DNA of 64,000 bases from Scolanthus callimorphus (Eukaryota; Cnidaria; Anthozoa; Actiniaria; Edwardsiidae): positions 11,510,501 through 11,574,500 of the forward strand of contig CM066916.1 of NCBI GenBank assembly GCA_033964015.1. Reading direction: 5' to 3'. Made by a program: the position numbers and the translations under genes. The notes under the pieces were generated by a model, which saw nothing but the letters and a program-made list of their open reading frames with translations, did not search any database and was not told the DNA's origin. Below are positions 1 to 64,000 of the stretch, piece by piece; position 1 is the stretch's first letter; each line of letters starts with the position of its first letter.

Positions 1-526
1 GATGAGATACGTGTTCCACTCCGCGCCCGCATGGGTGAGTTTGCGATGATAATCAATCACTATCAGGCGTGTGACGTCATGTCCATGGTCGTGGATAATA
101 GGCCATTTGCACTAACTGGGTCACGTGACCCAAATCCCATACATTCTGAATAAAATCTTGAAAATTCAACTCGCTGCCATTTGCTCCAGGTTAAAGATTT
201 TAAGCTGAAAGCTTGAGTTTTTGACTAATATCAATTAGTTCTTTGAATTTGTGGAAATGATTATGACAAAACATCTCGTTAAGAGGTAGTTAAGGGGTCA
301 CGTGACCCAGTTAGTGCAAATCGCCTATTGGGTGCTTGACTTCCCATGGTACATCGGCTCTGTCTATCCTCCCTCCGACGCGGATAGCTCCATTGACAAG
401 CTGTGGATCGAGGCTTGCAATCCGACTTGTACGAGAAACTGGGTGTCCTTCAACAAACGACTCAATCTCTCTGGTGAACCTGTCTTTCTGTGCCCAATTG
501 ATCCAGTACAGCTCCGCTGCCTTCAA
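1..526 (-). pseudogene. BEL/Pao integrase N-terminal (zinc-binding) part, split by a MITE
   Basis: The piece at 526-330 reads through a BEL/Pao-like pre-integrase segment with an R-V-G-G-R-I-D motif and ends in W-E-V-K-H-P. After the MITE, bases 97-1 resume with a D-Y-H-R-K-L-T-H-A-G motif, the HH half of the HHCC zinc-binding domain. The catalytic D-D-E core would lie beyond the left window edge. The coding sense resumes cleanly across the MITE, so the MITE inserted into an older integrase. The gene is dead. Confidence 0.8.
98..329. mobile_element. MITE, TIR with TCACGTGACCC, inside the BEL/Pao integrase
   Basis: The left end (98-131) and right end (296-329) are near-perfect inverted repeats of about 34 bp containing TTTGCACTAACTGGG and TCACGTGACCC. 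There is no coding capacity. The family recurs at 43,596-44,013, where a diverged copy shares both ends and part of the interior (ACATTCTGAATA, TCAACTCGCTGCCATTT). The transposase family is unknown. Confidence 0.85.
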
Positions 527-680
527 CTCTTAGATGCTTAGTGTCCCCGACTTGCGCTTGTCTCTGTTGCGCAGATTATACAGGAAACGCAGAATCCAGG
601 CCGTCACGCAACGCAGTTTCAACCAACTAGAATACGCAGCGGGGTCAGTTAAAGGCGCATCTGTCTCTTATGTTGCACTC

Positions 681-1203
681 TCAGGACCTTCTTTCTCTTC
701 TCAGACTTTTCTGACGGCGGCGCAGTGGTCTATCGGCCATGCTTGCACTGGCAGTCTCGGGAACTCCGGTCCCTGAATCCAGAAGTGATTGACATTGTAT
801 TTCGCTTGCGGAAGTTCCTCTTGTTGCAACATTGGCGATGTTTAGCTCCGTTCGTACATGATGCCACTGGATCGAGTTGCTCTCTGTCAATACCTCAGCT
901 ACACGGTTGGCGACGAACGGCTTGAAGTTTCTCGGCTCACCACGAATCCACAACAGCGCGGTAGGGGGGTCCGAGTAAATAGATCACATTCCGCATACTC
1001 AGACTGAGCTGTACACAAGAGGCTTTGGCGAGTCGTACGGTAAGCTGGCATGCCACCAGCTCTCCTCGCGGGATGGAGATCGGCTTCAACGGCATAAGGC
1101 GCGTTTTCGCGACAACTAGATGACACGTGACTTCTCCGTCCGTCGACGTTGCGCGCATGTACGCGGCCGCGGTGCACGCTTCCTCAGACGCATCGCCAAA
1201 CAC
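681..1203 (-). pseudogene. BEL/Pao RNase H region
   Basis: Two frames cover the domain. The first (1,203-937) has F-G-D-A-S, the first catalytic Asp of retroelement RNase H, and later I-P-R-G-E-L, the Glu-containing helix typical of BEL/Pao. The second (953-681) has W-I-R-G and W-H-H-V-R-T-E-L-N with A-T-R-G, the end of the same domain. They are separated by a frameshift near 937-953. In the intact element this would remove the RNA strand from RNA:DNA hybrids during reverse transcription. Confidence 0.8.
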
Positions 1204-1294
1204 TGCTAATTGTTTCTTCCATTAATTGCCAGGCTGACTGACGGTATATGTAGCGTGGGACAACGAAGGACTTAAGAGCAAACATTTCCTGCTC

Positions 1295-1993
1295 TCACTT
1301 GTTCCACTCTGAGCACAGATCTGGCGGCAGTATATCATCCCAATCTATACAATGTGACCATTTGCGCTGCAACATGACTTTGGCGTATGGACTTCCCCAT
1401 CCTAACGGGTCATACAGTCCCGCTAGCTTCTTGAGGATTCCTCGTTTTGTGGCTTGTGCAGGGGGTCTGTCGACGTGTGCAAACGCAAAGCCAAGGGGGT
1501 CTCTCTGCGGACCCCTAGAACTCGCCCTTGCGGCAACTCTCCCATCTCTAGGGCCTAGTAGGGACGGCACGCTCTGCCTCAGGTACTGTAGCTAACACCT
1601 CAGTAGACGATGACATCCACTTACGCATGCGAAATCCCCTTCAGCAATCCGTGCGGTAACATCTTTGCGCAGCTTCACAACTTCTTCAACACTCTCACAG
1701 GACGTGTACAGATCATCGACAAATATATCGCGCTTGATTGCGGCGGCAGCGTCCGGCCATCGCTCCTTGTTGTCATTTGCAATGCGCTGAACGGCGAAAT
1801 TCGCTTCACATGGCGACGACTTGTCTCCAAACACTAGACAGTTCATCTCGTAAACATCAGGGGGCCTGTCAGTTTCTATATCTCGCCAAAGATAGCGATG
1901 GTACTTGCGGTCCTCTGGACGCAAGCGCACATGGCAAAACACACCAGACACATCAACCGCGAGTGTTACGGGTCGCTCGTGGAAGCGCATCAA
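1295..1993 (-). pseudogene. BEL/Pao reverse transcriptase and linker fragments
   Basis: The 133-residue piece at 1,993-1,592 carries V-F-G-D-K-S-S-P-C followed by F-V-D-D-L-Y-T, the BEL/Pao version of the Y-x-D-D catalytic box. The following piece (1,570-1,295) has L-A-G-L-Y-D-P-L-G-W and W-D-D-I-L-P, the conserved stretch between RT and RNase H in this superfamily. A frameshift near 1,580 separates them. Function is inferred from family; the sequence shows a broken copy. Confidence 0.87.
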
Positions 1994-2079
1994 AATGCCT
2001 GGTAGGTCGTTATGCAGACTAGGCTGCCCCTAGACAGTTGTTGAGACATATCCCATCGTGCATTGCGGCAGAATCAAAC

Positions 2080-2881
2080 TCAATTCTCGGGAAAGGCTTG
2101 TGTGGCGACAACACCGGGTGGTGGGAGCAGCCATTGCTCTGTTGTATCCCCTATCCATTCCTCATCCGAGAGCTTGTGTAAAAACCCATACGCGCTGATT
2201 GCCTTGCTACACCCTTGCGCTAGCGGGTCCTGCCGTAAGCGACGCTCCACTGACTCTAAGCGGCTTAAGGCTGTGGTGTAGTTGTCAGGTAATGCCGACC
2301 GGAAAGTTTCCACAAGATCGCCAACTCGTAATCCGAATCTAGTACTCGACGACATGACCTCCCCAAGGCTTTCTGATTGCTACGACTGTATGGCGGCGAT
2401 TCAACGACGCGAACGCCAAACGTGTCCACATCCCAAAACCTACGCAACGGATGATTCGTGTCGTCCTCGACTTCTGACACACGCGCGCGGAGTACGCGCT
2501 TCTCCCCACCGCCGGATGTCGAAACTGGGCCCGCAACCCACACCAGCGCGCGGTGTGTTTTCAGCATACGGTTCTGTGACCCCACCTTTTTTTACTTCCA
2601 ATGGGGCCAATAATGCTCCTCTTGTATCTGCTCCCTTTCTACTTGCCGCACCCACTCATCCCTTCCTGTGACAGGCAATTTGCGCAACAAAGGGGTAGAC
2701 TCTTTAGCTCATGTTGAAAAGTAGGGTTGTCTTCTGCAAACACTGCAGCTTGCAATGCATCAGCAAATCCATCAAACCCTGGACGGTCATCATTCTTGAT
2801 AGAGGGCCAATCAGTTATTCGATTTAAATGAACCTTTGGTGAGGTTTTAGGATATTTATCTGGCTGGCATTTTGGTACCAA
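2080..2881 (-). pseudogene. BEL/Pao pol N-terminus and gag-end fragments
   Basis: The piece at 2,585-2,265 contains R-R-F-W-D-V-D-T-F-G, and the piece at 2,355-2,080 contains L-P-D-N-Y-T-T-A-L-S-R-L followed by L-R-Q-D-P; both are typical between protease and RT of BEL/Pao elements. The piece at 2,881-2,639 resembles the end of gag (L-N-R-I-T-D-W-P, Y-P-K-T-S-P-K-V-H-L). At least two frameshifts are present. The protease itself is not confidently recognised. Confidence 0.65.
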
Positions 2882-2884
2882 CTG

Positions 2885-2982
2885 AGATGATGTTAATTAG
2901 ACGGTGTCATGGTAACGTCATTTTGAAATATATGTTTTCAATTTTCGATAGCATATATAAAACCATCGGAGAGCAGCTCCTA
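2885..2982. repeat. Left half of a dispersed repeat split by the CACTA-like insertion
   Basis: The string ending CATCGGAGAGCAGCTCCTA (2,964-2,982) recurs at 15,498-15,516 as a nearly identical stretch, where it continues directly into the sequence found here at 13,319-13,425. The repeat is non-coding and its family is unknown. Confidence 0.7.
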
Positions 2983-3223
2983 CACGGCAAAAAAGTCCGC
3001 GTTTTCCAGTAGTTTTGAAGGTGGCAAAATGTCCGTAAAATTCCAAATATTCTTGTATAATCTTCACGTTTTGCCATCTCGGGAAATACGACATTTTCCG
3101 TGGAGTTTTCCTTGCATTTTACGCGTCGTTAAATTCGATGTCATCCCTTACGTATTATGTCGGGTAAATCTTAGATTTACCTAGCGTTTCCTAGCGTTAC
3201 CTAGCGGACCCACTAGTTCAATC

Positions 3224-4711
3224 ATGGCGGATAGACGTGTTTCTGTAGCTCCTGCAACAAATCGTTGTAAGTCACCTAAAATAGTATCTGGCCTACGCAG
3301 AACCGCTTCTCTATCGAATCTTGGGGATGTAGTATCAACAAGTACTAGCAATTTGGCCGATGTAATTGTAATATCAGAGGAATCTACAAAAAGTTCCAGT
3401 GCTCAAGAACCTTTCTCGACACGTGAAGAACCAACGGTCATTCTCAAGAGAGCCCTAGGACGTGATCTGGAATCGCTGAACAAGGTCGATCTTAAAGCTG
3501 AATTAGTGAAGAGAAAACTATTGACATCTGGAGTAAAATCTGCTCTGGCCGAAAGACTGAAGTCTCATATTCTGGAAAACGAGAGTGACAATAACAATGG
3601 CGTTTCCCGCCAAAATCTAAAAGGCAACGGATCTCATGCCCCAACATCAGAGGCTTATGAATTAGTAGACGACCACCACTCAGGCTGCCTTAGCTATGAC
3701 CACTTTCGTGAATTTTCCGAACAAATAAAGCAGGACTTGGTAAGCCTCAAAGAAGCGGTCTATAACAACAGACAAGATTCTGACGCAGTCTATAACAACA
3801 ACAGAGATTCCGAACAAGAACTGCAAGAGTTGCGTGAGCAGAACAGACTGATGCGGAATCGCGCGTTGGAAATGGAGGAGAAATTTATTGAATTGAAGGA
3901 GGAGAGGGATAGTCTCAAACTTGTTGTGTCGCTTTTGGGCAAAGATTTGTACCAAAGTACAAGGAACATTTCAAATGCAAATAATATCTCTTCTACCGTC
4001 ACGGATCAAGGACTCATTTCAAAGCCTCCTACCGTCACGGATAATGGGCGCGTTGCAAAGCCTAATGATCCCATTGAATCTGAATCCCAATCATGGCAAT
4101 CGGTAAACAAAAGAGCCAACAGGAAAGCCAACAGAAAACCTGACAGTATTAGTACTCGCAATCACAAAGCAGCAAGTAAAGAAAGTAAAGAACCTTCGGA
4201 GACTACAACTTCTGCCGATAAATTTACCACTCTACTTATCGGCGACTCGATGGTTCAAAATCTTCATGGCAGGAAAATCGGCCAGGAGGTCGGGCATCGT
4301 GTGGTAGTAAGAGCTATTTCTGGAGCGACAACGAAGGCTATGAAGGACTACATCAAACCAAACCTAGAGCTACAACCACAGGAGGTAGTCTTGCACGTAG
4401 GGACAAATAATTTGAGAACAAATTCGCCCCAAGAAGTCGCAGATGGAATTGTAGATCTTGGTAGACAAGTGGAGGGGTCATCCGAAGCTCAAGTGGTTAT
4501 CTCATCTCTAGTAACACGACGAGACCAGTTTCAACGACAAGGTTACGGAGGTCAACAAGTTATTGAAGAGATACTGCAGACAAAATGAATGGAAACTTAT
4601 TGAACATAATAACATTAATGAGAAGGGATTGAATAAAGGTGGACTCCATCTTAACTTTGAAGGTAACAAACGTTTCTTCAATAATTTCTGTAAGAGTTTA
4701 GATTCGCCTTG
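3224..4711 (+). CDS. LINE ORF1 protein: SAP domain, coiled coil, SGNH/GDSL esterase (frameshifted near 4,540)
   Basis: The first frame (3,224-4,588) gives 454 residues. Residues about 85-117 form a SAP-like helix-turn-helix (L-N-K-V-D-L-K-A-E-L onward), a nucleic-acid-binding motif. Residues about 185-245 are a charged coiled coil. From residue about 333 an SGNH hydrolase begins: L-L-I-G-D-S-M-V (block I, Ser nucleophile) and L-H-V-G-T-N-N-L (block III). Near 4,540 the frame shifts by one base. In the shifted frame homologous coding continues to a stop at 4,711 and supplies the G-L-H-L-N motif with the expected catalytic His. Esterase ORF1 proteins are known from CR1-type LINEs; their role is thought to be RNA binding and particle assembly. 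The domain reading is sure; the frameshift could be mutation or sequencing error. Confidence 0.85.
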
Positions 4712-4727
4712 AATTTCTGATTATTCT

Positions 4728-7667
4728 ATGAATGCAGTGCCCATTGAGGAGGGAGGTGATAAGGAATTGCTGGGTTCTTTACATCAAAATTGCGATGAAC
4801 CAGCAGAATGTCAAATGTTGAAATCAAATGAATCCTTAGCTTTGCCTCCGAGAAGGGGCTTGAAATTAGCCTCACTTAATATTAATGGTTTAGAAAGCCA
4901 CCTAGATGAGCTAAATATCTATCTTGCTGGAAATGATATTGACATTCTTGCAATCAATGAAACAAAACTAAACAATCTAGACAAAAATGAAGTTGTAATG
5001 ATCCCGGGTTACGAAATTGTTAGACGGGATAGAACCACTGACAAGGGTGGAGGTATTTGCTTCTATGTTAAGCAACACATTAATTTTCTTGTGCGGGAAG
5101 ACCTTAAAATGGAAAATATAGAAAATCTCTGCATAGAAATTCGTAAACCCCGCGCAAAACCGTTTATCGTTGTGACATGGTATCGGCCACCTAATTCCCT
5201 AGTAGAAGTTTTCAGACCATTTGAAACTCTACTGAGTAAACTTGATTCCATGGATACTGAGTATTTTATACTCGGAGATTTGAACTGTAATATGGACGCT
5301 CCCGGTGACAACGATACACGTAACTTAACGAGTATAACTGATGTGTATGGTCTCCAACAACTCATCAAGGAACCTACTAGAATTACTGAAAAATCTGCAA
5401 CTTTGATTGATTTAATTTTCACTAACTGCCCGGATAAAATTGTGTGCTCTGGTGTCCGCCATATTGGCATCAGTGACCATAGTATAGTTTTCGCATACAG
5501 AAAATTATCTATAAATGGCTTTGATAAGGGTCATACTAGCATAACTTATAGAAATTTTCGAAATTTTAATCGCGACAATTTTCGTCGAGACGTTGAAACC
5601 CAAAATTGGGATTCTCTAAATAACCTTAGGTCTGACCCAGACCGCATGTGGCTCGCGTGGAAGGAGACTTTTTCTGCCATTGTCAATAAACATGCTCCAC
5701 TGAGAACCTCGCGTGTCCGTTCGCGTAGTTCTCCGTGGATCACGTCAGAGCTAAAGGATATTATGCATAATAGAGATATTTTGAAAATTAGGGCGATTAG
5801 AACAAAAGACCCAGATGATTGGGCACAATTCAAAACACAAAGAAACAAAGTAAACAAAGAAATTAAGTTAGCCAAGCAACTATATTATCAAAACACCTTA
5901 AACAAGTACCAGGGTGATTCAAAGAAAACGTGGCAGACAATAAATGAAATAACTTCCAGGAAATCTGGTAGAACGTCTGTGAAAGAACTTAAAGTGAATG
6001 GGCAGTCAATAACAAACCCAATTGAATTGGCAGACGAATTCAATAACCACTTTGCCACCATTGGCCCAAAACTTGCGAGTGATATCCCTGCGCAAAGTAA
6101 AAATAGCCATTTAGACTTTCTTACTGGCACAAACAAAAGGTTTCAGTTCTGCCAAGTCACTTCAAATCATGTTCTCTCACTATTAAACAAACTAAATAAG
6201 TCAAAGGCCACTGGCCTTGACAAGATATCAGCTAGACTCATTCGTGAGTGCGCTGATCTTATTTGCACTTCACTCTGTAATATATTCAACCAGTCTCTCA
6301 GTCTCGGTATATTCCCTGACGACTGGAAAAGTGCCCGGGTAACACCATTATTCAAGCAAGGAAATCGTGATGACATGAACAATTATCGCCCAATATCAGT
6401 GGTCTCAGTTATAGCCAAGGTCTTTGAAAGGATAGTTTATGACCAAATATATGCCTATTTGATTGAAAATGACATAATTTGTAAATACCAATCAGGTTTT
6501 CGCAGTCTCCATTCGACCGTCACGGCTCTTCTTGAGGCCACAGATAGTTGGGCGTATAACATTGACAAAGGAAAAGTAAACGCTGTTGTTTTCCTAGATT
6601 TGAAAAAAGCGTTCGATACTGTTAATCACGATGTCCTTCTATCAAAACTAGACAATTATGGCATACAAGATATTGCCCATAACTGGTTCAAGTCGTATTT
6701 AGACAAACGCACACAAAAATGTTCCATTAATGGCTCACTCTCTCAAACCTGCCTATTAAGCTGTGGAGTTCCACAGGGTACAATTTTAGGGCCATTATTA
6801 TTTTTACTGTACATTAATGACTTGCCAAACTGTTTGGATAATTGTCAACCACGAATGTATGCTGACGACACTCATTTGACGTATGCGGGTTCCTGTGCCG
6901 ACAATATTCAATCATGCCTAAACAAAGACTTGGCAAATGTCAACAATTGGCTAATAGCAAACAAACTAACTCTAAATGCGACTAAAACCGAGTTTATGTT
7001 GATTGGGTCAAGGCAGAGGCTATGCACGTTTACAAATCTTCCCCAGCCAGAGATAAATGGCGCGCAAATTGATCTAGTGACAAAAGCAAAATCACTAGGA
7101 GTGGTTATCGATGAGAATCTCAATTGGTGCGAACATATAGATAAATTAACCAAGAAAATTGCATCTGGTATTGGGGCAATCAAACGAGTGAGGCACCTTG
7201 TTCCTCAGACGACTATGCATAATATTTTTCGTGCGCTTGTACAGCCACACTTTGATTACTGCAATGTCGTCTGGGGAAAGTGTGGTGTTACACTCCATGA
7301 TAAACTACAAAAGCTTCAAAATAGAGCAGCTCGTGTCTTGACCCACTCAAGCTATGATGCCAGTGCTAGCGAACTTTTTGAATATTTGGAATGGAAAAAT
7401 CTAAGCTCCCAACAACAGATTGCGCGAGCAACAATGGTTTATAAATGTTTGCATGGACTGGCACCTGGCTATCTTTCCAGCAAATTTACGACCCGAGAAT
7501 CGATATATTCCCTAAGAGACTCGGACAACAAAGTCAACGTTCCACTACCGCGAACCAATTATTATAAAAACAGCTTCAGCTATAGCGGTGCTATCACATG
7601 GAACAGTCTTCCTAGCGAAACAAGACAAGCCGAGTCTCTTAGGAAATTTAAATCATGTATTAAATAG
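4728..7667 (+). CDS. LINE ORF2: AP-like endonuclease and reverse transcriptase
   Basis: An intact 979-residue ORF. The N-terminus (about 45-255) is an apurinic-like endonuclease: L-N-I-N-G-L, the metal-binding Glu in I-N-E-T-K-L, G-D-L-N-C-N near 183 and S-D-H-S near 249. The RT follows: N-Y-R-P-I-S-V near 550, F-L-D-L-K-K-A-F-D near 620, G-V-P-Q-G-T-I-L-G-P near 683 and the Y-A-D-D box near 711. The C-terminal thumb ends in a W-N-S-L-P motif typical of CR1/L2 elements. The protein nicks target DNA and primes reverse transcription of its own RNA there. It begins 16 bases after the shifted ORF1 frame ends, so downstream re-initiation is plausible. An intact ORF2 plus a clean TSD suggest recent activity. 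Confidence 0.95.
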   Translation: MNAVPIEEGGDKELLGSLHQNCDEPAECQMLKSNESLALPPRRGLKLASLNINGLESHLDELNIYLAGNDIDILAINETKLNNLDKNEVVMIPGYEIVRRDRTTDKGGGICFYVKQHINFLVREDLKMENIENLCIEIRKPRAKPFIVVTWYRPPNSLVEVFRPFETLLSKLDSMDTEYFILGDLNCNMDAPGDNDTRNLTSITDVYGLQQLIKEPTRITEKSATLIDLIFTNCPDKIVCSGVRHIGISDHSIVFAYRKLSINGFDKGHTSITYRNFRNFNRDNFRRDVETQNWDSLNNLRSDPDRMWLAWKETFSAIVNKHAPLRTSRVRSRSSPWITSELKDIMHNRDILKIRAIRTKDPDDWAQFKTQRNKVNKEIKLAKQLYYQNTLNKYQGDSKKTWQTINEITSRKSGRTSVKELKVNGQSITNPIELADEFNNHFATIGPKLASDIPAQSKNSHLDFLTGTNKRFQFCQVTSNHVLSLLNKLNKSKATGLDKISARLIRECADLICTSLCNIFNQSLSLGIFPDDWKSARVTPLFKQGNRDDMNNYRPISVVSVIAKVFERIVYDQIYAYLIENDIICKYQSGFRSLHSTVTALLEATDSWAYNIDKGKVNAVVFLDLKKAFDTVNHDVLLSKLDNYGIQDIAHNWFKSYLDKRTQKCSINGSLSQTCLLSCGVPQGTILGPLLFLLYINDLPNCLDNCQPRMYADDTHLTYAGSCADNIQSCLNKDLANVNNWLIANKLTLNATKTEFMLIGSRQRLCTFTNLPQPEINGAQIDLVTKAKSLGVVIDENLNWCEHIDKLTKKIASGIGAIKRVRHLVPQTTMHNIFRALVQPHFDYCNVVWGKCGVTLHDKLQKLQNRAARVLTHSSYDASASELFEYLEWKNLSSQQQIARATMVYKCLHGLAPGYLSSKFTTRESIYSLRDSDNKVNVPLPRTNYYKNSFSYSGAITWNSLPSETRQAESLRKFKSCIK

Positions 7668-7849
7668 GGCACGGCATTCATGGAAAGCAGCTCGGGGAGG
7701 GTAGGGTGGGTAGGGTAACTAGCGTAGATAAGGGTAGTGTATTATATTTTATTATTTCTATATTATTATAATTGAGCTGATGAATTTTTACCGTGGATAA
7801 ATAAAGAATATCTATCTATCTATCTATCTATCTAGCGTTTCCTAGCGTT

Positions 7850-8800
7850 CCTTCGCATTTTCTCGAACAGGAATATTCGAAATGTACCGTCGAGTTTTCC
7901 GGCGTTTCCTTGGAAAGATTACGCGCGTAATCCAAACATTTTCCTGGTCAGAAAACGCAGGGAAAATTAACCCGTATAATAACCCCCTTTGGTCGCGTTT
8001 TCCTCGCATTTTCTCGAACAGGAATATTCGAAGTGTTCCGTCGTGTTTTCCCGGCGTGAACTTGGAAAGATTACGCGAATAGTCTAAACATTTTCCTGGT
8101 CAGAAAACGCAGGGAAAATTAACCCGTATAATAACCCCCTTTGGTCGCGTTTTCCTCGCATTTTCTCGAACAGGAATATTCGAAGTGTTCCGTCGTGTTT
8201 TCCCGGCGTGAACTTGGAAAGATTACGCGAATAGTCTAAACATTTTCCTGGTCAGAAAACGCAGGGAAAATTAACCCCGTATAATAACCCCCTTTGGTCG
8301 CGTTTTCCTCGCATTTTCTCGAACAGGAATATTCGAAGTGTTCCGTCGTGTTTTCCCGGCGTGAACTTGGAAAGATTACGCGAATAGTCTAAACATTTTC
8401 CTGGTCAGAAAACGCAGGGAAAATTAACCCCGTATAATAACCCCCTTTGGTCGCGTTTTCCTCGCATTTTCTCGAACAGGAATATTCGAAGTGTTCCGTC
8501 GTGTTTTCCCGGCGTGAACTTGGAAAGATTACGCGAATAGTCTAAACATTTTCCTGGTCAGAAAACACAGGGAAAATTAACCCCGTATAATAACCCCCTT
8601 TGGTCGCGTTTGCCTCGCATTTTCTTAAACAGGAATATTCGAAGTGTTCCTTGGAGTTTTCCTGGCGTTTACTTGGAAAGATTACGTGAGTAGTCTAAAC
8701 ATTTTCCTGGTCAGAAAACGCAAGGAATATTAACCCGTATAATAACCCCTTTGGTCGCGTTTTCCTCGCATTTTCTTGAACAGGATCGAATATTCCAAGT
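7850..8800. repeat. About 153-bp tandem array, left subterminal satellite of the CACTA-like element
   Basis: The motif GGTCGCGTTTTCCTCGC (the sixth copy has a T-to-G change) recurs at about 7,991, 8,143, 8,296, 8,449, 8,602 and 8,753, giving 151-153-bp spacing over about six units. Each unit also carries GGAATATTCGAA and GCAGGGAAAATTAACC. The first and last units are the most diverged. The array begins directly after the LINE and continues sequence found left of it at 3,000-3,180. Confidence 0.9.
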
Positions 8801-10012
8801 GTTCTGCTGACAGGAAGTGACGGACGTGATGTTAGTTGGTTCCACGCTACTTCAAGGTCTCATGATCCCGGAAGTTGTTATTAGCGAATCACAGTTCATG
8901 TAAGAAAACATAACACTATTACGTCCGGATTTTGACCAATCACAAGCGTTGTTTCATCGACCTGCATTGATTTTTCATTGGACCAAACAGTTTTGGCTCT
9001 CTTTTCAAATCGTGCTGCTTGCCATAATAATACACCGTTATAAGTAGTCTCAAAAATAACACATTTGCTATACTCCTTTCCGTCTAAGCTTTCAATATAA
9101 TTGCGTACAACAACCCCGCTAATTTCGGGTTGACATTTACAAAGCTAAAGGAGATCACAGACGCTGCAAAGATCTAATAGAAGTATCAGTCAAGTGACGG
9201 TTAGAAACAAAAGGGTTCTTGTAGATAGCTAGAACCGAAGCGGTCGGACTGTCCACTGGGAATCATCAGACTAACGCCGTTATTAAGAGGCTCGTCAAGT
9301 CATAGCCATGGAAGTCAGGATGAAAAGGCTTTGAAGGCGGCTAAGTTAACCGCCGATTGATGAACCGCCCTTGGAAAGAATACAAGCTATCAAGCAATAA
9401 CGAACTCACGCAAGGTTAGCGTCCTTCAAGCGCAAATCGATGGAAGGTCCGCAGATAATACCAGATTTATCGGTTAGTATGAACATCCTTAACATACTAA
9501 AACGTTTGTGCCAGTTTGATTTAACGAAAAAGCTATTAATTTTAGCATATTGATGGCCGTTCTATAAATCTTAAACACGCTGTGAATTTGCATAAGTGTA
9601 TCGCATGACTTGTCTGCTCTGGAATGTCGAGAATGTCATAGCACCTTGTTGTGCAATTATTTTCCTGCAAAAGCGACTTTGTTCTGAAGTCTAAAAAATC
9701 TAATGCTGTGATCATACCTGAGTTGTTTAGTGCAGTAGCTAGATTTATTGATTTATGTATTTTGTTTTGTTATAAACGTTAATAAATGTCGTTCCACTAG
9801 CTTCTACTGGATTTCTGGACAAATAACTTAAGACAGAATATTTAAGAGATTCCAGCAAAGGTTGGCCAAAAGTATTGTTGTTAGTAAAAAGTTTGATCTT
9901 TTAAGGTTCCCATGAAAGAAACTAAGTAGTGGTCGTCCGCCAAACATATCTCACGAAGACCAGAAACTAAATTTCAAAGTTTTCTAAAATAAATATATCT
10001 AAGCAATAAAAA
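8801..10012. other. Interior of the CACTA-like element, no gene seen
   Basis: This AT-rich stretch has no long reading frame and no family I recognise. It could be captured host sequence or degenerate transposon interior. Confidence 0.5.
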
Positions 10013-10173
10013 GCGGATTTCCGTGGTTTATAATGTGAGAAACGCACGAGGGATGCTGGAAAAACACGAGAAAAGTTTGAAACTCACGAGCCGTAGACGA
10101 ATGAGTTTGAAACTTTTCAAGTGTTTTCCTGCATCCAAGTGCGTTATCACAGTCTTAAATCACGGAAATCTGC
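10013..10173. mobile_element. Foldback MITE
   Basis: The arms, each about 55 bp, pair imperfectly: GCGGATTTCCGTGGTTTATA on the left with sequence ending CACGGAAATCTGC on the right, and AACGCACGAGGGATGCTGGA with TCCTGCATCCAAGTGCGTTA. It is followed by a tail with CCAGAGCGCGCG that also occurs near 13,440, a common end sequence in this window. Confidence 0.7.
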
Positions 10174-10498
10174 ATCTGCCGTGAGAATGCACAGTTCTCA
10201 AAACAACCAGAGCGCGCGTATTATCTTAGCTATTTTATAAAGTTATATTAATATATAAGATTTACAAAGATTTGTCCTGCTAAAAATCAACATTTCTGTG
10301 AACTTTGAATTTATTTCCTCAGGTTCCCATGAGAATTGTTTGGCGGAACGATCAGACACTGCTTATCACTTATATTCATACCAAAACCAAATCAAAATAT
10401 TACTACATATTTAAGTAACAAGATTTTTGACCACTTCTTGTTTAAATTGTTCTAAAACAATCTGTGTTAAATGCAGCCTGTTCGATCAGGGAGTCGAT

Positions 10499-10849
10499 AC
10501 ACTCTTTTTTTTTATAAGAACGTCTAATTTTCAGTTGAGGCTGGGCCGTTCTTATTTTTGGAGCAGTTTGAGGCTGGAAATATTCTTACGGATGTTCTTA
10601 CATTTTAGACACGTCGGAGGCTGAAATATGATAGATCTTATAGAAGGTTTCATACCAATGAAGTATTTAAGAGTTTATAAATTACGATATTGAAGGTCGT
10701 TATTATTGACACATTTGATTCTGGATTTTAGAACGCATCACTGAAAATAAATCTATTTTGCTCGTATCTGAGGCTCAGGCATGTTCTTAGCATGTTCTTA
10801 AAATTTGGGTAAATTTCAGGCTGAACGGTTCTTATAAAAAAAAAGTGTA
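10499..10849. mobile_element. Short CACTA-like element with GTTCTTA and AGGCTG internal repeats
   Basis: The left end CACTCTTTTTTTTTATAAGA and right end ending TTCTTATAAAAAAAAAGTG are inverted repeats, flanked by a possible TA duplication. Inside, GTTCTTA and GAGGCTG recur several times, like the subterminal repeats of CACTA elements. It is non-coding. The element at 27,112-27,575 shares the AAGAAC/AGCCTG vocabulary. Confidence 0.65.
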
Positions 10850-12500
10850 CTATCTTTTTGCGATTTCCATAATCAAGTTCTTGTTTTTGAATCAGAGTAT
10901 TCTTACATCACGCGCGTCAGACGTTTTATTTGTTGAACGCAATTTTTATAGATACACTCCCTCAGTTTGATATACGATTTTTTTTTGCTTTGGGAAAGAA
11001 CAAAATAGAAGGGAGCAGGAGATTTCTGTAGTGAAATGCAAAGGACTCCCTGAAGAATTCAAAACACGTTATGACAACATCAACAAAACTGAAAGCAGCT
11101 TTTAATTTGTTTAATTTGTTTTCATTGTCCTTTGTTTCCAGACGAGACGAGACCTTACCCATGAAGAAAAAGAGGATCGACCAGCAAAGGAAAAAAGCCG
11201 TCCACCTTGTGATTTCGGACAAAACAGACTTAGGTAGTCATCCAGCATCAGAATCTAAACTGCCACTTTGATGACCTACTATACGGCCCTTCTACAATCA
11301 ATTAGATGTTAAGTCATGAAGAGAAACACTAGCCTGAGCATCAGACCCTTCCCCTTTTCGGCAAAATGAGGCAGGGGCAGCCTTTCGTTGTTCTTATTTT
11401 CCCCAAGAAAGCCTGATACTCTGGGTAGTACAAAACGGGATTGTTGGCTGTTATATCAGACTCTTGGGTGTGTCTGGGTCATACAAGTAAGAACCGATTT
11501 TCTTCTGGGTTAGGCCGCCTAACAAATTTCTTACTGTAAGATGCTTTATCAAAAGGAAAAGCTTGAAAATGGGCGAATAGAGAACTAAAGAGTAATGTTC
11601 AACTTATCTTACCTGTTGCTTTTTATGACAAGTTCCGCGGATGATTTGAAACTATGCCTGAATACAGGAATACACCACTTTCACATGGCCGCCGCTCATT
11701 TACGTGAGGCATTCAAACTTTAAAACTATTTGAGATTTTGACATGAAAACTATTAACCGTTATAGCGCCTGATGACTTTCAAAGCATTTGTGGAGCTGAG
11801 ATGAAAACAGCAAATCTTGGACGAGATATAAGGATCTGAAGTTCTCAAAATACACCAAAACGAGGCCAGAGAGGCTTCTAGTGAAAACCCCATACAAAAC
11901 TCTGTATTTGTGGGGTCCTACAATTCCGTCAATATTTAACCAAATTGTACTAAAAGTTTCCGAAACAGTTCTTGAGCAGCAAGTTTTTGACTACAGTAAA
12001 TGTTTCTTTCGCCTTTAATTAGAAAAACTGAATTGTGAAAGTGGTGTATATTTTTATTTAGTGATAATGAATGTTTACCACCATATGCATTGCTACGCGG
12101 TCTCAAAAGTCACTGTTGCGATTGGCAATTTTACGCAAGACCATTGTAATGATTTTCTTGAACCAGAAAGATAAACATTCGAGGCAAGGTATACAAGGGT
12201 AGCTTAAAACCATTTTGGTTGATATGGCAATCAATTTCGACCCACTGAAGTGGCCGAATCCAGCGTTTTGGTTTGATTGACGGCTGAAAATCGCCGCAAT
12301 GCATACAGTGGTAAACTATAGGACACTTTGAAATCTACTGTTAGACATTTAAAACAATATGTATAACATTTATAACATACATTTATGCGTTAATGTTATG
12401 ATTTTATCTACAATTTAGTAATGCCTATGTGAGTGAGTTATGTGTATAAGAAAGTTTATTTTGAATAAAAATGTATTGAATGGTAATATCGTGTTGCGAG
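10850..12500. other. Interior of the CACTA-like element, no convincing gene
   Basis: The only hint of coding is a pyrimidine-rich acceptor-like stretch ending TTTGTTTCCAG near 11,140, followed by a short open frame to about 11,271 rich in Lys and Arg. It could be an exon of a captured gene, but nothing identifies it. The remainder is AT-rich and featureless. Confidence 0.35.
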
Positions 12501-12519
12501 TTTAACTAATGCTGAGAGA

Positions 12520-13318
12520 TCGTGACGCACGGGAAAGCCGAATTATCCGGCAAAAATCCTACAGGGAAAATGCAGTGAAAACGCGAATTATCCGGCAAAA
12601 TCCTACAGGGATAATGCAGGGAAAACGCGAATTATCGGCGAAAATTATGCACGGAAAATGCAGGAAAACGCGAATTATCCAGCGGAAATCCTACAGGGAT
12701 AATGTAGGGAAAACGCGAATTATCCAGCAAAATCCTACAGGGATAATGCAGGGAAAACGCGAATTATCCGGCGAAAATTATGCACGGAAAATGCAGGAAA
12801 ACGCGAATTATCCGGCGGAAATCCTACAGGGATAATGTAGGGAAAACGCGAATTATCCAGCAAAATCCTACAGGGATAATGTAGGGAAAACGCGAATTAT
12901 CCGACGGAAATTATGTAAGGAAAATGCGGGAAAACGCGAATTATCCGGCAACATCCTACAGGGATAATGTAGGGAAAACGCGAATTATCCGGCTAAAATC
13001 CAACAAGGATAATTTAAGGAAAACGCGAATGTTCTATTTGGGAAAACGTGAGAGGTGATAACTGGAAAACTCACGTGTTCCAGCCGTTTTCCTCAAACAG
13101 ACAACGCCAGGAAAAGTCGCATAATGCTGAATTTTGCCAAGTAGTAAAACGTACAGGTAAACGGCACGTTTTCTGCCTCGGGAAAATTGACAGGAAAATG
13201 CATGGGAAAACGCGCGTTTTACTGATGGATAAATAGAGGAAAACGCCAAGATTATGTTACGTTTTCGGCGAGTTTTCCTCGCATTATCCGAACGGAAAAT
13301 GCGGACTTTTTTGCCGTG
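12520..13318. repeat. About 45-55-bp tandem array, right subterminal satellite of the CACTA-like element
   Basis: The motif AAAACGCGAATTATCC recurs about ten times between 12,580 and 12,990, alternating with CCTACAGGGATAATG and TTATGCACGGAAAATGCAGG. More diverged units continue to the right TIR. In the inverse orientation the units resemble the left array, as expected for paired transposase-binding subterminal repeats. Confidence 0.88.
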
Positions 13319-13425
13319 CTACAAACTACTGGTGGCCAGAGGTGTCAGGCACCGTAGATGGTACTTCTACAGCAAAGTGTACTTGGATAATCAAGCTGGC
13401 CACTGTTCCTTTTATGTTAATGTGA
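13319..13425. repeat. Right half of the dispersed repeat split by the CACTA-like insertion
   Basis: From CTACAAACTACTGG to AAGCTGGCCACTGTT this matches 15,514-15,600. With 2,964-2,982 it reconstitutes the uninterrupted repeat, which supports the transposon boundaries. Confidence 0.8.
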
Positions 13426-14436
13426 GAACAGCTCTCAACCAATCAGAGCGCGCGAACTACCTCAGCTATTTCATAAAATTGCGCGGAGCAAAAAGACTTT
13501 TCTCTTAGGGAAGCGCACTTTATAAGTATCCAGTTTAGGGGGTTGGGTACCGAGATTTTCGGCTGCCGATATCTCGCAAAATAATATACACCTATTTCAA
13601 TTAACGTTGCTCTGCAAAACGTAAAACCATGAACCATGCATCATAATGAAGACGCTACTTCTCGTATTTTCCCCGAGTTTGGCAAACCAAACTAAACTAA
13701 AACCACCCAATGGCACTTTGTTTACTACTTTGAGTTGAGACACAATTTGGCGTGAACCGCTTCGTTTTAGGCAGGAATTACCATTACGACTTATGAAACA
13801 GGTGTATGAATCATGACGAAAACCTACCGTTGTATTCTACACGAAGAGAACAACACATTTCTGCAATAAGATCGGGTATCACATATTTTGTGCTTCGAGA
13901 AAATAGCCACTGGATACTTATGGGGGGTGGTAGTACCCGATACCCCACCACCTCATTCACCATCCCTGATACCTAACGAGTGCCGTTGTTTTGACCTCTT
14001 CCCTTACGGACGTTAGAAATGCGACAGAAGCAGTCTATGGCATCGCCTTCCCTATTCACAGCTATTTCAAGAAACGTTATCGCTTGAGTGCTCAAGCTTA
14101 TGTAATCGGATCGCTAGGCAACATGGGCAAAAAGCTAACGAAGCAATAATGTTTGTAGATAAGCCAAAGCACATGTTCAGTACATTATTCACGATTCTTT
14201 TTCTTGTCATGTGTCCGCTGTACTGGATCGGCTTTCGCCGACGTTTCTTGAAATAGCTGTATCTCGCAATGCATAATCACATCCTCGTCGGTATTACCGA
14301 TCCCATTAAAAACCCTAACGAACTTCATGATAAATGATGGCCATGTATTTAATCTACTTAGAATACAATCAGTTTATTTCGACACGTCAAAATACCTAAG
14401 TTGAATCAAAGTAGTAAAGAAGTAAAGTAAACAGAA
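13426..14436. other. Intergenic, no gene seen
   Basis: It contains a CCAATCAGAGCGCGCG repeat end (13,438-13,453), loosely repeated GATACC runs near 13,935-13,985 and related TATCTCGCA segments near 13,570 and 14,262. No credible coding region was found. Confidence 0.5.
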
Positions 14437-15114
14437 AAATATTTTTGGTCGGGGATGATCGTCGGAAATGTTCAGTCTCACCCCTAAGAGATACCAAACA
14501 TGACGTGGCTCAAATAGTTTGTTACCCTAAAAGATACCCCACAAGATGAGGCCTTATATGCCAAGTAGGTGCGAAGGAAACAGGTAACAGGTAAAAGATA
14601 CCCACCATGCAATTTCCGTGTTTGACTAAAATGCTGCCATTAATGTTGTCTAATTTATCGTCTTCTCATCGAGTAATCTCTCTTTCTTACACGGTTTTTA
14701 GAAGCACCATCATGACACAAAACAATTTGGACACATATTTCGGCCCTAAAAGATACCAAGCTCCCTAAAATTTATCGAAGATCACGATCACCCTAAAGCC
14801 GGCTATTCACTAGTGAAGTAAGCGGAGACGGTGAAGGAGACGGAGACGTAAGAGCTTACGTTCGTGTGAAAATCGGCCGTGACAGTAGCGACGTAAGCGG
14901 AGACGTAAGAAAAAGGAAACCTTCCGTTCTGCTTCCTTCACGCTTATGTCTCCTTGTCCGTCTCAGTTCTTTGATTTTCACATGAATGCAAACGTCCTTA
15001 CGTCTCCTTCTCCGTCTCCGCTTACTTCACTAGTGAAAAGCCGGCTTAAAAGATACCAAACCCCCGTGATTTTAACCCTAAAAGATATGACGATCATCCC
15101 CGACCAAAAAATAT
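14437..15114. mobile_element. MITE with TTGGTCGGGGATGATCGTC ends and internal AAAAGATACC repeats
   Basis: The left end (14,437-14,465) and right end (15,087-15,114) are inverted copies of ATTTTTTGGTCGGGGATGAT. The interior repeats a CCCTAAAAGATACC motif about six times, unevenly spaced. It is interrupted by a second MITE at 14,798-15,046. Confidence 0.8.
14798..15046. mobile_element. MITE nested in the preceding MITE
   Basis: The two ends form inverted repeats of about 55 bp, from GCCGGCTATTCACTAGTGAA through GGAGACGGAGACGTAAG. The host element's CTAAAA motif flanks both sides. Non-coding. Confidence 0.85.
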
Positions 15115-15489
15115 GGAAGCCCCCCCCCCCCACGGGCAATGCGACTCTTGCTGCAATCTCAGACATTTCACCCTCTTCACTAGTTCACTAGATCGGCCCA
15201 CGTTTTTCAGTGCGAAGTAAATATATGTTGAAACATTGGTAACAATTACATGAAGTGATAGAATTCAAATCAATTACTGGACATAAAGACTAGCATCCTG
15301 CAAGTTGTACTGCTTGTATTTTTATTTCACGGATTTCGGTATTTCTCATATGTAACAACACACTTAGATAAAGCCAAGACAGCCACAATTTTGCTGAATT
15401 AGTATGGCGAGCTAGTATTTTAGCTTACTGTGATCAGATAATTCTCGAAGACGCTTTTATTTCATAAAGTCTTTATTAAATTAATTAAA

Positions 15490-15602
15490 GCATATATAAA
15501 AACCATCGGAGAACAACTCCTACAAACTACTGGAGGTCAAGTCAGGTGTCAGGCACCGTAAAAGGCAAAGTGTACTTGGGTAATCAAGCTGGCCACTGTT
15601 TC
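15490..15602. repeat. Uninterrupted copy of the repeat targeted by the CACTA-like element (empty site)
   Basis: It reads CATCGGAGAACAACTCCTAC straight into AAACTACTGGAGG, where the related locus carries the transposon between CTA duplications. It lies 96 bp before the Penelope-like ORF and may belong to its 5' flank. Confidence 0.75.
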
Positions 15603-15697
15603 AACTCGCGCACGCTCAGTGTACGTTACCTATAGTGATAGCTGATAGCTGATAGCTGTATAGTGATAGCTGTACTGCTGCAGAGTATCACTGTGCC

Positions 15698-17947
15698 ATG
15701 AACATTATTTCTGAATTGAACTCTAATTTGCATCACGAAATCAAATCTATTAAAGATGCAAAGTTCGCCTCTCTGCGTAACACAGCGAGATCTGCCACTG
15801 ATGATGTTACAGTCCAACCTGTTGTATCAGCGATAAGAACTGTTGTCACTATTCCCGCTGACTTGCCGCTTTCTGATGCTGAAAATACCGTCCTCAGCAA
15901 AGGTCTTACGTTTGTCCCTGAAAATAACAAGGTTGATGAATACGAGGTTAAATCTGATAGCGAGAAGTTTTTTCGCCGTCTCCGTCTCGAGGCTCATTTT
16001 CATGACCAGGAAGGTGTACAAGAACAGGATGATGATCCTTTCGCTAAATTTGAGAACAAGACCTCTACATGGACACCTAAGGATGGACGTTTTACTGCCC
16101 TTGACCACTACGTCGACCGTTGTCGTCGTAGCATCAATTCTTTGAATTTCAAGAGACGCATCACCACCTCGAATCTCTCTTCTGAAGAGAAGCAAGCTTT
16201 ACGGTCTTTACGACAACGGCGGGACATCATTATCAAACCAGCGGACAAGGGAGGCGCAGTTGTGGTTTGGCAACGCGAACTCTACATCCAAGAAGCTAAC
16301 CGGCAACTATCTGACAATCGTTTTTACGAACGACTCGACTCTGATCCAACAAGAGAGTATCAGAAGGTTGTCAAAGACAATATCAAGAACATGATCGCTA
16401 CTTGTGCCTTACCACCCACGGCTAAGCACCTTATAGTAACCACGCCCCGTACCTCGCGTTTCTATATGCTGCCCAAGATTCATAAAGACAACAACCCCGG
16501 ACGTCCTATAGTGTCTGCTTGCAGCTGTCCGACGGAAAACATCGCAGCATACCTTGATGAGATAATGGCCCCGTTCGTGAGAAACCTGCCAACTTATGTT
16601 AAAGACACCAACCACGCCTTAAACATCTTCAATGAATTCCGCTTCGATGAAACCAGTTCCAAGCCATGTTTTCTGTTCACTATGGACGTTAAGTCTTTGT
16701 ACACCGTCATCCCCAACAACAGCGGATTACAGGCGCTCGCCCACTTCCTGGAGAGACGCACGGTGCAGGAACCTCCCACGGCCACCCTTACTCGTCTCGC
16801 CGAACTGGTTCTCACCCTCAATGCCTTCAAGTTTAACGGTGACAACTATCGACAAATTGGTGGTGTTGCTATGGGCAGTAAAATGGGCCCTAACTATGCA
16901 TGTCTCTTTGTTGGATATGTAGAAGAGCAAATCCGCACGCAATTCACCGGCTTTTTCCCTCAACTTCAGAAGCGTTATATTGATGACGTAGTGGGTGCTG
17001 CACAATGTGATCGTCGTGATCTTGAAGGATTTATAGAGTACGTCTCCAATTTCCATCCTGCCCTGGAGTTTACTTCTATCATCAGTGAACTCGGACTGCC
17101 TTTTCTCGACATCCAGTTGCGAATATCTAATCACAGCATTCAGACATCAATTTACTACAAAGAGACTGACACACACAACTACCTCGACTTTACGTCACAC
17201 CACCCCGGCCATTGTAAACGGGCTATCCCATACAGCCAGTTTCTCCGTCTCCGTTGTCTCTGTTCAGATGATAACGACTTCCTCGTCAAGTCAAGTGAGA
17301 TGCAACATTTCTTCACAGCTCGTGGTTATCCAGCTGCGCAACTCGAGAATGACCTTAACAGAGTTTTAACAGTTACACGTCAAGACGCCCTTACGGCATC
17401 CCGGCATGAGGACAGCACAGACCGCGTTCCGTTGGTACTTACTTACAACAACTTTAACGCCATTACCAAACAGATACTCATGAAGAACTTTAACATCTTA
17501 ACCACTGATCCAGACACACGCAGGATTTTCCCTGAGTCGCCACTTATATCCTACCGCCGCGACAAGAATCTCAGGGATATCCTCGTGCACTCTAGTGTCG
17601 GTTCGTCAACATCATCGGATGCCGGAACGTTCCCGTGTAACCGACCACGCTGTCAGACGTGCAAACACACCACTTCTCAGACTATCATACAAGGTCCCAA
17701 AAGCAGATACACCATCAACGATCGCTTCACCTGTCGGTCTGAGAATGTGGTGTATTGCATCTGCTGCACCCGTTGTACTTCTCTTTACATTGGTGAAACC
17801 GGTCGTTCTTTACGCGAACGAGTTGGAGATCACCTTCGCAGTATCAAGAAAGAAAAAAGAAAACATTTCCTGGTTTCCCCGTGGCCGAACATTTTAACTC
17901 TGCATCGCACTCTATTGACAATCTTAGGGTATGCGGCCTCCGTTTAA
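15698..17947 (+). CDS. Penelope-like element polyprotein: RT plus GIY-YIG endonuclease
   Basis: A 749-residue ORF. The N-terminal part has K-P-A-D-K-G-G-A-V-V-V near residue 181 and F-Y-M-L-P-K-I-H-K near 257, both characteristic of Penelope-like RTs. RT core motifs are G-V-A-M-G-S-K-M-G-P near 388 and R-Y-I-D-D-V-V near 425. A Cys-rich linker (C-N-R-P-R-C-Q-T-C) precedes a GIY-YIG nuclease near 685-720 (V-V-Y-C-I-C-C, Y-I-G-E-T-G-R, R-V-G-D-H). A one-base shift in the A-rich run near 17,850 moves the last part of the nuclease into another frame (17,881-18,108). The RT copies the element and the nuclease nicks the target. The element is probably inactive. Confidence 0.93.
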   Translation: MNIISELNSNLHHEIKSIKDAKFASLRNTARSATDDVTVQPVVSAIRTVVTIPADLPLSDAENTVLSKGLTFVPENNKVDEYEVKSDSEKFFRRLRLEAHFHDQEGVQEQDDDPFAKFENKTSTWTPKDGRFTALDHYVDRCRRSINSLNFKRRITTSNLSSEEKQALRSLRQRRDIIIKPADKGGAVVVWQRELYIQEANRQLSDNRFYERLDSDPTREYQKVVKDNIKNMIATCALPPTAKHLIVTTPRTSRFYMLPKIHKDNNPGRPIVSACSCPTENIAAYLDEIMAPFVRNLPTYVKDTNHALNIFNEFRFDETSSKPCFLFTMDVKSLYTVIPNNSGLQALAHFLERRTVQEPPTATLTRLAELVLTLNAFKFNGDNYRQIGGVAMGSKMGPNYACLFVGYVEEQIRTQFTGFFPQLQKRYIDDVVGAAQCDRRDLEGFIEYVSNFHPALEFTSIISELGLPFLDIQLRISNHSIQTSIYYKETDTHNYLDFTSHHPGHCKRAIPYSQFLRLRCLCSDDNDFLVKSSEMQHFFTARGYPAAQLENDLNRVLTVTRQDALTASRHEDSTDRVPLVLTYNNFNAITKQILMKNFNILTTDPDTRRIFPESPLISYRRDKNLRDILVHSSVGSSTSSDAGTFPCNRPRCQTCKHTTSQTIIQGPKSRYTINDRFTCRSENVVYCICCTRCTSLYIGETGRSLRERVGDHLRSIKKEKRKHFLVSPWPNILTLHRTLLTILGYAASV

Positions 17948-18108
17948 GCCACGGGGACAACTACCATCGCAAACACCAGGAGATGGAACTTATCTTTAAC
18001 TTGGAACTCTTAGCCCACGTGGACTCAACATCAATTTCCACTATCTCTGACTGTTCGAACTCATCTAGAGAGCGCGCGCTATTTGTTTTAGCGCGCGCTT
18101 TCCGTTAG
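17881..18108 (+). pseudogene. C-terminal end of the Penelope-like endonuclease in a shifted frame
   Basis: This frame supplies V-A-E-H-F-N-S-A-S-H-S-I-D-N-L, the usual H-F-N and H-S end of the GIY-YIG domain in Penelope-like elements. The main ORF has lost it through the frameshift near 17,850. The true C-terminus is unclear. Confidence 0.8.
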
Positions 18109-18431
18109 GATTTTAGCATGGCGAATACCGCCTTTTTACACACTGATGAAGGGCCATGCCCGAAACGTTTGTATCAAATTATACTGACACTTTTTCAATT
18201 TATTGATTCGATTTTATACCATTTCTTTACAAGTGTCACGCATCACCCGGAGTTTTAACTCTATCTTATTATAGTCAATACAGTCAATATAGTCAACAGC
18301 CAGCTCAACTGCAAAACGAAGAACGGTGTGTACCTCATTAATGTAGACTAAAATATGAAAATCCGCGAACGAGGTATTTTGCCAAGCTGGATCCTGATAA
18401 ACGGACCTGTCAACCAGTTGAACTGAGAAAA
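18109..18431. other. Penelope-like element 3' flank
   Basis: No reading frame. It contains a short perfect GCGCGCGCT inverted repeat just upstream (18,072-18,104) and an ACACTGATGAAGGGCCATG stretch, which looks like the structured RNA end (hammerhead-like CTGATGA core) often present at Penelope-like termini. The ribozyme reading is an inference from the CTGATGA and GAAAC cores alone. Confidence 0.4.
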
Positions 18432-18604
18432 ATATATATAATGAAAGGTCGACGAACAGCTTAAACGATGATTATTTAATACGATATTTCAATCGGCCAT
18501 TACCGATCTTCTTCAAAACCTGAAGAAGATCGGTAATGGCCGATTGAAATATCGTATTAAATAATCATCGTTTAAGCTGTTCGTCGACCTTCATTATATA
18601 TATG
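18432..18604. repeat. Near-perfect palindrome with 84-bp arms
   Basis: Left arm 18,432-18,515 and right arm 18,521-18,604 are reverse complements differing by one A, with the loop AAACC. It sits between a Penelope-like element's 3' side and a second Penelope-like endonuclease fragment. Inverted terminal copies are known for this class of element; a chimeric-assembly hairpin is the alternative. Confidence 0.9.
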
Positions 18605-18874
18605 TACCTCATTACTTGTAAGAGATGCGAAAAGCAGTACGTTGGGGAAACGAGCTGCTCTCTACACGCACGCTTTCGCACACATAAGTGCACTATTAAG
18701 AAATGGGCCAAATATGCGGCCCATTTCAACACATGCAACGCGGGACACGCTCTAGAAGATCTGAAGATTAAATGTATCAAGCGGGTTTCCTTCTCTTACA
18801 TTTCTATAGTCAATACAGAAACGTGTACATCCGTCACTCTTGCAACCCAAAAGTACTGGAATAGAAAACACTGA
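18602..18874 (+). pseudogene. Second Penelope-like element: GIY-YIG endonuclease fragment
   Basis: The 90-residue frame starts Y-L-I-T-C-K-R-C with Y-V-G-E-T-S-C-S-L and has A-A-H-F-N-T-C near residue 40, so it is the C-terminal GIY-YIG domain of a different Penelope-like element. There is no RT upstream; the palindrome sits instead. It is a truncated relic. Confidence 0.82.
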
Positions 18875-20798
18875 TTTAGCTTAACAAAACAAGATTTAGT
18901 ATCATTGTTATTGCCGTATAAGCAGAAAACATATCAAATACGTATTTGAGGTTGTCGGACATTTTCTAATTTTCTGTAAGTATACAAGCATCTCTGAAAA
19001 AAAAATACAATTTAGCATACAGCAGGGGTCTGTCAGGAGCCTATGGCCAAAAAATTCACGAAATCGAGGAGTCACAAGATATGTCTATCATAATGGATCT
19101 AATTTATCATAGCGCATGATAATAACCTTTGCAAAGGGTAAAGATAGGTAAAACAAAACGAATAGTGGACTTTGTTTATATTCGGTTTTAACATTGCAGG
19201 CAAAGAAAAGCATTCAGTACTCATTGAGATGGTGTTGGGCGAATTATTTCGTGTGTCGTGAGCTCTCAGGACTTTCCATGTGTAACAGCCGGGCTTTTAA
19301 CACCGGTTCGTATTAGAATGGCTCATATTCGGCGAAGGAATTCGATTCGCAAACACACGACGCGAGCGCTGGGACAGAACTAAATTTATTTCACGTCACA
19401 CGACTTCATACACGTGCAATCTTCTCACAAATATGGTCTCGATTTCCAAATACGGCAAAAGCACACAGCGATCCCTAATGTAGGAAATAACAAGACTCGC
19501 ATTATCCAAAGAAGGCAACAGCCAACTGATTTTACCTAGTGCTACACCACACTAAAACACCATAACACTTGAGACTTGAAACTGGCTAAGGAAGCCCTTC
19601 CTTAACAATACTTGAAAACTACACACTCGGATAACATGCGCACTCCTCCTCAAACTACACGCACGCACACACACGCAAATAAAAGTCATTGTCCATTTCA
19701 CACTGTCACACATGGATTCAGGTTTTATCTCTTCCCAGAGCCTCTTGCAAAGAGGCACATAACGTATTAGGCTCTGGGAACGAGATTGGGTTTCAACTAT
19801 TCAGCTATTCGTCTGGAAAAACTAGTCAAGTCATTAACGGTGAAAAGGTAGCAACAAGTTGTATTGCTTAATCTTTCTGAACAATTACTCGAAATTTCAC
19901 GTGCCAAAGTTGAGTTGTGTTGAAGGGATTCAACACAACACAACGTTGGCTTTGACCAAACTTAGAAAAAGTAAATAATGTCCAACACGGGAAGCGCAAG
20001 ACTCTCTTTTTAATCTTTGATATTGATATTGATTTAAAAACCCACATATACGTGTCTGCATCGCGTAATAACACTGAAAACTTTCAAAACACTCAAGAGT
20101 TTAGTCAACCTTTTCGTTTAACGTCGATTAGATGAAATTGTTTCAATGCTATTGGTGGGCGAGTAGTTTAAGGTAAAGTGATATTGGATCTAAAAGTAAC
20201 TCGACATTTCTCTGTCCTTGAATATTGTGCTGTTTTTATAACAACTGCGTAAGAAGTAGCGAAAGGAATTCGGTGTTTTATCTAGAGCCTCTGTCATCTC
20301 GGGTAAGTAAAATGTTGTCCTTTGTAAATCTTCTTGTCGCGAGTGCTTTTATACGGTAAGATATCGCAAACTTGTTTCGTATTTGGACGCAAGAAATTTA
20401 AAATCTCATCCTGTACGTTTTACTGCATGGCAATATGGCAATAGTAAAATAGGTTCAACAATTAACCTTTTTATATTTTGATATCCAAATTGTACACATT
20501 TGCGCTATACATTAACACTAGTCTTTATCACTGGACAAATTCGCCATGTTCTCCATACGGGCGTCCGAAATTTGTCTGGTGGATGTGTGGATACAAGGGC
20601 TTGACCTGCAAAAAATGTATTTATAATTATATAGCGATAGGCTCCAATTAAATAACGGAAAAGCTAATTTGTCCTTGGAATACTTATATTACTGCAATGC
20701 ATTATAGACGCTGCCACAAAAATAAGAAGGCTTTCAGTGCAACGATTCTGTTAAAATATGAAAATAAGGCTTTCATCTTAAATACCTAAACAAGTCAG

Positions 20799-20805
<7 letters not shown>
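18875..20805. other. Gene-poor stretch
   Basis: No coding region I can support. There is a small hairpin at 19,735-19,784 (CCAGAGCCT/AGGCTCTGG arms) and a consensus-like splice donor GGTAAGTAA at 20,309, which could end a non-coding 5' exon of an unseen upstream gene. No partner exon was found. Confidence 0.4.
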
Positions 20806-20833
<28 letters not shown>

Positions 20834-21062
20834 CTGAGTCAATAGCCCATGAGGGCGAGAGGAATAATTGTTTTAGTCAAATCACACTAGTAGGTCAGTT
20901 TGTATAGCCCAAAACGTTTTCTGGTCTGGTCATTTGCCATTTTCTGGCATTTAATTCCGACACTTTTCGCTACTAGTAGACTATTATAACTTATAGCCTA
21001 CTAGTAGCTCAACCAATCAGAACGCAGCATTGACAATAGCACACTAGTGTGATTTGACTAAA
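20806..21062. mobile_element. MITE with AGTCAAATCACACTAGT ends and terminal hairpin
   Basis: TIRs are TTAGTCAAATCACACTAGT (near 20,873) and ACTAGTGTGATTTGACTAA (21,043-21,062). Left of the first TIR a hairpin of ACAATTATTCCTCG against CGAGAGGAATAATTGT encloses a GGGCT/AGCCC stem and appears to belong to the same unit. Non-coding. Confidence 0.75.
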
Positions 21063-22079
21063 TCTCATTATCTCACTTAAACTAGTTTTTCATATACATA
21101 AGAAACCCGTTCATAAGACCGTTGACGCGGAAACTTAGTCTTTTTATACAGTTTATGCAACCATAGGTTAACATCTCAAAATTTCAGAACTACTGTGATA
21201 TTTGAACAGCATCGTTTCTCAAAGCCTTTATTGTTATTCGGTTATTCGCCACATTGTTGGAGTAGAATTAAGGAAACAGAGACGAAAACATAGCAAAAAG
21301 GGCTATCAGATGTATTCTCAAGTGACCATTTTGTTCTCGAACGAGCTAAAAACAACTTAACTGAGTAATAGTTCTTCTAAAGCTACGTAGGTTTTTAGGA
21401 AAATACAGCCAATCAGAATGCAGGAATGGCGTTGTATATTCGGCGGTATTCCATTCAACCTTCCCATCGTGCACAGTATTTTCGTAAACGTTGCCTTTAG
21501 TTTTCTGTAGCGTGGTATAAAATAGTTATACAATGAATTCTCGTGGCGTACTGCAGAATGTCCCATGTACATTTTCTAGTGAATCTTGAAAAGAAAAGAA
21601 ATCATTAGACGTTTTTTTTATTTAATCAATATTTAAGGACAATTACCTCAAAAGCTATTCAGCTTATCAAGGAGGCTCTTGCTGATAGCAATAATATTTT
21701 ACAAAATAGTGAGAAGGCACAAAAGTTACACAAAACGATTAGACGAACAGATAAATGCATTGACTTCTTGAAAAGATCAACATTAAAATTCAATTGCAGA
21801 TTTTGTCACCAAATAATGGTTTTGGCGGACATTTTACTCGTTGCTTGTATTTATTCCTCACTCCTGCGGGGCTCGGAAAAATACGTCCGCAACTCGTAAA
21901 ATATCCGCCCGTGCCGGTAAGTTACATGAAAAAACATATAATAATGTAATTATTTCGTTCTGTTTTCTAGTTAACAAGGAAAGTTGTACAGCAAGAGGCG
22001 CGATATGACGAAGGTAAATGCGTGAACCGTCAGAAAGAAAATTATATATGATTTGTGCTCATGCGTCTCCTAAAATGTC
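21063..22079. other. Intergenic with one dispersed repeat
   Basis: From about 21,400 to 21,520 (minus orientation) it matches the repeat found before both cytokine-like genes at about 33,870 and 42,010 (CCAATCAGAATGCAGGA, GTGCACAGTATT). The rest shows nothing I can name. Confidence 0.5.
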
Positions 22080-22431
22080 TGATTGCATTTTTAAGCCGCA
22101 CCGGAGGGGTTGAGGACCTACGGAAAATTTTCCAGGGGGGTGGTATTGGACTCTGGAAATTCCACGGGAGAGGGTGTGTCTGGAGATTGGAAATTCCAAG
22201 GGGGAGGGGTAAAAAAAGGTGACTTTCCAGGGCCATTTTATCCAAAAATAGATTTTCCAGGGGTAATTTGCCCGAAAAAAATGGAAATTCCAGGGGAGGG
22301 GGTCCTTTATGAGGTTGGAAATTCCAGGGGAGGGTGTCTGTTTCACGAGTGGCCAATTCCAGGAAGGGGGTCTTTTTAAGGGAGGTCCTCAACCCCCCCT
22401 CCCCCCCCCGTGCGGTTTAAAAATGCAATCA
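22080..22431. mobile_element. MITE with GGAAATTCCAGGGGAGGG minisatellite interior
   Basis: TIRs TGATTGCATTTTTAAGCCGC (left) and GCGGTTTAAAAATGCAATCA (right) enclose a G-rich minisatellite in which GGAAATTCCA or close variants occur about every 35-45 bp. Reading frames across it on both strands are repeat artefacts. A related CACCCTGGAATT repeat lies at 24,945-25,090. Confidence 0.85.
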
Positions 22432-23195
22432 GCCAATTTAGTGCTTACTCTTGACACGACATTAAAGGGTGCCGACTCACCTACCCACAATGCACTGCTT
22501 CGCCATATCAAGATAAATGTGTCGTTTTTGTCAATGCCAAACCGTGCGTGACGCGGGCTACCTGTGTTTGAATTTCCGGGTTCCTGGGTCCAAAACAAAG
22601 ATGGCAGCCTACAAGAACAGCGATTCTCTCCAAAACCTGCAAGTTTTGGCGAACTTTTTGACAAATTAGGGCAAGAAATAAGCTAGGAAAACTTCCGGAC
22701 TTCCAAATATGAAGTAGAAACTTCCATATAAGGAAATTTTAGAAAACGACACATTTTAACGGGAACTATCTTGATATGCGCCATTTTCGATACCGGATAA
22801 GGTTTATTTCTGTCAGTTTAGCGCATTTTACCGTACAAACGCGAGAAAAGCTCGCAATGCAATGAATCGTGTAAACAAAAAAGCAATGCATTATGGACAG
22901 GGTGTTTTAATAAACTTGAGCGACTCAGCATGAAAAGAACATCTCGTTCACCTCGCTTGGCATCTTGGTATGTCGCATCGAGGATGCCAAGCCACTCATC
23001 TCTAGAGACCTCTGAAAACGGCCCAATGAGAATCTAAACAAACAATGATGAAAGAGATCAATACCAAACGAACAAAACTTACCACATCCACCAAAAGAAC
23101 AAAAGAAAATGTCGAGTCATGTTGTTTAACATGATTCAATGGAAGCGTCTCAGCTTTATTAAGGCAGCGTTAAGTCACGCGTTGAATCATGTTTT
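22432..23195. other. Intergenic, probable further foldback repeat
   Basis: ATATCAAGATAAATGTGTCG (22,505) and its inverse around 22,745-22,780 suggest an imperfect foldback. No gene. Confidence 0.4.
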
Positions 23196-23506
23196 AAGGC
23201 CGGTTTACACTTGCGGTTTTTGTTGCATTTGTCGAGGCGATTTTTCTCGCGCGAGTTGCAATTCCAACTCTCCTGTGTAAACGAGATGCAAATACCGTGC
23301 GATTTTTTCTTCAAATCGCATCAAGTTGCAAAGAGTTTCGAACATGTTTGCAATCTCCCAGACATCACGCGACACAATAGCGGCAGAGCGCGCCGAGTTG
23401 CACACCTCCTAGTTTACATTAGTGATTTTGAGTTGACGCGTAAGTGCGAGAAAAATCGCCGCGACTCGCTCGACTGCAGCAAAAATTGCAAGTGTGAACA
23501 GGCCTT
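23196..23506. mobile_element. MITE ending 22 bp before the exon of paralogue C
   Basis: The ends AAGGCCGGTTTACACTTGC and GCAAGTGTGAACAGGCCTTT are inverted repeats. It occupies the intron end of the cytokine-like paralogue C, so little native branch-point sequence remains between it and the acceptor at 23,528. Confidence 0.8.
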
Positions 23507-23528
23507 TATTTAACTTTTATCTTCGTAG

Positions 23529-24457
23529 GTTCCCTTTATTGCTTGTTGTATCGTGCTGCTTCTGAGCTTGGCGACACCAGGAACAGGCGACATTCGCCTC
23601 CTTCAGCCCTATCAGTGCACAGTCTTCGTTAGTGAAGATTGCTTGGACAAAGAAATGCCTCGTATAGAATTGCTACGAAAACAGAGAGGTCCCAAGAACG
23701 TCAACGTCTGTGTCAACAGAACAAGAGAGCATCTTATTCGACAACTGAAAAATCTCGGTGGCTTTAATACTGACTTTGTAGGCGCCGATATATTCGACAC
23801 GCTAAATTTCAGAGACCCTGCAAAGCTGATCTTCGAACGAACGAACAACCTGTCCGCAAACGGATTCCTCGCCCGAAACTGTACAGAAAAAACCCGAAGA
23901 CGACCGAGCCCCCGACCATCCCGTACGCACTAAGGTACATGCGACTAGGTGAGGACAGCCCGGGTGCTCGTTTATTTAAGAGGTCCCTACGCAACAAGCA
24001 CCACAGATCGAAGCGGGAGACCTCAAAGGTGATTTCCTGTAAGAATGCGGGCGATCCTTCGGACGAGACCCCTGATAACCTACCAGAGGGCACGCCTGTC
24101 CATCACATGTGCGCTTCTTGCCACTACACCAAATATCAACCAACCACTACCCACTTTCCGCCGTACCTTAACGAAAGAGTATGCGGTCATCTGTTACAAG
24201 GTGTGGAGAACGCACCGCAAGGAGCTTCCGATAAGTGTCTCGCAAATTCCGGATCGTGTCTTCAAAGAGGATTGACAATCAAAGGGCTTGTCATGAAGGG
24301 ATACGCTGGATCTGACGGTCAGGGAAATGACAATTTTAAAATGGCCGATTGGGAAAGTGAAGATGTATTTGTCCGCACGAGTTGCGAGTGCAGGCTTTTT
24401 GAGCCACAGAAAGGTATGCTGGTGGGATTTCAAAACGCATTCGGCGGCTCTAAATAA
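23529..24457 (+). pseudogene. Cytokine-like cystine-knot proprotein, paralogue C (frameshifted)
   Basis: The exon starts after the acceptor ...CTTCGTAG (23,521-23,528), at the position equivalent to exon 2 of paralogues A and B. It opens with a hydrophobic leader (A-C-C-I-V-L-L-L-S-L-A) and runs to a stop at 23,933. Homologous coding resumes in another frame through L-R-Y-M-R-L to 24,457. The break lies in cgaacgaacgaa (23,828-23,839), where one extra CGAA would restore the register, so a 4-bp microsatellite change is likely. The second part has R-S-K-R (24,005-24,016), a furin-type site, then a 146-residue domain with eight Cys shared with A and B, ending S-C-E-C. Exon 1 is not visible. AATAAA lies at 24,537. 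It is either a pseudogene or a polymorphic or mis-assembled allele. Confidence 0.75.
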
Positions 24458-24536
24458 ACGTTAAGCAAACGCAAGTGGCACACCTTGAATTGCCGTAGAC
24501 TCAGAAACTTATATTTAGTGTATTCCGCTATCGTAA

Positions 24537-24542
24537 AATAAA
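24537..24542 (+). promoter_or_regulatory. Polyadenylation signal of paralogue C
   Basis: AATAAA 80 bp after the stop codon of paralogue C. It fits in position, though such hexamers are common in AT-rich DNA. Confidence 0.45.
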
Positions 24543-24559
24543 TGCTCCGATTAATGTTT

Positions 24560-24690
24560 AATTCAGTCAGTCAGTCAGTCGGTAAGCCAATCAGTCCACT
24601 AGTTAGTCAATTAATCTGTCAAACAGGCAGCAAGCTATCAGCCAGTCCAGTCGGTCAGCAGTCGATCAATCAGTAATATAGATTTAGCCA
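24560..24690. repeat. Degenerate CAGT-type microsatellite
   Basis: Runs of CAGT/CAGTC decay into GTCAGTC-like variants across about 130 bp. It ends in TAGATTTAGCCACTGGCTAAAAGCGGAGCT, an inverse of the transposon end at 35,570-35,605. Confidence 0.7.
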
Positions 24691-24939
24691 CTGGCTAAAA
24701 GCGGAGCTCTCTCTGGTTACATATTTTTCCATGTGAATGGAAAATTGCAATACGTTATTTGACATGAGTTAATGTGTCATTCCAAAATCTGGGATCCTAC
24801 AATTAGATTACAAGCACAAAACTTTTATGTATTTTAGAGCAGGATTGCGTGAGCGAAAACTTGAACAGTCAATAAGAAATATATTTATTGGGTAAGAAGG
24901 AATGGGCAGCAGTCGCAACAAAAGCTACCCACCATGGAT

Positions 24940-25095
24940 TTTTTAAATTTGAACCAACCACCCTGCAGTTCCAGTGATTTTATCATGACCACCCTGGAAA
25001 TTGTGCTTACCCACCCTGGAATGTCGTATTTAAGGGTGCCCGCCCTGAAATTCCAAGTTCTACTTCCACCCACCCTGGAATTGACTGAGGAATTG
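24940..25095. repeat. CACCCTGGAATT minisatellite
   Basis: Four to five diverged units of CCACCCTGGAATT lie over 150 bp, related in motif to the GGAAATTCC repeats at 22,080-22,431. Non-coding. Confidence 0.65.
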
Positions 25096-27111
25096 CCCAA
25101 CTGCCCAATTGGCATGGGGTGGGGCACTCCATCGTATATGGTAGATGATATGCTAGGGTTTTTTTGGGAGGCTCCTGAGGTCTGTCATACGCATGAGGAT
25201 AGGTAACAGATAGGTCTGCCATAGGGTAAAGTTTTTTCTTGTCTCTGATAGGGTATGTATTACAGTATGGCTACCAGCACTTAGTGATAAAGACAGTTTA
25301 TTTTAGAACCTTTTACACATTAGCAAAATTTTTACTTATTTTTCAAGGAATCACTTCCAGAGCCAAACGGGTTACCATGGAAACACTAATTAGCATATGG
25401 GTTTATGAGGTCTTGGTCATTCTTTGTTGTTACCAAGTTTGAATTGAATCTAAATATCCAAAACACAATTATACATAAAACATTGTTTGGCCTCTTTGCC
25501 CAAGTCTTGTTGTGACGTCATTTTTTGCTAATTTGCATTAGTAAAAATCTTGAGTATCAAAAGAGCTATGAACCAAAAGAGCTATGAACACGAAAAAACA
25601 TTTCGCGAGCTAAAGATGGCAGCCATGCCGATGCGTGGCAAGTTTTTCTTTCATGACTTTCTCCCGAGTCTCCCCGCCAAAAGTAAACACAGCCACGGCA
25701 GTTGTCAGCTCCACTATAACTTATATATCACTAGAAAATACGGTACTCTGATTGCAATCCAGAAAAAAAAGCTTAAACCACAATGGTTGAGCGTGTAAAA
25801 ACGACTAATCTCACGAGCGGCCACTATCGTCGCATTCAACTTTCATCTTTTTCAAACGAGTAGAGAAAAAATCTGATTACTACTGAATGCTCATTTTATA
25901 CTCTAGCTACAAAGTTCAAGTACCTACCTTGAAAATGGGTTTCTACGCTAGCTCTTCGTTCGTCCGTCTTCTTTTGTCTTTTTCGACTTCACCATTCACT
26001 GGTATTAGTCCAGTAAATGAAAAAATATTTTTACTAAAGGTTGGACAAAAATGATAACAAAGGTTTTTCACCAGGTACATGTTTACTAGTGGCCCGTTAG
26101 TACACACAAAAAAAAAGTCCACCCGAATCCTCCCATGGCAACTTCCTTTTTTGAGTTTTGAAAATTCCTCATTTTCATGAAATCTAATAGTCATTTTAGG
26201 CCGAAAAAGACCTCAAAATAAAACAAAAGGTTTTTCTTCTTAATATTGTTCCTGACACTCTCTAGTATCACAGGAAGAAAATCAGCAAAAATCAGATCAT
26301 GCGAAAAGTAAAAATTACCGAGTTCTTTTGGCAGCTTGTTTTAACCTTTGTTGTTCGCAGCACTTGACTATTTTTCCACTGTTTCTGAGAATGATGAATT
26401 TTATAGAGTGTAGCGCCGGCCCGGCTAATCTCTGAATGTTTCTGACTTCCAAGAATGATCATTTCACTTCATTTAGTAACTCCTTGGCAATAAAAATTGC
26501 TTCAGAAGACATTTTCTGGTATTTAAGGAACTCATATTTTCAAATCCCGTACGAAATCTAGATTGAAAGCGTGAAATCGCGTAAAAAATCGAAACTAAAT
26601 GCCAAAAAGCTAGATATTTATTTGTGACGTGGCTAGCGATTTATAAATCAAGTCTGTGAATCAAACCATGGCCCCTGGGGCAGAAAATATGGAGGTATTT
26701 TTGATATACACACTATAGAATATCTTCTGGAGCTCCGCTAAAAAGTCGAGTCAGCCGGTCGGTCAAACGGGCACTCAGTCGAGTCAGGTAACGAGTTGGT
26801 CGGTCGGTGAGTCGTTAGTTTTCCCGCAGGCTCTCTTTTGTTTCTGGTGAAGTTTTCGTTTTCTAAATGCCTTTTTATTAGGCGGCGCCCGGGCGGACGA
26901 GCTCTACACGCGTGGCGGGATTCCTGTTGCAATTGCGCGCACGTTGTTTTGGAGCTTGTTGTTTGGTTGGCTTTTTTTTAGAGCTTTCGTGTACTTGTGT
27001 TTTCGTGTACTTGTGTTTTCGTTAACATACAGAGTTCATAGGAACCCCAAAAAACGACAGTGAGCAGAAATCCCATACAAATGTGCGCGCGCGAGCCACA
27101 AAGCAAGCCAA
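25096..27111. other. Gene-poor stretch
   Basis: I find no coding region with recognisable features. It is AT-rich with scattered GGTCGGTCGG-type simple sequence near 26,755-26,815. Confidence 0.45.
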
Positions 27112-27575
27112 TACTAAAAACCCGCATAAAAGAACAAGTGGATTAAGAACACTCAAAAGACACCTGTTACATAAGAACACATGCAGCCTGAAAAATGAAA
27201 ATTGTTTTTGTATAAAAAGATGGCTGCTAGTTATTCGAGGACAGTAATCTAGTGTGGTACATCAAGATCAATATGTGCTAGACTATTGCACACAGAGTCT
27301 ACAGCATGTACTGTATGAGGAATTCCAGGGTACATTTAGCAATTGTTTTTAGACTTGACTAATTGTTGTTACTAATTTACTGTCACCTTCTGTCAATCAC
27401 ATTGTTTATTTTGACTGTTGGTAGTGTATGCAGTAAGCAATTATCTATTAAGAGACAAATGTTAAGAACCCTTAAGAACATTTTCAGGCTGTTTTTGCAG
27501 ATAACACCCAATATGTAAGAACAAACTCAGCCTGAATCCCAAAACACCTGTTCTTTTATGCGGGTTTTTACTGTA
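27112..27575. mobile_element. Non-autonomous DNA transposon with ACCCGCATAAAAGAACA ends
   Basis: The left end TACTAAAAACCCGCATAAAA and right end TTTTATGCGGGTTTTTACTG are inverted. AAGAAC and CAGCCTG recur inside, as in the element at 10,499-10,849, suggesting related transposase-binding repeats. Non-coding. Confidence 0.75.
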
Positions 27576-27668
27576 TTCCCGGCGTGCTCTACACAAGAAA
27601 AAAAAAAAGAGCCTGCGGAGAGGCTAGCACGGCACAGCCACAGCAAGTCAACTTTTTGATATAAGACG

Positions 27669-27798
27669 TTAAAGGCCCATCACCAACGGGGAGCCTTTGC
27701 GCCCCGTTTTCTTTTGTTTTCAAATCGATCCATTGTTTTTCGGTTGCTCTGAGTGGCTAGGGGTCCGCAAAGGCTCTCGGTTGGTGATGGGCCTTTAA
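27669..27798. mobile_element. TTAA-flanked MITE (piggyBac-like)
   Basis: TTAAAGGCCCATCACCAACG at the left and its inverse TTGGTGATGGGCCTTTAA at the right, with further pairing (GAGCCTTTGCG/CGCAAAGGCTC). TTAA at both edges suggests a piggyBac-type target. Inferred from ends only. Confidence 0.8.
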
Positions 27799-28537
27799 AT
27801 AAGACTGTCTGTCCATCTGCTATTCAGGAAACCAGAGCGAGCGAGCGAGGTATCTAATGTTTAATACTGTTTCCATGACAACTAAGAATGTGACGTCTGA
27901 ACGTTTTTTAGAGCTTTTTTAGAGTCCACAGGAACCCACAACAACGAGAGTGTGCAGGAATCCCATATAAATGTGCGCGCGCACAGTACAACATCAAGCT
28001 ACATTGGTTGGTCGGGTTCTTTCGTTTCATTCCTCTGGCAAAATGCTAAAGTATTTGCACATACGTTTAACTGTGCGACTATGTCAACGGGCCATCCCAG
28101 TAAAAAGTTTGTCATTTAGAGATTCAAACCATTTTAAGGAAATTTAATACCTCATGAGTAACGTTTAGTGTTTTGAAGTTATTTCTGCTTATTATATTCA
28201 CAATTTTTAGAGAAAAGCGAATATTTCGATGTCTGAGATCTCAAGAAAGTCAAGATCCTTTGTTCTGTACTCACTCGCTTTCTGCTTGGCTAACTTCTTA
28301 CAAAATGTCGCGGTTGACGTAGTCGCACGGTAATCCTTGTTCTCATTACAAATTCTAATCCCTGATCTGGACGTGAACAACTAATGATCCCCACTCCTCC
28401 CCTTTTGATCCCTGAGCCCGCTCCTCGGAGCCCTGATCCAGGTGATATTTTGAGCTTTGATTCCTGAGCCCACATACCATCATGTTACGATCCTGAAACC
28501 TTTACATGACATTTTTCTGAGCCATGCCAGCCATTTA
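27799..28537. other. Intergenic, no gene seen
   Basis: It contains a second copy of the CCCATA(C/T)AAATGTGCGCGCGC stretch seen at 27,070, so part of it is repeated flank. Nothing coding. Confidence 0.45.
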
Positions 28538-28808
28538 AGACCCCGTCCACACTACTCCGTTTTCAAACGAAAACGGATAATTTTTGTTCCGGATACGGCT
28601 ATCGTCCACACTACAACGCCGAAAACGATCACCGAAAACGGATCAATCCGAAAACGCTCTCCAGAGTGGAGCGATTTGAAAACGCTGTTTTCTAGTGAAA
28701 ACGATGCTATGTGATAACGATGACGTCAGCACAACAAACCCGACCAATTTCGCGGGCCAACAGATCGAAATGCGCATGCGTTGAGCTTGTGTAGTGAGGA
28801 CGGGGTCT
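28538..28808. mobile_element. MITE with AGACCCCGTCCACACTAC ends
   Basis: The left AGACCCCGTCCACACTACTC pairs with the right GTAGTGAGGACGGGGTCT. The interior is rich in GAAAACGGAT/ATCCGTTTTC-type short inverted motifs. Non-coding. Confidence 0.82.
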
Positions 28809-30030
28809 AAATGTTGCAGAATTATATTGCTAATAAAAACTTTTTCATGATTCAATATTAAGGGGTTCGTATTATATACGCTCTAGTTCCCGACGAAAAG
28901 AGCCCTAGCCACGTTCATCAACAAGGCTCGCGGTTCATCAACAAGGCTTGCGGTTCATTTAACTTACCTCTCGCATTTTCTTTTCAAATTTCCTTTATAC
29001 ACTACCCCTTGATACTATATAATAATATTGTAACCTTTTTTAACATCTCATTATGAGTCAATAAAGATTATGATTATGATTACGCACCAAGGGAAGCTGT
29101 TTCTAAAAAATAACGACGTGCCCTGTTAGTAGAGGCCTCTTTTACTTTTGTATTCGCTTGGCTGAACAAGAGCGAAGGAGAACCATAATATGGGTTATTT
29201 TGAGGCACCGAGGGGTTATGAAATATAATCACCTATTTGGTTATGGACGAAACGACTCAGGCCTAACAACTCAGTGCGCCATATTTGCAATTGCAATTTC
29301 ACTACAGTTTTGTCCAAGTACAGTCACAGCTGAACTCCGAAACAACGGCTAAAAAGCATCAAAGTCGATCAGCAGAAGCACAAATCAAGGTAAGGTTTTC
29401 TTCAGGGCGCACTAAAACTATGCTCTCATTTTCGATATAAACATCCCAAAAAGCAGGACTTCAGCGACTGAAGTACAGGTTCTGCCGGGAGTCTCAAGAT
29501 TTCTCGCTTCGTCTACCGGGAAAAATTCATAACAAGTGCCATACATTTACCGTATTTCTCTCGGGAGAAATTAATACAATTTCGCCCTCAAAATTTTTGC
29601 AGTCCTGGGATTGACGTCCCTGCAAGTATGTAAGTACCCATGGAATTGTACTTTAGTGGAATAGACAAATTCGAGAACCCCACTGCAGAGAGAAGGTTTT
29701 TGCTACAGTATATAAGCTCGTTACATTGGTTGGTCGGTTTCTTTCGCTCGATTCTTCTGGCAAAATGCTAAGTATTTGCACATTTTATTAAACTAAATAT
29801 CGATCCTAAAACATATTGGTCGACAGTGAGATTTTAATAAGCAGGAACTATATCTAGTTGGCCGAGCACTCGAGTGTTTTGGAATTTTTATGAACCTTAG
29901 AAACACCTTGAAGTACCTTACAGCATATTTCTTATTCGCGACATAATGACGATTGAAGTAACAAATTCTATGAGCTCTGTTCTTGATTGGGCATTTTTTC
30001 TAAGCATATAGCTTAGAACAACACGACATA
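28809..30030. other. Gene-poor stretch with LINE-like 3' tail
   Basis: AATAAAGATTATGATTATGATTA near 29,059-29,081 resembles the short-repeat 3' end of a non-LTR retrotransposon. No ORF of interest elsewhere. Confidence 0.4.
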
Positions 30031-30409
30031 AGGGGTGGACCATTAGAAATTGGGGGAGGGGGGGTTGCAATTTTTTTTGCGCATAAATTTTTTTTCGGGG
30101 ATGAGGTAGTGCAATAATTTTTTTTCTGAATTTGTATCATGGACATTAAGTGTGAACTTTATCATTTCGTATTTATTCGTGCTTTATTGTCAATGTATTA
30201 CTACTGTATTTGCAGACCACCGCCTGCAATTCAGTGCTTGCACTGCAAGAGGCGTAAATAAACTTATCTGTCTATCTATCTATCTATCTATCATGTTTTT
30301 TACTAGCTTGGATTCCTGCAAGATTTTTATTTTGGAAGGATTGGCCTTGCTCGAATTTTTTTGGGGGAATTGCCACCACCCCTCCCCCAATTTCTAATGG
30401 TCCACCCCT
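30031..30409. mobile_element. MITE with AGGGGTGGACCATTAGAAAT ends
   Basis: The ends AGGGGTGGACCATTAGAAAT and ATTTCTAATGGTCCACCCCT are inverted repeats about 32 bp long, with G-rich interiors. It is split by a small retrotransposed fragment. Confidence 0.88.
30142..30288 (+). mobile_element. 5'-truncated LINE 3'-end fragment with TSD
   Basis: A 147-bp insert ending AAATAAACTTATCTG plus (TCTA)n is flanked by TATCATG at 30,135-30,141 and 30,289-30,295. The tail type matches the full LINE at 3,199-7,831, so it was probably made by a related machinery. Confidence 0.75.
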
Positions 30410-30699
30410 AATGGGATATATACACCTAATTCAGAAAGGTTGCATTGGTCATTGATCTTTGGTCATTGAACGCTTTTGTTTCGTGGTCACTGAAGCAAAG
30501 AATTCCTTTGTTTCGCGCTATAATTGAAAGACCAAAGACCAAAAACCAAAGCAACCTTTTTTGAATTACTAGGTGTATCTTGTTCTCATATTTCTTGTAA
30601 AAACCTTAAGATTAGCCACCCCCTTGGTCTGAACTCTGTAGTATATCCTTTGTACTAGCCACCCCCCTTCTTAAGGGTCTGCACCAGCCACTGTACTGA

Positions 30700-31662
30700 C
30701 AGGTGTCAATTCTTACTTCATAAAAATTCCAAAACAGTGCTCCGTCAACTGGATCTTCCTGCTCAACCAAAGTCTGATTGTCAGCCAATCGGATATTAGG
30801 ATCGATATTAAGTTTGATAAATATGTGCAAATACAGAAAGGTGTTACTTTTCGTCCGCATTGGTTGTCGGCTCTTCTCTCGTTGAGCCCAGCGAATACAA
30901 AGGAAGAGAGGCCTCTGCTTACAGGGAACGTCCGCTCCAAAAGACGACTGATCAACGTTTCCTCTGCAGCAAAAAGGGGTATGTAAATTATGACTGACTT
31001 TTGCTATGCAAGGTCATGTTCATTTTAAACTTTAAAGACATCAGAACTACGGCAGGAAAGGATTCAATGACCTGCTTTCCTGATTATATTTCTCAACATT
31101 CATCACTCATTTTTTTACGTGCAAGCATTGTGTTCTGTACTATGCCGGTGCCGTCGTCACTATGAAGTTTAGGCGGCGACGACGAATTCTTCTCATTTAT
31201 CAATAGTTTAGAATGGTCTACGTTCCGTTCTCACCAGAGCGTTAAAGATAGCAGTTGCACGTGCCTGTTTTGCAAAAGAAAACGACTGAAATACATTTGA
31301 CTTGATCGATTTGCACTTGCAAGATTTGTGTTCTGTAATCAAGTGTATTGTTCCCTGCCGCTGCCGTCATTTTTGCCGTCGTTGCTCCTAATCGGCCCAG
31401 TTCGAAATGTTCATTCAACATCGATGAACAGGGTGTCCAACGTTTCTTGTTGGAGAAGGATTAACATCCTGGTGGAATCTCAAAGTTCGTGCAATTACAG
31501 CAGTTTCAGGAAACACACGATCTTGCAATTGTTGTGGAGTTGGCAGTTGGCTTTACTGCTTTGTCAATCAAACACGTTCCATGTAATACCGAATCAACAC
31601 TGTCTGGTATATTCGTTTGGCAAACATTTCGTGACAGAAGCCAATTCGAGAGCGAGTAATCT
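30700..31662. repeat. Duplication unit 0: oldest copy of the region upstream of the cytokine-like genes
   Basis: It is diverged but collinear with about 32,220-33,400 and 37,490-39,660: the CTGGATCTTCCTGCTC segment, the TTTCCTCTGCAGCA segment, the cgttgccgtcg/gccgtcgttgc runs and the GTGACAGAAGCCAATTC segment occur in the same order. No downstream gene body follows. Confidence 0.75.
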
Positions 31663-31840
31663 TATTGTTTTAGTAATATCACACTCACACACTACCTTCG
31701 AATAATGAACCTTTTAGTCTTCAAAACGCCGGCCTTTTCAAAACTCACTATCTATGACTCAATAGACAGTGAGTTTTGAGCCAATCAGAATGCAGGATTC
31801 GTGATAGTGTGTGAGTGTGAGTGTGATTTTACTAATAACA
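31663..31840. mobile_element. MITE with ATCACACTCACACACTA ends
   Basis: The left TTAGTAATATCACACTCACA pairs with the right GAGTGTGATTTTACTAA; an inner hairpin has AAAACTCACT/AGTGAGTTTT. It interrupts the boundary of duplication unit 0. Non-coding. Confidence 0.85.
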
Positions 31841-32336
31841 TTTATGGCTTGTTTTACAGCTGTTTTAGGCCACCCTAATGCGTCCAAAACGAGGATCGAG
31901 AAGGCTTTTCAATTTTTTCCGGCCGAAAAGTTTTATTCTATTTTCTCCCTTCTGATTGAAATAGCCTAGATCTTCCTGTTTGTGGGTATTGATAGTAGTG
32001 TTTCATTTCATTTCATTCAAGCCCTCAAATCGACGAAGACGCACAGACCTCGTGTAAAACGTCTCCGGAAACTTTTAATAACTTGTCATTGTTTATCACA
32101 ACTAACGCAATTTATTCTGTATGGGGAAGTTTTTCGGGACATGGAGCGACATGTTTGAACAAAACATCGTGACAATGTCGCAACTGAGATGCATATGCCG
32201 GAAGGCACTACCAGGTTTCTTTTTTTAGTTCATAAAAATTCCAAACACTCGATTTCTCGGTCAACTGGATCTTCCTGCTCGCCAAAGTCTGATTGTCGGC
32301 CAATAGGATTTAGGATCGATATTTAGTTCTATAAAA

Positions 32337-32530
32337 ATGTGCAAATTCTTTAGCATTTTTCCGAAGGGTTGTAACTCTTCTTCCGCACTGGTTGTCGGCT
32401 CCGCTCTCGTTGAGCCCAGCGAATACAAAGAGAGGCCTCTGCTAACAGGTAACGTCCGCTCCAAAAAAGACTGGTCAACGTTTCCTCTGCAGCAGAACTG
32501 TTTTAATTACAGTGGTGACTAAACGAGGTA
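32337..32530 (+). other. Possible 5' exon upstream of paralogue A
   Basis: A 61-codon open frame from 32,337 ends just before a consensus-like donor GAG|GTATGTAAA (near 32,527). The same arrangement, with its own changes, recurs at about 38,740-38,815 (donor AAGGTATGA) and, more decayed, at 30,830-30,985. It could be an upstream non-coding or alternative first exon of the cytokine-like genes, or a relic. The peptide is not recognised and has no clear signal sequence. Confidence 0.3.
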
Positions 32531-33923
32531 TGTAAAATAGACCTAACTTTTGCTATGCAAGGCATGTTCATTTGGAATTTGCCTTTGTTTTTTCCTACTT
32601 ATTTGCAAAATGCGCCATCTTCCATCGTTCTAGTCGTTCACAAGAAATGCCTTCGATGCCGTTGCCGTCGTCACTATGAAGTTTAGGCTGTGACGACGGT
32701 TTCTACAATAGTTTGGAATTATCTTCGTTCCGTTCTCGCCAGAGCGTAAAAGACAGCAGTTGTACGTCTAGTTCTGCAGAAAAAAAACTCGACTGAAATA
32801 CATTTGACTTGATCGACTTCCACTCTCGCAAGATTTGTGTTCTGTAATCAAGTGTATTGTTCTTTGCCGTTGCCGTCATTTTTGCCGTCGTTGCTGCAAT
32901 GCATCAGTCCAGTTCAAAATGTTCATTCAGCATCGATGAACAGGGGGTCCAACGATTCTTAATGGAGAAGGCTTAACATCCTGGTGGAATTTCAAAGTAC
33001 ATCCCGCTTCATTGTTCTACTCCCTAGTTACTGTTGCTACGTCGGACAAGCCAAAATTTTACTTTGGCATAGAGCATGGAAAATACACCGATTGCAGGAA
33101 AGTGTAAGAAGTTTGCTCATAGTATATGGGTTTTATATTTTCGTCGCGAAAAGCTGAAGAATTCGATAAAAATCTTCGAATTTCAAGAATGTTGCTCGGA
33201 CATTTTGAATTCCATAGGGAAAACTGACCATTGTTTGGTGATTAATTAATGCATAGACGGGATCGGTCTATTACAGCAGTTTATGGCAGTTGGCTTTTCT
33301 GCTGTCAATCAAATGCGTTCCATGTTAGCCAATCAGATCACTGTCTGGTACATTCGTTTGGCTTTGTTTGCAAAACATTTTGTGACAGAAGCCAATTCAC
33401 AACCCTAGGCGAAACTGAGGCAAAGATCTATTTTTAGCAAAGGCCCTGCACGACGGTACGAGGTTTGACGTAGGCTTACATTGATATTGATTATGCAGAA
33501 ACCACAACTGCAAAAAGCTTTCCAGATTTGGACGCATTTGGGTGGCCTGAAACAGCTGTAAAACAGGCCCTAAATGTTTAAATAGTCAAAATAGACAGCC
33601 TATTGAAATTTGATATAAATATTATTTGTTTTTCAGGTGCGAAACATAAGATCGATTTATCTAATTGTTCATGAAAAGATCATGAAGGTACTCCGACATT
33701 GCATTTCCTATATTTTGTGGTTATGGCAAATGGCCAGATGTATAAATTACGTGCCTTATAACTAGTATTATCGTGGATTTCTTTTAAATAATAATAATGT
33801 ATAGAAATATACCACACAACTTTTCCCAAGGAGAGGTGAACAGTGTTGGATATATACTAGGTTTACGTAAATGCAGTGCACGAAGGGATGGCGTTCTGAT
33901 TGGCTGTTATTTTGGTGGCGTGG

Positions 33924-33931
33924 TATAAATA
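33924..33931 (+). promoter_or_regulatory. TATA box candidate of paralogue A
   Basis: TATAAATA in GGCGTGGTATAAATA lies about 285 bp before the putative start codon at 34,209. The same box precedes paralogue B (42,120). The surrounding segment is a dispersed repeat also present at about 21,400-21,530, so the promoter may be repeat-derived. Confidence 0.5.
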
Positions 33932-34208
33932 TCCTGACACTATTCATCGACGAAGGAAAAAGGTTTTGAACATGTTCAAAGTGTGTGCGAGTCGATGATC
34001 GTACCTTGAGTTCAAACCCGCACGATATTTAAAAACTCGCAAACTGCATTTTGTGAAGAGGGATTCGTATTCGTTTTTGAAAAATGCATCAGCACTACCA
34101 AAACGCCCAAACAAATCCTGTGTCTTTATCAGAAAGCTGTGTTATTGCCACTTTTGTGTGCCACTTTGATATTGACGTGCACGTCACTCAGGCGCCTTGC
34201 ATGCAACT

Positions 34209-36621
34209 ATGTGGTTGATAAGAGCGGTAGCGGTGAGTCTGATTGCTAACAATATTTAATAATTATTGGATGTGGTTAAGCATGATAGCGGAGCTCCTGC
34301 GCGGGCCGAAGGCCCGCGCAAGCGGAGCACCATACCTAAGGAAAAAACGTATAGTATACTATCAAGTTGATTTTTGAACGTCACGGGCATTATGGATCAT
34401 TTTGATGACGTCATTGATGACGTAAGGGCATGTGACCTTCGTGTAGAGTTCCTCTTATGGTCTTTGAAAGTTTGTCCAAGTTTGGCTTCTATAGAAGCTA
34501 CCCTTCGGGATTTTTTCTTTATTTTTCTGGTATTAAACCTATAGCGTACGCCGTCCGTCCATCCGTCCGTCCGTGTACACATGGGAACCCTGTGGTATGC
34601 AAAGAAAAAATTATATCTCCTCAAGGGAACATGCTAAGACAACCATACTTGGGATATTTTGTCTATGCCACAAGGGGGGTGCTGTAACACGGACACGTGA
34701 TGTGACATCATCGATGACGTCATCAGTGATTGAAAAATTAATATCTCGTGAAGGGAAGACTCTAAAACAACCAAACTTTGGTAGTGTAGTCTAGGTCACC
34801 AGGTGAACGAAATGAAGTGGTCACGTGATATGACGTCATCGATGACGTCATCAGAGATTGAAAAATTAATAACTCGTGAAGGGAAAACTCTAAAACAACC
34901 AAACATGGGTAGTGTAGTCTAGGTCACTTAGATGAGCGAAATGAAGTGGTCAAGTGATGTGACGTCATCAATGACGTCATCTATGCTTGAAAAATCAAAT
35001 CTCGTGAAGGGAAGACTCTAAAACAACCAAACTTGGGTAGTGTAGTCTAGGCCACCAGATGAGCGAAATGAGGTGGCCACGTGATATGACGTCATCGATG
35101 ACGTCATCTATGCTTGAAAAATCAATATCTCGTGAAGGGAAGACTCTAAGACAACCAAACTTGGGTAGTGTAGTCTAGACCACCAGATGAGCGAAATGAG
35201 GTGGTCACGTGATATGACGTCATCGATGACGTCATCTATGCTTGAAATCAATATCTCGTGAAGGGAAGACTCTAAGACAACCAACCTTGGGTAGTGTAGT
35301 CTAGGCCACCAGATGAGCGAAACGAGGTGGTCACGTGATATGACGCCATCGATGACGTCATATATGTTTGAAAAATTAATATCTCGTGAAGGGAAGACTC
35401 GAAAACAACCAAACATTGGTAGTGTAGTCTAGGTCACTAGATGAGTGAAATGAAGTGGTCAGGTGATATGACGTCATCGATGACGTCATCAATGCATGAA
35501 AAAATAATATCTCGTGAAGGTAAGACTCACATGGGAATCCCTTTCATTCACACAGAAAATTTTATAACCAGGAGCTCCGCTTTTAGCCAGTGGCTAAATC
35601 TATATATTAGTGACATTTGTCGACGTTGAGGTTTGCTGCCTAGAAAACGCAGGGAGCGTTCATTTTTAAAGTACGACATCAATTGTTTGATATGAATATG
35701 GCTATAACATCAACTCGTCCTATTTTTCTCTTCCGTTTACAGGTTACCGGTGTCTGTTATGGGATGGTCTTGCTGTGTATGGTTGCCAAGGTAACAAATA
35801 TTAACCTCGGCATACCGCCCAGTCAATGCACAGACTTTGTGATGGACAACAAGCTGAAAAAAGACCTACCTCCTCTGCTCATGCAAAAAAAAATAAACAA
35901 AAGCATGGTTATTTGTGTCAAAAAAAGCAAGGAGTCGTTGATAAGCCAGTTAAAAGATGTCGGAGGGTATAATCCGGATTACATCGCAACAGAGCCAGAC
36001 GAGGTGAAGGATTTCATAGACCCGGCAAAGTTTATCTACTCGACATCCCGCCTTCCGCTCCGTCGTCAGGTTCCCAAAAAGCCAACGAAGACCCCGAAGA
36101 CCATCCCTCTATTTCTTAGATACATGCGTCTTGTTTCCATTCGAAACGGCGTTAGAAGGTCAAACGACTTCAAACGTTTTAAAAGAGTAGAACCCGTGCC
36201 ATTCGGAGTACAAAAGGATAGTTGTGTAAAAGGAGGAGAACCCGTCACATCGTACCCAGACCAAGTCCACATGTGTCACTCGTGTCACTATATCAGAGAG
36301 CAAGGAAATAACAAGTTCCCACCTTACCTGAACGAACGAGTCTGTACAAATATCCTCCTTAAAAAACATAATGACGTACCATACAACTCCGATGAGGTAA
36401 ACGAACGTGAGGGGCAGTGCTGGCATAAATCGGGGATGTGCGTTCAGAAGGAAATTGCGATGAAAGGACTGGTTTATGTGGGCAACAAGGAAGAGCAAGT
36501 TCAGGGTCAAACTATTTATAGGGACCAGTACGAAGAGGACAACAGTCTTAGTATACGCACCTGCTGTGAATGTCAGTTTTGGGAGGACAAAGGAAAGTTT
36601 TTGAACCCTTTTCCACCATAG
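34209..36621 (+). CDS. Cytokine-like cystine-knot proprotein, paralogue A (two exons)
   Basis: Exon 1 coding part is 34,209-34,232 (M-W-L-I-R-A-V-A), donor GCG|GTGAGT; the intron is 34,233-35,742; exon 2 is 35,743-36,621 after ...CCGTTTACAG. The 300-residue product starts with a convincing signal peptide that spans the splice junction (C-Y-G-M-V-L-L-C-M-V-A). A Lys-rich prodomain with G-G-Y-N-P-D-Y follows, then R-F-K-R (36,175-36,186), a furin-type site. The mature part is about 144 residues with C-x2-C, F-P-P-Y-L-N-E-R-V-C, C-W-x5-C and a terminal T-C-C-E-C, resembling IL-17/Trunk-type cystine knots. I infer a secreted, processed signalling ligand. No family name is certain. Paralogues B and C share every landmark. 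Frames upstream of the acceptor inside the intron are not coding. Confidence 0.8.
34283..35608. mobile_element. Transposon-like insertion in the intron of paralogue A
   Basis: It begins with a GGAGCTCCTGCGCGGGCC hairpin (GCGCGGGCC/GGCCCGCGC) near 34,290 and ends with CAGGAGCTCCGCTTTTAGCC, whose inverse lies at 24,683-24,708. It carries the CRE minisatellite and a CCGTCCGTCCATCC run near 34,552. Paralogue B's intron lacks it, so it arrived after, or was lost since, the duplication. Confidence 0.65.
34702..35535. repeat. Minisatellite of about 128 bp with paired CRE palindromes
   Basis: Seven units start at about 34,702, 34,831, 34,960, 35,087, 35,215, 35,341 and 35,469. Each holds TGACGTCATCGATGACGTCA or a close variant, two TGACGTCA palindromes 12 bp apart. 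By my reading 12 of 14 palindromes are perfect; 34,702 (TGACATCA) and 35,341 (TGACGCCA) are changed. The rest of the unit is ATCTCGTGAAGGGAAGACTC and GTAGTGTAGTCTAGG. Confidence 0.93.
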
Positions 36622-37185
36622 TAGAGCAATTTTTGAACATTTGTAGTTCCTCGATAGGGGGGTACGGCTATTTTTGGAACAGCCTATTTTAGAGTTTCTA
36701 AAATATATACTAATCGACTTCTGCGTGTTAATTGGCTGATTTTAGATGAGCTAGCTGTCAAAAACTGCGTTTGCCAGAAAAAAAAAATATTAAAAATCTA
36801 CCTACGGAAGCCCGAGTAGTAAAAACAGGGTGGTCAAAGGTCACATTCCATCTATTTTAGCCTCCCTTTTAGTCGAAAACCACCGTTTTGCAATGTCATT
36901 GTAAAAGAGTTCAATATAAAACATAACGTTTTCAAGGCGTTTTATAGTACAACAGCGCCATGCCTTTGTTACAAGAATTGATAATTAAAAGATTTAATGA
37001 TTCAATGAAGGGGCTTATATTATACAGGCGAACAGAGCTAAGGCTAGCCGCAGCATTCGTCCTTCAATGAGGCGTGAGCATATACAAAAGGAAACTGTTT
37101 CAAAATACGGAATCAAGATACTTATATGATTACTTGGTGGATTCAATTGAAAAGTCATAGGGCCCGTTTTTCGAAACATCCAACA
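36622..37185. other. Spacer between duplication units A and B
   Basis: No gene. AT-rich. The duplication unit B begins near 37,186 with CTCCGGCCGAAACGTT, the equivalent of 31,915. Confidence 0.5.
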
Positions 37186-40100
37186 ATTCTCCGGCCGAAA
37201 CGTTATATTCTATTTTCTCCCTTCTGATTAAATAGCCTAGATCTTCCTGTTTGTGGGTATTGATAGTAGTGTTTTCATTTCATTCAAGCCCTCAAATCGA
37301 CGAAAACGCACAGACCTCGGGTAAAACTTCTCCGGAAACTTTAATAACTTGTCATTGTTTATCACAACTAACGCAATTTATTCTGTATGGGGAAAGTTTT
37401 TCGGGACATGGAGCGACATGTTTGAACAGAACATGTCGTGACAATGTCGCCACTGAGATACATATGCCGGAAGGCACTACCAGGTTTCTTTTTTTAGTTC
37501 ATAAAAATTCCAAACACTCGATTTCTCGGTCAACTGGATCTTCCTGCTCGCCAAAGTCTGATTGTCGGCCAATAGGATTTAGGATCGATATTTAGTTCTA
37601 TAAAAATGTGCAAATTCTTTAGCATTTTTCCAAAGGGTTGTAACTCTTCTTCCGCATTGGTTGTAGCGACCGCTCTCGTTGTGCCAAGCAAATACAAAGG
37701 AAGAGGCGCCTGATCATGGGGAGAAATACCGAATGGACATGCGCACTTGAGCGTGGCACTTCTAAAATATGGACTCAGATTACCTTCAAATAATTTACTG
37801 TAAATGTATGGCAATGAAACTTAAATTCAAGATAACACTGGGCTAAATTCGAAATCGAAAGTTACTTTGCCTCCGATCGAAACAACATGTTGTTCATCTT
37901 TCTTTTCGTGGTAATATTGGTGGGCTACAGTATAAAATCGGTTCGGTTTTGTCAAATCTAGGTTACAAACTCAAGAGCTCTGTTTACAAGAGGAAGTCTA
38001 TGCCACGGCGCTAAAATACACAGAACTAACAGTCAAATTTCGTAACGTTATAAGCTCGTACAAACCTCACTTTACCTCCAGATCAAAAGAACAAGAATTC
38101 CTTCGTAAATTCACACAGATTTCACGTCATGTAAATGATTTTTCAGCTCGGTTTTTAAGATCCACTTCCATGTTAAACGAGGCTTCATTGTTTGGCCCTT
38201 GAAGTCCGCCTCGAAGCAAAAAAGCTCGAAAAAATGCCGATTTCTTCGCTTCTTTCCGCTCTGAGCGGCCAGTTCTTCGACAGTGTACAACCAGGCGTTC
38301 CTCTGCTAATAATATGTGTCCAAAAAGACTAGAAACGAGTACCAGAGTGCCTAGCGAACTTAATTTTTAAATATTAGCGCGAACTTGAAGCGAACCGGCG
38401 AAGGCAAAGTTCAGTATTGACTTTCGTTATTTATCAACGCATCCTCGATATTTTCCCAAAATTAACAAAAGCATGATATATTATTTTACTTTGCTTTCAA
38501 ATTGTTTCTTCTTGGCATGTTATCAGCCGAAAAGGCAAAGTTTTAAGCAATTTATAACAACCCTTCACTCTCTCTTCTGTCTCTCCCGGAAGTCAGGGTT
38601 TGTTTTTGCATACTAATTGACCCACCAATCGACAGCGACCAATGAGAGACGCAATAGGACAATCGACTTTATTGACAGCATAATTAGGGTCATGTTTAAA
38701 CTCCTCCCATTATCATTCGCTATTTCTCGCCATGATAACATCCGCTCCAAAGACTGGTCAACGTTTCCTCTGCAGCAGAACTGTTTTAATTACAGTGGTG
38801 ACTAAAAAAGGTATGAAAAATATACATAACTTTTGCTCTACAAGGCATGTTCATTAGGAATTTGCCTTTGTTTTTTTCCTACTTATTTGCAAAATGCGCC
38901 ATCTCCACGTTCTAGTAGTTCACAAGAAATGCCTTCGATGCCGTTGCCGTCGTCACTATGAACGTTTAGGCTGTGACGACGAATTCTACAATAGTTTGGA
39001 ATTATCTACGTTGCGTTCTCGCCAGAGCGTAAAAGATAGCAGTTGTACGTCTAGTTCTGCAGAAAAAATAAACTCGACTGAAATACATTTACACTCTTGC
39101 AAGATTTGTGTTCTGTAATCAAGTGTATTGTTCTTTGCCGTTGCCGTTATTTTTGCCGTCGTTGCTGCAATACATCAGTCCAGTTCAAAATGTTCATTCA
39201 GCATCGATGAACAGGGGGTCCAACGATTCTTGTTGGCTTAACATCCTGGTGGAATTTCAAAGTACATCCCGCTTCATTGTTCTACTCCCTAGTTACTGTT
39301 GCTACGTCGGGCAAGCCAAAATTTTACTTTGGCATAGAGCATGGAAAATACACCGATTGCAGGAAAGTGTAAGAAGTTTGCTCATAGTATATGGGTTTTA
39401 TATTTTCGTCGCGAAAAGCTGAAGAATTCGATAAAAATCTTCGAATTTCAAGAATGTTGCTCGGACATTTTGAATTCCATAGGGAAAACTGACCATTGTT
39501 TGGTGATTAATTAATGCATAGACGGGATCGGTCTATAACAGCAGTTTATGGCAGTTGGCTTTTCTGCTGTCAATCAAATGCATTCCATGTTAGCCAATCA
39601 GATCACTGTCTGGTACATTCGTTTGGCTTTGTTTGCAAGACATTTCGTGACAGAAGCCAATTCACAACCATGCCTAGGCGAAACTGAGGCAAGGATCTAT
39701 TATTAGCAAAGGCACGACGGTACGAAGTTTGACGTAGGCTTACATTGATATTGATTATGCAGAAACCACAACTGCAAAAAAACTTCCAGATTTGGAAGCA
39801 TTTGGTGGCCTGAAAAAGCTGTACAACAAGCCCTAAATGTTTAAATAGTCAAAATAGACAGCCTATTGAAATTTGATATAAATATTATTTGTTTTTCAGG
39901 TGCGAAACATAAGATCGATTCATCTAATTGTTCATGAAAAGATCATGAAGGTACTCCGACATTACATTTCCTATATTTTGCGGTTATGGCACATGGCCAG
40001 ATGTATAAATTACGTGCCTTATAACTAGTATTAGTTTACAGTTGACGCGGTTTCCATTGTTATTCGTAGGGAATTAACTCGGATAATGGCTCTCAACAAA

Positions 40101-40299
40101 CTAAAAGTCGGGGAGGGATTTGAATTCTCCAGGGAAAGGTTGGGGTTGATCAATAGAATTGAATTGAATTTCTAGGTAAATATATTGCTCATTATGGATT
40201 AATAGGTAAGTATATGGCTCATTATGGATTAATAGGTAAATATCTAGTTATTTACCTATGAATCCATAATAAGCCATATACTTACCTGTAAATCAATAA

Positions 40300-40448
40300 T
40301 GTGTGGTTCCAGAAAATATCCCCCCCCCGGAAGAGTGTTGAAAAGTGACCCCCCACCTCTCTGGAATTCCCGAAGAAAAATACAGTATTTGTATGGAAAA
40401 TATATCCTTTCCTATTATCCTTCCTATGGATAATTTCTGGAACCACAC
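40300..40448. mobile_element. MITE with TGTGTGGTTCCAGAAA ends
   Basis: The ends TGTGTGGTTCCAGAAA and TTTCTGGAACCACACA are perfect inverted repeats, flanked by ATAA on each side. It sits next to an AT-rich foldback (40,170-40,290) repeating GGTAAATAT and CATTATGGATTAATAGG. Confidence 0.85.
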
Positions 40449-41820
40449 AATAAGCCATTTTTACCAAGACTTCAAGGGGCACTGCCACTGTCACGTTTGT
40501 TTCATCAAAATATTTTAAAATAAGACAAGTGTTCTACAGAAACAACTCCGAACCTATATTCTGTTTCAAATTAGTCTTAAAAAGAAAAGAAACTTGTTCA
40601 GCCTGTTCGAAAATCAAAAATGCCAATTAGCAATCCAATTCCATCCGCTCGATTATACACGAAAATACTCCAAATTTGTATTGATCTAGCAGCTGAAAGG
40701 TTAGGTATAAAACGTAGACCATTATTTTGTTGATTTGTAGGGAGTTTGACTGCATTTAAGCTACTTAAAATGACCCCAAGTTAGACCAAATCCATGATAG
40801 ACCATGACAGTTGCCCCTTTCACAATGACTAATTCAATTATCAACCCAAACATTTAACTAGTGAATTCAAATCCATACACTTACCCCGAGAAAAAAAACA
40901 TCCAATAATCTCAGTTTATGCATCTATGCTGACTGTCTGTCTATAACCAATATTTGCTTCTGATTATCCTTTATGCGAATCCCGTTGAACGCCACAAAAC
41001 ACGATTTCCGAGAACGCCTTCACTTGAACCATATTGAGAAGCGTTTGTCCAGTCTACTTGCTTGGTCTCATTGCCCATAGAGTGTGTTTAAGACGTAAAC
41101 CTGAAAATACAGATAAAATCATGCCCAAGTTAATTGCATATCTAATCGTAGAGAGCAACCAACGAGCGCAAAATACCTGAAACTTGCCTTCAGTTTCTCC
41201 ATCTTGAATCAGTTCCATCCGTTTTGCTAGACAGAACGTTATGCAAATTGAGCTGTAGAAGCTGTAAGCTGTCAGGGCGTGGTACAAATGAAAATAACCA
41301 GTAAGGACGTAGTTGCTTTTGTCTCTATTATTTTCGTTCTACAAAGGAGTTCTTTTGTCTGTAGTCTATTATCCTCGTTCTTTGTGTTGAGGTAGGGTAT
41401 TGTTGTATTATCCAACCAGAGAGGAGCTTTACGCAGCTACGTACCGACCAAAATAACAGCGCTTTAATGAGTTGCGCTTTTACAAAAGGCCGCTTGATTG
41501 ATTGGACTGGCTGTTGTACGAAAACAAAGACGTAATTCGTGTTTGGAAACCTTTGTCAATCATAGTTGAATAAAAGTTGTCATTCATTTTCTTCAGCATC
41601 ACAACTTTATTGTGCATGGTAAAAATTAATTGCAATGAGTTTCTCTGGGGAACCCACTTCTATGAAAGCAGCTAAATAACTAACAATAGTTCCTATTGGA
41701 ATCCGCTATCTTTTTCAATTGTAAACTGTACTCCTTTTCAAAACTGTTAAATTCAATGAGAAGAATGCATTTCATTTGTCCCTGTTTTCTGAAAAACCTT
41801 GTCAACTGTAAACTAAGTCC
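40449..41820. other. Non-coding insertion DNA in unit B
   Basis: No gene recognised; absent from unit A. AT-rich with no repeats I can define. Confidence 0.45.
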
Positions 41821-41930
41821 GTTAATTACCTCGATTCTCGGCAATAACCCCAATACATCCCTCGGGCCTACGGCCCTTGGGATGTATTGGGGTTATTGCC
41901 TCGAATCTCGGTAATTAACTCTAACTTATC
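41821..41930. mobile_element. Hairpin MITE
   Basis: Arms of about 45 bp: GTTAATTACC, CGATTCTCGG, CAATAACCCCAATACATCCC on the left, inverted on the right, with a short GGGCC/GGCCC inner loop. Confidence 0.85.
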
Positions 41931-42119
41931 GTGGATTTCTTTTGAATAATAATAATGTATAGAAATATACCACAACAACTTTTCCCAAGGAGGTAAACAG
42001 TGTTGGATATATACTAGGTTTACGTAAATGCAGTGCACGATGGGAAGCTGGTTGAGAGGAAATAACGCCGAATATACGCCACTCCTGCATTCTGATTGGC
42101 TGTTTTTTCGGTGGCGTGG

Positions 42120-42127
42120 TATAAATA
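42120..42127 (+). promoter_or_regulatory. TATA box candidate of paralogue B
   Basis: TATAAATA in GGCGTGGTATAAATA, the equivalent of 33,924. Unit B keeps about 44 bp of the repeat just upstream (GGTTGAGAGGAAATAACGCC) that unit A lacks. Confidence 0.5.
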
Positions 42128-42406
42128 ACCTGACACTATTCATCGACGAAGGGAAAAGGTTTTGAACAGTGTCCAAAGTGTGTGTGAGTCGATGATCGTA
42201 CCTTGAGTTCAAACCCGCACGATAATTTAAAAACTCGCAAACTGCATTTTGTGAAGAGGGAATTCGTATTCGTGTTTGAAAAATGCACCAGCATACCAAA
42301 ACGCCCAAACAAATCCTGTGTCTTTATCAGAAAGCTGTGTTATTGCCACTTTTGTGCGTCACTTTGATATTGACGAGCACGTCACTCAGGCGCCTTGCAT
42401 GCAACT

Positions 42407-43464
42407 ACGTGGTTGATAAGAGCGGTAGCGGTGAGTCTGATTGCTAACAATATTTAACAATTATTGGATGTGGTTAAGCGTTCATTTTTAAAGTACGACA
42501 TCAATTGTTTGATATGACTATGGTTATAACATCAACTCGTCCTTTTTTTCTCTTCCGTTTACAGGTTACCGGTATCTGTTATGGGATGGTCTTGCTGTGT
42601 ATGGTTGTCACGGTAACAAATATTAACCTCGGCATGCCGATCAGTCAATGCACAGACTTTGTGATGGACAACAGGCTGAAAAAAGACCTACCTCCTCTAC
42701 TCATGCTACGAAAACTAAACGGAAGCATGGTTATTTGCGTCAAAAAAAGCAAGGAGTCGTTGATAAGGCAGTTAAAAGATGTCGGAGGGTATAATCCGGA
42801 TTACATCGCAACAGATGAACGCGAGCTGAAGTATTTCGTAGACCCAGCAGAGTTTAGTAAAACGGGATCCCGCCGACCAACGCGTCGTCGTCCGATTCCG
42901 CCAAAGCCTACGAAGACTCCGACCATTTTTCCTCTATTTCTCAGATACTTCCGTCTCGTTTCCATTTCAAACACCGTTAAAAAATCAAACAACTTAAAGC
43001 GTTTTAAAAGAAATGGTCCCGTGCAGTTCGTATTACAAGAGGGTGGTTGCAGAAATGCGGGAGACGATGTCGAGCCAACGACCCAAAGTGCCCAAGTCCA
43101 CATGTGTCACTCGTGTCACTATATCAAAGAGCAACTTGAAAGCCATTTCCCATTCTACTTGAACGAACGAGTCTGTACGAATATCCTACAAGATGAAGAA
43201 AATGTTGAAATACCAAAAAACTACACAGAGGAAGTGGGAAAGGAAGGAATGTGCTGGCATAAATTGGGGATGTGCGTTCAGGTCCGTACTAAGTTGAAAG
43301 GACTGGTTCTTAACAATATCGCGCGACGCAAAAAAATTGGCGATCAATATGTTGGTATACTAGAGTTTAGAACGGACTACACTCTTGAAATACGCAGCAG
43401 TTGTGAATGCCAGTGTTTCAAGGATAGGGGATTTTATCTAAATCTTCCTAATACAATTCCTTGA
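42407..43464 (+). CDS. Cytokine-like cystine-knot proprotein, paralogue B (start codon changed)
   Basis: By homology exon 1 would code 42,407-42,430 and exon 2 is 42,565-43,464 after ...CCGTTTACAG; the intron is only 134 bp. At the position of A's start codon B has ACG (42,407-42,409), and no in-frame ATG lies between there and the preceding stop. Translation could start at the internal ATG of the leader (M-V-L-L-C-M-V-V, 42,586), leaving a short but usable signal peptide. Otherwise B is open: prodomain with G-G-Y-N-P-D-Y, R-F-K-R (43,000-43,011), then a 150-residue domain with C-x2-C, Y-L-N-E-R-V-C, C-W-x5-C and S-C-E-C. Eight Cys match A and C. It is likely functional only if the downstream start works. 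Role as in A, inferred. Confidence 0.7.
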
Positions 43465-43595
43465 TTTCGTAACTTTTGATTGTGAGCTCTGAACTGGGAA
43501 GAGGAAGAAAAGGCTAAGTTCAAACGTGACCAAATTTGACCTGTTTCTGTAAACAGGTGTAAAAAGGACCTCTCAACTCTATTATCAATCATTTT

Positions 43596-44013
43596 AAAAA
43601 GTGTCACTTGCACTAAGTGGGTCATGTGACTCCAACTACCTACGAGATGTTTTGCCAAAATCGATTCCAGAAATACAAAGAACCAATAGACCTCCTCGGC
43701 TTGGGCGTAATGTTGTCGCATTTGAGATCATGTGGCATTCATTTGAATAACATTTCTTTGTTTGTGATGCTTCCATATTGATATATCCTTCGGTGCGTGG
43801 CAAAAAAAAAGGATACCCGTGGGAATGGCACGTTATCTGAAATGGGAAAACATTACGCCCAAGCCGAGGAGGTCTATTGATATTAGTCAGAAACTGAAGT
43901 TTCAGCAGAAAATCTGTAACCTAAGAGGAAATGGCAGCGAGTTGAATTGTCACGATTGTACTCAGAATGTATTGGATTGGGCCACGTGACCCAGTTAGTT
44001 CAAGTGGCCTATT
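43596..44013. mobile_element. MITE, second copy of the TCACGTGACCC-ended family
   Basis: The right end CACGTGACCCAGTTAGTTCA and the diverged left end CACTTGCACTAAGTGGGTCA match the element at 98-329. The interior shares TCAACTCGCTGCCATTT-like sequence in inverse orientation. It is interrupted by another MITE. Confidence 0.8.
43684..43879. mobile_element. MITE nested in the preceding element
   Basis: CAATAGACCTCCTCGGCTTG and CAAGCCGAGGAGGTCTATTG are perfect inverted ends that continue through GGCGTAATGTT. 196 bp, non-coding. Confidence 0.9.
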
Positions 44014-44289
44014 TAAAGCAGGTAGTTGTGGGAGAATGGAGACGAAAGTGCATGAATTAAGATTGTAAAACCTACACCCAAATCCTATGTTGTATGCAGG
44101 TCTTGAACCCTGTTCCAAAACCTACTACTCAAAAGATGGCAGCGACAATTGATTAATTTAGGGGAGTGTGGGGTATGCAAGACCGGGCAGAGGTCTTTCA
44201 TCCAAATGCAAAACCCGCTCGATACAATATGTTCAATCCATTTCAAATCGAGGATGGCGCGATAACTGCACTATATAGGATTACTGATA

Positions 44290-46335
44290 TTTAGATTTAG
44301 ATAATATCATTATATTAGAGTCTATTAGATGTATAGTAGATTCTATCTTACCTTGTCCTCCCTTCCTATGCTGGACCCCTCGATATTGTGATTTTATCAG
44401 ATATTATCATCTTAGAATCTTTTAGATATCTATTTCGGTATCCTCTCTTCCTATGCTGGACCCCAAGATATTGCGATATTATCATCTTAGAATCTATTAG
44501 ATATCTATTTAGGTATCCTCTCTTCCTATGCTGGACCCCACGATATTGCGATATTATCAGATATTATCATCTTAGATTCTAATAGATGTCTAACTAGATT
44601 ATCTCCCTTCCTATGCTGGACCCCACGATATTGCGATATTATCAGATATTATCATCTTATAATCTATTAGATATCTATTTAGGTATCCTCTCTTCCTATG
44701 CTGGACCCCACGATATTGCGATATTATCAGATATTATCATCTTAGATTCTAGTAGATATCTAACTAGATTACCTCCCTATGCTGGACCTCAAGATATTGA
44801 GATATTATCAGATATTATCATCTTAGATTCTAGTAGATATCTAACTAGATTACCTCCCTTCCTATGCTGGACCCCACGATATTGTGATATTATCAGATAT
44901 TATTATCTTAGAATCTATTAGATATGTATTTAGGTATCCTCTCTTCCTATGCTGGACCCCACGATATTGCGATATTATCAGATATTATCATCTTAGATTC
45001 TAATAGATGTCTAACTAGATTATCTCCCTTCCTATGCTGGACCCCACGATATTGCGATATTATCAGATATTATCATCTTAGAATCTATTAGATATCTATT
45101 TAGGTATCCTCTCTTCCTATGCTGGACCCCACGATATTGCGATATTATCATCTTAGATTCTAATAGATATCTAACTAGATTATCTCCCTTCCTATGCTGG
45201 ACCCCACGATATTGCGATATTATCAAATATTATCATCTTAGAATCTATTAGATATCTATTTAGGTATCCTCTCTTCCTATGCTGGACTCCACGATATTGC
45301 GATATTATCAGATATTATCATCTTAGATTCTAATAGATGTCTAACTAGATTACCTCCTTCCTATGCTGGACCTCACGATATTGCGATATTATCAGATATT
45401 ATCATCTTAGATTCTAATAGACATCTAACTAGATTACTTCCCTTCCTATGCTGGACCCCACGATATTGCGATATTATCAAATATTATCATCTTAGATAGA
45501 TTCTAATAGATGTCTAACTAGATTACCTCCTTCCTATGCTGGACCTCACGATATTGCGATATTATCAGATATTATCATCTTAGATTCTAATAGACATCTA
45601 ACTAGATTACTTCCCATCCTATGCTGGACCCCACGATATTGCGATATTATCAAATATTATCATCTTAGATTCTAATAGATGTCTAACTAGATTACCTCCC
45701 TCCTATGCTGACCCCAAGATATTGAGATATTATCAGATATATCATCTTAGATTCTAGTAGATATCTAACTAGATTACCTCCTTTCCTATGCTGGACCCCA
45801 CGATATTGTGATATTATCAGATATTATCTTATTAGAATCTACTAGATATCTTTTTAGATACCCTCCTTTCCTATGCTGGACAGCACGATATAGCAATATT
45901 ATCAGATATTATCATCTTAGATTCTAATAGATATATATTTAGATACCCTCCGTTCCTATGCTGAACCCCACGATATTGCCATATTATCAGATATTATCTT
46001 CCTAGAATCTATTAGATATCTATTTAGATACCCTCCTTTCCTATGCTAAACCCAACGATATTGCGATAATATCAGATATTATTTTCCTAGAATCTACTAG
46101 ATATCTATTTAGATACCCTCCGTTCCTATGCTGAACCCAAAGATATTGCGATATTATCAGAATATTATCTTCCTAGAATCTACTAGATATCTATTTAGAT
46201 ACCCTCCTTTCCTACGCTGAACCCCACGATATTGCGATATTATGTTATTAGAATCTACTAGATATCTATTTAGATAACCTCCCTTCTCTATATTGGATGC
46301 CAAGATATTGTCATATTAACAGATATTATTTTAAC
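44290..46335. repeat. AT-rich satellite, period about 85 bp, about 24 units
   Basis: The CCTATGCTGGACCCC block recurs about every 75-85 bp (44,371, 44,456, 44,531, 44,616, 44,701 and so on). Each unit also has ATTATCAGATATTATCATC and CTAGATTAC or TTTAGGTATCC. Units at the right end are more diverged, with TTAGATACCCTCC replacing the block. Open frames across it are by-products of the period. Confidence 0.95.
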
Positions 46336-46369
46336 AACAATTATAGAACGAAGCAATGTGGAAATGAGG

Positions 46370-47245
46370 GCCCTATTAAATTAAACATTGTAAATCGAAG
46401 CAATGTTAATGAGTGACCAATTGGGAATAAAGCATTTGTAATGTGGCAATGAAGGACTTATGGAAATAAAACATTGTAGAACGAGGCAACGTGGAAATGA
46501 AAGACCAATTGGGAGTAAAACATTTGTACAACGAAGCAATGTGGAGGTGAGGGACCCATGGGAATTAAACATTTGTAGAACGACGCAATGTAGACATGAG
46601 GGACCAATTGGGAATAAAGCATTTGTAGAACGAAGCAATGTGGAAGTGAGGGACCTATGGAAATTAAACATTTGTAGAACGAAGCAATGTTGAAATGAGG
46701 GACCGATTGGGAATAAAGCATTTGTAGAACGAAGCAATGTGGAAGTGAGGGACCCATGGGAAGTAAACATTGGTAGAACGAAGCAATGTTGAAATGATTG
46801 ACCAATTGGGAATAAAGCATTTGTAGAACGAAGCAATGGGGGAAATGAGGGACTTCTGGAAATAAAACATTTGTAGAACGAAGCAATGTGGGCATGAGGG
46901 ACCAATTGGGAATAAAGCATTTGTAGAACGAAGCAATGTGGAAGTGAGGGACCTATGGAAATTAAACATTTGTAGAACGAAGCAATGTTGAAATGAGTGA
47001 CCAATTGGGAATAAAGCATTTGTGAACGAAGCAATGGGGAAATGAGGGACTTATGGAAATAAAACATTTGTAGAACGAAGCAATGTGGAAGTGAGGGACC
47101 CATGGGAAGTAAACATTTGTAGAACGAAGCAATGTGGAAGTGAGAGACCCATGGGAATTAAACATTTGTAGAACGAAGCAATGTGGGCATGAGGGACCAA
47201 TTCGGAATAAAGCATTTGTAGAACGAAGCAGCAATGTGGCAGTTT
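46370..47245. repeat. Satellite, period about 49-50 bp, about 18 units
   Basis: GTAGAACGAAGCAATGTGG recurs about every 49-50 bp, alternating GGGAATAAAGCATTT and GGAAATTAAACATTT versions, so a higher-order unit of about 98 bp is likely. A 240-codon frame on the minus strand is an artefact of a stop-free repeat. It abuts the unrelated 85-bp satellite with only about 40 bp between. Confidence 0.95.
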
Positions 47246-47919
47246 ATCTGCATTGCGACGGTCAATACATTGTTGATCTTTTGACAAGTAGTTTTTTAAT
47301 ATGCCTTTGGTGGTGGATCACGTGACAAAAGTTAAGTTATTTATATATTCATAACATCGATGAACAGCCCAAATATGGTAAACTCCAATGTTTGTCTTCT
47401 GCATATGACATATTTAGCCTGTTCTGTCATATATCTGTCATTTGTGCGAAACTCGTAAAAGGTTTGCAATAGTATATCTTTTCTTCGGTTCTCGTCGACT
47501 AAATCTCAGACGATGTTATTCTCAATTTCGCAGTGATAATGGTGTTGGATATCTACTAATTTCAGGAACCAATCACTGCATTTAAGCACACAATTTACGT
47601 AAGGATCATTGACAGGTATCAGTCGATAGGTAGACCAAATTTGATGTTATTTGAGTGTAATCTAACTTATTTACAGCTATTCTGGAAAGCATGATATATT
47701 GGTCTTTTTGATACTTCACATTGAAAAGTCAATTTTCACCCAAATACCGTGCCTTCAAGAAATGCTGTAAAGCAGCGAGTTTTCACTCAACCTAGCTTAA
47801 ACTTAGTGTAGTGATCAACGAATGATAGTCATTGATCAATTTGTATCACCCGTTGCTAGGCGAGGTATTGATGGCAACAGACTAAGACGCAAAGTTGAGG
47901 AAAAATGCGCTTTTAATTT
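47246..47919. other. Intergenic, no gene seen
   Basis: No reading frame of note. AT-rich sequence follows the satellite. Confidence 0.45.
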
Positions 47920-48207
47920 CTATTTTGTAGCAAACTTGGCCGTGATTGCTCCTCTTTTAAAGGCGGGGAGAGATGGCGCTGTGCGTAGGTGGTGTGGGAG
48001 GTCATTCCAGTACCCTTGCCCGCTATAACTAAAAACTCGTTTCATGAAGTATATGCCTGGCTTTGGTATGGCCAGCTTGTTTTCTGAATATTTAAAACTA
48101 TAGCTATCTTTCCGGAATTGAAAGAGTTCACTGAGGCTTTTGGGGGCAGTTTTGAGCAATGCGAATTTCTCAAATTTGAAATCTTTGATATATAGAAAAT
48201 GTATCAA
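47920..48207 (-). pseudogene. LINE ORF2 C-terminal fragment (CR1/L2-type)
   Basis: The 95-residue frame has L-A-I-P-K-P, then M-K-R-V-F-S-Y-S-G and W-N-D-L-P-H-H-L-R, the characteristic C-terminal end of CR1/L2-type ORF2 (the intact LINE here has N-S-F-S-Y-S-G and W-N-S-L-P). RT and endonuclease are missing. A truncated relic in the opposite orientation to the full LINE. Confidence 0.82.
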
Positions 48208-48640
48208 AATATTTGGAAAATGGGGGGAAATAGACTAATAAAGACCAAGTAAATCTGCCTGTAGCTTTTGCACATGCTAGAGCAAAGGCCGCACATTCTC
48301 TTTCATCATTTAGAAAAGACCCCGAGCGTTGGTTCGGGCGGGAGTGGAGCGCCCAACCCCTGTAACAACAGACGGCTAATCGACGGGTGATTACGACGAT
48401 TCATTTAATTAAACAATATGATAGTGCGCAAGTATTCATTGGTCGCTAGGCGACGATTCCAGCTTTAACACACGCGCGCGCTGCATGTCGGTAGATGTGG
48501 GATATTTGTCGAACAAACTGTTAAAAAGGCGCGCGCTGCATTCTGGTAGTTTAGACATGGCTTGGGCATTTCTGAATACAGAAGAGCGCGCGCTTATAGC
48601 TGGAATCGTCCAATTAGGCTATGTAGAGTTTTCTATGAGT
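48208..48640. other. Intergenic with GC-rich repeat
   Basis: GCGCGCGCTGCAT occurs twice (48,474 and 48,529, the second within aggcgcgcgctgcat), suggesting a short tandem or MITE remnant; GCCCAACCCC sits near 48,350. No gene. Confidence 0.4.
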
Positions 48641-48643
48641 CAT

Positions 48644-50111
48644 TAGTAGAAACCCACTCGCATACTATCACGAATCCTGTTATAAATATTGCCGACAGTC
48701 CACTAGCTACATTTGTAAATAGAACTGCTAAGAATTCTAAGTGGCATTGCTTTCAGATTGTTCGGAATAGGTTGTAAGCGCGAGAAACTATGACGTCAGG
48801 AACAAACTAGAAGGGAATGACCTCTCAACCAAAACAAACACGGAGCCGCGGTCTCGGTGTCAGTCCAGGTTCAGGAAACATTTCCTTCAGTAAGTTCAAG
48901 GTGTCCATAGTCAAAGTCTTAAGGTGTTTCACTAAGTCAAAGGCCACGGTATAGACGTTAATAAAACGCTTTCGTTGCGGCCCTGTTGTGAGAAACACGA
49001 TTCGAATTTTAGACCATTGAATTAGCGCTTACAAAAAGCGAACGTTTTGCATATTTTGAGCAGACGCAGCATTTCCAGGCGAGTCTCTTTAGAAACCTTT
49101 CCTATTAAGAATAGACAGGTTATATCCGATAAGATGACTCAGATGTTTGAGCTGCACGGCTTTGGTTGCTAGAAGTTCATATGCTCGCATTTTTAGATTG
49201 GATCTTATGGACAAAACATATAAAATGTAGTGTGCGTGAAAGATCCATAGTAAGAGGCGAGTCCGTTGACGGTTTTCCTGAAAACCGCTCTTAGATAGCT
49301 AAAGTATTTGGAAGACCGGTTTCGGTATCCTGAAAAGGGTACCTTCGTCAGTTCCGTATAGCTAAATCTGAGATCGTCGGTGCGCTCGTATTCACAAGCA
49401 TTAGGGGACAATCTCGCTAGTCGGAAACAAACAACAGCATATATATGCAAGTCGAAAGCAATTCATTGCGCATGAGCGACTTAGAAGTTACTGGCAACTG
49501 ATTGGTTTATCCAATCAGAACACACAACAAAGAGCTATTGTTAGTTCCCGCGTCTTGTCATTTGTGATGTTTCACAAAATGCAAATAGACGGAGAGATTT
49601 AGATTCAGTTCTATTATTGGCAAAAGGTGGACTGGTAAAAAAAGCCCGGTTGCCTGGCTCAAATGTAGGTTTACGAATAGCGTAAGGGTTACAGGGGCTA
49701 GTGGAGTTTAAGACCGAAGTCTAAGTCAAGTACATGTTATAAATATTGCCGACAGCCCACTAGCTACATTTGTAAATAGAACTGCTAAGAATTCTAAGTG
49801 GCATTGCTTTCAGATTGTTCGGAATAGGTTGTAAGCGCGAGAAACTATGACGTCAGGAACAAACTAGAAGGGAATGACCTCTCAACCAAAACAACACGGA
49901 GCCGCGGTCTCGGTGTCAGTCCAGGTTCAGGAAACATTTCCTTCAGTAAGTTCAAGGTGTCCATAGTCAAAGTCTGATTGGCTCCGCTACTCGCTATCTA
50001 TCACGTAATAGATAGCGAGTAGCGTAAACGCTAGCGCAAAACTTCCTAAAACCATGAAAATAAATACGTTTTAGCAACAACTCGAAGGTAGTATGCTAGT
50101 GGGTTTCTACT
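48644..50111. mobile_element. Possible foldback element with AGTAGAAACCCACT ends
   Basis: AGTAGAAACCCACTCGCATACTA (48,645) is inverted as TAGTATGCTAGTGGGTTTCTACT (50,089). Between them lies a pair of direct repeats of about 240 bp (48,677-48,919 and 49,734-49,976) with about 98 percent identity by eye. No coding region. Confidence 0.5.
49985..50024. repeat. Perfect hairpin
   Basis: CGCTACTCGCTATCTAT and ATAGATAGCGAGTAGCG flank CACGTA. A second hairpin with GTTTTCTATGAGT arms lies at about 50,136-50,204. Confidence 0.85.
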
Positions 50112-50204
50112 AAACAATTAGACTACTCGTTGTCGTTTTCTATGAGTCAAATAGTCAACTCGGCGTTTCGCGCCTCGTTAACTATCTATTAACTCATAGA
50201 AAAC

Positions 50205-51461
50205 TCGAACTCGTTTGTTTTATTCAGCGAAGCCGTGTTTTTCACTATAACGCGCGAGTAAATGAACTCGTCTGATGTGTTTTGCTGGACAGACAAATAT
50301 TGCCTATACCCAGATCGAAAGAACACGATGTAAACATCGTTTTTGTGTCAAAAAATAAAATGTGAAGCACGAGTAATTCAACAGTTCCACATTTGGCTGA
50401 AGGATTGGCAATGAAGACATAGGGCTAGGATATCAAGGAGTCGTCCACGCTGGGTTGGTCATCTCTGCCATATGGCTTACTGTCAAAAGACTCCGTTGTT
50501 TCTGTGTATGATCCCCGCACATGCAAATCTGTTTCTCTTAAATGCAACGCTCCGCACGGTCTAGCCAGCCCCATTACATCTGCTATCAACTTTTTATTTA
50601 CTTTTTATTGTTTATCCTTTCTAACCACGGCCCACAGTAATTGGTGTTGTAAACTGTTGTGGTGTCCCCGCCCTTGTTCGTGTGACCCCATGTATTTGGA
50701 TCCTCCACGTCAAATATCTTCTTGGCGAAGCTGAATAAATGAATTAATAAACAACAGAATCCCAAAGAAACTCCTTTTTGGAGAACTAGCACATGGAACA
50801 AGAAACGTCGGGCGGACACATGCTAAACCGTGCTCAAATGAGGATATGCACTGACGCTTGGAAAACCGCTGTAAGCAATAGACGGGAGTGGAGAAAATTA
50901 CTTAAAACCACTCTGTGCCAAAATTTCAGTGAGAAGCGAATAGCATGAATGCCACTTGAGCAAATCTGACCAATATGTGGTAAACCTTTGGCAGGCCTAA
51001 AGAAAATGTGGTAAATACTGTATTTGCTTCCAGCATATTGCTACATGCGGTATTTACCATCTTTGCTTCAGGTTTACCACAGGTTTTCCTCATATTGGTC
51101 AGATTCGCTCACGTGGCTAACTTTGACAACAAAAAGGAATGTCCATTTAGAACATATAGATCTAGTTCAAATGTCGATCGGCGAGCGAAGAAGAACAGCC
51201 GCTCATCTAGGCAAAAAAATCAATTCTTTTTCTGCATTTCTCTCTGCCATTTGTACCCCTGTCATTCACCACAGTGCCTAAATAGGACCCACAGGCTTCA
51301 CTTAGACCTCCCACACTGGGACCCATGAGATCAGAGAAGATTGGTACTGGCATAGGCAGCCCCATCAGACTAACGGCTTCATTAGCCGTGTTTTCATGCA
51401 TTTCGTTTCTCCTCTTACTAATTTTGAGAGACCTCCTTTCCAAAACACTACCACGAGCCAT
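50205..51461. other. Intergenic, no supported gene
   Basis: A short frame at 51,008-51,328 has no recognisable feature. Two related GGTTTACCACA-type segments near 50,985 and 51,070 hint at an old repeat. Confidence 0.4.
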
Positions 51462-51757
51462 CTTACAGCTGTTTTGAGTATTCTGCGAACTCTCGCGTTC
51501 GATGTCCAATGGCGTTCTGGCTTCCGTCAATCAAACTCTGAGCTCCAATTTGAGTCTTAGCCGACCGTAAGTTAGGCCATTTATTTAGAGAAAGATAGTA
51601 AAAGATGCTGTGTGTTGGAGCATTTCACTAGGATGGCAATAACTGATTTCTTTGTATTTCAAAGAGTTTCAAAGTTTGATTGACGGAAGCCAGAAAGCGG
51701 TTTGACGGTTGGAAATCGATCTCAAGAGTTCGCAGAATACTCAAAATAGCTGTAAAG
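51462..51757. mobile_element. Foldback MITE
   Basis: The left arm (TTACAGCTGTTTTGAGTATT, GTTCTGGCTTCCGTCAATCA) pairs with the right arm (TGATTGACGGAAGCCAGAA, GAATACTCAAAATAGCTGTA) over about 70 bp. Confidence 0.82.
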
Positions 51758-51872
51758 GCACATTACACGTTTCCATAATGCATTGCGCGCCGTGGTGTTT
51801 ATATCCTTGATATCCTTAACATCTCAACTAAGAAAGGAGATTGAGAGGCCAGTTGATGAGATTAATTTAAGC

Positions 51873-51877
51873 TTTTT

Positions 51878-51933
<56 letters not shown>

Positions 51934-52033
51934 NNNNNNNNNNNNNNNNNNNNNNNNNNNNNNNNNNNNNNNNNNNNNNNNNNNNNNNNNNNNNNNNNNN
52001 NNNNNNNNNNNNNNNNNNNNNNNNNNNNNNNNN
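51873..52033. other. Homopolymer run and assembly gap
   Basis: Fifteen T, then 46 G, then exactly 100 N. The fixed gap size and the G run suggest a scaffold join with unknown distance. Reading frames that cross it are meaningless. Confidence 0.98.
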
Positions 52034-52204
52034 GCTCCATCGACGAGGACGCATCTTCGTCGCAACACACGGGCAAAGGCCTCGTGAACACTTGTCACCA
52101 GTGTGCATATTTGGTCTCCAGAAGGCCCACTCGATACAACGCCCTTCTCCTCTCCGCCAAGGCTGTTTCGCACTTTGTGGTGCCCGAGTTGTCGTGGTGC
52201 ATTT

Positions 52205-52558
52205 TTAGCTTGTGCTGCAATATCTCGATGTATGCTTTGAGGTTTCCAATTTTCGCGTGGCCCACACGGTCTCGAGTAACTGGGTCATTTCACTGAGTTT
52301 GCACTCCATTTTCTTGACCCATGGGTTATCGAACGCTTTCCTCGCCTTTTCCGCCCGTTCTAAAACTTCATCTTTCTCCTTTTGTTCGTCCCATCGACGC
52401 AGCTCATCGAGAAGACTGTCGGGTAATGGCTGTCGGTCTTTCGGCAGGAGACAGGCGATGTTTGATGGGACGCCACGCTCAACTAGTTTCCCAACTTTTT
52501 CTTTCACTCCTTTTCTGCGTTGGCCTTCATCTCTTTTTAGTTCTTTCAGCCTTTCCAC
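52205..52558 (-). CDS. Charged helical protein or last exon of the SF3-like gene
   Basis: A 117-residue frame, rich in Lys, Glu and Arg, predicted to be mostly helical (L-V-E-R-G-V-P-S, L-P-D-S-L-L-D-E-L-R-R-W, then E-K-D-E-V-L-E-R-A-E-K). Homologous-looking coding extends upstream to about 52,600 in a neighbouring frame. It lies directly after the acidic tail of the SF3-like gene and could be its continuation or a second protein of the same element. Unrecognised. Confidence 0.4.
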   Translation of the reverse strand: MERLKELKRDEGQRRKGVKEKVGKLVERGVPSNIACLLPKDRQPLPDSLLDELRRWDEQKEKDEVLERAEKARKAFDNPWVKKMECKLSEMTQLLETVWATRKLETSKHTSRYCSTS

Positions 52559-54473
52559 TTTCTCGGTGACAATTTGTATGTAGACTCGGGGTCACAGTCT
52601 CTCAGTGCCGTCATCATTCGTCGAGGAGTGGGTCTGGCGGGTGCAGTTCCTCCTCTTCTTGAGTAAAAGTCAGGTCTTGCTCTTCTTCGTCTTCTTCCTC
52701 GTCCTCCTCGTCGTCTAAATTGCATTCCAGCAACATAGCCTTCTCATCTCTTGAAAGTCCTGCGCAGTTGTCACTTGATAGTACAGGAGGCACTGGTGAA
52801 AATTACCGCCGCCATCTCCATTGCCCACAATATTACATCGATCGGGTGGCTCTTTTAACCACTGGAATGCCGCGGGGTCCGTGCTCGGGAGGGACTTGAA
52901 CAATATTTTGTTCAGGCGAGTGTCCTGGCTTCCTTGTCGATATCTGAAAAACTAAAAAGTAAAACGTAGGAATTGCATGTCTACTTGAAACACTTTTCGG
53001 TTGAATTCTCCATTGATGCAAAAATCTCCCAAGCTAAATAGGCCTAGATGGGACCACTTGGAAGCCATGTTTTGGACCATTGATAACATATATCAAATAA
53101 ACATGATAAAGTAGCTCCTATCTGAGGTTTTAAGTTAAAGATACTTACCTGAAGTTCTTCTTGGCAAACAATAAGCATCGGACATCTGTTAATGAATCCT
53201 CGGGCATTTGCGTATTTCGCGTCATGCGCGGTCCACCCACCCTGGGTTAGAAGTTTCCAATCGTCTATATCCATAAGATTGGCATGCGCCCATCAATAAA
53301 CACGCACTGCGTGTCCTCCGTGATCATCGCCTTATTGAATGATTTTTGTTTGGTCACACGTGCAATACGATTCGCAGGGATGATTCCCAGAACTGGCGAG
53401 AAGAGACTGGTTTTACCGCTGTCGGCGGGTCCAATCAAACAAGGCACCTGAAAAATCGAGCACAACGTGAGCCTCAAAGCTATAAAGGTGGCCGATTGTA
53501 TCAACTTTGGAAGCGCAATTTTTCATTTTTCATGCCCCAAATTGTATTACTTAGCATTCGCGCATTGCGGACAAAACGTGGCCTGAAACATATCACTCAG
53601 TTCCGTTTTTTTTTTTAATAGGAATTAGGAATTTGTTATTAGGAATTTTATAGGCAGCGTTGCTTCAGAGTGGTCAGTAAAATAAATGCATAACTGATTT
53701 CTCAGAAATTTATAAGAGATTTAACACTTCAATTTCACCCAGGTTATCTAGAAGAAATTATGCTTCACCCTATAAGTTTTCTGACGATGCGCGAATGCTA
53801 AGTAACAAGGTTTAAGCTCGAAGAGTATTGCGCAATTCAAAATAAATACAATCGGACCTCCTGAAGTGCACATTTTAGGGGGCTCTTGCCGGTTATATTT
53901 CATAGGTAACGTGCGGCAAGTTCTTTCATCGAATTCCACAGTCAGGCGAAAAAATTCTTACAAGCGGCTAGACCTTTGTTGTTGTTTATTTGTTGATCAT
54001 TTTTTTTGCATTTCTATACAAGTCACTTTACCTTTTCTTTGTGCTGCTTTTGTTGAACTTTCAGCAAGCCGAGGAAATCCTCGCAAAACTGCGCTATCTG
54101 CTGGTCGTTAGGCTGTGACACGGGTACTTTTAAAGAAGCGCGGCTCTGGCGGCTTTGTGTGTGCGTACGGCACATACGCCCTTGGCGTCACTTTGCCAAC
54201 TTCGGTCGGGGGAATTGGAGCGTATATAAACTTCCGCTGTGAGAGCGATAAGCACCATCCATCGTCGACCTCGATCAGGTCATAATTGATTTCCAGTTGA
54301 TGATTGCTTGGGAGTCCGGTCTTCTCAGCTTCTCTATCACTTTGTCGCCGTGCTGGATCACTCTAGATCGCAAGTGTGGGTTCCCCGCCAGTGTGCCTAT
54401 CAGCGCATCCAAACTACATTTTGCTTGGTAAGTGAACTTTGAACCCTCGGCGAGCTTGAAAATCTCTCCCCTG

Positions 54474-54785
54474 TTAGTCCATATTTACATCGCTGCATGA
54501 CTCTTTCAACATCGTTGATAAGGCGTGTAATCGGGTCATGGTCATTTCTCTTGCCTTTCCAACCGCTTCAGTCACACCTTCTTCGACCTCATCACTTGGT
54601 ATGTTACACAGGTGCAGGTTTAAGCCAGCTCTTTGTAGGGCTCTGATGCTTTCCTTCAGTTGTCGCCAATACCCTTGCTTGACCAAATGAAAATGGACAC
54701 CTGGTAGTTCTCTTCGTCGTCGATTAGTTCTTCGTCGAATCTTGAAGTGCTCGTCTCTGGATAAAGCGATAGGAAAGGTTAGCAA
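54474..54785 (-). pseudogene. Basic N-terminal region of the SF3-like gene
   Basis: The frame has F-K-I-R-R-R-T-N-R-R-R-R-E-L followed by H-F-H-L-V-K-Q-G-Y-W-R-Q-L and a helical stretch. Its neighbours (54,475-54,230 and 55,339-54,980) carry further open pieces in other frames. I infer upstream exons of the helicase-like gene, for example a DNA-binding part, but no known endonuclease motif is visible. Confidence 0.35.
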
Positions 54786-55419
54786 TACCAGACCTGTAGG
54801 AGGAACTGTGGTCTTTAAGAATGGTACAGAGCGCCCTTGGCTATGTTTTCCCCTTTTAGTACCTTGGTGTCAACTTCCACGTTACACTCAAACATGCTTT
54901 ACGCAGCGGTACAACGCTAACTGGTGATCCATTGGCAGACTCAAACGCTATCCAATATGCACAACGTAAGGCGCTTTTTCTGAACTGCAATGTCATACAC
55001 GAAGATCCTGCAGTCTGACTCTGGATGTCGCAATGTGGGTTTCCTCTTCGTCATCTTCGCCACCGGCCACTTTCTTCACTTTCGTGACTTTCGGCTCACA
55101 TGAAGAAATAGCAGAATAGAATGGGCAACGTTAGGGAGCTTTTGGACCATCGCATCACACTCGTGTCTTTTTTCGCAGACTAATCGCCATGCCTGTTTGA
55201 GATCTTCAACTCCTTCCACCCGCCATGTACATTTCGCAGACACAACACAGAATTTCTTATCTACTGCTGGCTGAACGTAACACAGTATAGCATCTCGGAT
55301 AGATTTGCTGTTCAGTTGTCTCGCTGGATTTTGAGCCATTAGGATTTTTCCTGAGAAAATCAAATATGATACCATTAGACGCTTAGAAAAGAGCGCTTCG
55401 GTAAAATAAAGCGCCAAGC

Positions 55420-55984
55420 CTATCTAATGACATACTTACATTTCAACTCAGCTCTGTTCCCATCGACATCTACTTGCGAATAGAGGTTTCACAGGTTATC
55501 ACCGCACCTTTATAAGCATTTTACTTAAGTATGGATTCCACGCAGCACGTTTAGTCTTTGCCAAAGTTGCATAATCTGCATTGTCCCCAACAAAAGCAAA
55601 TACCAGTGCTTAACATACAAACATAAGCTTTGAAGTCTTACGTAAGAAAAACAAAGAATGACTGTGCATTCCGTGCGCATCTGTCTTTTTAGGTGTAATG
55701 GATTTTGATTTTTGGCAGTGCAATTAGAAATAAAGGAAAACAATGACTATGATGCATACTTTTTTTTACAAATGACTGCATACCATGCGCATCAATTTAA
55801 TTCGGATGCCAAAAGTGGTTATGGTTATTGATTTTTCTCTCGCTTCAATAATAAAAAAATGCCCTAGAAAAAAATAAATGGCCAGTTGCTAAAGGAACAA
55901 CATGAATGTTAGGCAAGCCAAATTTACATTTATTGAATTCACGAAAAATATTTTTGACCACCCCTCCCCTAAAATAGTTTGAGG
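55420..55984. other. Intergenic, no gene seen
   Basis: AT-rich. CACTCTTT-like fragments are absent. Two similar stretches near 55,665 and 55,775 (TGCATTCCGTGCGCATC and TGCATACCATGCGCATC) suggest a minor duplication. Confidence 0.4.
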
Positions 55985-57050
55985 TGGATCCATAGAGAGG
56001 TATCAGCATATTTCTGCAAACTCAAAGGAAACTGCGGAATTCACGGTGGCGACGGATTCATTTATGCTAATATGAAAGAATAATGGGATTCATAGAATCC
56101 GTCTAATCCTGTATTTCCGTCATTTCCGCTAAACACTGATTATATTTTGTGTCAGGGAATGACCACCCCTCCCTACATAAATTTGTGACGGTTTAATCTA
56201 GATCATTATATTTCTGTAAAACTCAAAGGAAACTGCGGATTTCACGGTGGTGACGGATTCATCTATGCTAATATGAAGGAATAATCGAATTCATAGAATC
56301 CGTCTAATCCTCCATTTCCGTCATTTCCGCTAAACACTGAATTATATTCTGTGCAAGGGAATGACCACCCCTCCCTACGTAAATTTGAAACGGATCCATC
56401 TAGACGGACCAATATATTTCTAACTCAAAGGAAACTGCGGATTTCACGGTGGTGACGGATTCATCTATGGTATTTTGGATATCAATCATCTTACAATAAT
56501 TAATAATACTGAAAATAATTGTAATTGTTAGTAATAAACATACAATTATCATAAATAGTGTTTATATAATTATCAATAATATTAATTATTATTTTTAGAT
56601 TAGCATTAAGGAATCCGTCACCACCGTGAATTCCGCAGTTTCCTTTGAGTTCACAGAAATGTATTGATCTAGATTGAACCGTCACAAATTTATGTAGGGA
56701 GGGGTAGTCATTCCCCTACACAAAATATAATTCAGTATTCATCGGAAATGACGGAAATGGAGGATTAGACGGATTCTATGATCAAATTACCATAGATGCA
56801 TCCGTCACCACCGTGAAATCCGCAGTTTCCTTTGAGTTTACAGAAATATAATGATCTAGATTAAACCGTCACAAATTTATGTAGGGAGGGGTGGTCATTC
56901 CCTGACACAAAATATAATTCAGTGTTTAGCGGAAATGACGGAAATGGAGGATTAGACGGATTCTATGAATTCGATTATTCCTTCATATTAGCATAGATGA
57001 ATCCGTGACCACCTTGAAATCCGCAGTTTCCTTTGAGTTTACAGAAATAT
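55985..57050. mobile_element. Large foldback element of about 200-bp repeats
   Basis: CTCAAAGGAAACTGCGGA occurs at 56,021, 56,222 and 56,424, and its inverse at about 56,634, 56,821 and 57,022. Each arm is therefore about 2.5 units of a repeat that also has GGAATGACCACCCCTCCCTA and CGTCATTTCCG. An AT-rich centre (56,480-56,600) separates the arms. No coding. It lies between the SF3-like gene and the virus-like block. Confidence 0.9.
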
Positions 57051-57175
57051 TTTGGTCCGTCTAGACGGATCCGTATAGGTTGTGTTGTGCTTCTGGCATC
57101 AAACACAATCCGTGATTCCACCATCTTGATTTTTACTATTGATAGCCCGGATGGTCCAGTAACACACACAAACAA

Positions 57176-57489
57176 TTGCGTGACATGTCACCCTGGAGAG
57201 GGGTAGTTTGCACGCCGGAAGTTCCTAACCACCTATTTCAGTGTTGCTTTAAGGAACTAACGGTCCTTTTTGAAGTGTTCCTATTAAGAGGAACCAAACG
57301 TTTAAAAAAAACTATTATTCTACTGCGCAAAGATTTCGATTTGCCCGAAAATCTTGACCAGAGGCTGGAAACATGCCTGTTCGATTTAGGAAAGTGTATC
57401 TTGAAGGGACAATTTGCTTCAAGTGCTTTCAAAACCGATTCATAAAAGGGGGAACCAATATTTTGGGAAACGATCACTAGGATATTCTA
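57176..57489. other. Boundary zone of the virus-like block
   Basis: Open frames occur on both strands (plus 57,176-57,445; minus 57,477-57,238) with no recognisable family. GC content drops to the right of here. I see no terminal inverted repeat that would define the element's edge. Confidence 0.35.
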
Positions 57490-58221
57490 AAAATATATCA
57501 CCTAAGCCATGGTTTCGACCTCCTGTAAATCTAAAATCTGGATAGTGGATAAACCAAATTCATAGCACAGTCTTTGGAATACTACTTATTATAGGTGGTA
57601 TTTGTTTGATCAAATACCGTATCATCAGGTAATGGACAACCCATCTCATATAATATTCTTCTAATTGTGAAGTAGACATGGAATTTTATAAAACTATATA
57701 TCACAGGAGGGTAAGATTTAGCTTCATACAGACTAACCCCACATCCCGACGTTGCACAAAACAAGCGAAATTCAACTGTTGCGGCCAGTAATTGTAATCA
57801 GGACTTTGTAACCATCTTCTTGACTGTTTAGCAGAAGTGAATTTTATAGTGGTTTCTTTGAAAATATCCCGCATATCAGTGGTAAACTTCTTTATTGAGC
57901 TTATATAGATATCGAGATTTGTTAATAAATTTGAAATATCCGATCCAGCTAAATTAAAATCAATTGCAGGAATTGGATAAGATTTATTCGTTAACTGTAA
58001 ACTATCAGGAAACGATTTTTAATACCAAGGGATGCATCTAATCTAATCTTCCAGTCGCTTGGTATATCAGACATCCACGTTTGTCCTGTTAAATCATCAT
58101 AACTCATAACTGTTAGTCTTTTATACTTCCAGTATATATATCCACCATAGTCATCAGAAACAAAATGAAACTTTGTTAAATCAGCTCTAGGATATCTCTT
58201 TTTGAATTCGTCTAATAACAT
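57490..58221 (-). pseudogene. Capsid-like protein of the virus-like element, in pieces
   Basis: It starts at the ATG at 58,221 behind TATATTATATATATATG and is readable in at least four pieces in different frames. The first (58,221-57,991) has D-D-Y-G-G-Y-I-Y-W-K; a middle piece begins near 57,995 (P-A-I-D-F-N-L-A-G); the third (57,764-57,582) has C-A-T-S-G-C-G-V-S and F-H-V-Y-F-T-I-R-R-I-L-Y; a last one (to about 57,490) has F-T-G-G-R-N-H-G-L-G-D-I-F. From memory, proteins with these motifs recur beside packaging ATPases in virus-like elements of invertebrate genomes, so I suspect a virion structural protein; this was not searched. It is not functional as it stands. Confidence 0.5.
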
Positions 58222-58317
58222 ATATATATAATATACATATCAGTAGTTTATATCTTTTTCCTTTGTATATCGGAATTCATATCCACTCATTATATGGTGT
58301 TCGGTCAAAAGATATTT

Positions 58318-58893
58318 TTAGCGCACGTTCTTTGAAATTTCTTCTAGCATCTCTTTTCGAATCTGTGTGCGGAGGTCTGATATATTGGGTCCTTCTTTTT
58401 TTTCATCATTCATGTATTTCACTCTAATATCCTTTTTCATACTATGGTATTTTGTTGCCTCGTTTATGATTAGTGTAAACTCTTCATCAGATATCTTATT
58501 ATCAGAGAGAGCTTTTGAAATGATACCTTCCAGTGTGTTTACTTTTGCCCTAGCTAGTTGTGATGTTTTTTCATGCTTAGATATCTTTTTCGATAATTTT
58601 ACGCCAGCCGTTGTAGAAATAACTCCGAACAAAGCGCCAATTCCACCTATTGGACCTCCAACAACAGCTCCAAAGCCTGTGAGTGACAGAGCCAACCCAG
58701 TGCCTGATAGCAAAACAGATGTTCCACCTGTTGACCAAACAACTATTTTTCTCAATCTACTATACTTTTTCTGCATATTCTCATAATGCTTGATTTCATT
58801 TTCAAGGTTTTGCAATACCTCACATGATTTTTGGAGTCTAAAATTGTCTCCATTCTCTGTGGGTAATTGTGGATAAAGTTCGTTGTATTCCAT
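58318..58893 (-). CDS. 191-residue membrane protein of the virus-like element, intact
   Basis: The ATG at 58,893 follows TTTTAATATATTAT. The N-terminus (about 1-50) is helical and charged. Residues about 55-100 are hydrophobic and Gly-rich (G-G-T-S-V-L-L-S-G-T-G, G-A-V-V-G-G-P-I-G-G-I-G-A-L-F-G), probably two membrane-spanning or membrane-active segments. The rest is helical, with Lys/Glu-rich stretches and a D-N-K-I-S-D-E-E-F motif near 130. Gly-rich hairpins of this kind occur in virion-associated membrane proteins, but I do not recognise the family. It is the only downstream gene of the block with an uninterrupted frame. Confidence 0.75.
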   Translation of the reverse strand: MEYNELYPQLPTENGDNFRLQKSCEVLQNLENEIKHYENMQKKYSRLRKIVVWSTGGTSVLLSGTGLALSLTGFGAVVGGPIGGIGALFGVISTTAGVKLSKKISKHEKTSQLARAKVNTLEGIISKALSDNKISDEEFTLIINEATKYHSMKKDIRVKYMNDEKKEGPNISDLRTQIRKEMLEEISKNVR

Positions 58894-58901
58894 ATAATAT
58901 A

Positions 58902-59545
58902 TTAAAAGTGTGTTACTTTTAAATTGATTATAATCAGTTCATTTTTAAAATCAGGCTTTCGACCTTTGATATCAAATAGTTTTATTGTAAAATAATTTAA
59001 CACAGTGTTGACAGAAACAGGAATGCTAGCATAGTCTTTGGATGGTATAACTGCTAATAGTGTACTTATTTTTAGTTTTATCTCTGATCCCTGATTATTT
59101 GTATTTGTGTACGATTTATGTCTATCTAGAATATCACAGAATAACATCAGGGGCTTATCAGGTATCCACCGTATTGGGTATAACTTACTTGGTAATATTT
59201 TTTCAGGAACACCTAACTTTTTGCTAGTTGATCAAATAACAAGATATTAAAGAAAATTCTTTCCATGGCTATCTATAATAATTCCAAACTTATTACCTGT
59301 CAGACCTTGAACAAAGGCCTGCTGTAATGTTAACAGGGTATAATCACCTACTGGGATAGTTTGTAATACCTCCTTTTCATTATTTTCTAATTTTTTTTGT
59401 AAACATATTGATCTTCACTAAATCGTACCCAAGCTGTGGGGCCATAATAGCTCAAAAGTTGTATATCCTTCACGTTTGATAGAGGAGGATCGAGATATAC
59501 CCTAGTCTCTGGTGATCTCATCGCTATTGTTAAGATTGTTGTCAT
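58902..59545 (-). pseudogene. Putative structural protein of the virus-like element, in three pieces
   Basis: It starts at the ATG at 59,545 after TCATATG. The first piece (to 59,387) has R-V-Y-L-D-P-P-L-S-N-V-K and I-Q-L-L-S-Y-Y, ending in an eight-A run where the frame breaks. The second (about 59,385-59,245) has Q-T-I-P-V-G-D-Y-T-L-L. Two in-frame stops follow. The third (about 59,235-58,902) has C-D-I-L-D, then K-L-F-D-I-K-G-R and I-I-I-N-L. The alternating beta-strand pattern suggests a jelly-roll-type capsid or spike protein, but that is an inference from strand periodicity only. Confidence 0.45.
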
Positions 59546-59590
59546 ATGATACATATTATCGTTTACCTTTTATACGGTTTACCATATATG

Positions 59591-60481
59591 CTACGATGCC
59601 AAGAATAAGACCCAAGCATTTTTAGCTAGGAAACCAACCACTTCACCCGCTGATTTGAAAATAAAACTAGCTATAGTACTGATCATACTAGGTAGTAGTT
59701 CTCCAAGCTTTTTACCAATAGCTTTCAAACCGTTAGAAACACCCTTGGCAACAGTTGATAACCCCTTTGATAGGTTAGAGATGATTACTCCGATAGTAGT
59801 TCCCCCGGCTAATACTACCGCTGTCACCGTAAAGCCATACTTCTTGAATATCCGTTTAACTCTATTCTTGAGAGACATACGCTCCTCTATGGCTTCATGT
59901 TCTTCCTCTAATTCTGATATTTGGCTTTCTTTTTCATCAATATCCTCCTGAATATGTTCAATCTCATGCTCTTGTTTTTGAATTTCCTCATGGATTGTAG
60001 GAGACTCTTTTTCACCTTTTAACATATTTATTTCATTTTTCAATATTTGTAACTTTTTTCTTTCAGCTTCTTGTTTTTTAGCTAATTGTAGAATTTCTCT
60101 TTTACTTTCTTCTTGTTTTTGTTCGTTTTCATCAACCATCTGTTCTATCGTTTTTCCTAGTTTAGCAACGAGCGTTTTCGGTAGCTTGGTGTTTACATCT
60201 CCATCTTTGTTGAATAAATAATTCCACTTCATATTTCCTTTTTTAAGAGTAACAATAACTCTACCATCTTTTTCATCTCTACTATATAAAAGTTCATCAC
60301 GATTAGCAATAGGAAATATCTCTTGTATCTTTTCCCATGCTTCATTTTCCATTGTAATCATATTTTGATCTTTCCCTAGAGCATCTACGATCGTCTTACC
60401 TATATTTCTATTTAATTTTTTATCGATAAATAGGAGGTGCCATATTGAGCCAGTTTTTGCTTTAACTCGTATAAAACCCAT
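59591..60481 (-). CDS. Coiled-coil membrane protein of the virus-like element (C-terminus frameshifted)
   Basis: 296 residues from the ATG at 60,481. Residues 1-110 form a globular part with two related segments (I-Q-E-I-F-P-I-A-N-R-D-E). Residues about 115-205 are a long Glu/Lys coiled coil. A transmembrane segment (V-T-A-V-V-L-A-G-G-T-T-I-G-V-I-I) lies near 218-235, and an amphipathic stretch runs to the end. After N-A-W-V the shifted frame would continue as a further hydrophobic segment ending in a basic tail, so a one-base loss near 59,615 probably truncated it. Possible roles are membrane or virion anchoring; no family recognised. Confidence 0.7.
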   Translation of the reverse strand: MGFIRVKAKTGSIWHLLFIDKKLNRNIGKTIVDALGKDQNMITMENEAWEKIQEIFPIANRDELLYSRDEKDGRVIVTLKKGNMKWNYLFNKDGDVNTKLPKTLVAKLGKTIEQMVDENEQKQEESKREILQLAKKQEAERKKLQILKNEINMLKGEKESPTIHEEIQKQEHEIEHIQEDIDEKESQISELEEEHEAIEERMSLKNRVKRIFKKYGFTVTAVVLAGGTTIGVIISNLSKGLSTVAKGVSNGLKAIGKKLGELLPSMISTIASFIFKSAGEVVGFLAKNAWVLFLAS

Positions 60482-60482
60482 T

Positions 60483-60746
60483 TCATCTATTTTTGATAAA
60501 ATTTACTTGTATCAGCATTTGGAAATATGTCCTTAATAATTTGATCAATATCTTCTTTTCACTTACTCTTTCTAAAATAAGTTGGTTATAATCAGTAAAT
60601 GAGGTTTCTTCCATTCCACCTTCAGCCACCCAATCTGTGGATGTTGATGGTCTAAGTAACTCATGCATGGGTATTTCCTCACCACCTGTATCATGATCAT
60701 CACCATGATTTATAAGAGGATCTGTATCTTTATAGCCTATATCCAT
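60483..60746 (-). pseudogene. Short acidic protein of the virus-like element (frameshifted)
   Basis: The ATG at 60,746 follows AATCATATAAT. The N-terminus is acidic (D-P-L-I-N-H-G-D-D-H-D-T-G-G-E-E). Near the end an A-run breaks the frame (V-S-E-K-K instead of V-S-E-K-E-D), and the shifted frame shows D-I-F-P-N-A-D, echoing a motif in the next gene. The frame ends 2 bp before the next ATG. Function unknown. Confidence 0.55.
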
Positions 60747-60806
60747 ATTATATGATTTATATTATAGGTATATTTTTATATCCTGTGAAATATTTTTTAT
60801 GATTCC

Positions 60807-61601
60807 CTAGTGTTGTTCTTGTTTGAATTTCCGCTTACAGAACTTGCATCTAATACGGACATCACACATGTAGTCGTTTATCTCCTTGATAAGTAAATCA
60901 TAATCGTTGGAAACTATACACTTATAACCACTCTCCTCATATTGTTCTAAGAGTTCTGTTTGCTCATCAGATATATAACCATTACATTGTGGAGTCTTAA
61001 ATTCGATACACATGCCAGAGTAATATTTGTGACAATTTTGTATTATAAGATCTGGTTGTCCCTTCATATATCCCTTTCGATAGGATGCTATGCGTTTTGC
61101 TGACGTATCTTGATTCTCTCCTAGTCCTGCTGTTATAATAACGCTTAGATAAAACCGTCTGATGAATCCAACTACTTTGGTATGCAGGTCGTATTCATCT
61201 TCTATTTTGAATGTTAGCGTCTTAGGGTTGTTAAACCTCCTATAGTATCCATACTTTCTGATAGATGGTAGTACCTCCTCAACGACCCCATCCTGAAATT
61301 TCTCAGCAATTGGTAGTTTAGATCTCATAATTAATCGATATAATCCACTTTCATTGATAAAAATAGTGTGTTGTGGAATATCTTTTAGGGGTCCCCATTT
61401 TAGGGATCCCTTAATGATCTCACTTATCATCTTTTTATTCTTGTCTGGAACATGTTGTAACACAGCATTCGCTGGTTTTTCATACCCAAGAGCTAATGCA
61501 ATATCTTTCCCTTTGAAGTAGATATTTTGCTTGCTATCAATATATGAACCAATAGCTAGATTTAGGTGTTTATTTTCATAAATCTTTTCAGTTAGTGTCA
61601 T
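60807..61601 (-). CDS. Bro-N domain fused to a VRR-NUC-like PD-(D/E)xK nuclease
   Basis: The chosen start is the ATG at 61,601 after TATATTCAATATATAATA; an upstream ATG at 61,745 would add an unlikely hydrophobic stretch that overlaps the next gene. 264 residues. Residues about 5-110 match Bro-N: Y-F-K-G-K-D-I-A-L-A-L-G-Y, H-V-P, F-I-N-E-S-G-L-Y-R-L-I and E-E-V-L-P-S-I-R-K-Y-G-Y-Y. Residues about 125-245 look like a VRR-NUC nuclease: G-Q-P-D-L (catalytic Asp), I-E-F-K-T-P (E-x-K), then a Q-x3-L motif. A C-terminal C-x5-C-x2-C may bind zinc. Bro-N binds DNA and VRR-NUC proteins cleave branched DNA, so a replication or resolution role is plausible (inference). The reading frame is complete. Confidence 0.85.
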   Translation of the reverse strand: MTLTEKIYENKHLNLAIGSYIDSKQNIYFKGKDIALALGYEKPANAVLQHVPDKNKKMISEIIKGSLKWGPLKDIPQHTIFINESGLYRLIMRSKLPIAEKFQDGVVEEVLPSIRKYGYYRRFNNPKTLTFKIEDEYDLHTKVVGFIRRFYLSVIITAGLGENQDTSAKRIASYRKGYMKGQPDLIIQNCHKYYSGMCIEFKTPQCNGYISDEQTELLEQYEESGYKCIVSNDYDLLIKEINDYMCDVRIRCKFCKRKFKQEQH

Positions 61602-61677
61602 TATTATATATTGAATATATAATAATGTATCCTTAAGCCTTTTTTCATATCTGGATGTAAATTCTTTAGACCTCATC

Positions 61678-62094
61678 TCACTTACAAAATTTAGAAGCAA
61701 CATAGCCGACAGCAAGCATACCACCACCAACATAAGCCATTTCATACTTTTTCTGAGTATTTGATGGTTTATAATAATTACTAAACTGTGGCATTTGTAA
61801 ATGGATCTTTTGATTATGAGCTTCGTTATACAATTTTAGTGCCTCATCTGTAGCTCTCATGTTATGACTTGCGATTTGCTTATTCTTGTAACGTTCTGTT
61901 TGTCAATCTATGAGTTTTTGTCTATTTTCTTCAAAAATTGATAATCATGTTGATACTTTTCAACAGCTTTATTATGCCGAATGCGTTCTTCATCCATGTT
62001 GTTATCCAGTAAGATATCTAGCTAAATAATTCCCACCGATGAAGCTTGTAGCATTTAACACCGCTCCTCCTATCATCAATGCAATAGTCGTCAT
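61678..62094 (-). pseudogene. Small membrane protein of the virus-like element, broken
   Basis: The ATG at 62,094 follows ATATTATAATATAA. The first piece (to 62,002) is hydrophobic and Gly-rich (M-I-G-G-A-V-L-N-A). A second (61,997 to about 61,908) is charged and helical (R-H-N-K-A-V-E-K). A third (61,860-61,678) has A-L-K-L-Y-N-E-A and ends in a hydrophobic segment (V-G-G-G-M-L-A-V-G-Y). At least two frame changes and one TGA separate them. From memory, a protein of this layout recurs in related elements, which supports one original gene. Role unknown. Confidence 0.5.
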
Positions 62095-62121
62095 TTATAT
62101 TATAATATATATATTACACTT

Positions 62122-62345
62122 TTATACCGAATTTGGTATAATCTTCTGATCCTCTAGATATTTCTTGAGATACATGCTAGAACCAAGGACTAAGACCCAT
62201 TTTCCGTAGCTACTTATATTTGAGCTTGGATCGTTAATAAATGATTCCTCATAGCCTTTTTACTAACCCATCCGACTCCTGATACCAGACCAATAAGCAC
62301 GGCTGCATCCATAAACGTTTTAACCAATTTGTTTTCAGTTGACAT
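62122..62345 (-). pseudogene. Small two-segment membrane protein of the virus-like element (frameshifted)
   Basis: It starts at the ATG at 62,345 after ATTATTAT. A hydrophobic segment (A-A-V-L-I-G-L-V-S-G-V-G-W) is followed by S-K-K-A, where an A-run (about 62,259-62,263) breaks the frame. The shifted frame continues with W-V-L-V-L-G-S-S-M-Y, a second hydrophobic segment, to a stop at 62,122. About 73 residues in total. Function unknown; small membrane proteins are typical of virion-forming elements. Confidence 0.5.
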
Positions 62346-62380
62346 ATAATAATATCTATACATATCGTTTTATATCATTT

Positions 62381-62746
62381 TTATTCCATACCTACAAGGA
62401 TTTTAGATGCTTTCACCATAGGTTTTTCATCTACAGGAGGTGGTGATTTTATTTCGATTTTATCCTTATCATTACCCTGTTTTCTCCATCGATAGTATAA
62501 ATCTAGAGCTGTAAGGCTAATTCCCACTATTGATAATACAGTTGTAAGTGAGATTTCTGGCATCCATGTTTTCTCTTCAGATATTGTACCGTCTGTTTGT
62601 TTCTTCATAGCATCCTTAGCCTTTTTATGGTATTCTGCTAAACGTTTACCAGCCAATACTTTTTTCGGATCCTTCTGCTTAGTATCTTTTACAACTTCTG
62701 GTTCCTTAGTTATTTGTTCAATATTTTCTGTATTTTCTGTTGACAT
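62381..62746 (-). CDS. 121-residue Lys-rich single-pass membrane protein of the virus-like element
   Basis: The ATG at 62,746 is preceded by ACTTAATATAT. Residues 1-60 are charged and Lys-rich; residues about 66-88 are a transmembrane segment (I-S-L-T-T-V-L-S-I-V-G-I-S-L-T); the tail is Lys- and Pro-rich. The frame is intact. It lies between a small membrane protein and the 175-residue protein, all on one strand with gaps under 200 bp. Unrecognised family. Confidence 0.65.
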   Translation of the reverse strand: MSTENTENIEQITKEPEVVKDTKQKDPKKVLAGKRLAEYHKKAKDAMKKQTDGTISEEKTWMPEISLTTVLSIVGISLTALDLYYRWRKQGNDKDKIEIKSPPPVDEKPMVKASKILVGME

Positions 62747-62796
62747 ATATATTAAGTATTCTTAATATATATTTATATCAATTAGGATATTTCAGG

Positions 62797-62940
62797 ACTG
62801 CTTAACAGATGCTTAACAGATGCTTAACAGTTGCTCAAGACTGCTTAAGAGGTTGCTTAACAGATGCTTAACAGTTGCTCAAGACTGCTTAAGAGGTTGC
62901 TCAAGACTGCTCAAGAGTTTCAACAGGTTGCTCTAGAGTA
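62797..62940. repeat. Minisatellite of 11-12-bp units at the 3' end of a gene
   Basis: Alternating GCTTAACAGAT, GCTTAACAGTT, GCTCAAGACT and GCTTAAGAGGTT units run about 12 times, including two copies of a higher-order block of about 57 bp. The array extends into the last codons of the 175-residue protein (L-E-Q-P-V-E-T-L-E-Q-S). Confidence 0.9.
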
Positions 62941-63428
62941 TTATTACTAAATTTGATATGTTTACCGATTTGTATCAAAGCACTTGCAAGAGCTACCATC
63001 CGACCGCCTTTAAGTACACAATAACCAGCATATTCGGAAAGCTCTTTTCTAAGTAAATCATCATTTTGAAGATCGTTGCATAATGCTTTTTTATCATCTA
63101 TAGGACATACATAGGAAATCGCTTGTGAAACTCCTTGTAATGCTGTATCAACCAAGCCATTAGTAACCTTATTACCCATCACAACCTGATACCGATTATA
63201 ATATTTTTCAACATCCTTGATTGATAGCCTCTTAACATCACCAAGTGACATATCAACACCTGTATATTCACGCGTCGTTTGTAGTACAGCTAAAATACAA
63301 AGTGATTCCCGTTTTTCTTCAATCTCCTTTGTATCTAAAACCTTTTTAACAGTCTTCTTTTTCTGTGGCTTAGTAGGCTCTTCCACATTATTCATATTAT
63401 TCATATATTCTCCAACAATATCTGTCAT
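62901..63428 (-). CDS. 175-residue protein of the virus-like element, intact
   Basis: I chose the ATG at 63,428 (TATAATAAATATA just before it); an ATG at 63,446 overlaps the ATPase stop as ATGA and would add six residues. The N-terminus is Lys-rich. The body is helical (S-L-G-D-V-K-R-L-S, V-E-K-Y-Y-N-R-Y-Q) with a weakly hydrophobic helix near 135-155 (G-G-R-M-V-A-L-A-S-A-L). The C-terminus runs into a minisatellite. The gene sits immediately after the ATPase. Family not recognised. Confidence 0.7.
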   Translation of the reverse strand: MTDIVGEYMNNMNNVEEPTKPQKKKTVKKVLDTKEIEEKRESLCILAVLQTTREYTGVDMSLGDVKRLSIKDVEKYYNRYQVVMGNKVTNGLVDTALQGVSQAISYVCPIDDKKALCNDLQNDDLLRKELSEYAGYCVLKGGRMVALASALIQIGKHIKFSNNTLEQPVETLEQS

Positions 63429-63442
63429 TATATTTATTATAA

Positions 63443-64000
63443 TCATATATTATTTAAATCATTTGGATTTGGAATTTCAATATAACAATTATAAGGATGT
63501 CTCATAGAAATACATATGTGTGAATAATTTTCTGATTTTAATAATTTCATATATCGTTTCCTATCTTCAATATCAAGATCACCTCCATAATCATCGAATA
63601 ATGCCTTCATGCTTACAATAGATGGATTATAGAACGATATCACACAAGCAACATTATCCCTGAATGCTTTTGCAATGGACGTAATCTGTTGAGTTAAAAC
63701 CCATACTGATAGGCCTTCATGCCTACCGCTGAAGGCTAAATTTATAAACTTATTCGATTTTTGTTTAAGTTCTTTTGAAAAGGCGCAATCATCTAGTATT
63801 ATCAACGTATTTGTATCAGTAAATAACTCCTTACAATAAGATAAAATTTCATTAATTTCATCAATTGAATCCACATCTGGTGAAATAACAATAAATCTCC
63901 CATCTCCTTGTGCAAATCCATGATATGTTTTATTATTTGCATAAGTTGGACATATAAGCACTATATATTCGAATTTGTACCTAAATGGACCTCTAAGCTG
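63443..64000 (-). CDS. FtsK/HerA-type (A32-like) DNA-packaging ATPase, 5' end outside the window
   Basis: The frame is open from the right edge, so the N-terminus with Walker A is missing from this window. About 185 residues are visible. Y-I-V-L-I-C-P-T-Y is an early strand; L-I-I-L-D-D-C is Walker B; S-G-R-H-E-G-L-S-V-W-V-L-T-Q-Q carries the conserved Arg and the Gln sensor motif of A32-like packaging ATPases; D-N-V-A-C-V-I-S-F-Y follows. Such ATPases pump viral DNA into capsids and are hallmarks of poxvirus-like viruses, virophages, Polintons and Polinton-like viruses. The frame is clean and ends by overlapping the next gene's possible start. Confidence in the family is high; the exact lineage cannot be told from this part. 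Confidence 0.9.
   Translation of the reverse strand, partial: QLRGPFRYKFEYIVLICPTYANNKTYHGFAQGDGRFIVISPDVDSIDEINEILSYCKELFTDTNTLIILDDCAFSKELKQKSNKFINLAFSGRHEGLSVWVLTQQITSIAKAFRDNVACVISFYNPSIVSMKALFDDYGGDLDIEDRKRYMKLLKSENYSHICISMRHPYNCYIEIPNPNDLNNI

What the first reader, a model, noticed from the sequence alone, without database searches (positions are those of the whole stretch)
57490..64000. Virus-like DNA element with packaging ATPase in an apparent coral genome
The sequence shows a one-strand, intronless, AT-rich gene block containing a Walker B/Arg/Gln signature of A32-like packaging ATPases, a Bro-N nuclease, coiled-coil and membrane proteins and capsid-like fragments. Packaging ATPases of this type are known from Polintons/Mavericks, Polinton-like viruses and virophages. 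Several other genes have no family I recognise, so the gene set may define a poorly described lineage.
Basis: partly seen in the sequence, partly recalled or inferred. Interest (0 to 1): 0.86.

Follow-up and report, generated by a model that had tools for sequence, protein, structure and literature searches.

The report
Coral Polinton with swappable, hairpin-bearing nuclease
The stretch is a decayed copy of a known kind of virus-like jumping element (a Polinton) in a probably coral genome, and one of its genes, a DNA-binding nuclease, swaps its middle segment between copies and hides a DNA hairpin exactly there, a hairpin that also turns up at the same place in part of the related genes of bacteria and their viruses.

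Summary
In detail: a one-strand AT-rich gene block with an A32-type ATPase and a Bro-N nuclease. Extending 10 kb rightwards adds a PolB-like gene, an rve integrase, broken capsid-like pieces and an inverted repeat shared with the left ends of other copies. It is a decayed, left-truncated Maverick/Polinton; its left part has 40 scored matches in a 597 Mb, probably anthozoan, genome. That part is a known kind.

The unexpected part is the Bro-N gene: Bro-N + VRR-NUC nuclease + C2H2 finger (truncated in this copy). Over 31 usable copies the middle of Bro-N (V) has dS about 0.73 against 0.25-0.29 in its flanks, and its distances do not follow theirs: V segments are exchanged. In 34 of 40 copies the spacer just upstream holds a piece of a V segment; in all 25 typed cases the best match is another type than the active one. 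V carries a GC-rich palindrome of changing sequence (17 of 28 distinct V; synonymous reshuffles 0.18). A palindrome at the same place is over-represented in bacterial (16 of 80 against 0.8) and IMG/VR (8 of 68 against 0.5) Bro-N genes. My ten paper searches listed no report of it. Best guess: a nuclease of exchangeable specificity. That Bro-N recognises its own palindrome is inference.

The parts
57479..64000 (-). Polinton copy, left-truncated at 57,479; continues right to about L009:7183 (about 13.7 kb in all; the right end was not checked against other copies)
   Evidence: 40 matches of the left part, 9 of 9 followed copies continue beyond 57,479; inverted repeat at L009:6824-7076, tandem repeats L009:7115-7183
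57479..58221 (-). Broken and truncated remains of a conserved 508-aa gene of unknown function (one open frame in L149:1565-3091)
   Evidence: frames compared by eye; no Pfam family
58318..58893 (-). 191-aa membrane-like protein, conserved among copies (188 aa in L149)
   Evidence: no family over cut-off
58902..59147 (-). C-terminal piece of a conserved gene (L149:492-908; its N-terminal part in L016:3964-4299), possibly a minor capsid protein (recalled resemblance only)
   Evidence: no Pfam family
59591..60746 (-). Coiled-coil plus membrane protein, split here in two frames (59591-60481 and 60483-60746); one frame in L008:2243-3274
60807..61601 (-). Bro-N + VRR-NUC nuclease; the C-terminal C2H2 finger of the relatives is truncated here
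61254..61481 (-). V segment of Bro-N: hypervariable, exchanged between copies
61387..61411 (-). Palindrome inside V (one mismatch in this copy)
61648..61672 (-). Remnant of a V segment of another type in the spacer upstream of the gene (25 nt, 100% to L042 and L034)
61678..61860 (-). C-terminal part of the upstream gene (137 aa in L016)
62381..62746 (-). 121-aa membrane-like protein, conserved among copies
62901..63446 (-). 181-aa protein next to the ATPase, conserved among copies
63443..64000 (-). A32-type packaging ATPase; N-terminus with Walker A in L009:1-84

Best explanation
A decayed Maverick/Polinton of a coral-like animal. One of its genes encodes a protein with a Bro-N domain (DNA-binding by family knowledge), a VRR-NUC (PD-(D/E)XK) nuclease fold and, in the relatives, a zinc finger. 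SHOWN: the segment of Bro-N between the first helices and the 'INESGLY' stretch exists in 11 allele groups (31 loci) whose distances do not follow those of the flanks, as expected from exchange by recombination, and most copies keep a same-strand piece of a different, presumably earlier, allele just upstream. SHOWN: most alleles of the exchanged segment carry a palindrome whose arms differ between alleles but pair within each. INFERRED: the V segment sets DNA-target choice, so exchange changes what the nuclease binds. INFERRED, weaker: the palindrome is the site where the Bro-N protein binds its own gene, or where an extruded cruciform is cut, which would make the segment a break and exchange hot spot carrying reader and target together. 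The likely use is conflict with rival elements or viruses, or control of the element's own replication.
For: Polinton: integrase, PolB-like gene, A32 ATPase, TIR, 40 left-part matches. Nuclease: A3 profile against VRR-NUC 4qbl E 2.7e-7; model against six 4qbl chains E 5e-5 to 3e-4, TM 0.68-0.73 by target. Exchange: pS 0.466 in V (31 loci) against 0.213 before (31) and 0.242 after it (11); Mantel r -0.00 and 0.05, p 0.47 and 0.24, 16 loci; L022, L028 and L037 share upstream remnants but have different V segments. Remnants: 34 of 40 spacers, best match same-strand in 34 of 34, another type in 25 of 25 typed; controls 1 of 40 and 1 of 40. Palindrome: 29 of 45 in V, 0 of 45 in each of seven other, partly overlapping, windows; 17 of 28 against 0.18, max 2; fold z -2.78 against +0.40, +0.59 and -1.11; outer arms of 23 picked hairpins 0.93 complementary within, 0.37 across. 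Elsewhere: 16 of 80 against 0.81, 8 of 68 against 0.48.
Against: The two bacterial Bro-N genes with a palindrome that I read in full (L074, L110) show no VRR-NUC-like block by eye (their Pfam scan failed), so the palindrome seems to belong to Bro-N, and self-cutting is only one reading. In bacteria and IMG/VR contigs most Bro-N genes lack a strong palindrome (64 of 80; 60 of 68), and upstream remnants are rare (2 of 154). Coral alleles of the KYK-LRxxK group and L038 have only weak palindromes. The dN/dS ratio is below 1 in V too (0.42), so there is no sign of positive selection at the protein level. No binding, cutting or transcription data. Pfam gives no DNA-polymerase domain to the PolB-like gene and nothing to the capsid-like pieces.
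Confidence: 0.72

Rival explanations
1. The palindrome is an RNA element (a terminator or translation brake) in the Bro-N message, and remnants are kept upstream because their hairpin ends the preceding transcript. Exchange is incidental. (Can hold together with V exchange.)
For: The core folds strongly as RNA; 10 upstream stretches keep a hairpin of 7 or more pairs in a remnant.
Against: Several remnants lack a perfect hairpin (for example L006, L017, L019, L026, L034, WIN); GC-rich hairpins are almost absent from the rest of the loci (4 outside V and the 300 nt upstream in 190 kb, one of these in an extra Bro-N piece of L027), so this is not a general gene-end signal of the element.
Confidence: 0.15
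2. The V segment is a tolerant loop in which quasi-palindromes arise by template switching during replication; no function, and copies recombine like any repeat family.
For: Arms of either orientation (G-rich or C-rich left arm) and changing loops; the loop is poorly modelled (pLDDT 68 for residues 61-70).
Against: Spacers and other tolerant stretches of the same loci do not show such palindromes apart from V remnants; the same place is hit in bacteria and their viruses.
Confidence: 0.2
3. Ordinary ectopic gene conversion between repeats plus old V alleles inherited from several invading Polinton strains; no dedicated mechanism.
For: Many copies, some 99.5% alike on different contigs, give ample partners; flanks of V are more alike than V.
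Against: Does not explain why upstream remnants sit in one orientation, in one spacer, and of another type in 25 of 25, nor the palindrome.
Confidence: 0.3
4. Bacterial contamination or a plasmid piece rather than an animal element.
For: One PolB relative is named as a bacterial MAG (P0246).
Against: 33 Mb contig, 40 left-part matches on many contigs, five anthozoan-named PolB relatives.
Confidence: 0.01

Closest known systems
Maverick/Polinton elements of animals (integrase, PolB, A32-type ATPase, capsid genes, TIRs)
   Same: Integrase, PolB-like gene, ATPase, capsid-like pieces, TIR, about 13.7 kb for this truncated copy
   Different: Integrase lies internally on the other strand; the PolB-like family carries an Endonuclease VII domain (21.5 bits, under the cut-off, in this copy); no protease found in the ORFs scanned; carries Bro-N + VRR-NUC
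OmPLV, endogenous Polinton-like virus of Oxyrrhis marina (PMC12721341; passages and section 19 read)
   Same: Bro-N fused to VRR-NUC in a Polinton-like element, which that paper calls not previously described
   Different: OmPLV has a tyrosine recombinase and a helicase-PolB fusion, and Bro-N-VRR-NUC head to head with the ATPase; the passages that I read mention no V exchange, upstream remnants or palindrome; here an rve integrase and same-strand order
VRR-NUC Holliday-junction nucleases (PMC4103454; abstract and passages read)
   Same: PD-(D/E)XK fold, best PDB match 4qbl; standalone dimers cut four-way junctions there
   Different: Here fused to Bro-N and, in relatives, a zinc finger
Odn, the origin-directed nuclease of phage ICP1 (PMC8263062; passages read)
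   Same: A nuclease whose DNA-binding specificity mimics that of a rival element's replication protein and aims the cut
   Different: A phage protein of another nuclease and DNA-binding family (GIY-YIG and RepA_N); works alike at most, not a relative
Phage Bro-N antirepressors
   Same: Bro-N domain, and a palindrome at the same place in a minority of them
   Different: No VRR-NUC seen in the two genes read; hardly any upstream remnants

Membership tests
Maverick/Polinton | rve-type integrase | tested here: met
   L009:2114-3016, rve E 4e-7 (30.6 bits, a little under the cut-off of 32.6); IS481 transposase model E 1e-12, also under its cut-off
Maverick/Polinton | Protein-primed family B polymerase | tested here: inconclusive
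   60-64% identity to five anthozoan-named proteins, 65% to one named DNA polymerase; no polymerase Pfam hit; motifs seen by eye only (recalled)
Maverick/Polinton | A32-type packaging ATPase | tested here: met
   Pox_A32 43 bits, cut-off 22.8; the 120 listed of 942 relatives carry PF04665
Maverick/Polinton | Double-jelly-roll capsid gene | tested here: inconclusive
   Pieces L009:94-300, 910-1335, 1331-1852, 1828-2148 resemble Polinton capsid by recall; two of these pieces and the longer L006 piece gave no match over cut-off in Pfam, the L006 piece none in PDB sequences or NCBIfam
Maverick/Polinton | Adenain-like protease | tested here: inconclusive
   None among the ORFs scanned with Pfam
Maverick/Polinton | Terminal inverted repeats | tested here: met
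   Left ends of 7 of 9 other copies match L009:6824-7076 inverted, 81-89% over 140-252 bp, plus short repeats to 7117; left TIR lost in this copy; right ends of other copies not seen
Maverick/Polinton | 6-bp target-site duplication | not tested
   This copy has no left end; the right-end search did not complete
Bro-N + VRR-NUC fusion (OmPLV type) | Both domains in one frame | tested here: met
   Copy L016: Bro-N 93.2 and VRR_NUC 24.0 bits, both over cut-off; structure and profile matches to 4qbl
Known anti-phage defence proteins | Match in PADLOC-DB | tested here: not met
   No match for the Bro-N nuclease at E 0.01

The most novel reading that the evidence does not exclude
Bro-N genes from bacterial viruses to animal Polintons carry, inside the stretch that encodes a variable loop of the domain, an allele-specific palindrome that is the site the encoded protein itself binds. 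Reader and target are inherited as one cassette; binding or cutting there drives cassette exchange. In Polintons the fusion to a junction-cutting nuclease turned this into a self-diversifying nuclease of exchangeable specificity, and the pieces left upstream are a record of earlier alleles.
Probability: 0.22. Interest if true: 0.92.

Novelty: new variant of a known kind. Interest (0 to 1): 0.7.

Why it matters
Bro-N is a widespread DNA-binding domain of phages and large DNA viruses (recalled), and how its variants arise and what they read is unclear to me from the papers seen. A palindrome tied to its most variable segment, seen in three data sets, gives a concrete, testable handle. If V exchange changes target choice, animal Polintons own a switchable nuclease comparable in logic to the specificity-subunit shuffling of restriction enzymes (recalled analogy), which would bear on how such elements compete with each other and with viruses.

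Tried and rejected
Contamination and plasmid origin: rejected (33 Mb contig, 40 left-part matches, anthozoan-named PolB relatives). TIR search between the window and L009 failed because this copy lacks its left end; solved with other copies. The hairpin as a general terminator of the element: not supported. The hairpin as a by-product of the protein sequence: rejected by synonymous reshuffles. The conserved A-rich hairpin centre: probably set by the protein (K/Q/E then I/T codons, read by eye), not by DNA. Self-cutting by the fused nuclease as the reason for the palindrome in general: weakened by its presence in two genes without a VRR-NUC-like block. Searches of IMG/VR with the 181-aa gene, the ATPase and the Bro-N nuclease found no Polinton relative (two distant matches in the nuclease part, L012 and L143, the latter not examined). 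In a small phage sample (10 fetched of 40 listed of 670 records), 8 of 10 Bro-N loci had no GC-rich hairpin and 2 had some, not mapped to the loop. Papers: searches; none of the listings shows a palindrome in Bro-N genes or V exchange in Polintons, but only listings were seen except for passages of PMC12721341 (and its section 19), PMC4103454 and PMC8263062.

Limits: 45 of 49 own-genome loci were usable (4 dropped: L047, L049, L050, L052); a further 20 Bro-N places were asked for and never fetched. V statistics rest on 31 loci with an open frame through V, 28 distinct. Near-identical copies (for example L015/L016, L031/L044, L008/L013) were not collapsed. Allele types were assigned by hand from the groups, and only the best match of each remnant was typed; the chance of 25 of 25 was not computed. 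Loci were the best 80 of 530 and of 581, so chosen by similarity; the 80 include L063, which is probably not bacterial. Duplicates were collapsed only; A4 was built partly from loci that carry the palindrome. Windows outside the loop gave 0 to 3 palindromes of score 20 or more.


Full report
WHERE IT LIES. The window is G000:C6:11,510,501-11,574,500 of a 597 Mb assembly in 302 contigs; contig C6 has 33.4 Mb. Six of the 120 listed PolB relatives carry an organism name, five of them anthozoans and one a bacterial MAG, so 'anthozoan, probably coral' is an inference.

THE OBSERVATION. Searches confirm the one-strand, AT-rich gene block, the A32-type ATPase (Pox_A32 43 bits over a cut-off of 22.8 once read across the window edge) and the Bro-N nuclease. 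The next 10 kb (L009) add: capsid-like pieces (L009:94-2148, minus; likeness recalled, no database match) broken by a frame change and by an inserted stretch of about 690 bp with imperfect 27-bp inverted ends (L009:300-326 and 961-987); an rve integrase on the plus strand (L009:2114-3016); and a PolB-like gene (L009:4075-6828 with a frame-shifted continuation 3307-3990). Forty matches to the left part were scored out of 125 candidates, one of them the window itself; the other 39 end at about the same point of the query, window 57,479, and the nine that were followed all carry on beyond it. The left ends of 7 of these 9 copies match L009:6824-7076 in inverted orientation at 81-89% over 140-252 bp, with short repeat matches to 7117: these are the TIRs; 27-bp tandem repeats lie at L009:7115-7183. 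The right-end search did not complete, so the right end is inferred. The copy is a left-truncated, decayed Polinton of about 13.7 kb. Broken here: the left-terminal 508-aa gene, the coiled-coil gene, the capsid-like gene, the PolB-like gene and the zinc finger of the Bro-N nuclease. Copies with open frames exist for several of these genes. Some copies on different contigs are 99.5% alike (for example L015 and L016), so the family has moved or been copied recently.

THE BRO-N GENE. The search gave 2,009 relatives at E 0.001 or better, the best 120 listed. Most of 17 aligned ones begin where our residue 49 lies and show three parts: Bro-N, a PD-(D/E)XK block 'KGQPDLII...CIEFK' and a C-terminal C2H2-like finger. 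In copy L016 both Bro-N (93.2 bits) and VRR_NUC (24.0) exceed Pfam cut-offs; the profile of 50 sequences finds VRR-NUC 4qbl in the PDB at E 2.7e-7, and the AlphaFold model of the window protein (mean pLDDT 82.5, pTM 0.54) matches 4qbl with E 5e-5. [quoted passage not shown] passages and section 19 read). So the fusion itself is not new; its presence in an animal Polinton of another make-up is an extension.

EXCHANGE OF THE V SEGMENT. Of 48 fetched Bro-N loci plus the window copy, 45 could be oriented. Mean pairwise DNA identity is 0.84-0.92 over the first 150 nt, 0.67-0.75 over nt 150-360 (V), and again 0.85-0.87 at 390-480. In 31 loci with an open frame through V, pS is 0.466 in V against 0.213 before it and 0.242 after it (11 sequences for the last); corrected dS about 0.73, 0.25 and 0.29; dN/dS 0.42, 0.29 and 0.11. 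V is thus older than its own flanks, the mark of exchange among old alleles, not of positive selection. V distances do not follow those of the flanks (Mantel on 16 loci with the nuclease frame open: r -0.00 and 0.05); the two flanks do not follow each other either (r -0.14), so recombination is not confined to V. There are 11 allele groups at about 90% protein likeness.

REMNANTS UPSTREAM. In 40 of the 45 loci the spacer between the upstream gene and Bro-N could be cut out; 34 hold a stretch that matches a V segment, the best match in the same orientation in all 34; control stretches of 300 nt inside the upstream gene and downstream of Bro-N give 1 of 40 each. In 25 of the 34 the active allele was typed, and in 25 of 25 the best match of the remnant is another type. 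Three loci (L022, L028, L037) share a spacer with the same two remnants but have different active alleles. L032 and L046 keep an extra 5' part of the gene of about 510 nt. Junctions often fall at short shared words such as ATGAAA and GATC (read by eye). The simplest reading is replacement of the active allele that leaves a scar of an earlier one.

THE PALINDROME. At about nt 216-254 of the gene, inside V, 29 of 45 copies have a perfect inverted repeat with at least 6 pairs and 5 G/C per arm; seven other, partly overlapping, 140-nt windows of the same genes have none in 45. With stems of 7 or more: 23 in V, 11 in the 300 nt upstream (10 of them V remnants), 4 in the rest of 190 kb, one of these in an extra Bro-N piece. 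Among 28 distinct V sequences 17 have it, against a mean of 0.18 and a maximum of 2 in 200 synonymous reshuffles. RNA folding z-scores average -2.78 for V cores (24), +0.40 and +0.59 for two stretches of the nuclease part, -1.11 for the N part. Arms differ between alleles (16 distinct outer arms among 23 strings that I had picked as best hairpins) and are 93% complementary within, 37% across alleles. The KYK-LRxxK group and L038 have weak palindromes only. The window copy has the palindrome with one mismatch.

BEYOND THE CORAL. Among 80 Bro-N loci from bacterial genome records (best 80 of 530; L063 among them) 16 have a palindrome of score 20 or more in the 90 nt around the loop, against 0.81 on average (max 3) in synonymous reshuffles; windows away from the loop have 0 to 3, and random 90-nt windows 112 of 4,800. 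Among 68 distinct IMG/VR Bro-N loci 8 have it, against 0.48 (max 3). So it is a minority trait there. One bacterial MAG contig (L063) carries the same kind of PolB-like gene and a broken Bro-N + nuclease gene, and has the palindrome too; it is probably a Polinton-like stray. Two bacterial genes read in full (L074, L110) show no VRR-NUC-like block by eye. Upstream remnants are rare in bacteria and viruses (2 of 154). Hence the palindrome seems to go with Bro-N, and the remnants with the Polinton.

HOW IT MAY WORK. VRR-NUC proteins that stand alone are dimers that cut four-way junctions (PMC4103454; abstract and passages). A palindrome can extrude as such a junction. The steps from 'exchange' to 'changed target choice' and to 'self-recognition' are inference. 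Odn of phage ICP1 (PMC8263062; passages) shows that a small nuclease that mimics a rival's DNA specificity can serve conflict between mobile elements; it works alike at most.

VERDICT. The element is a new member of a known kind. The V exchange with upstream scars and the palindrome shared by Bro-N genes from bacterial viruses to an animal Polinton were not met in my ten paper searches (listings, three papers opened in part). I file the whole as a new variant of a known kind.

Noticed in passing
L009:300-987: Stretch of about 690 bp with 27-bp imperfect inverted ends interrupts the capsid-like gene; looks like a MITE-type insertion.
   Followed up: no
L009:2114-3016: Integrase lies internally and on the opposite strand; the usual second acidic position reads as Glu in this copy (by eye, motif recalled).
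   Followed up: no
window 62796-62919: 11/22/44-bp tandem repeat (TGCTTAACAGA-like) in the spacer between the 121-aa and 181-aa genes; a related perfect inverted repeat of 22 bp arms occurs in L023.
   Followed up: no
window 55986-57072: Large imperfect palindrome (83.6% over 1.1 kb) with tandem repeats close to the truncated left end of the element.
   Followed up: no
window 34694-35528; L010:4486-4913 and 5650-6339: 128-bp satellite with a CACGTGATATGACGTCATCGATGACGTCATC-like unit shared by distant places.
   Followed up: no
L009:4075-6828: Many relatives of this PolB-like protein carry an Endonuclease VII domain (PF02945); 21.5 bits, under the cut-off, in this copy.
   Followed up: partly
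L063: Bacterial MAG contig with a Polinton-type PolB and a broken Bro-N + nuclease gene, probably a eukaryotic or viral stray in the bin.
   Followed up: partly
L005:1-2268: Bro-N gene reads divergently from a truncated 181-aa gene, a rearranged copy.
   Followed up: no
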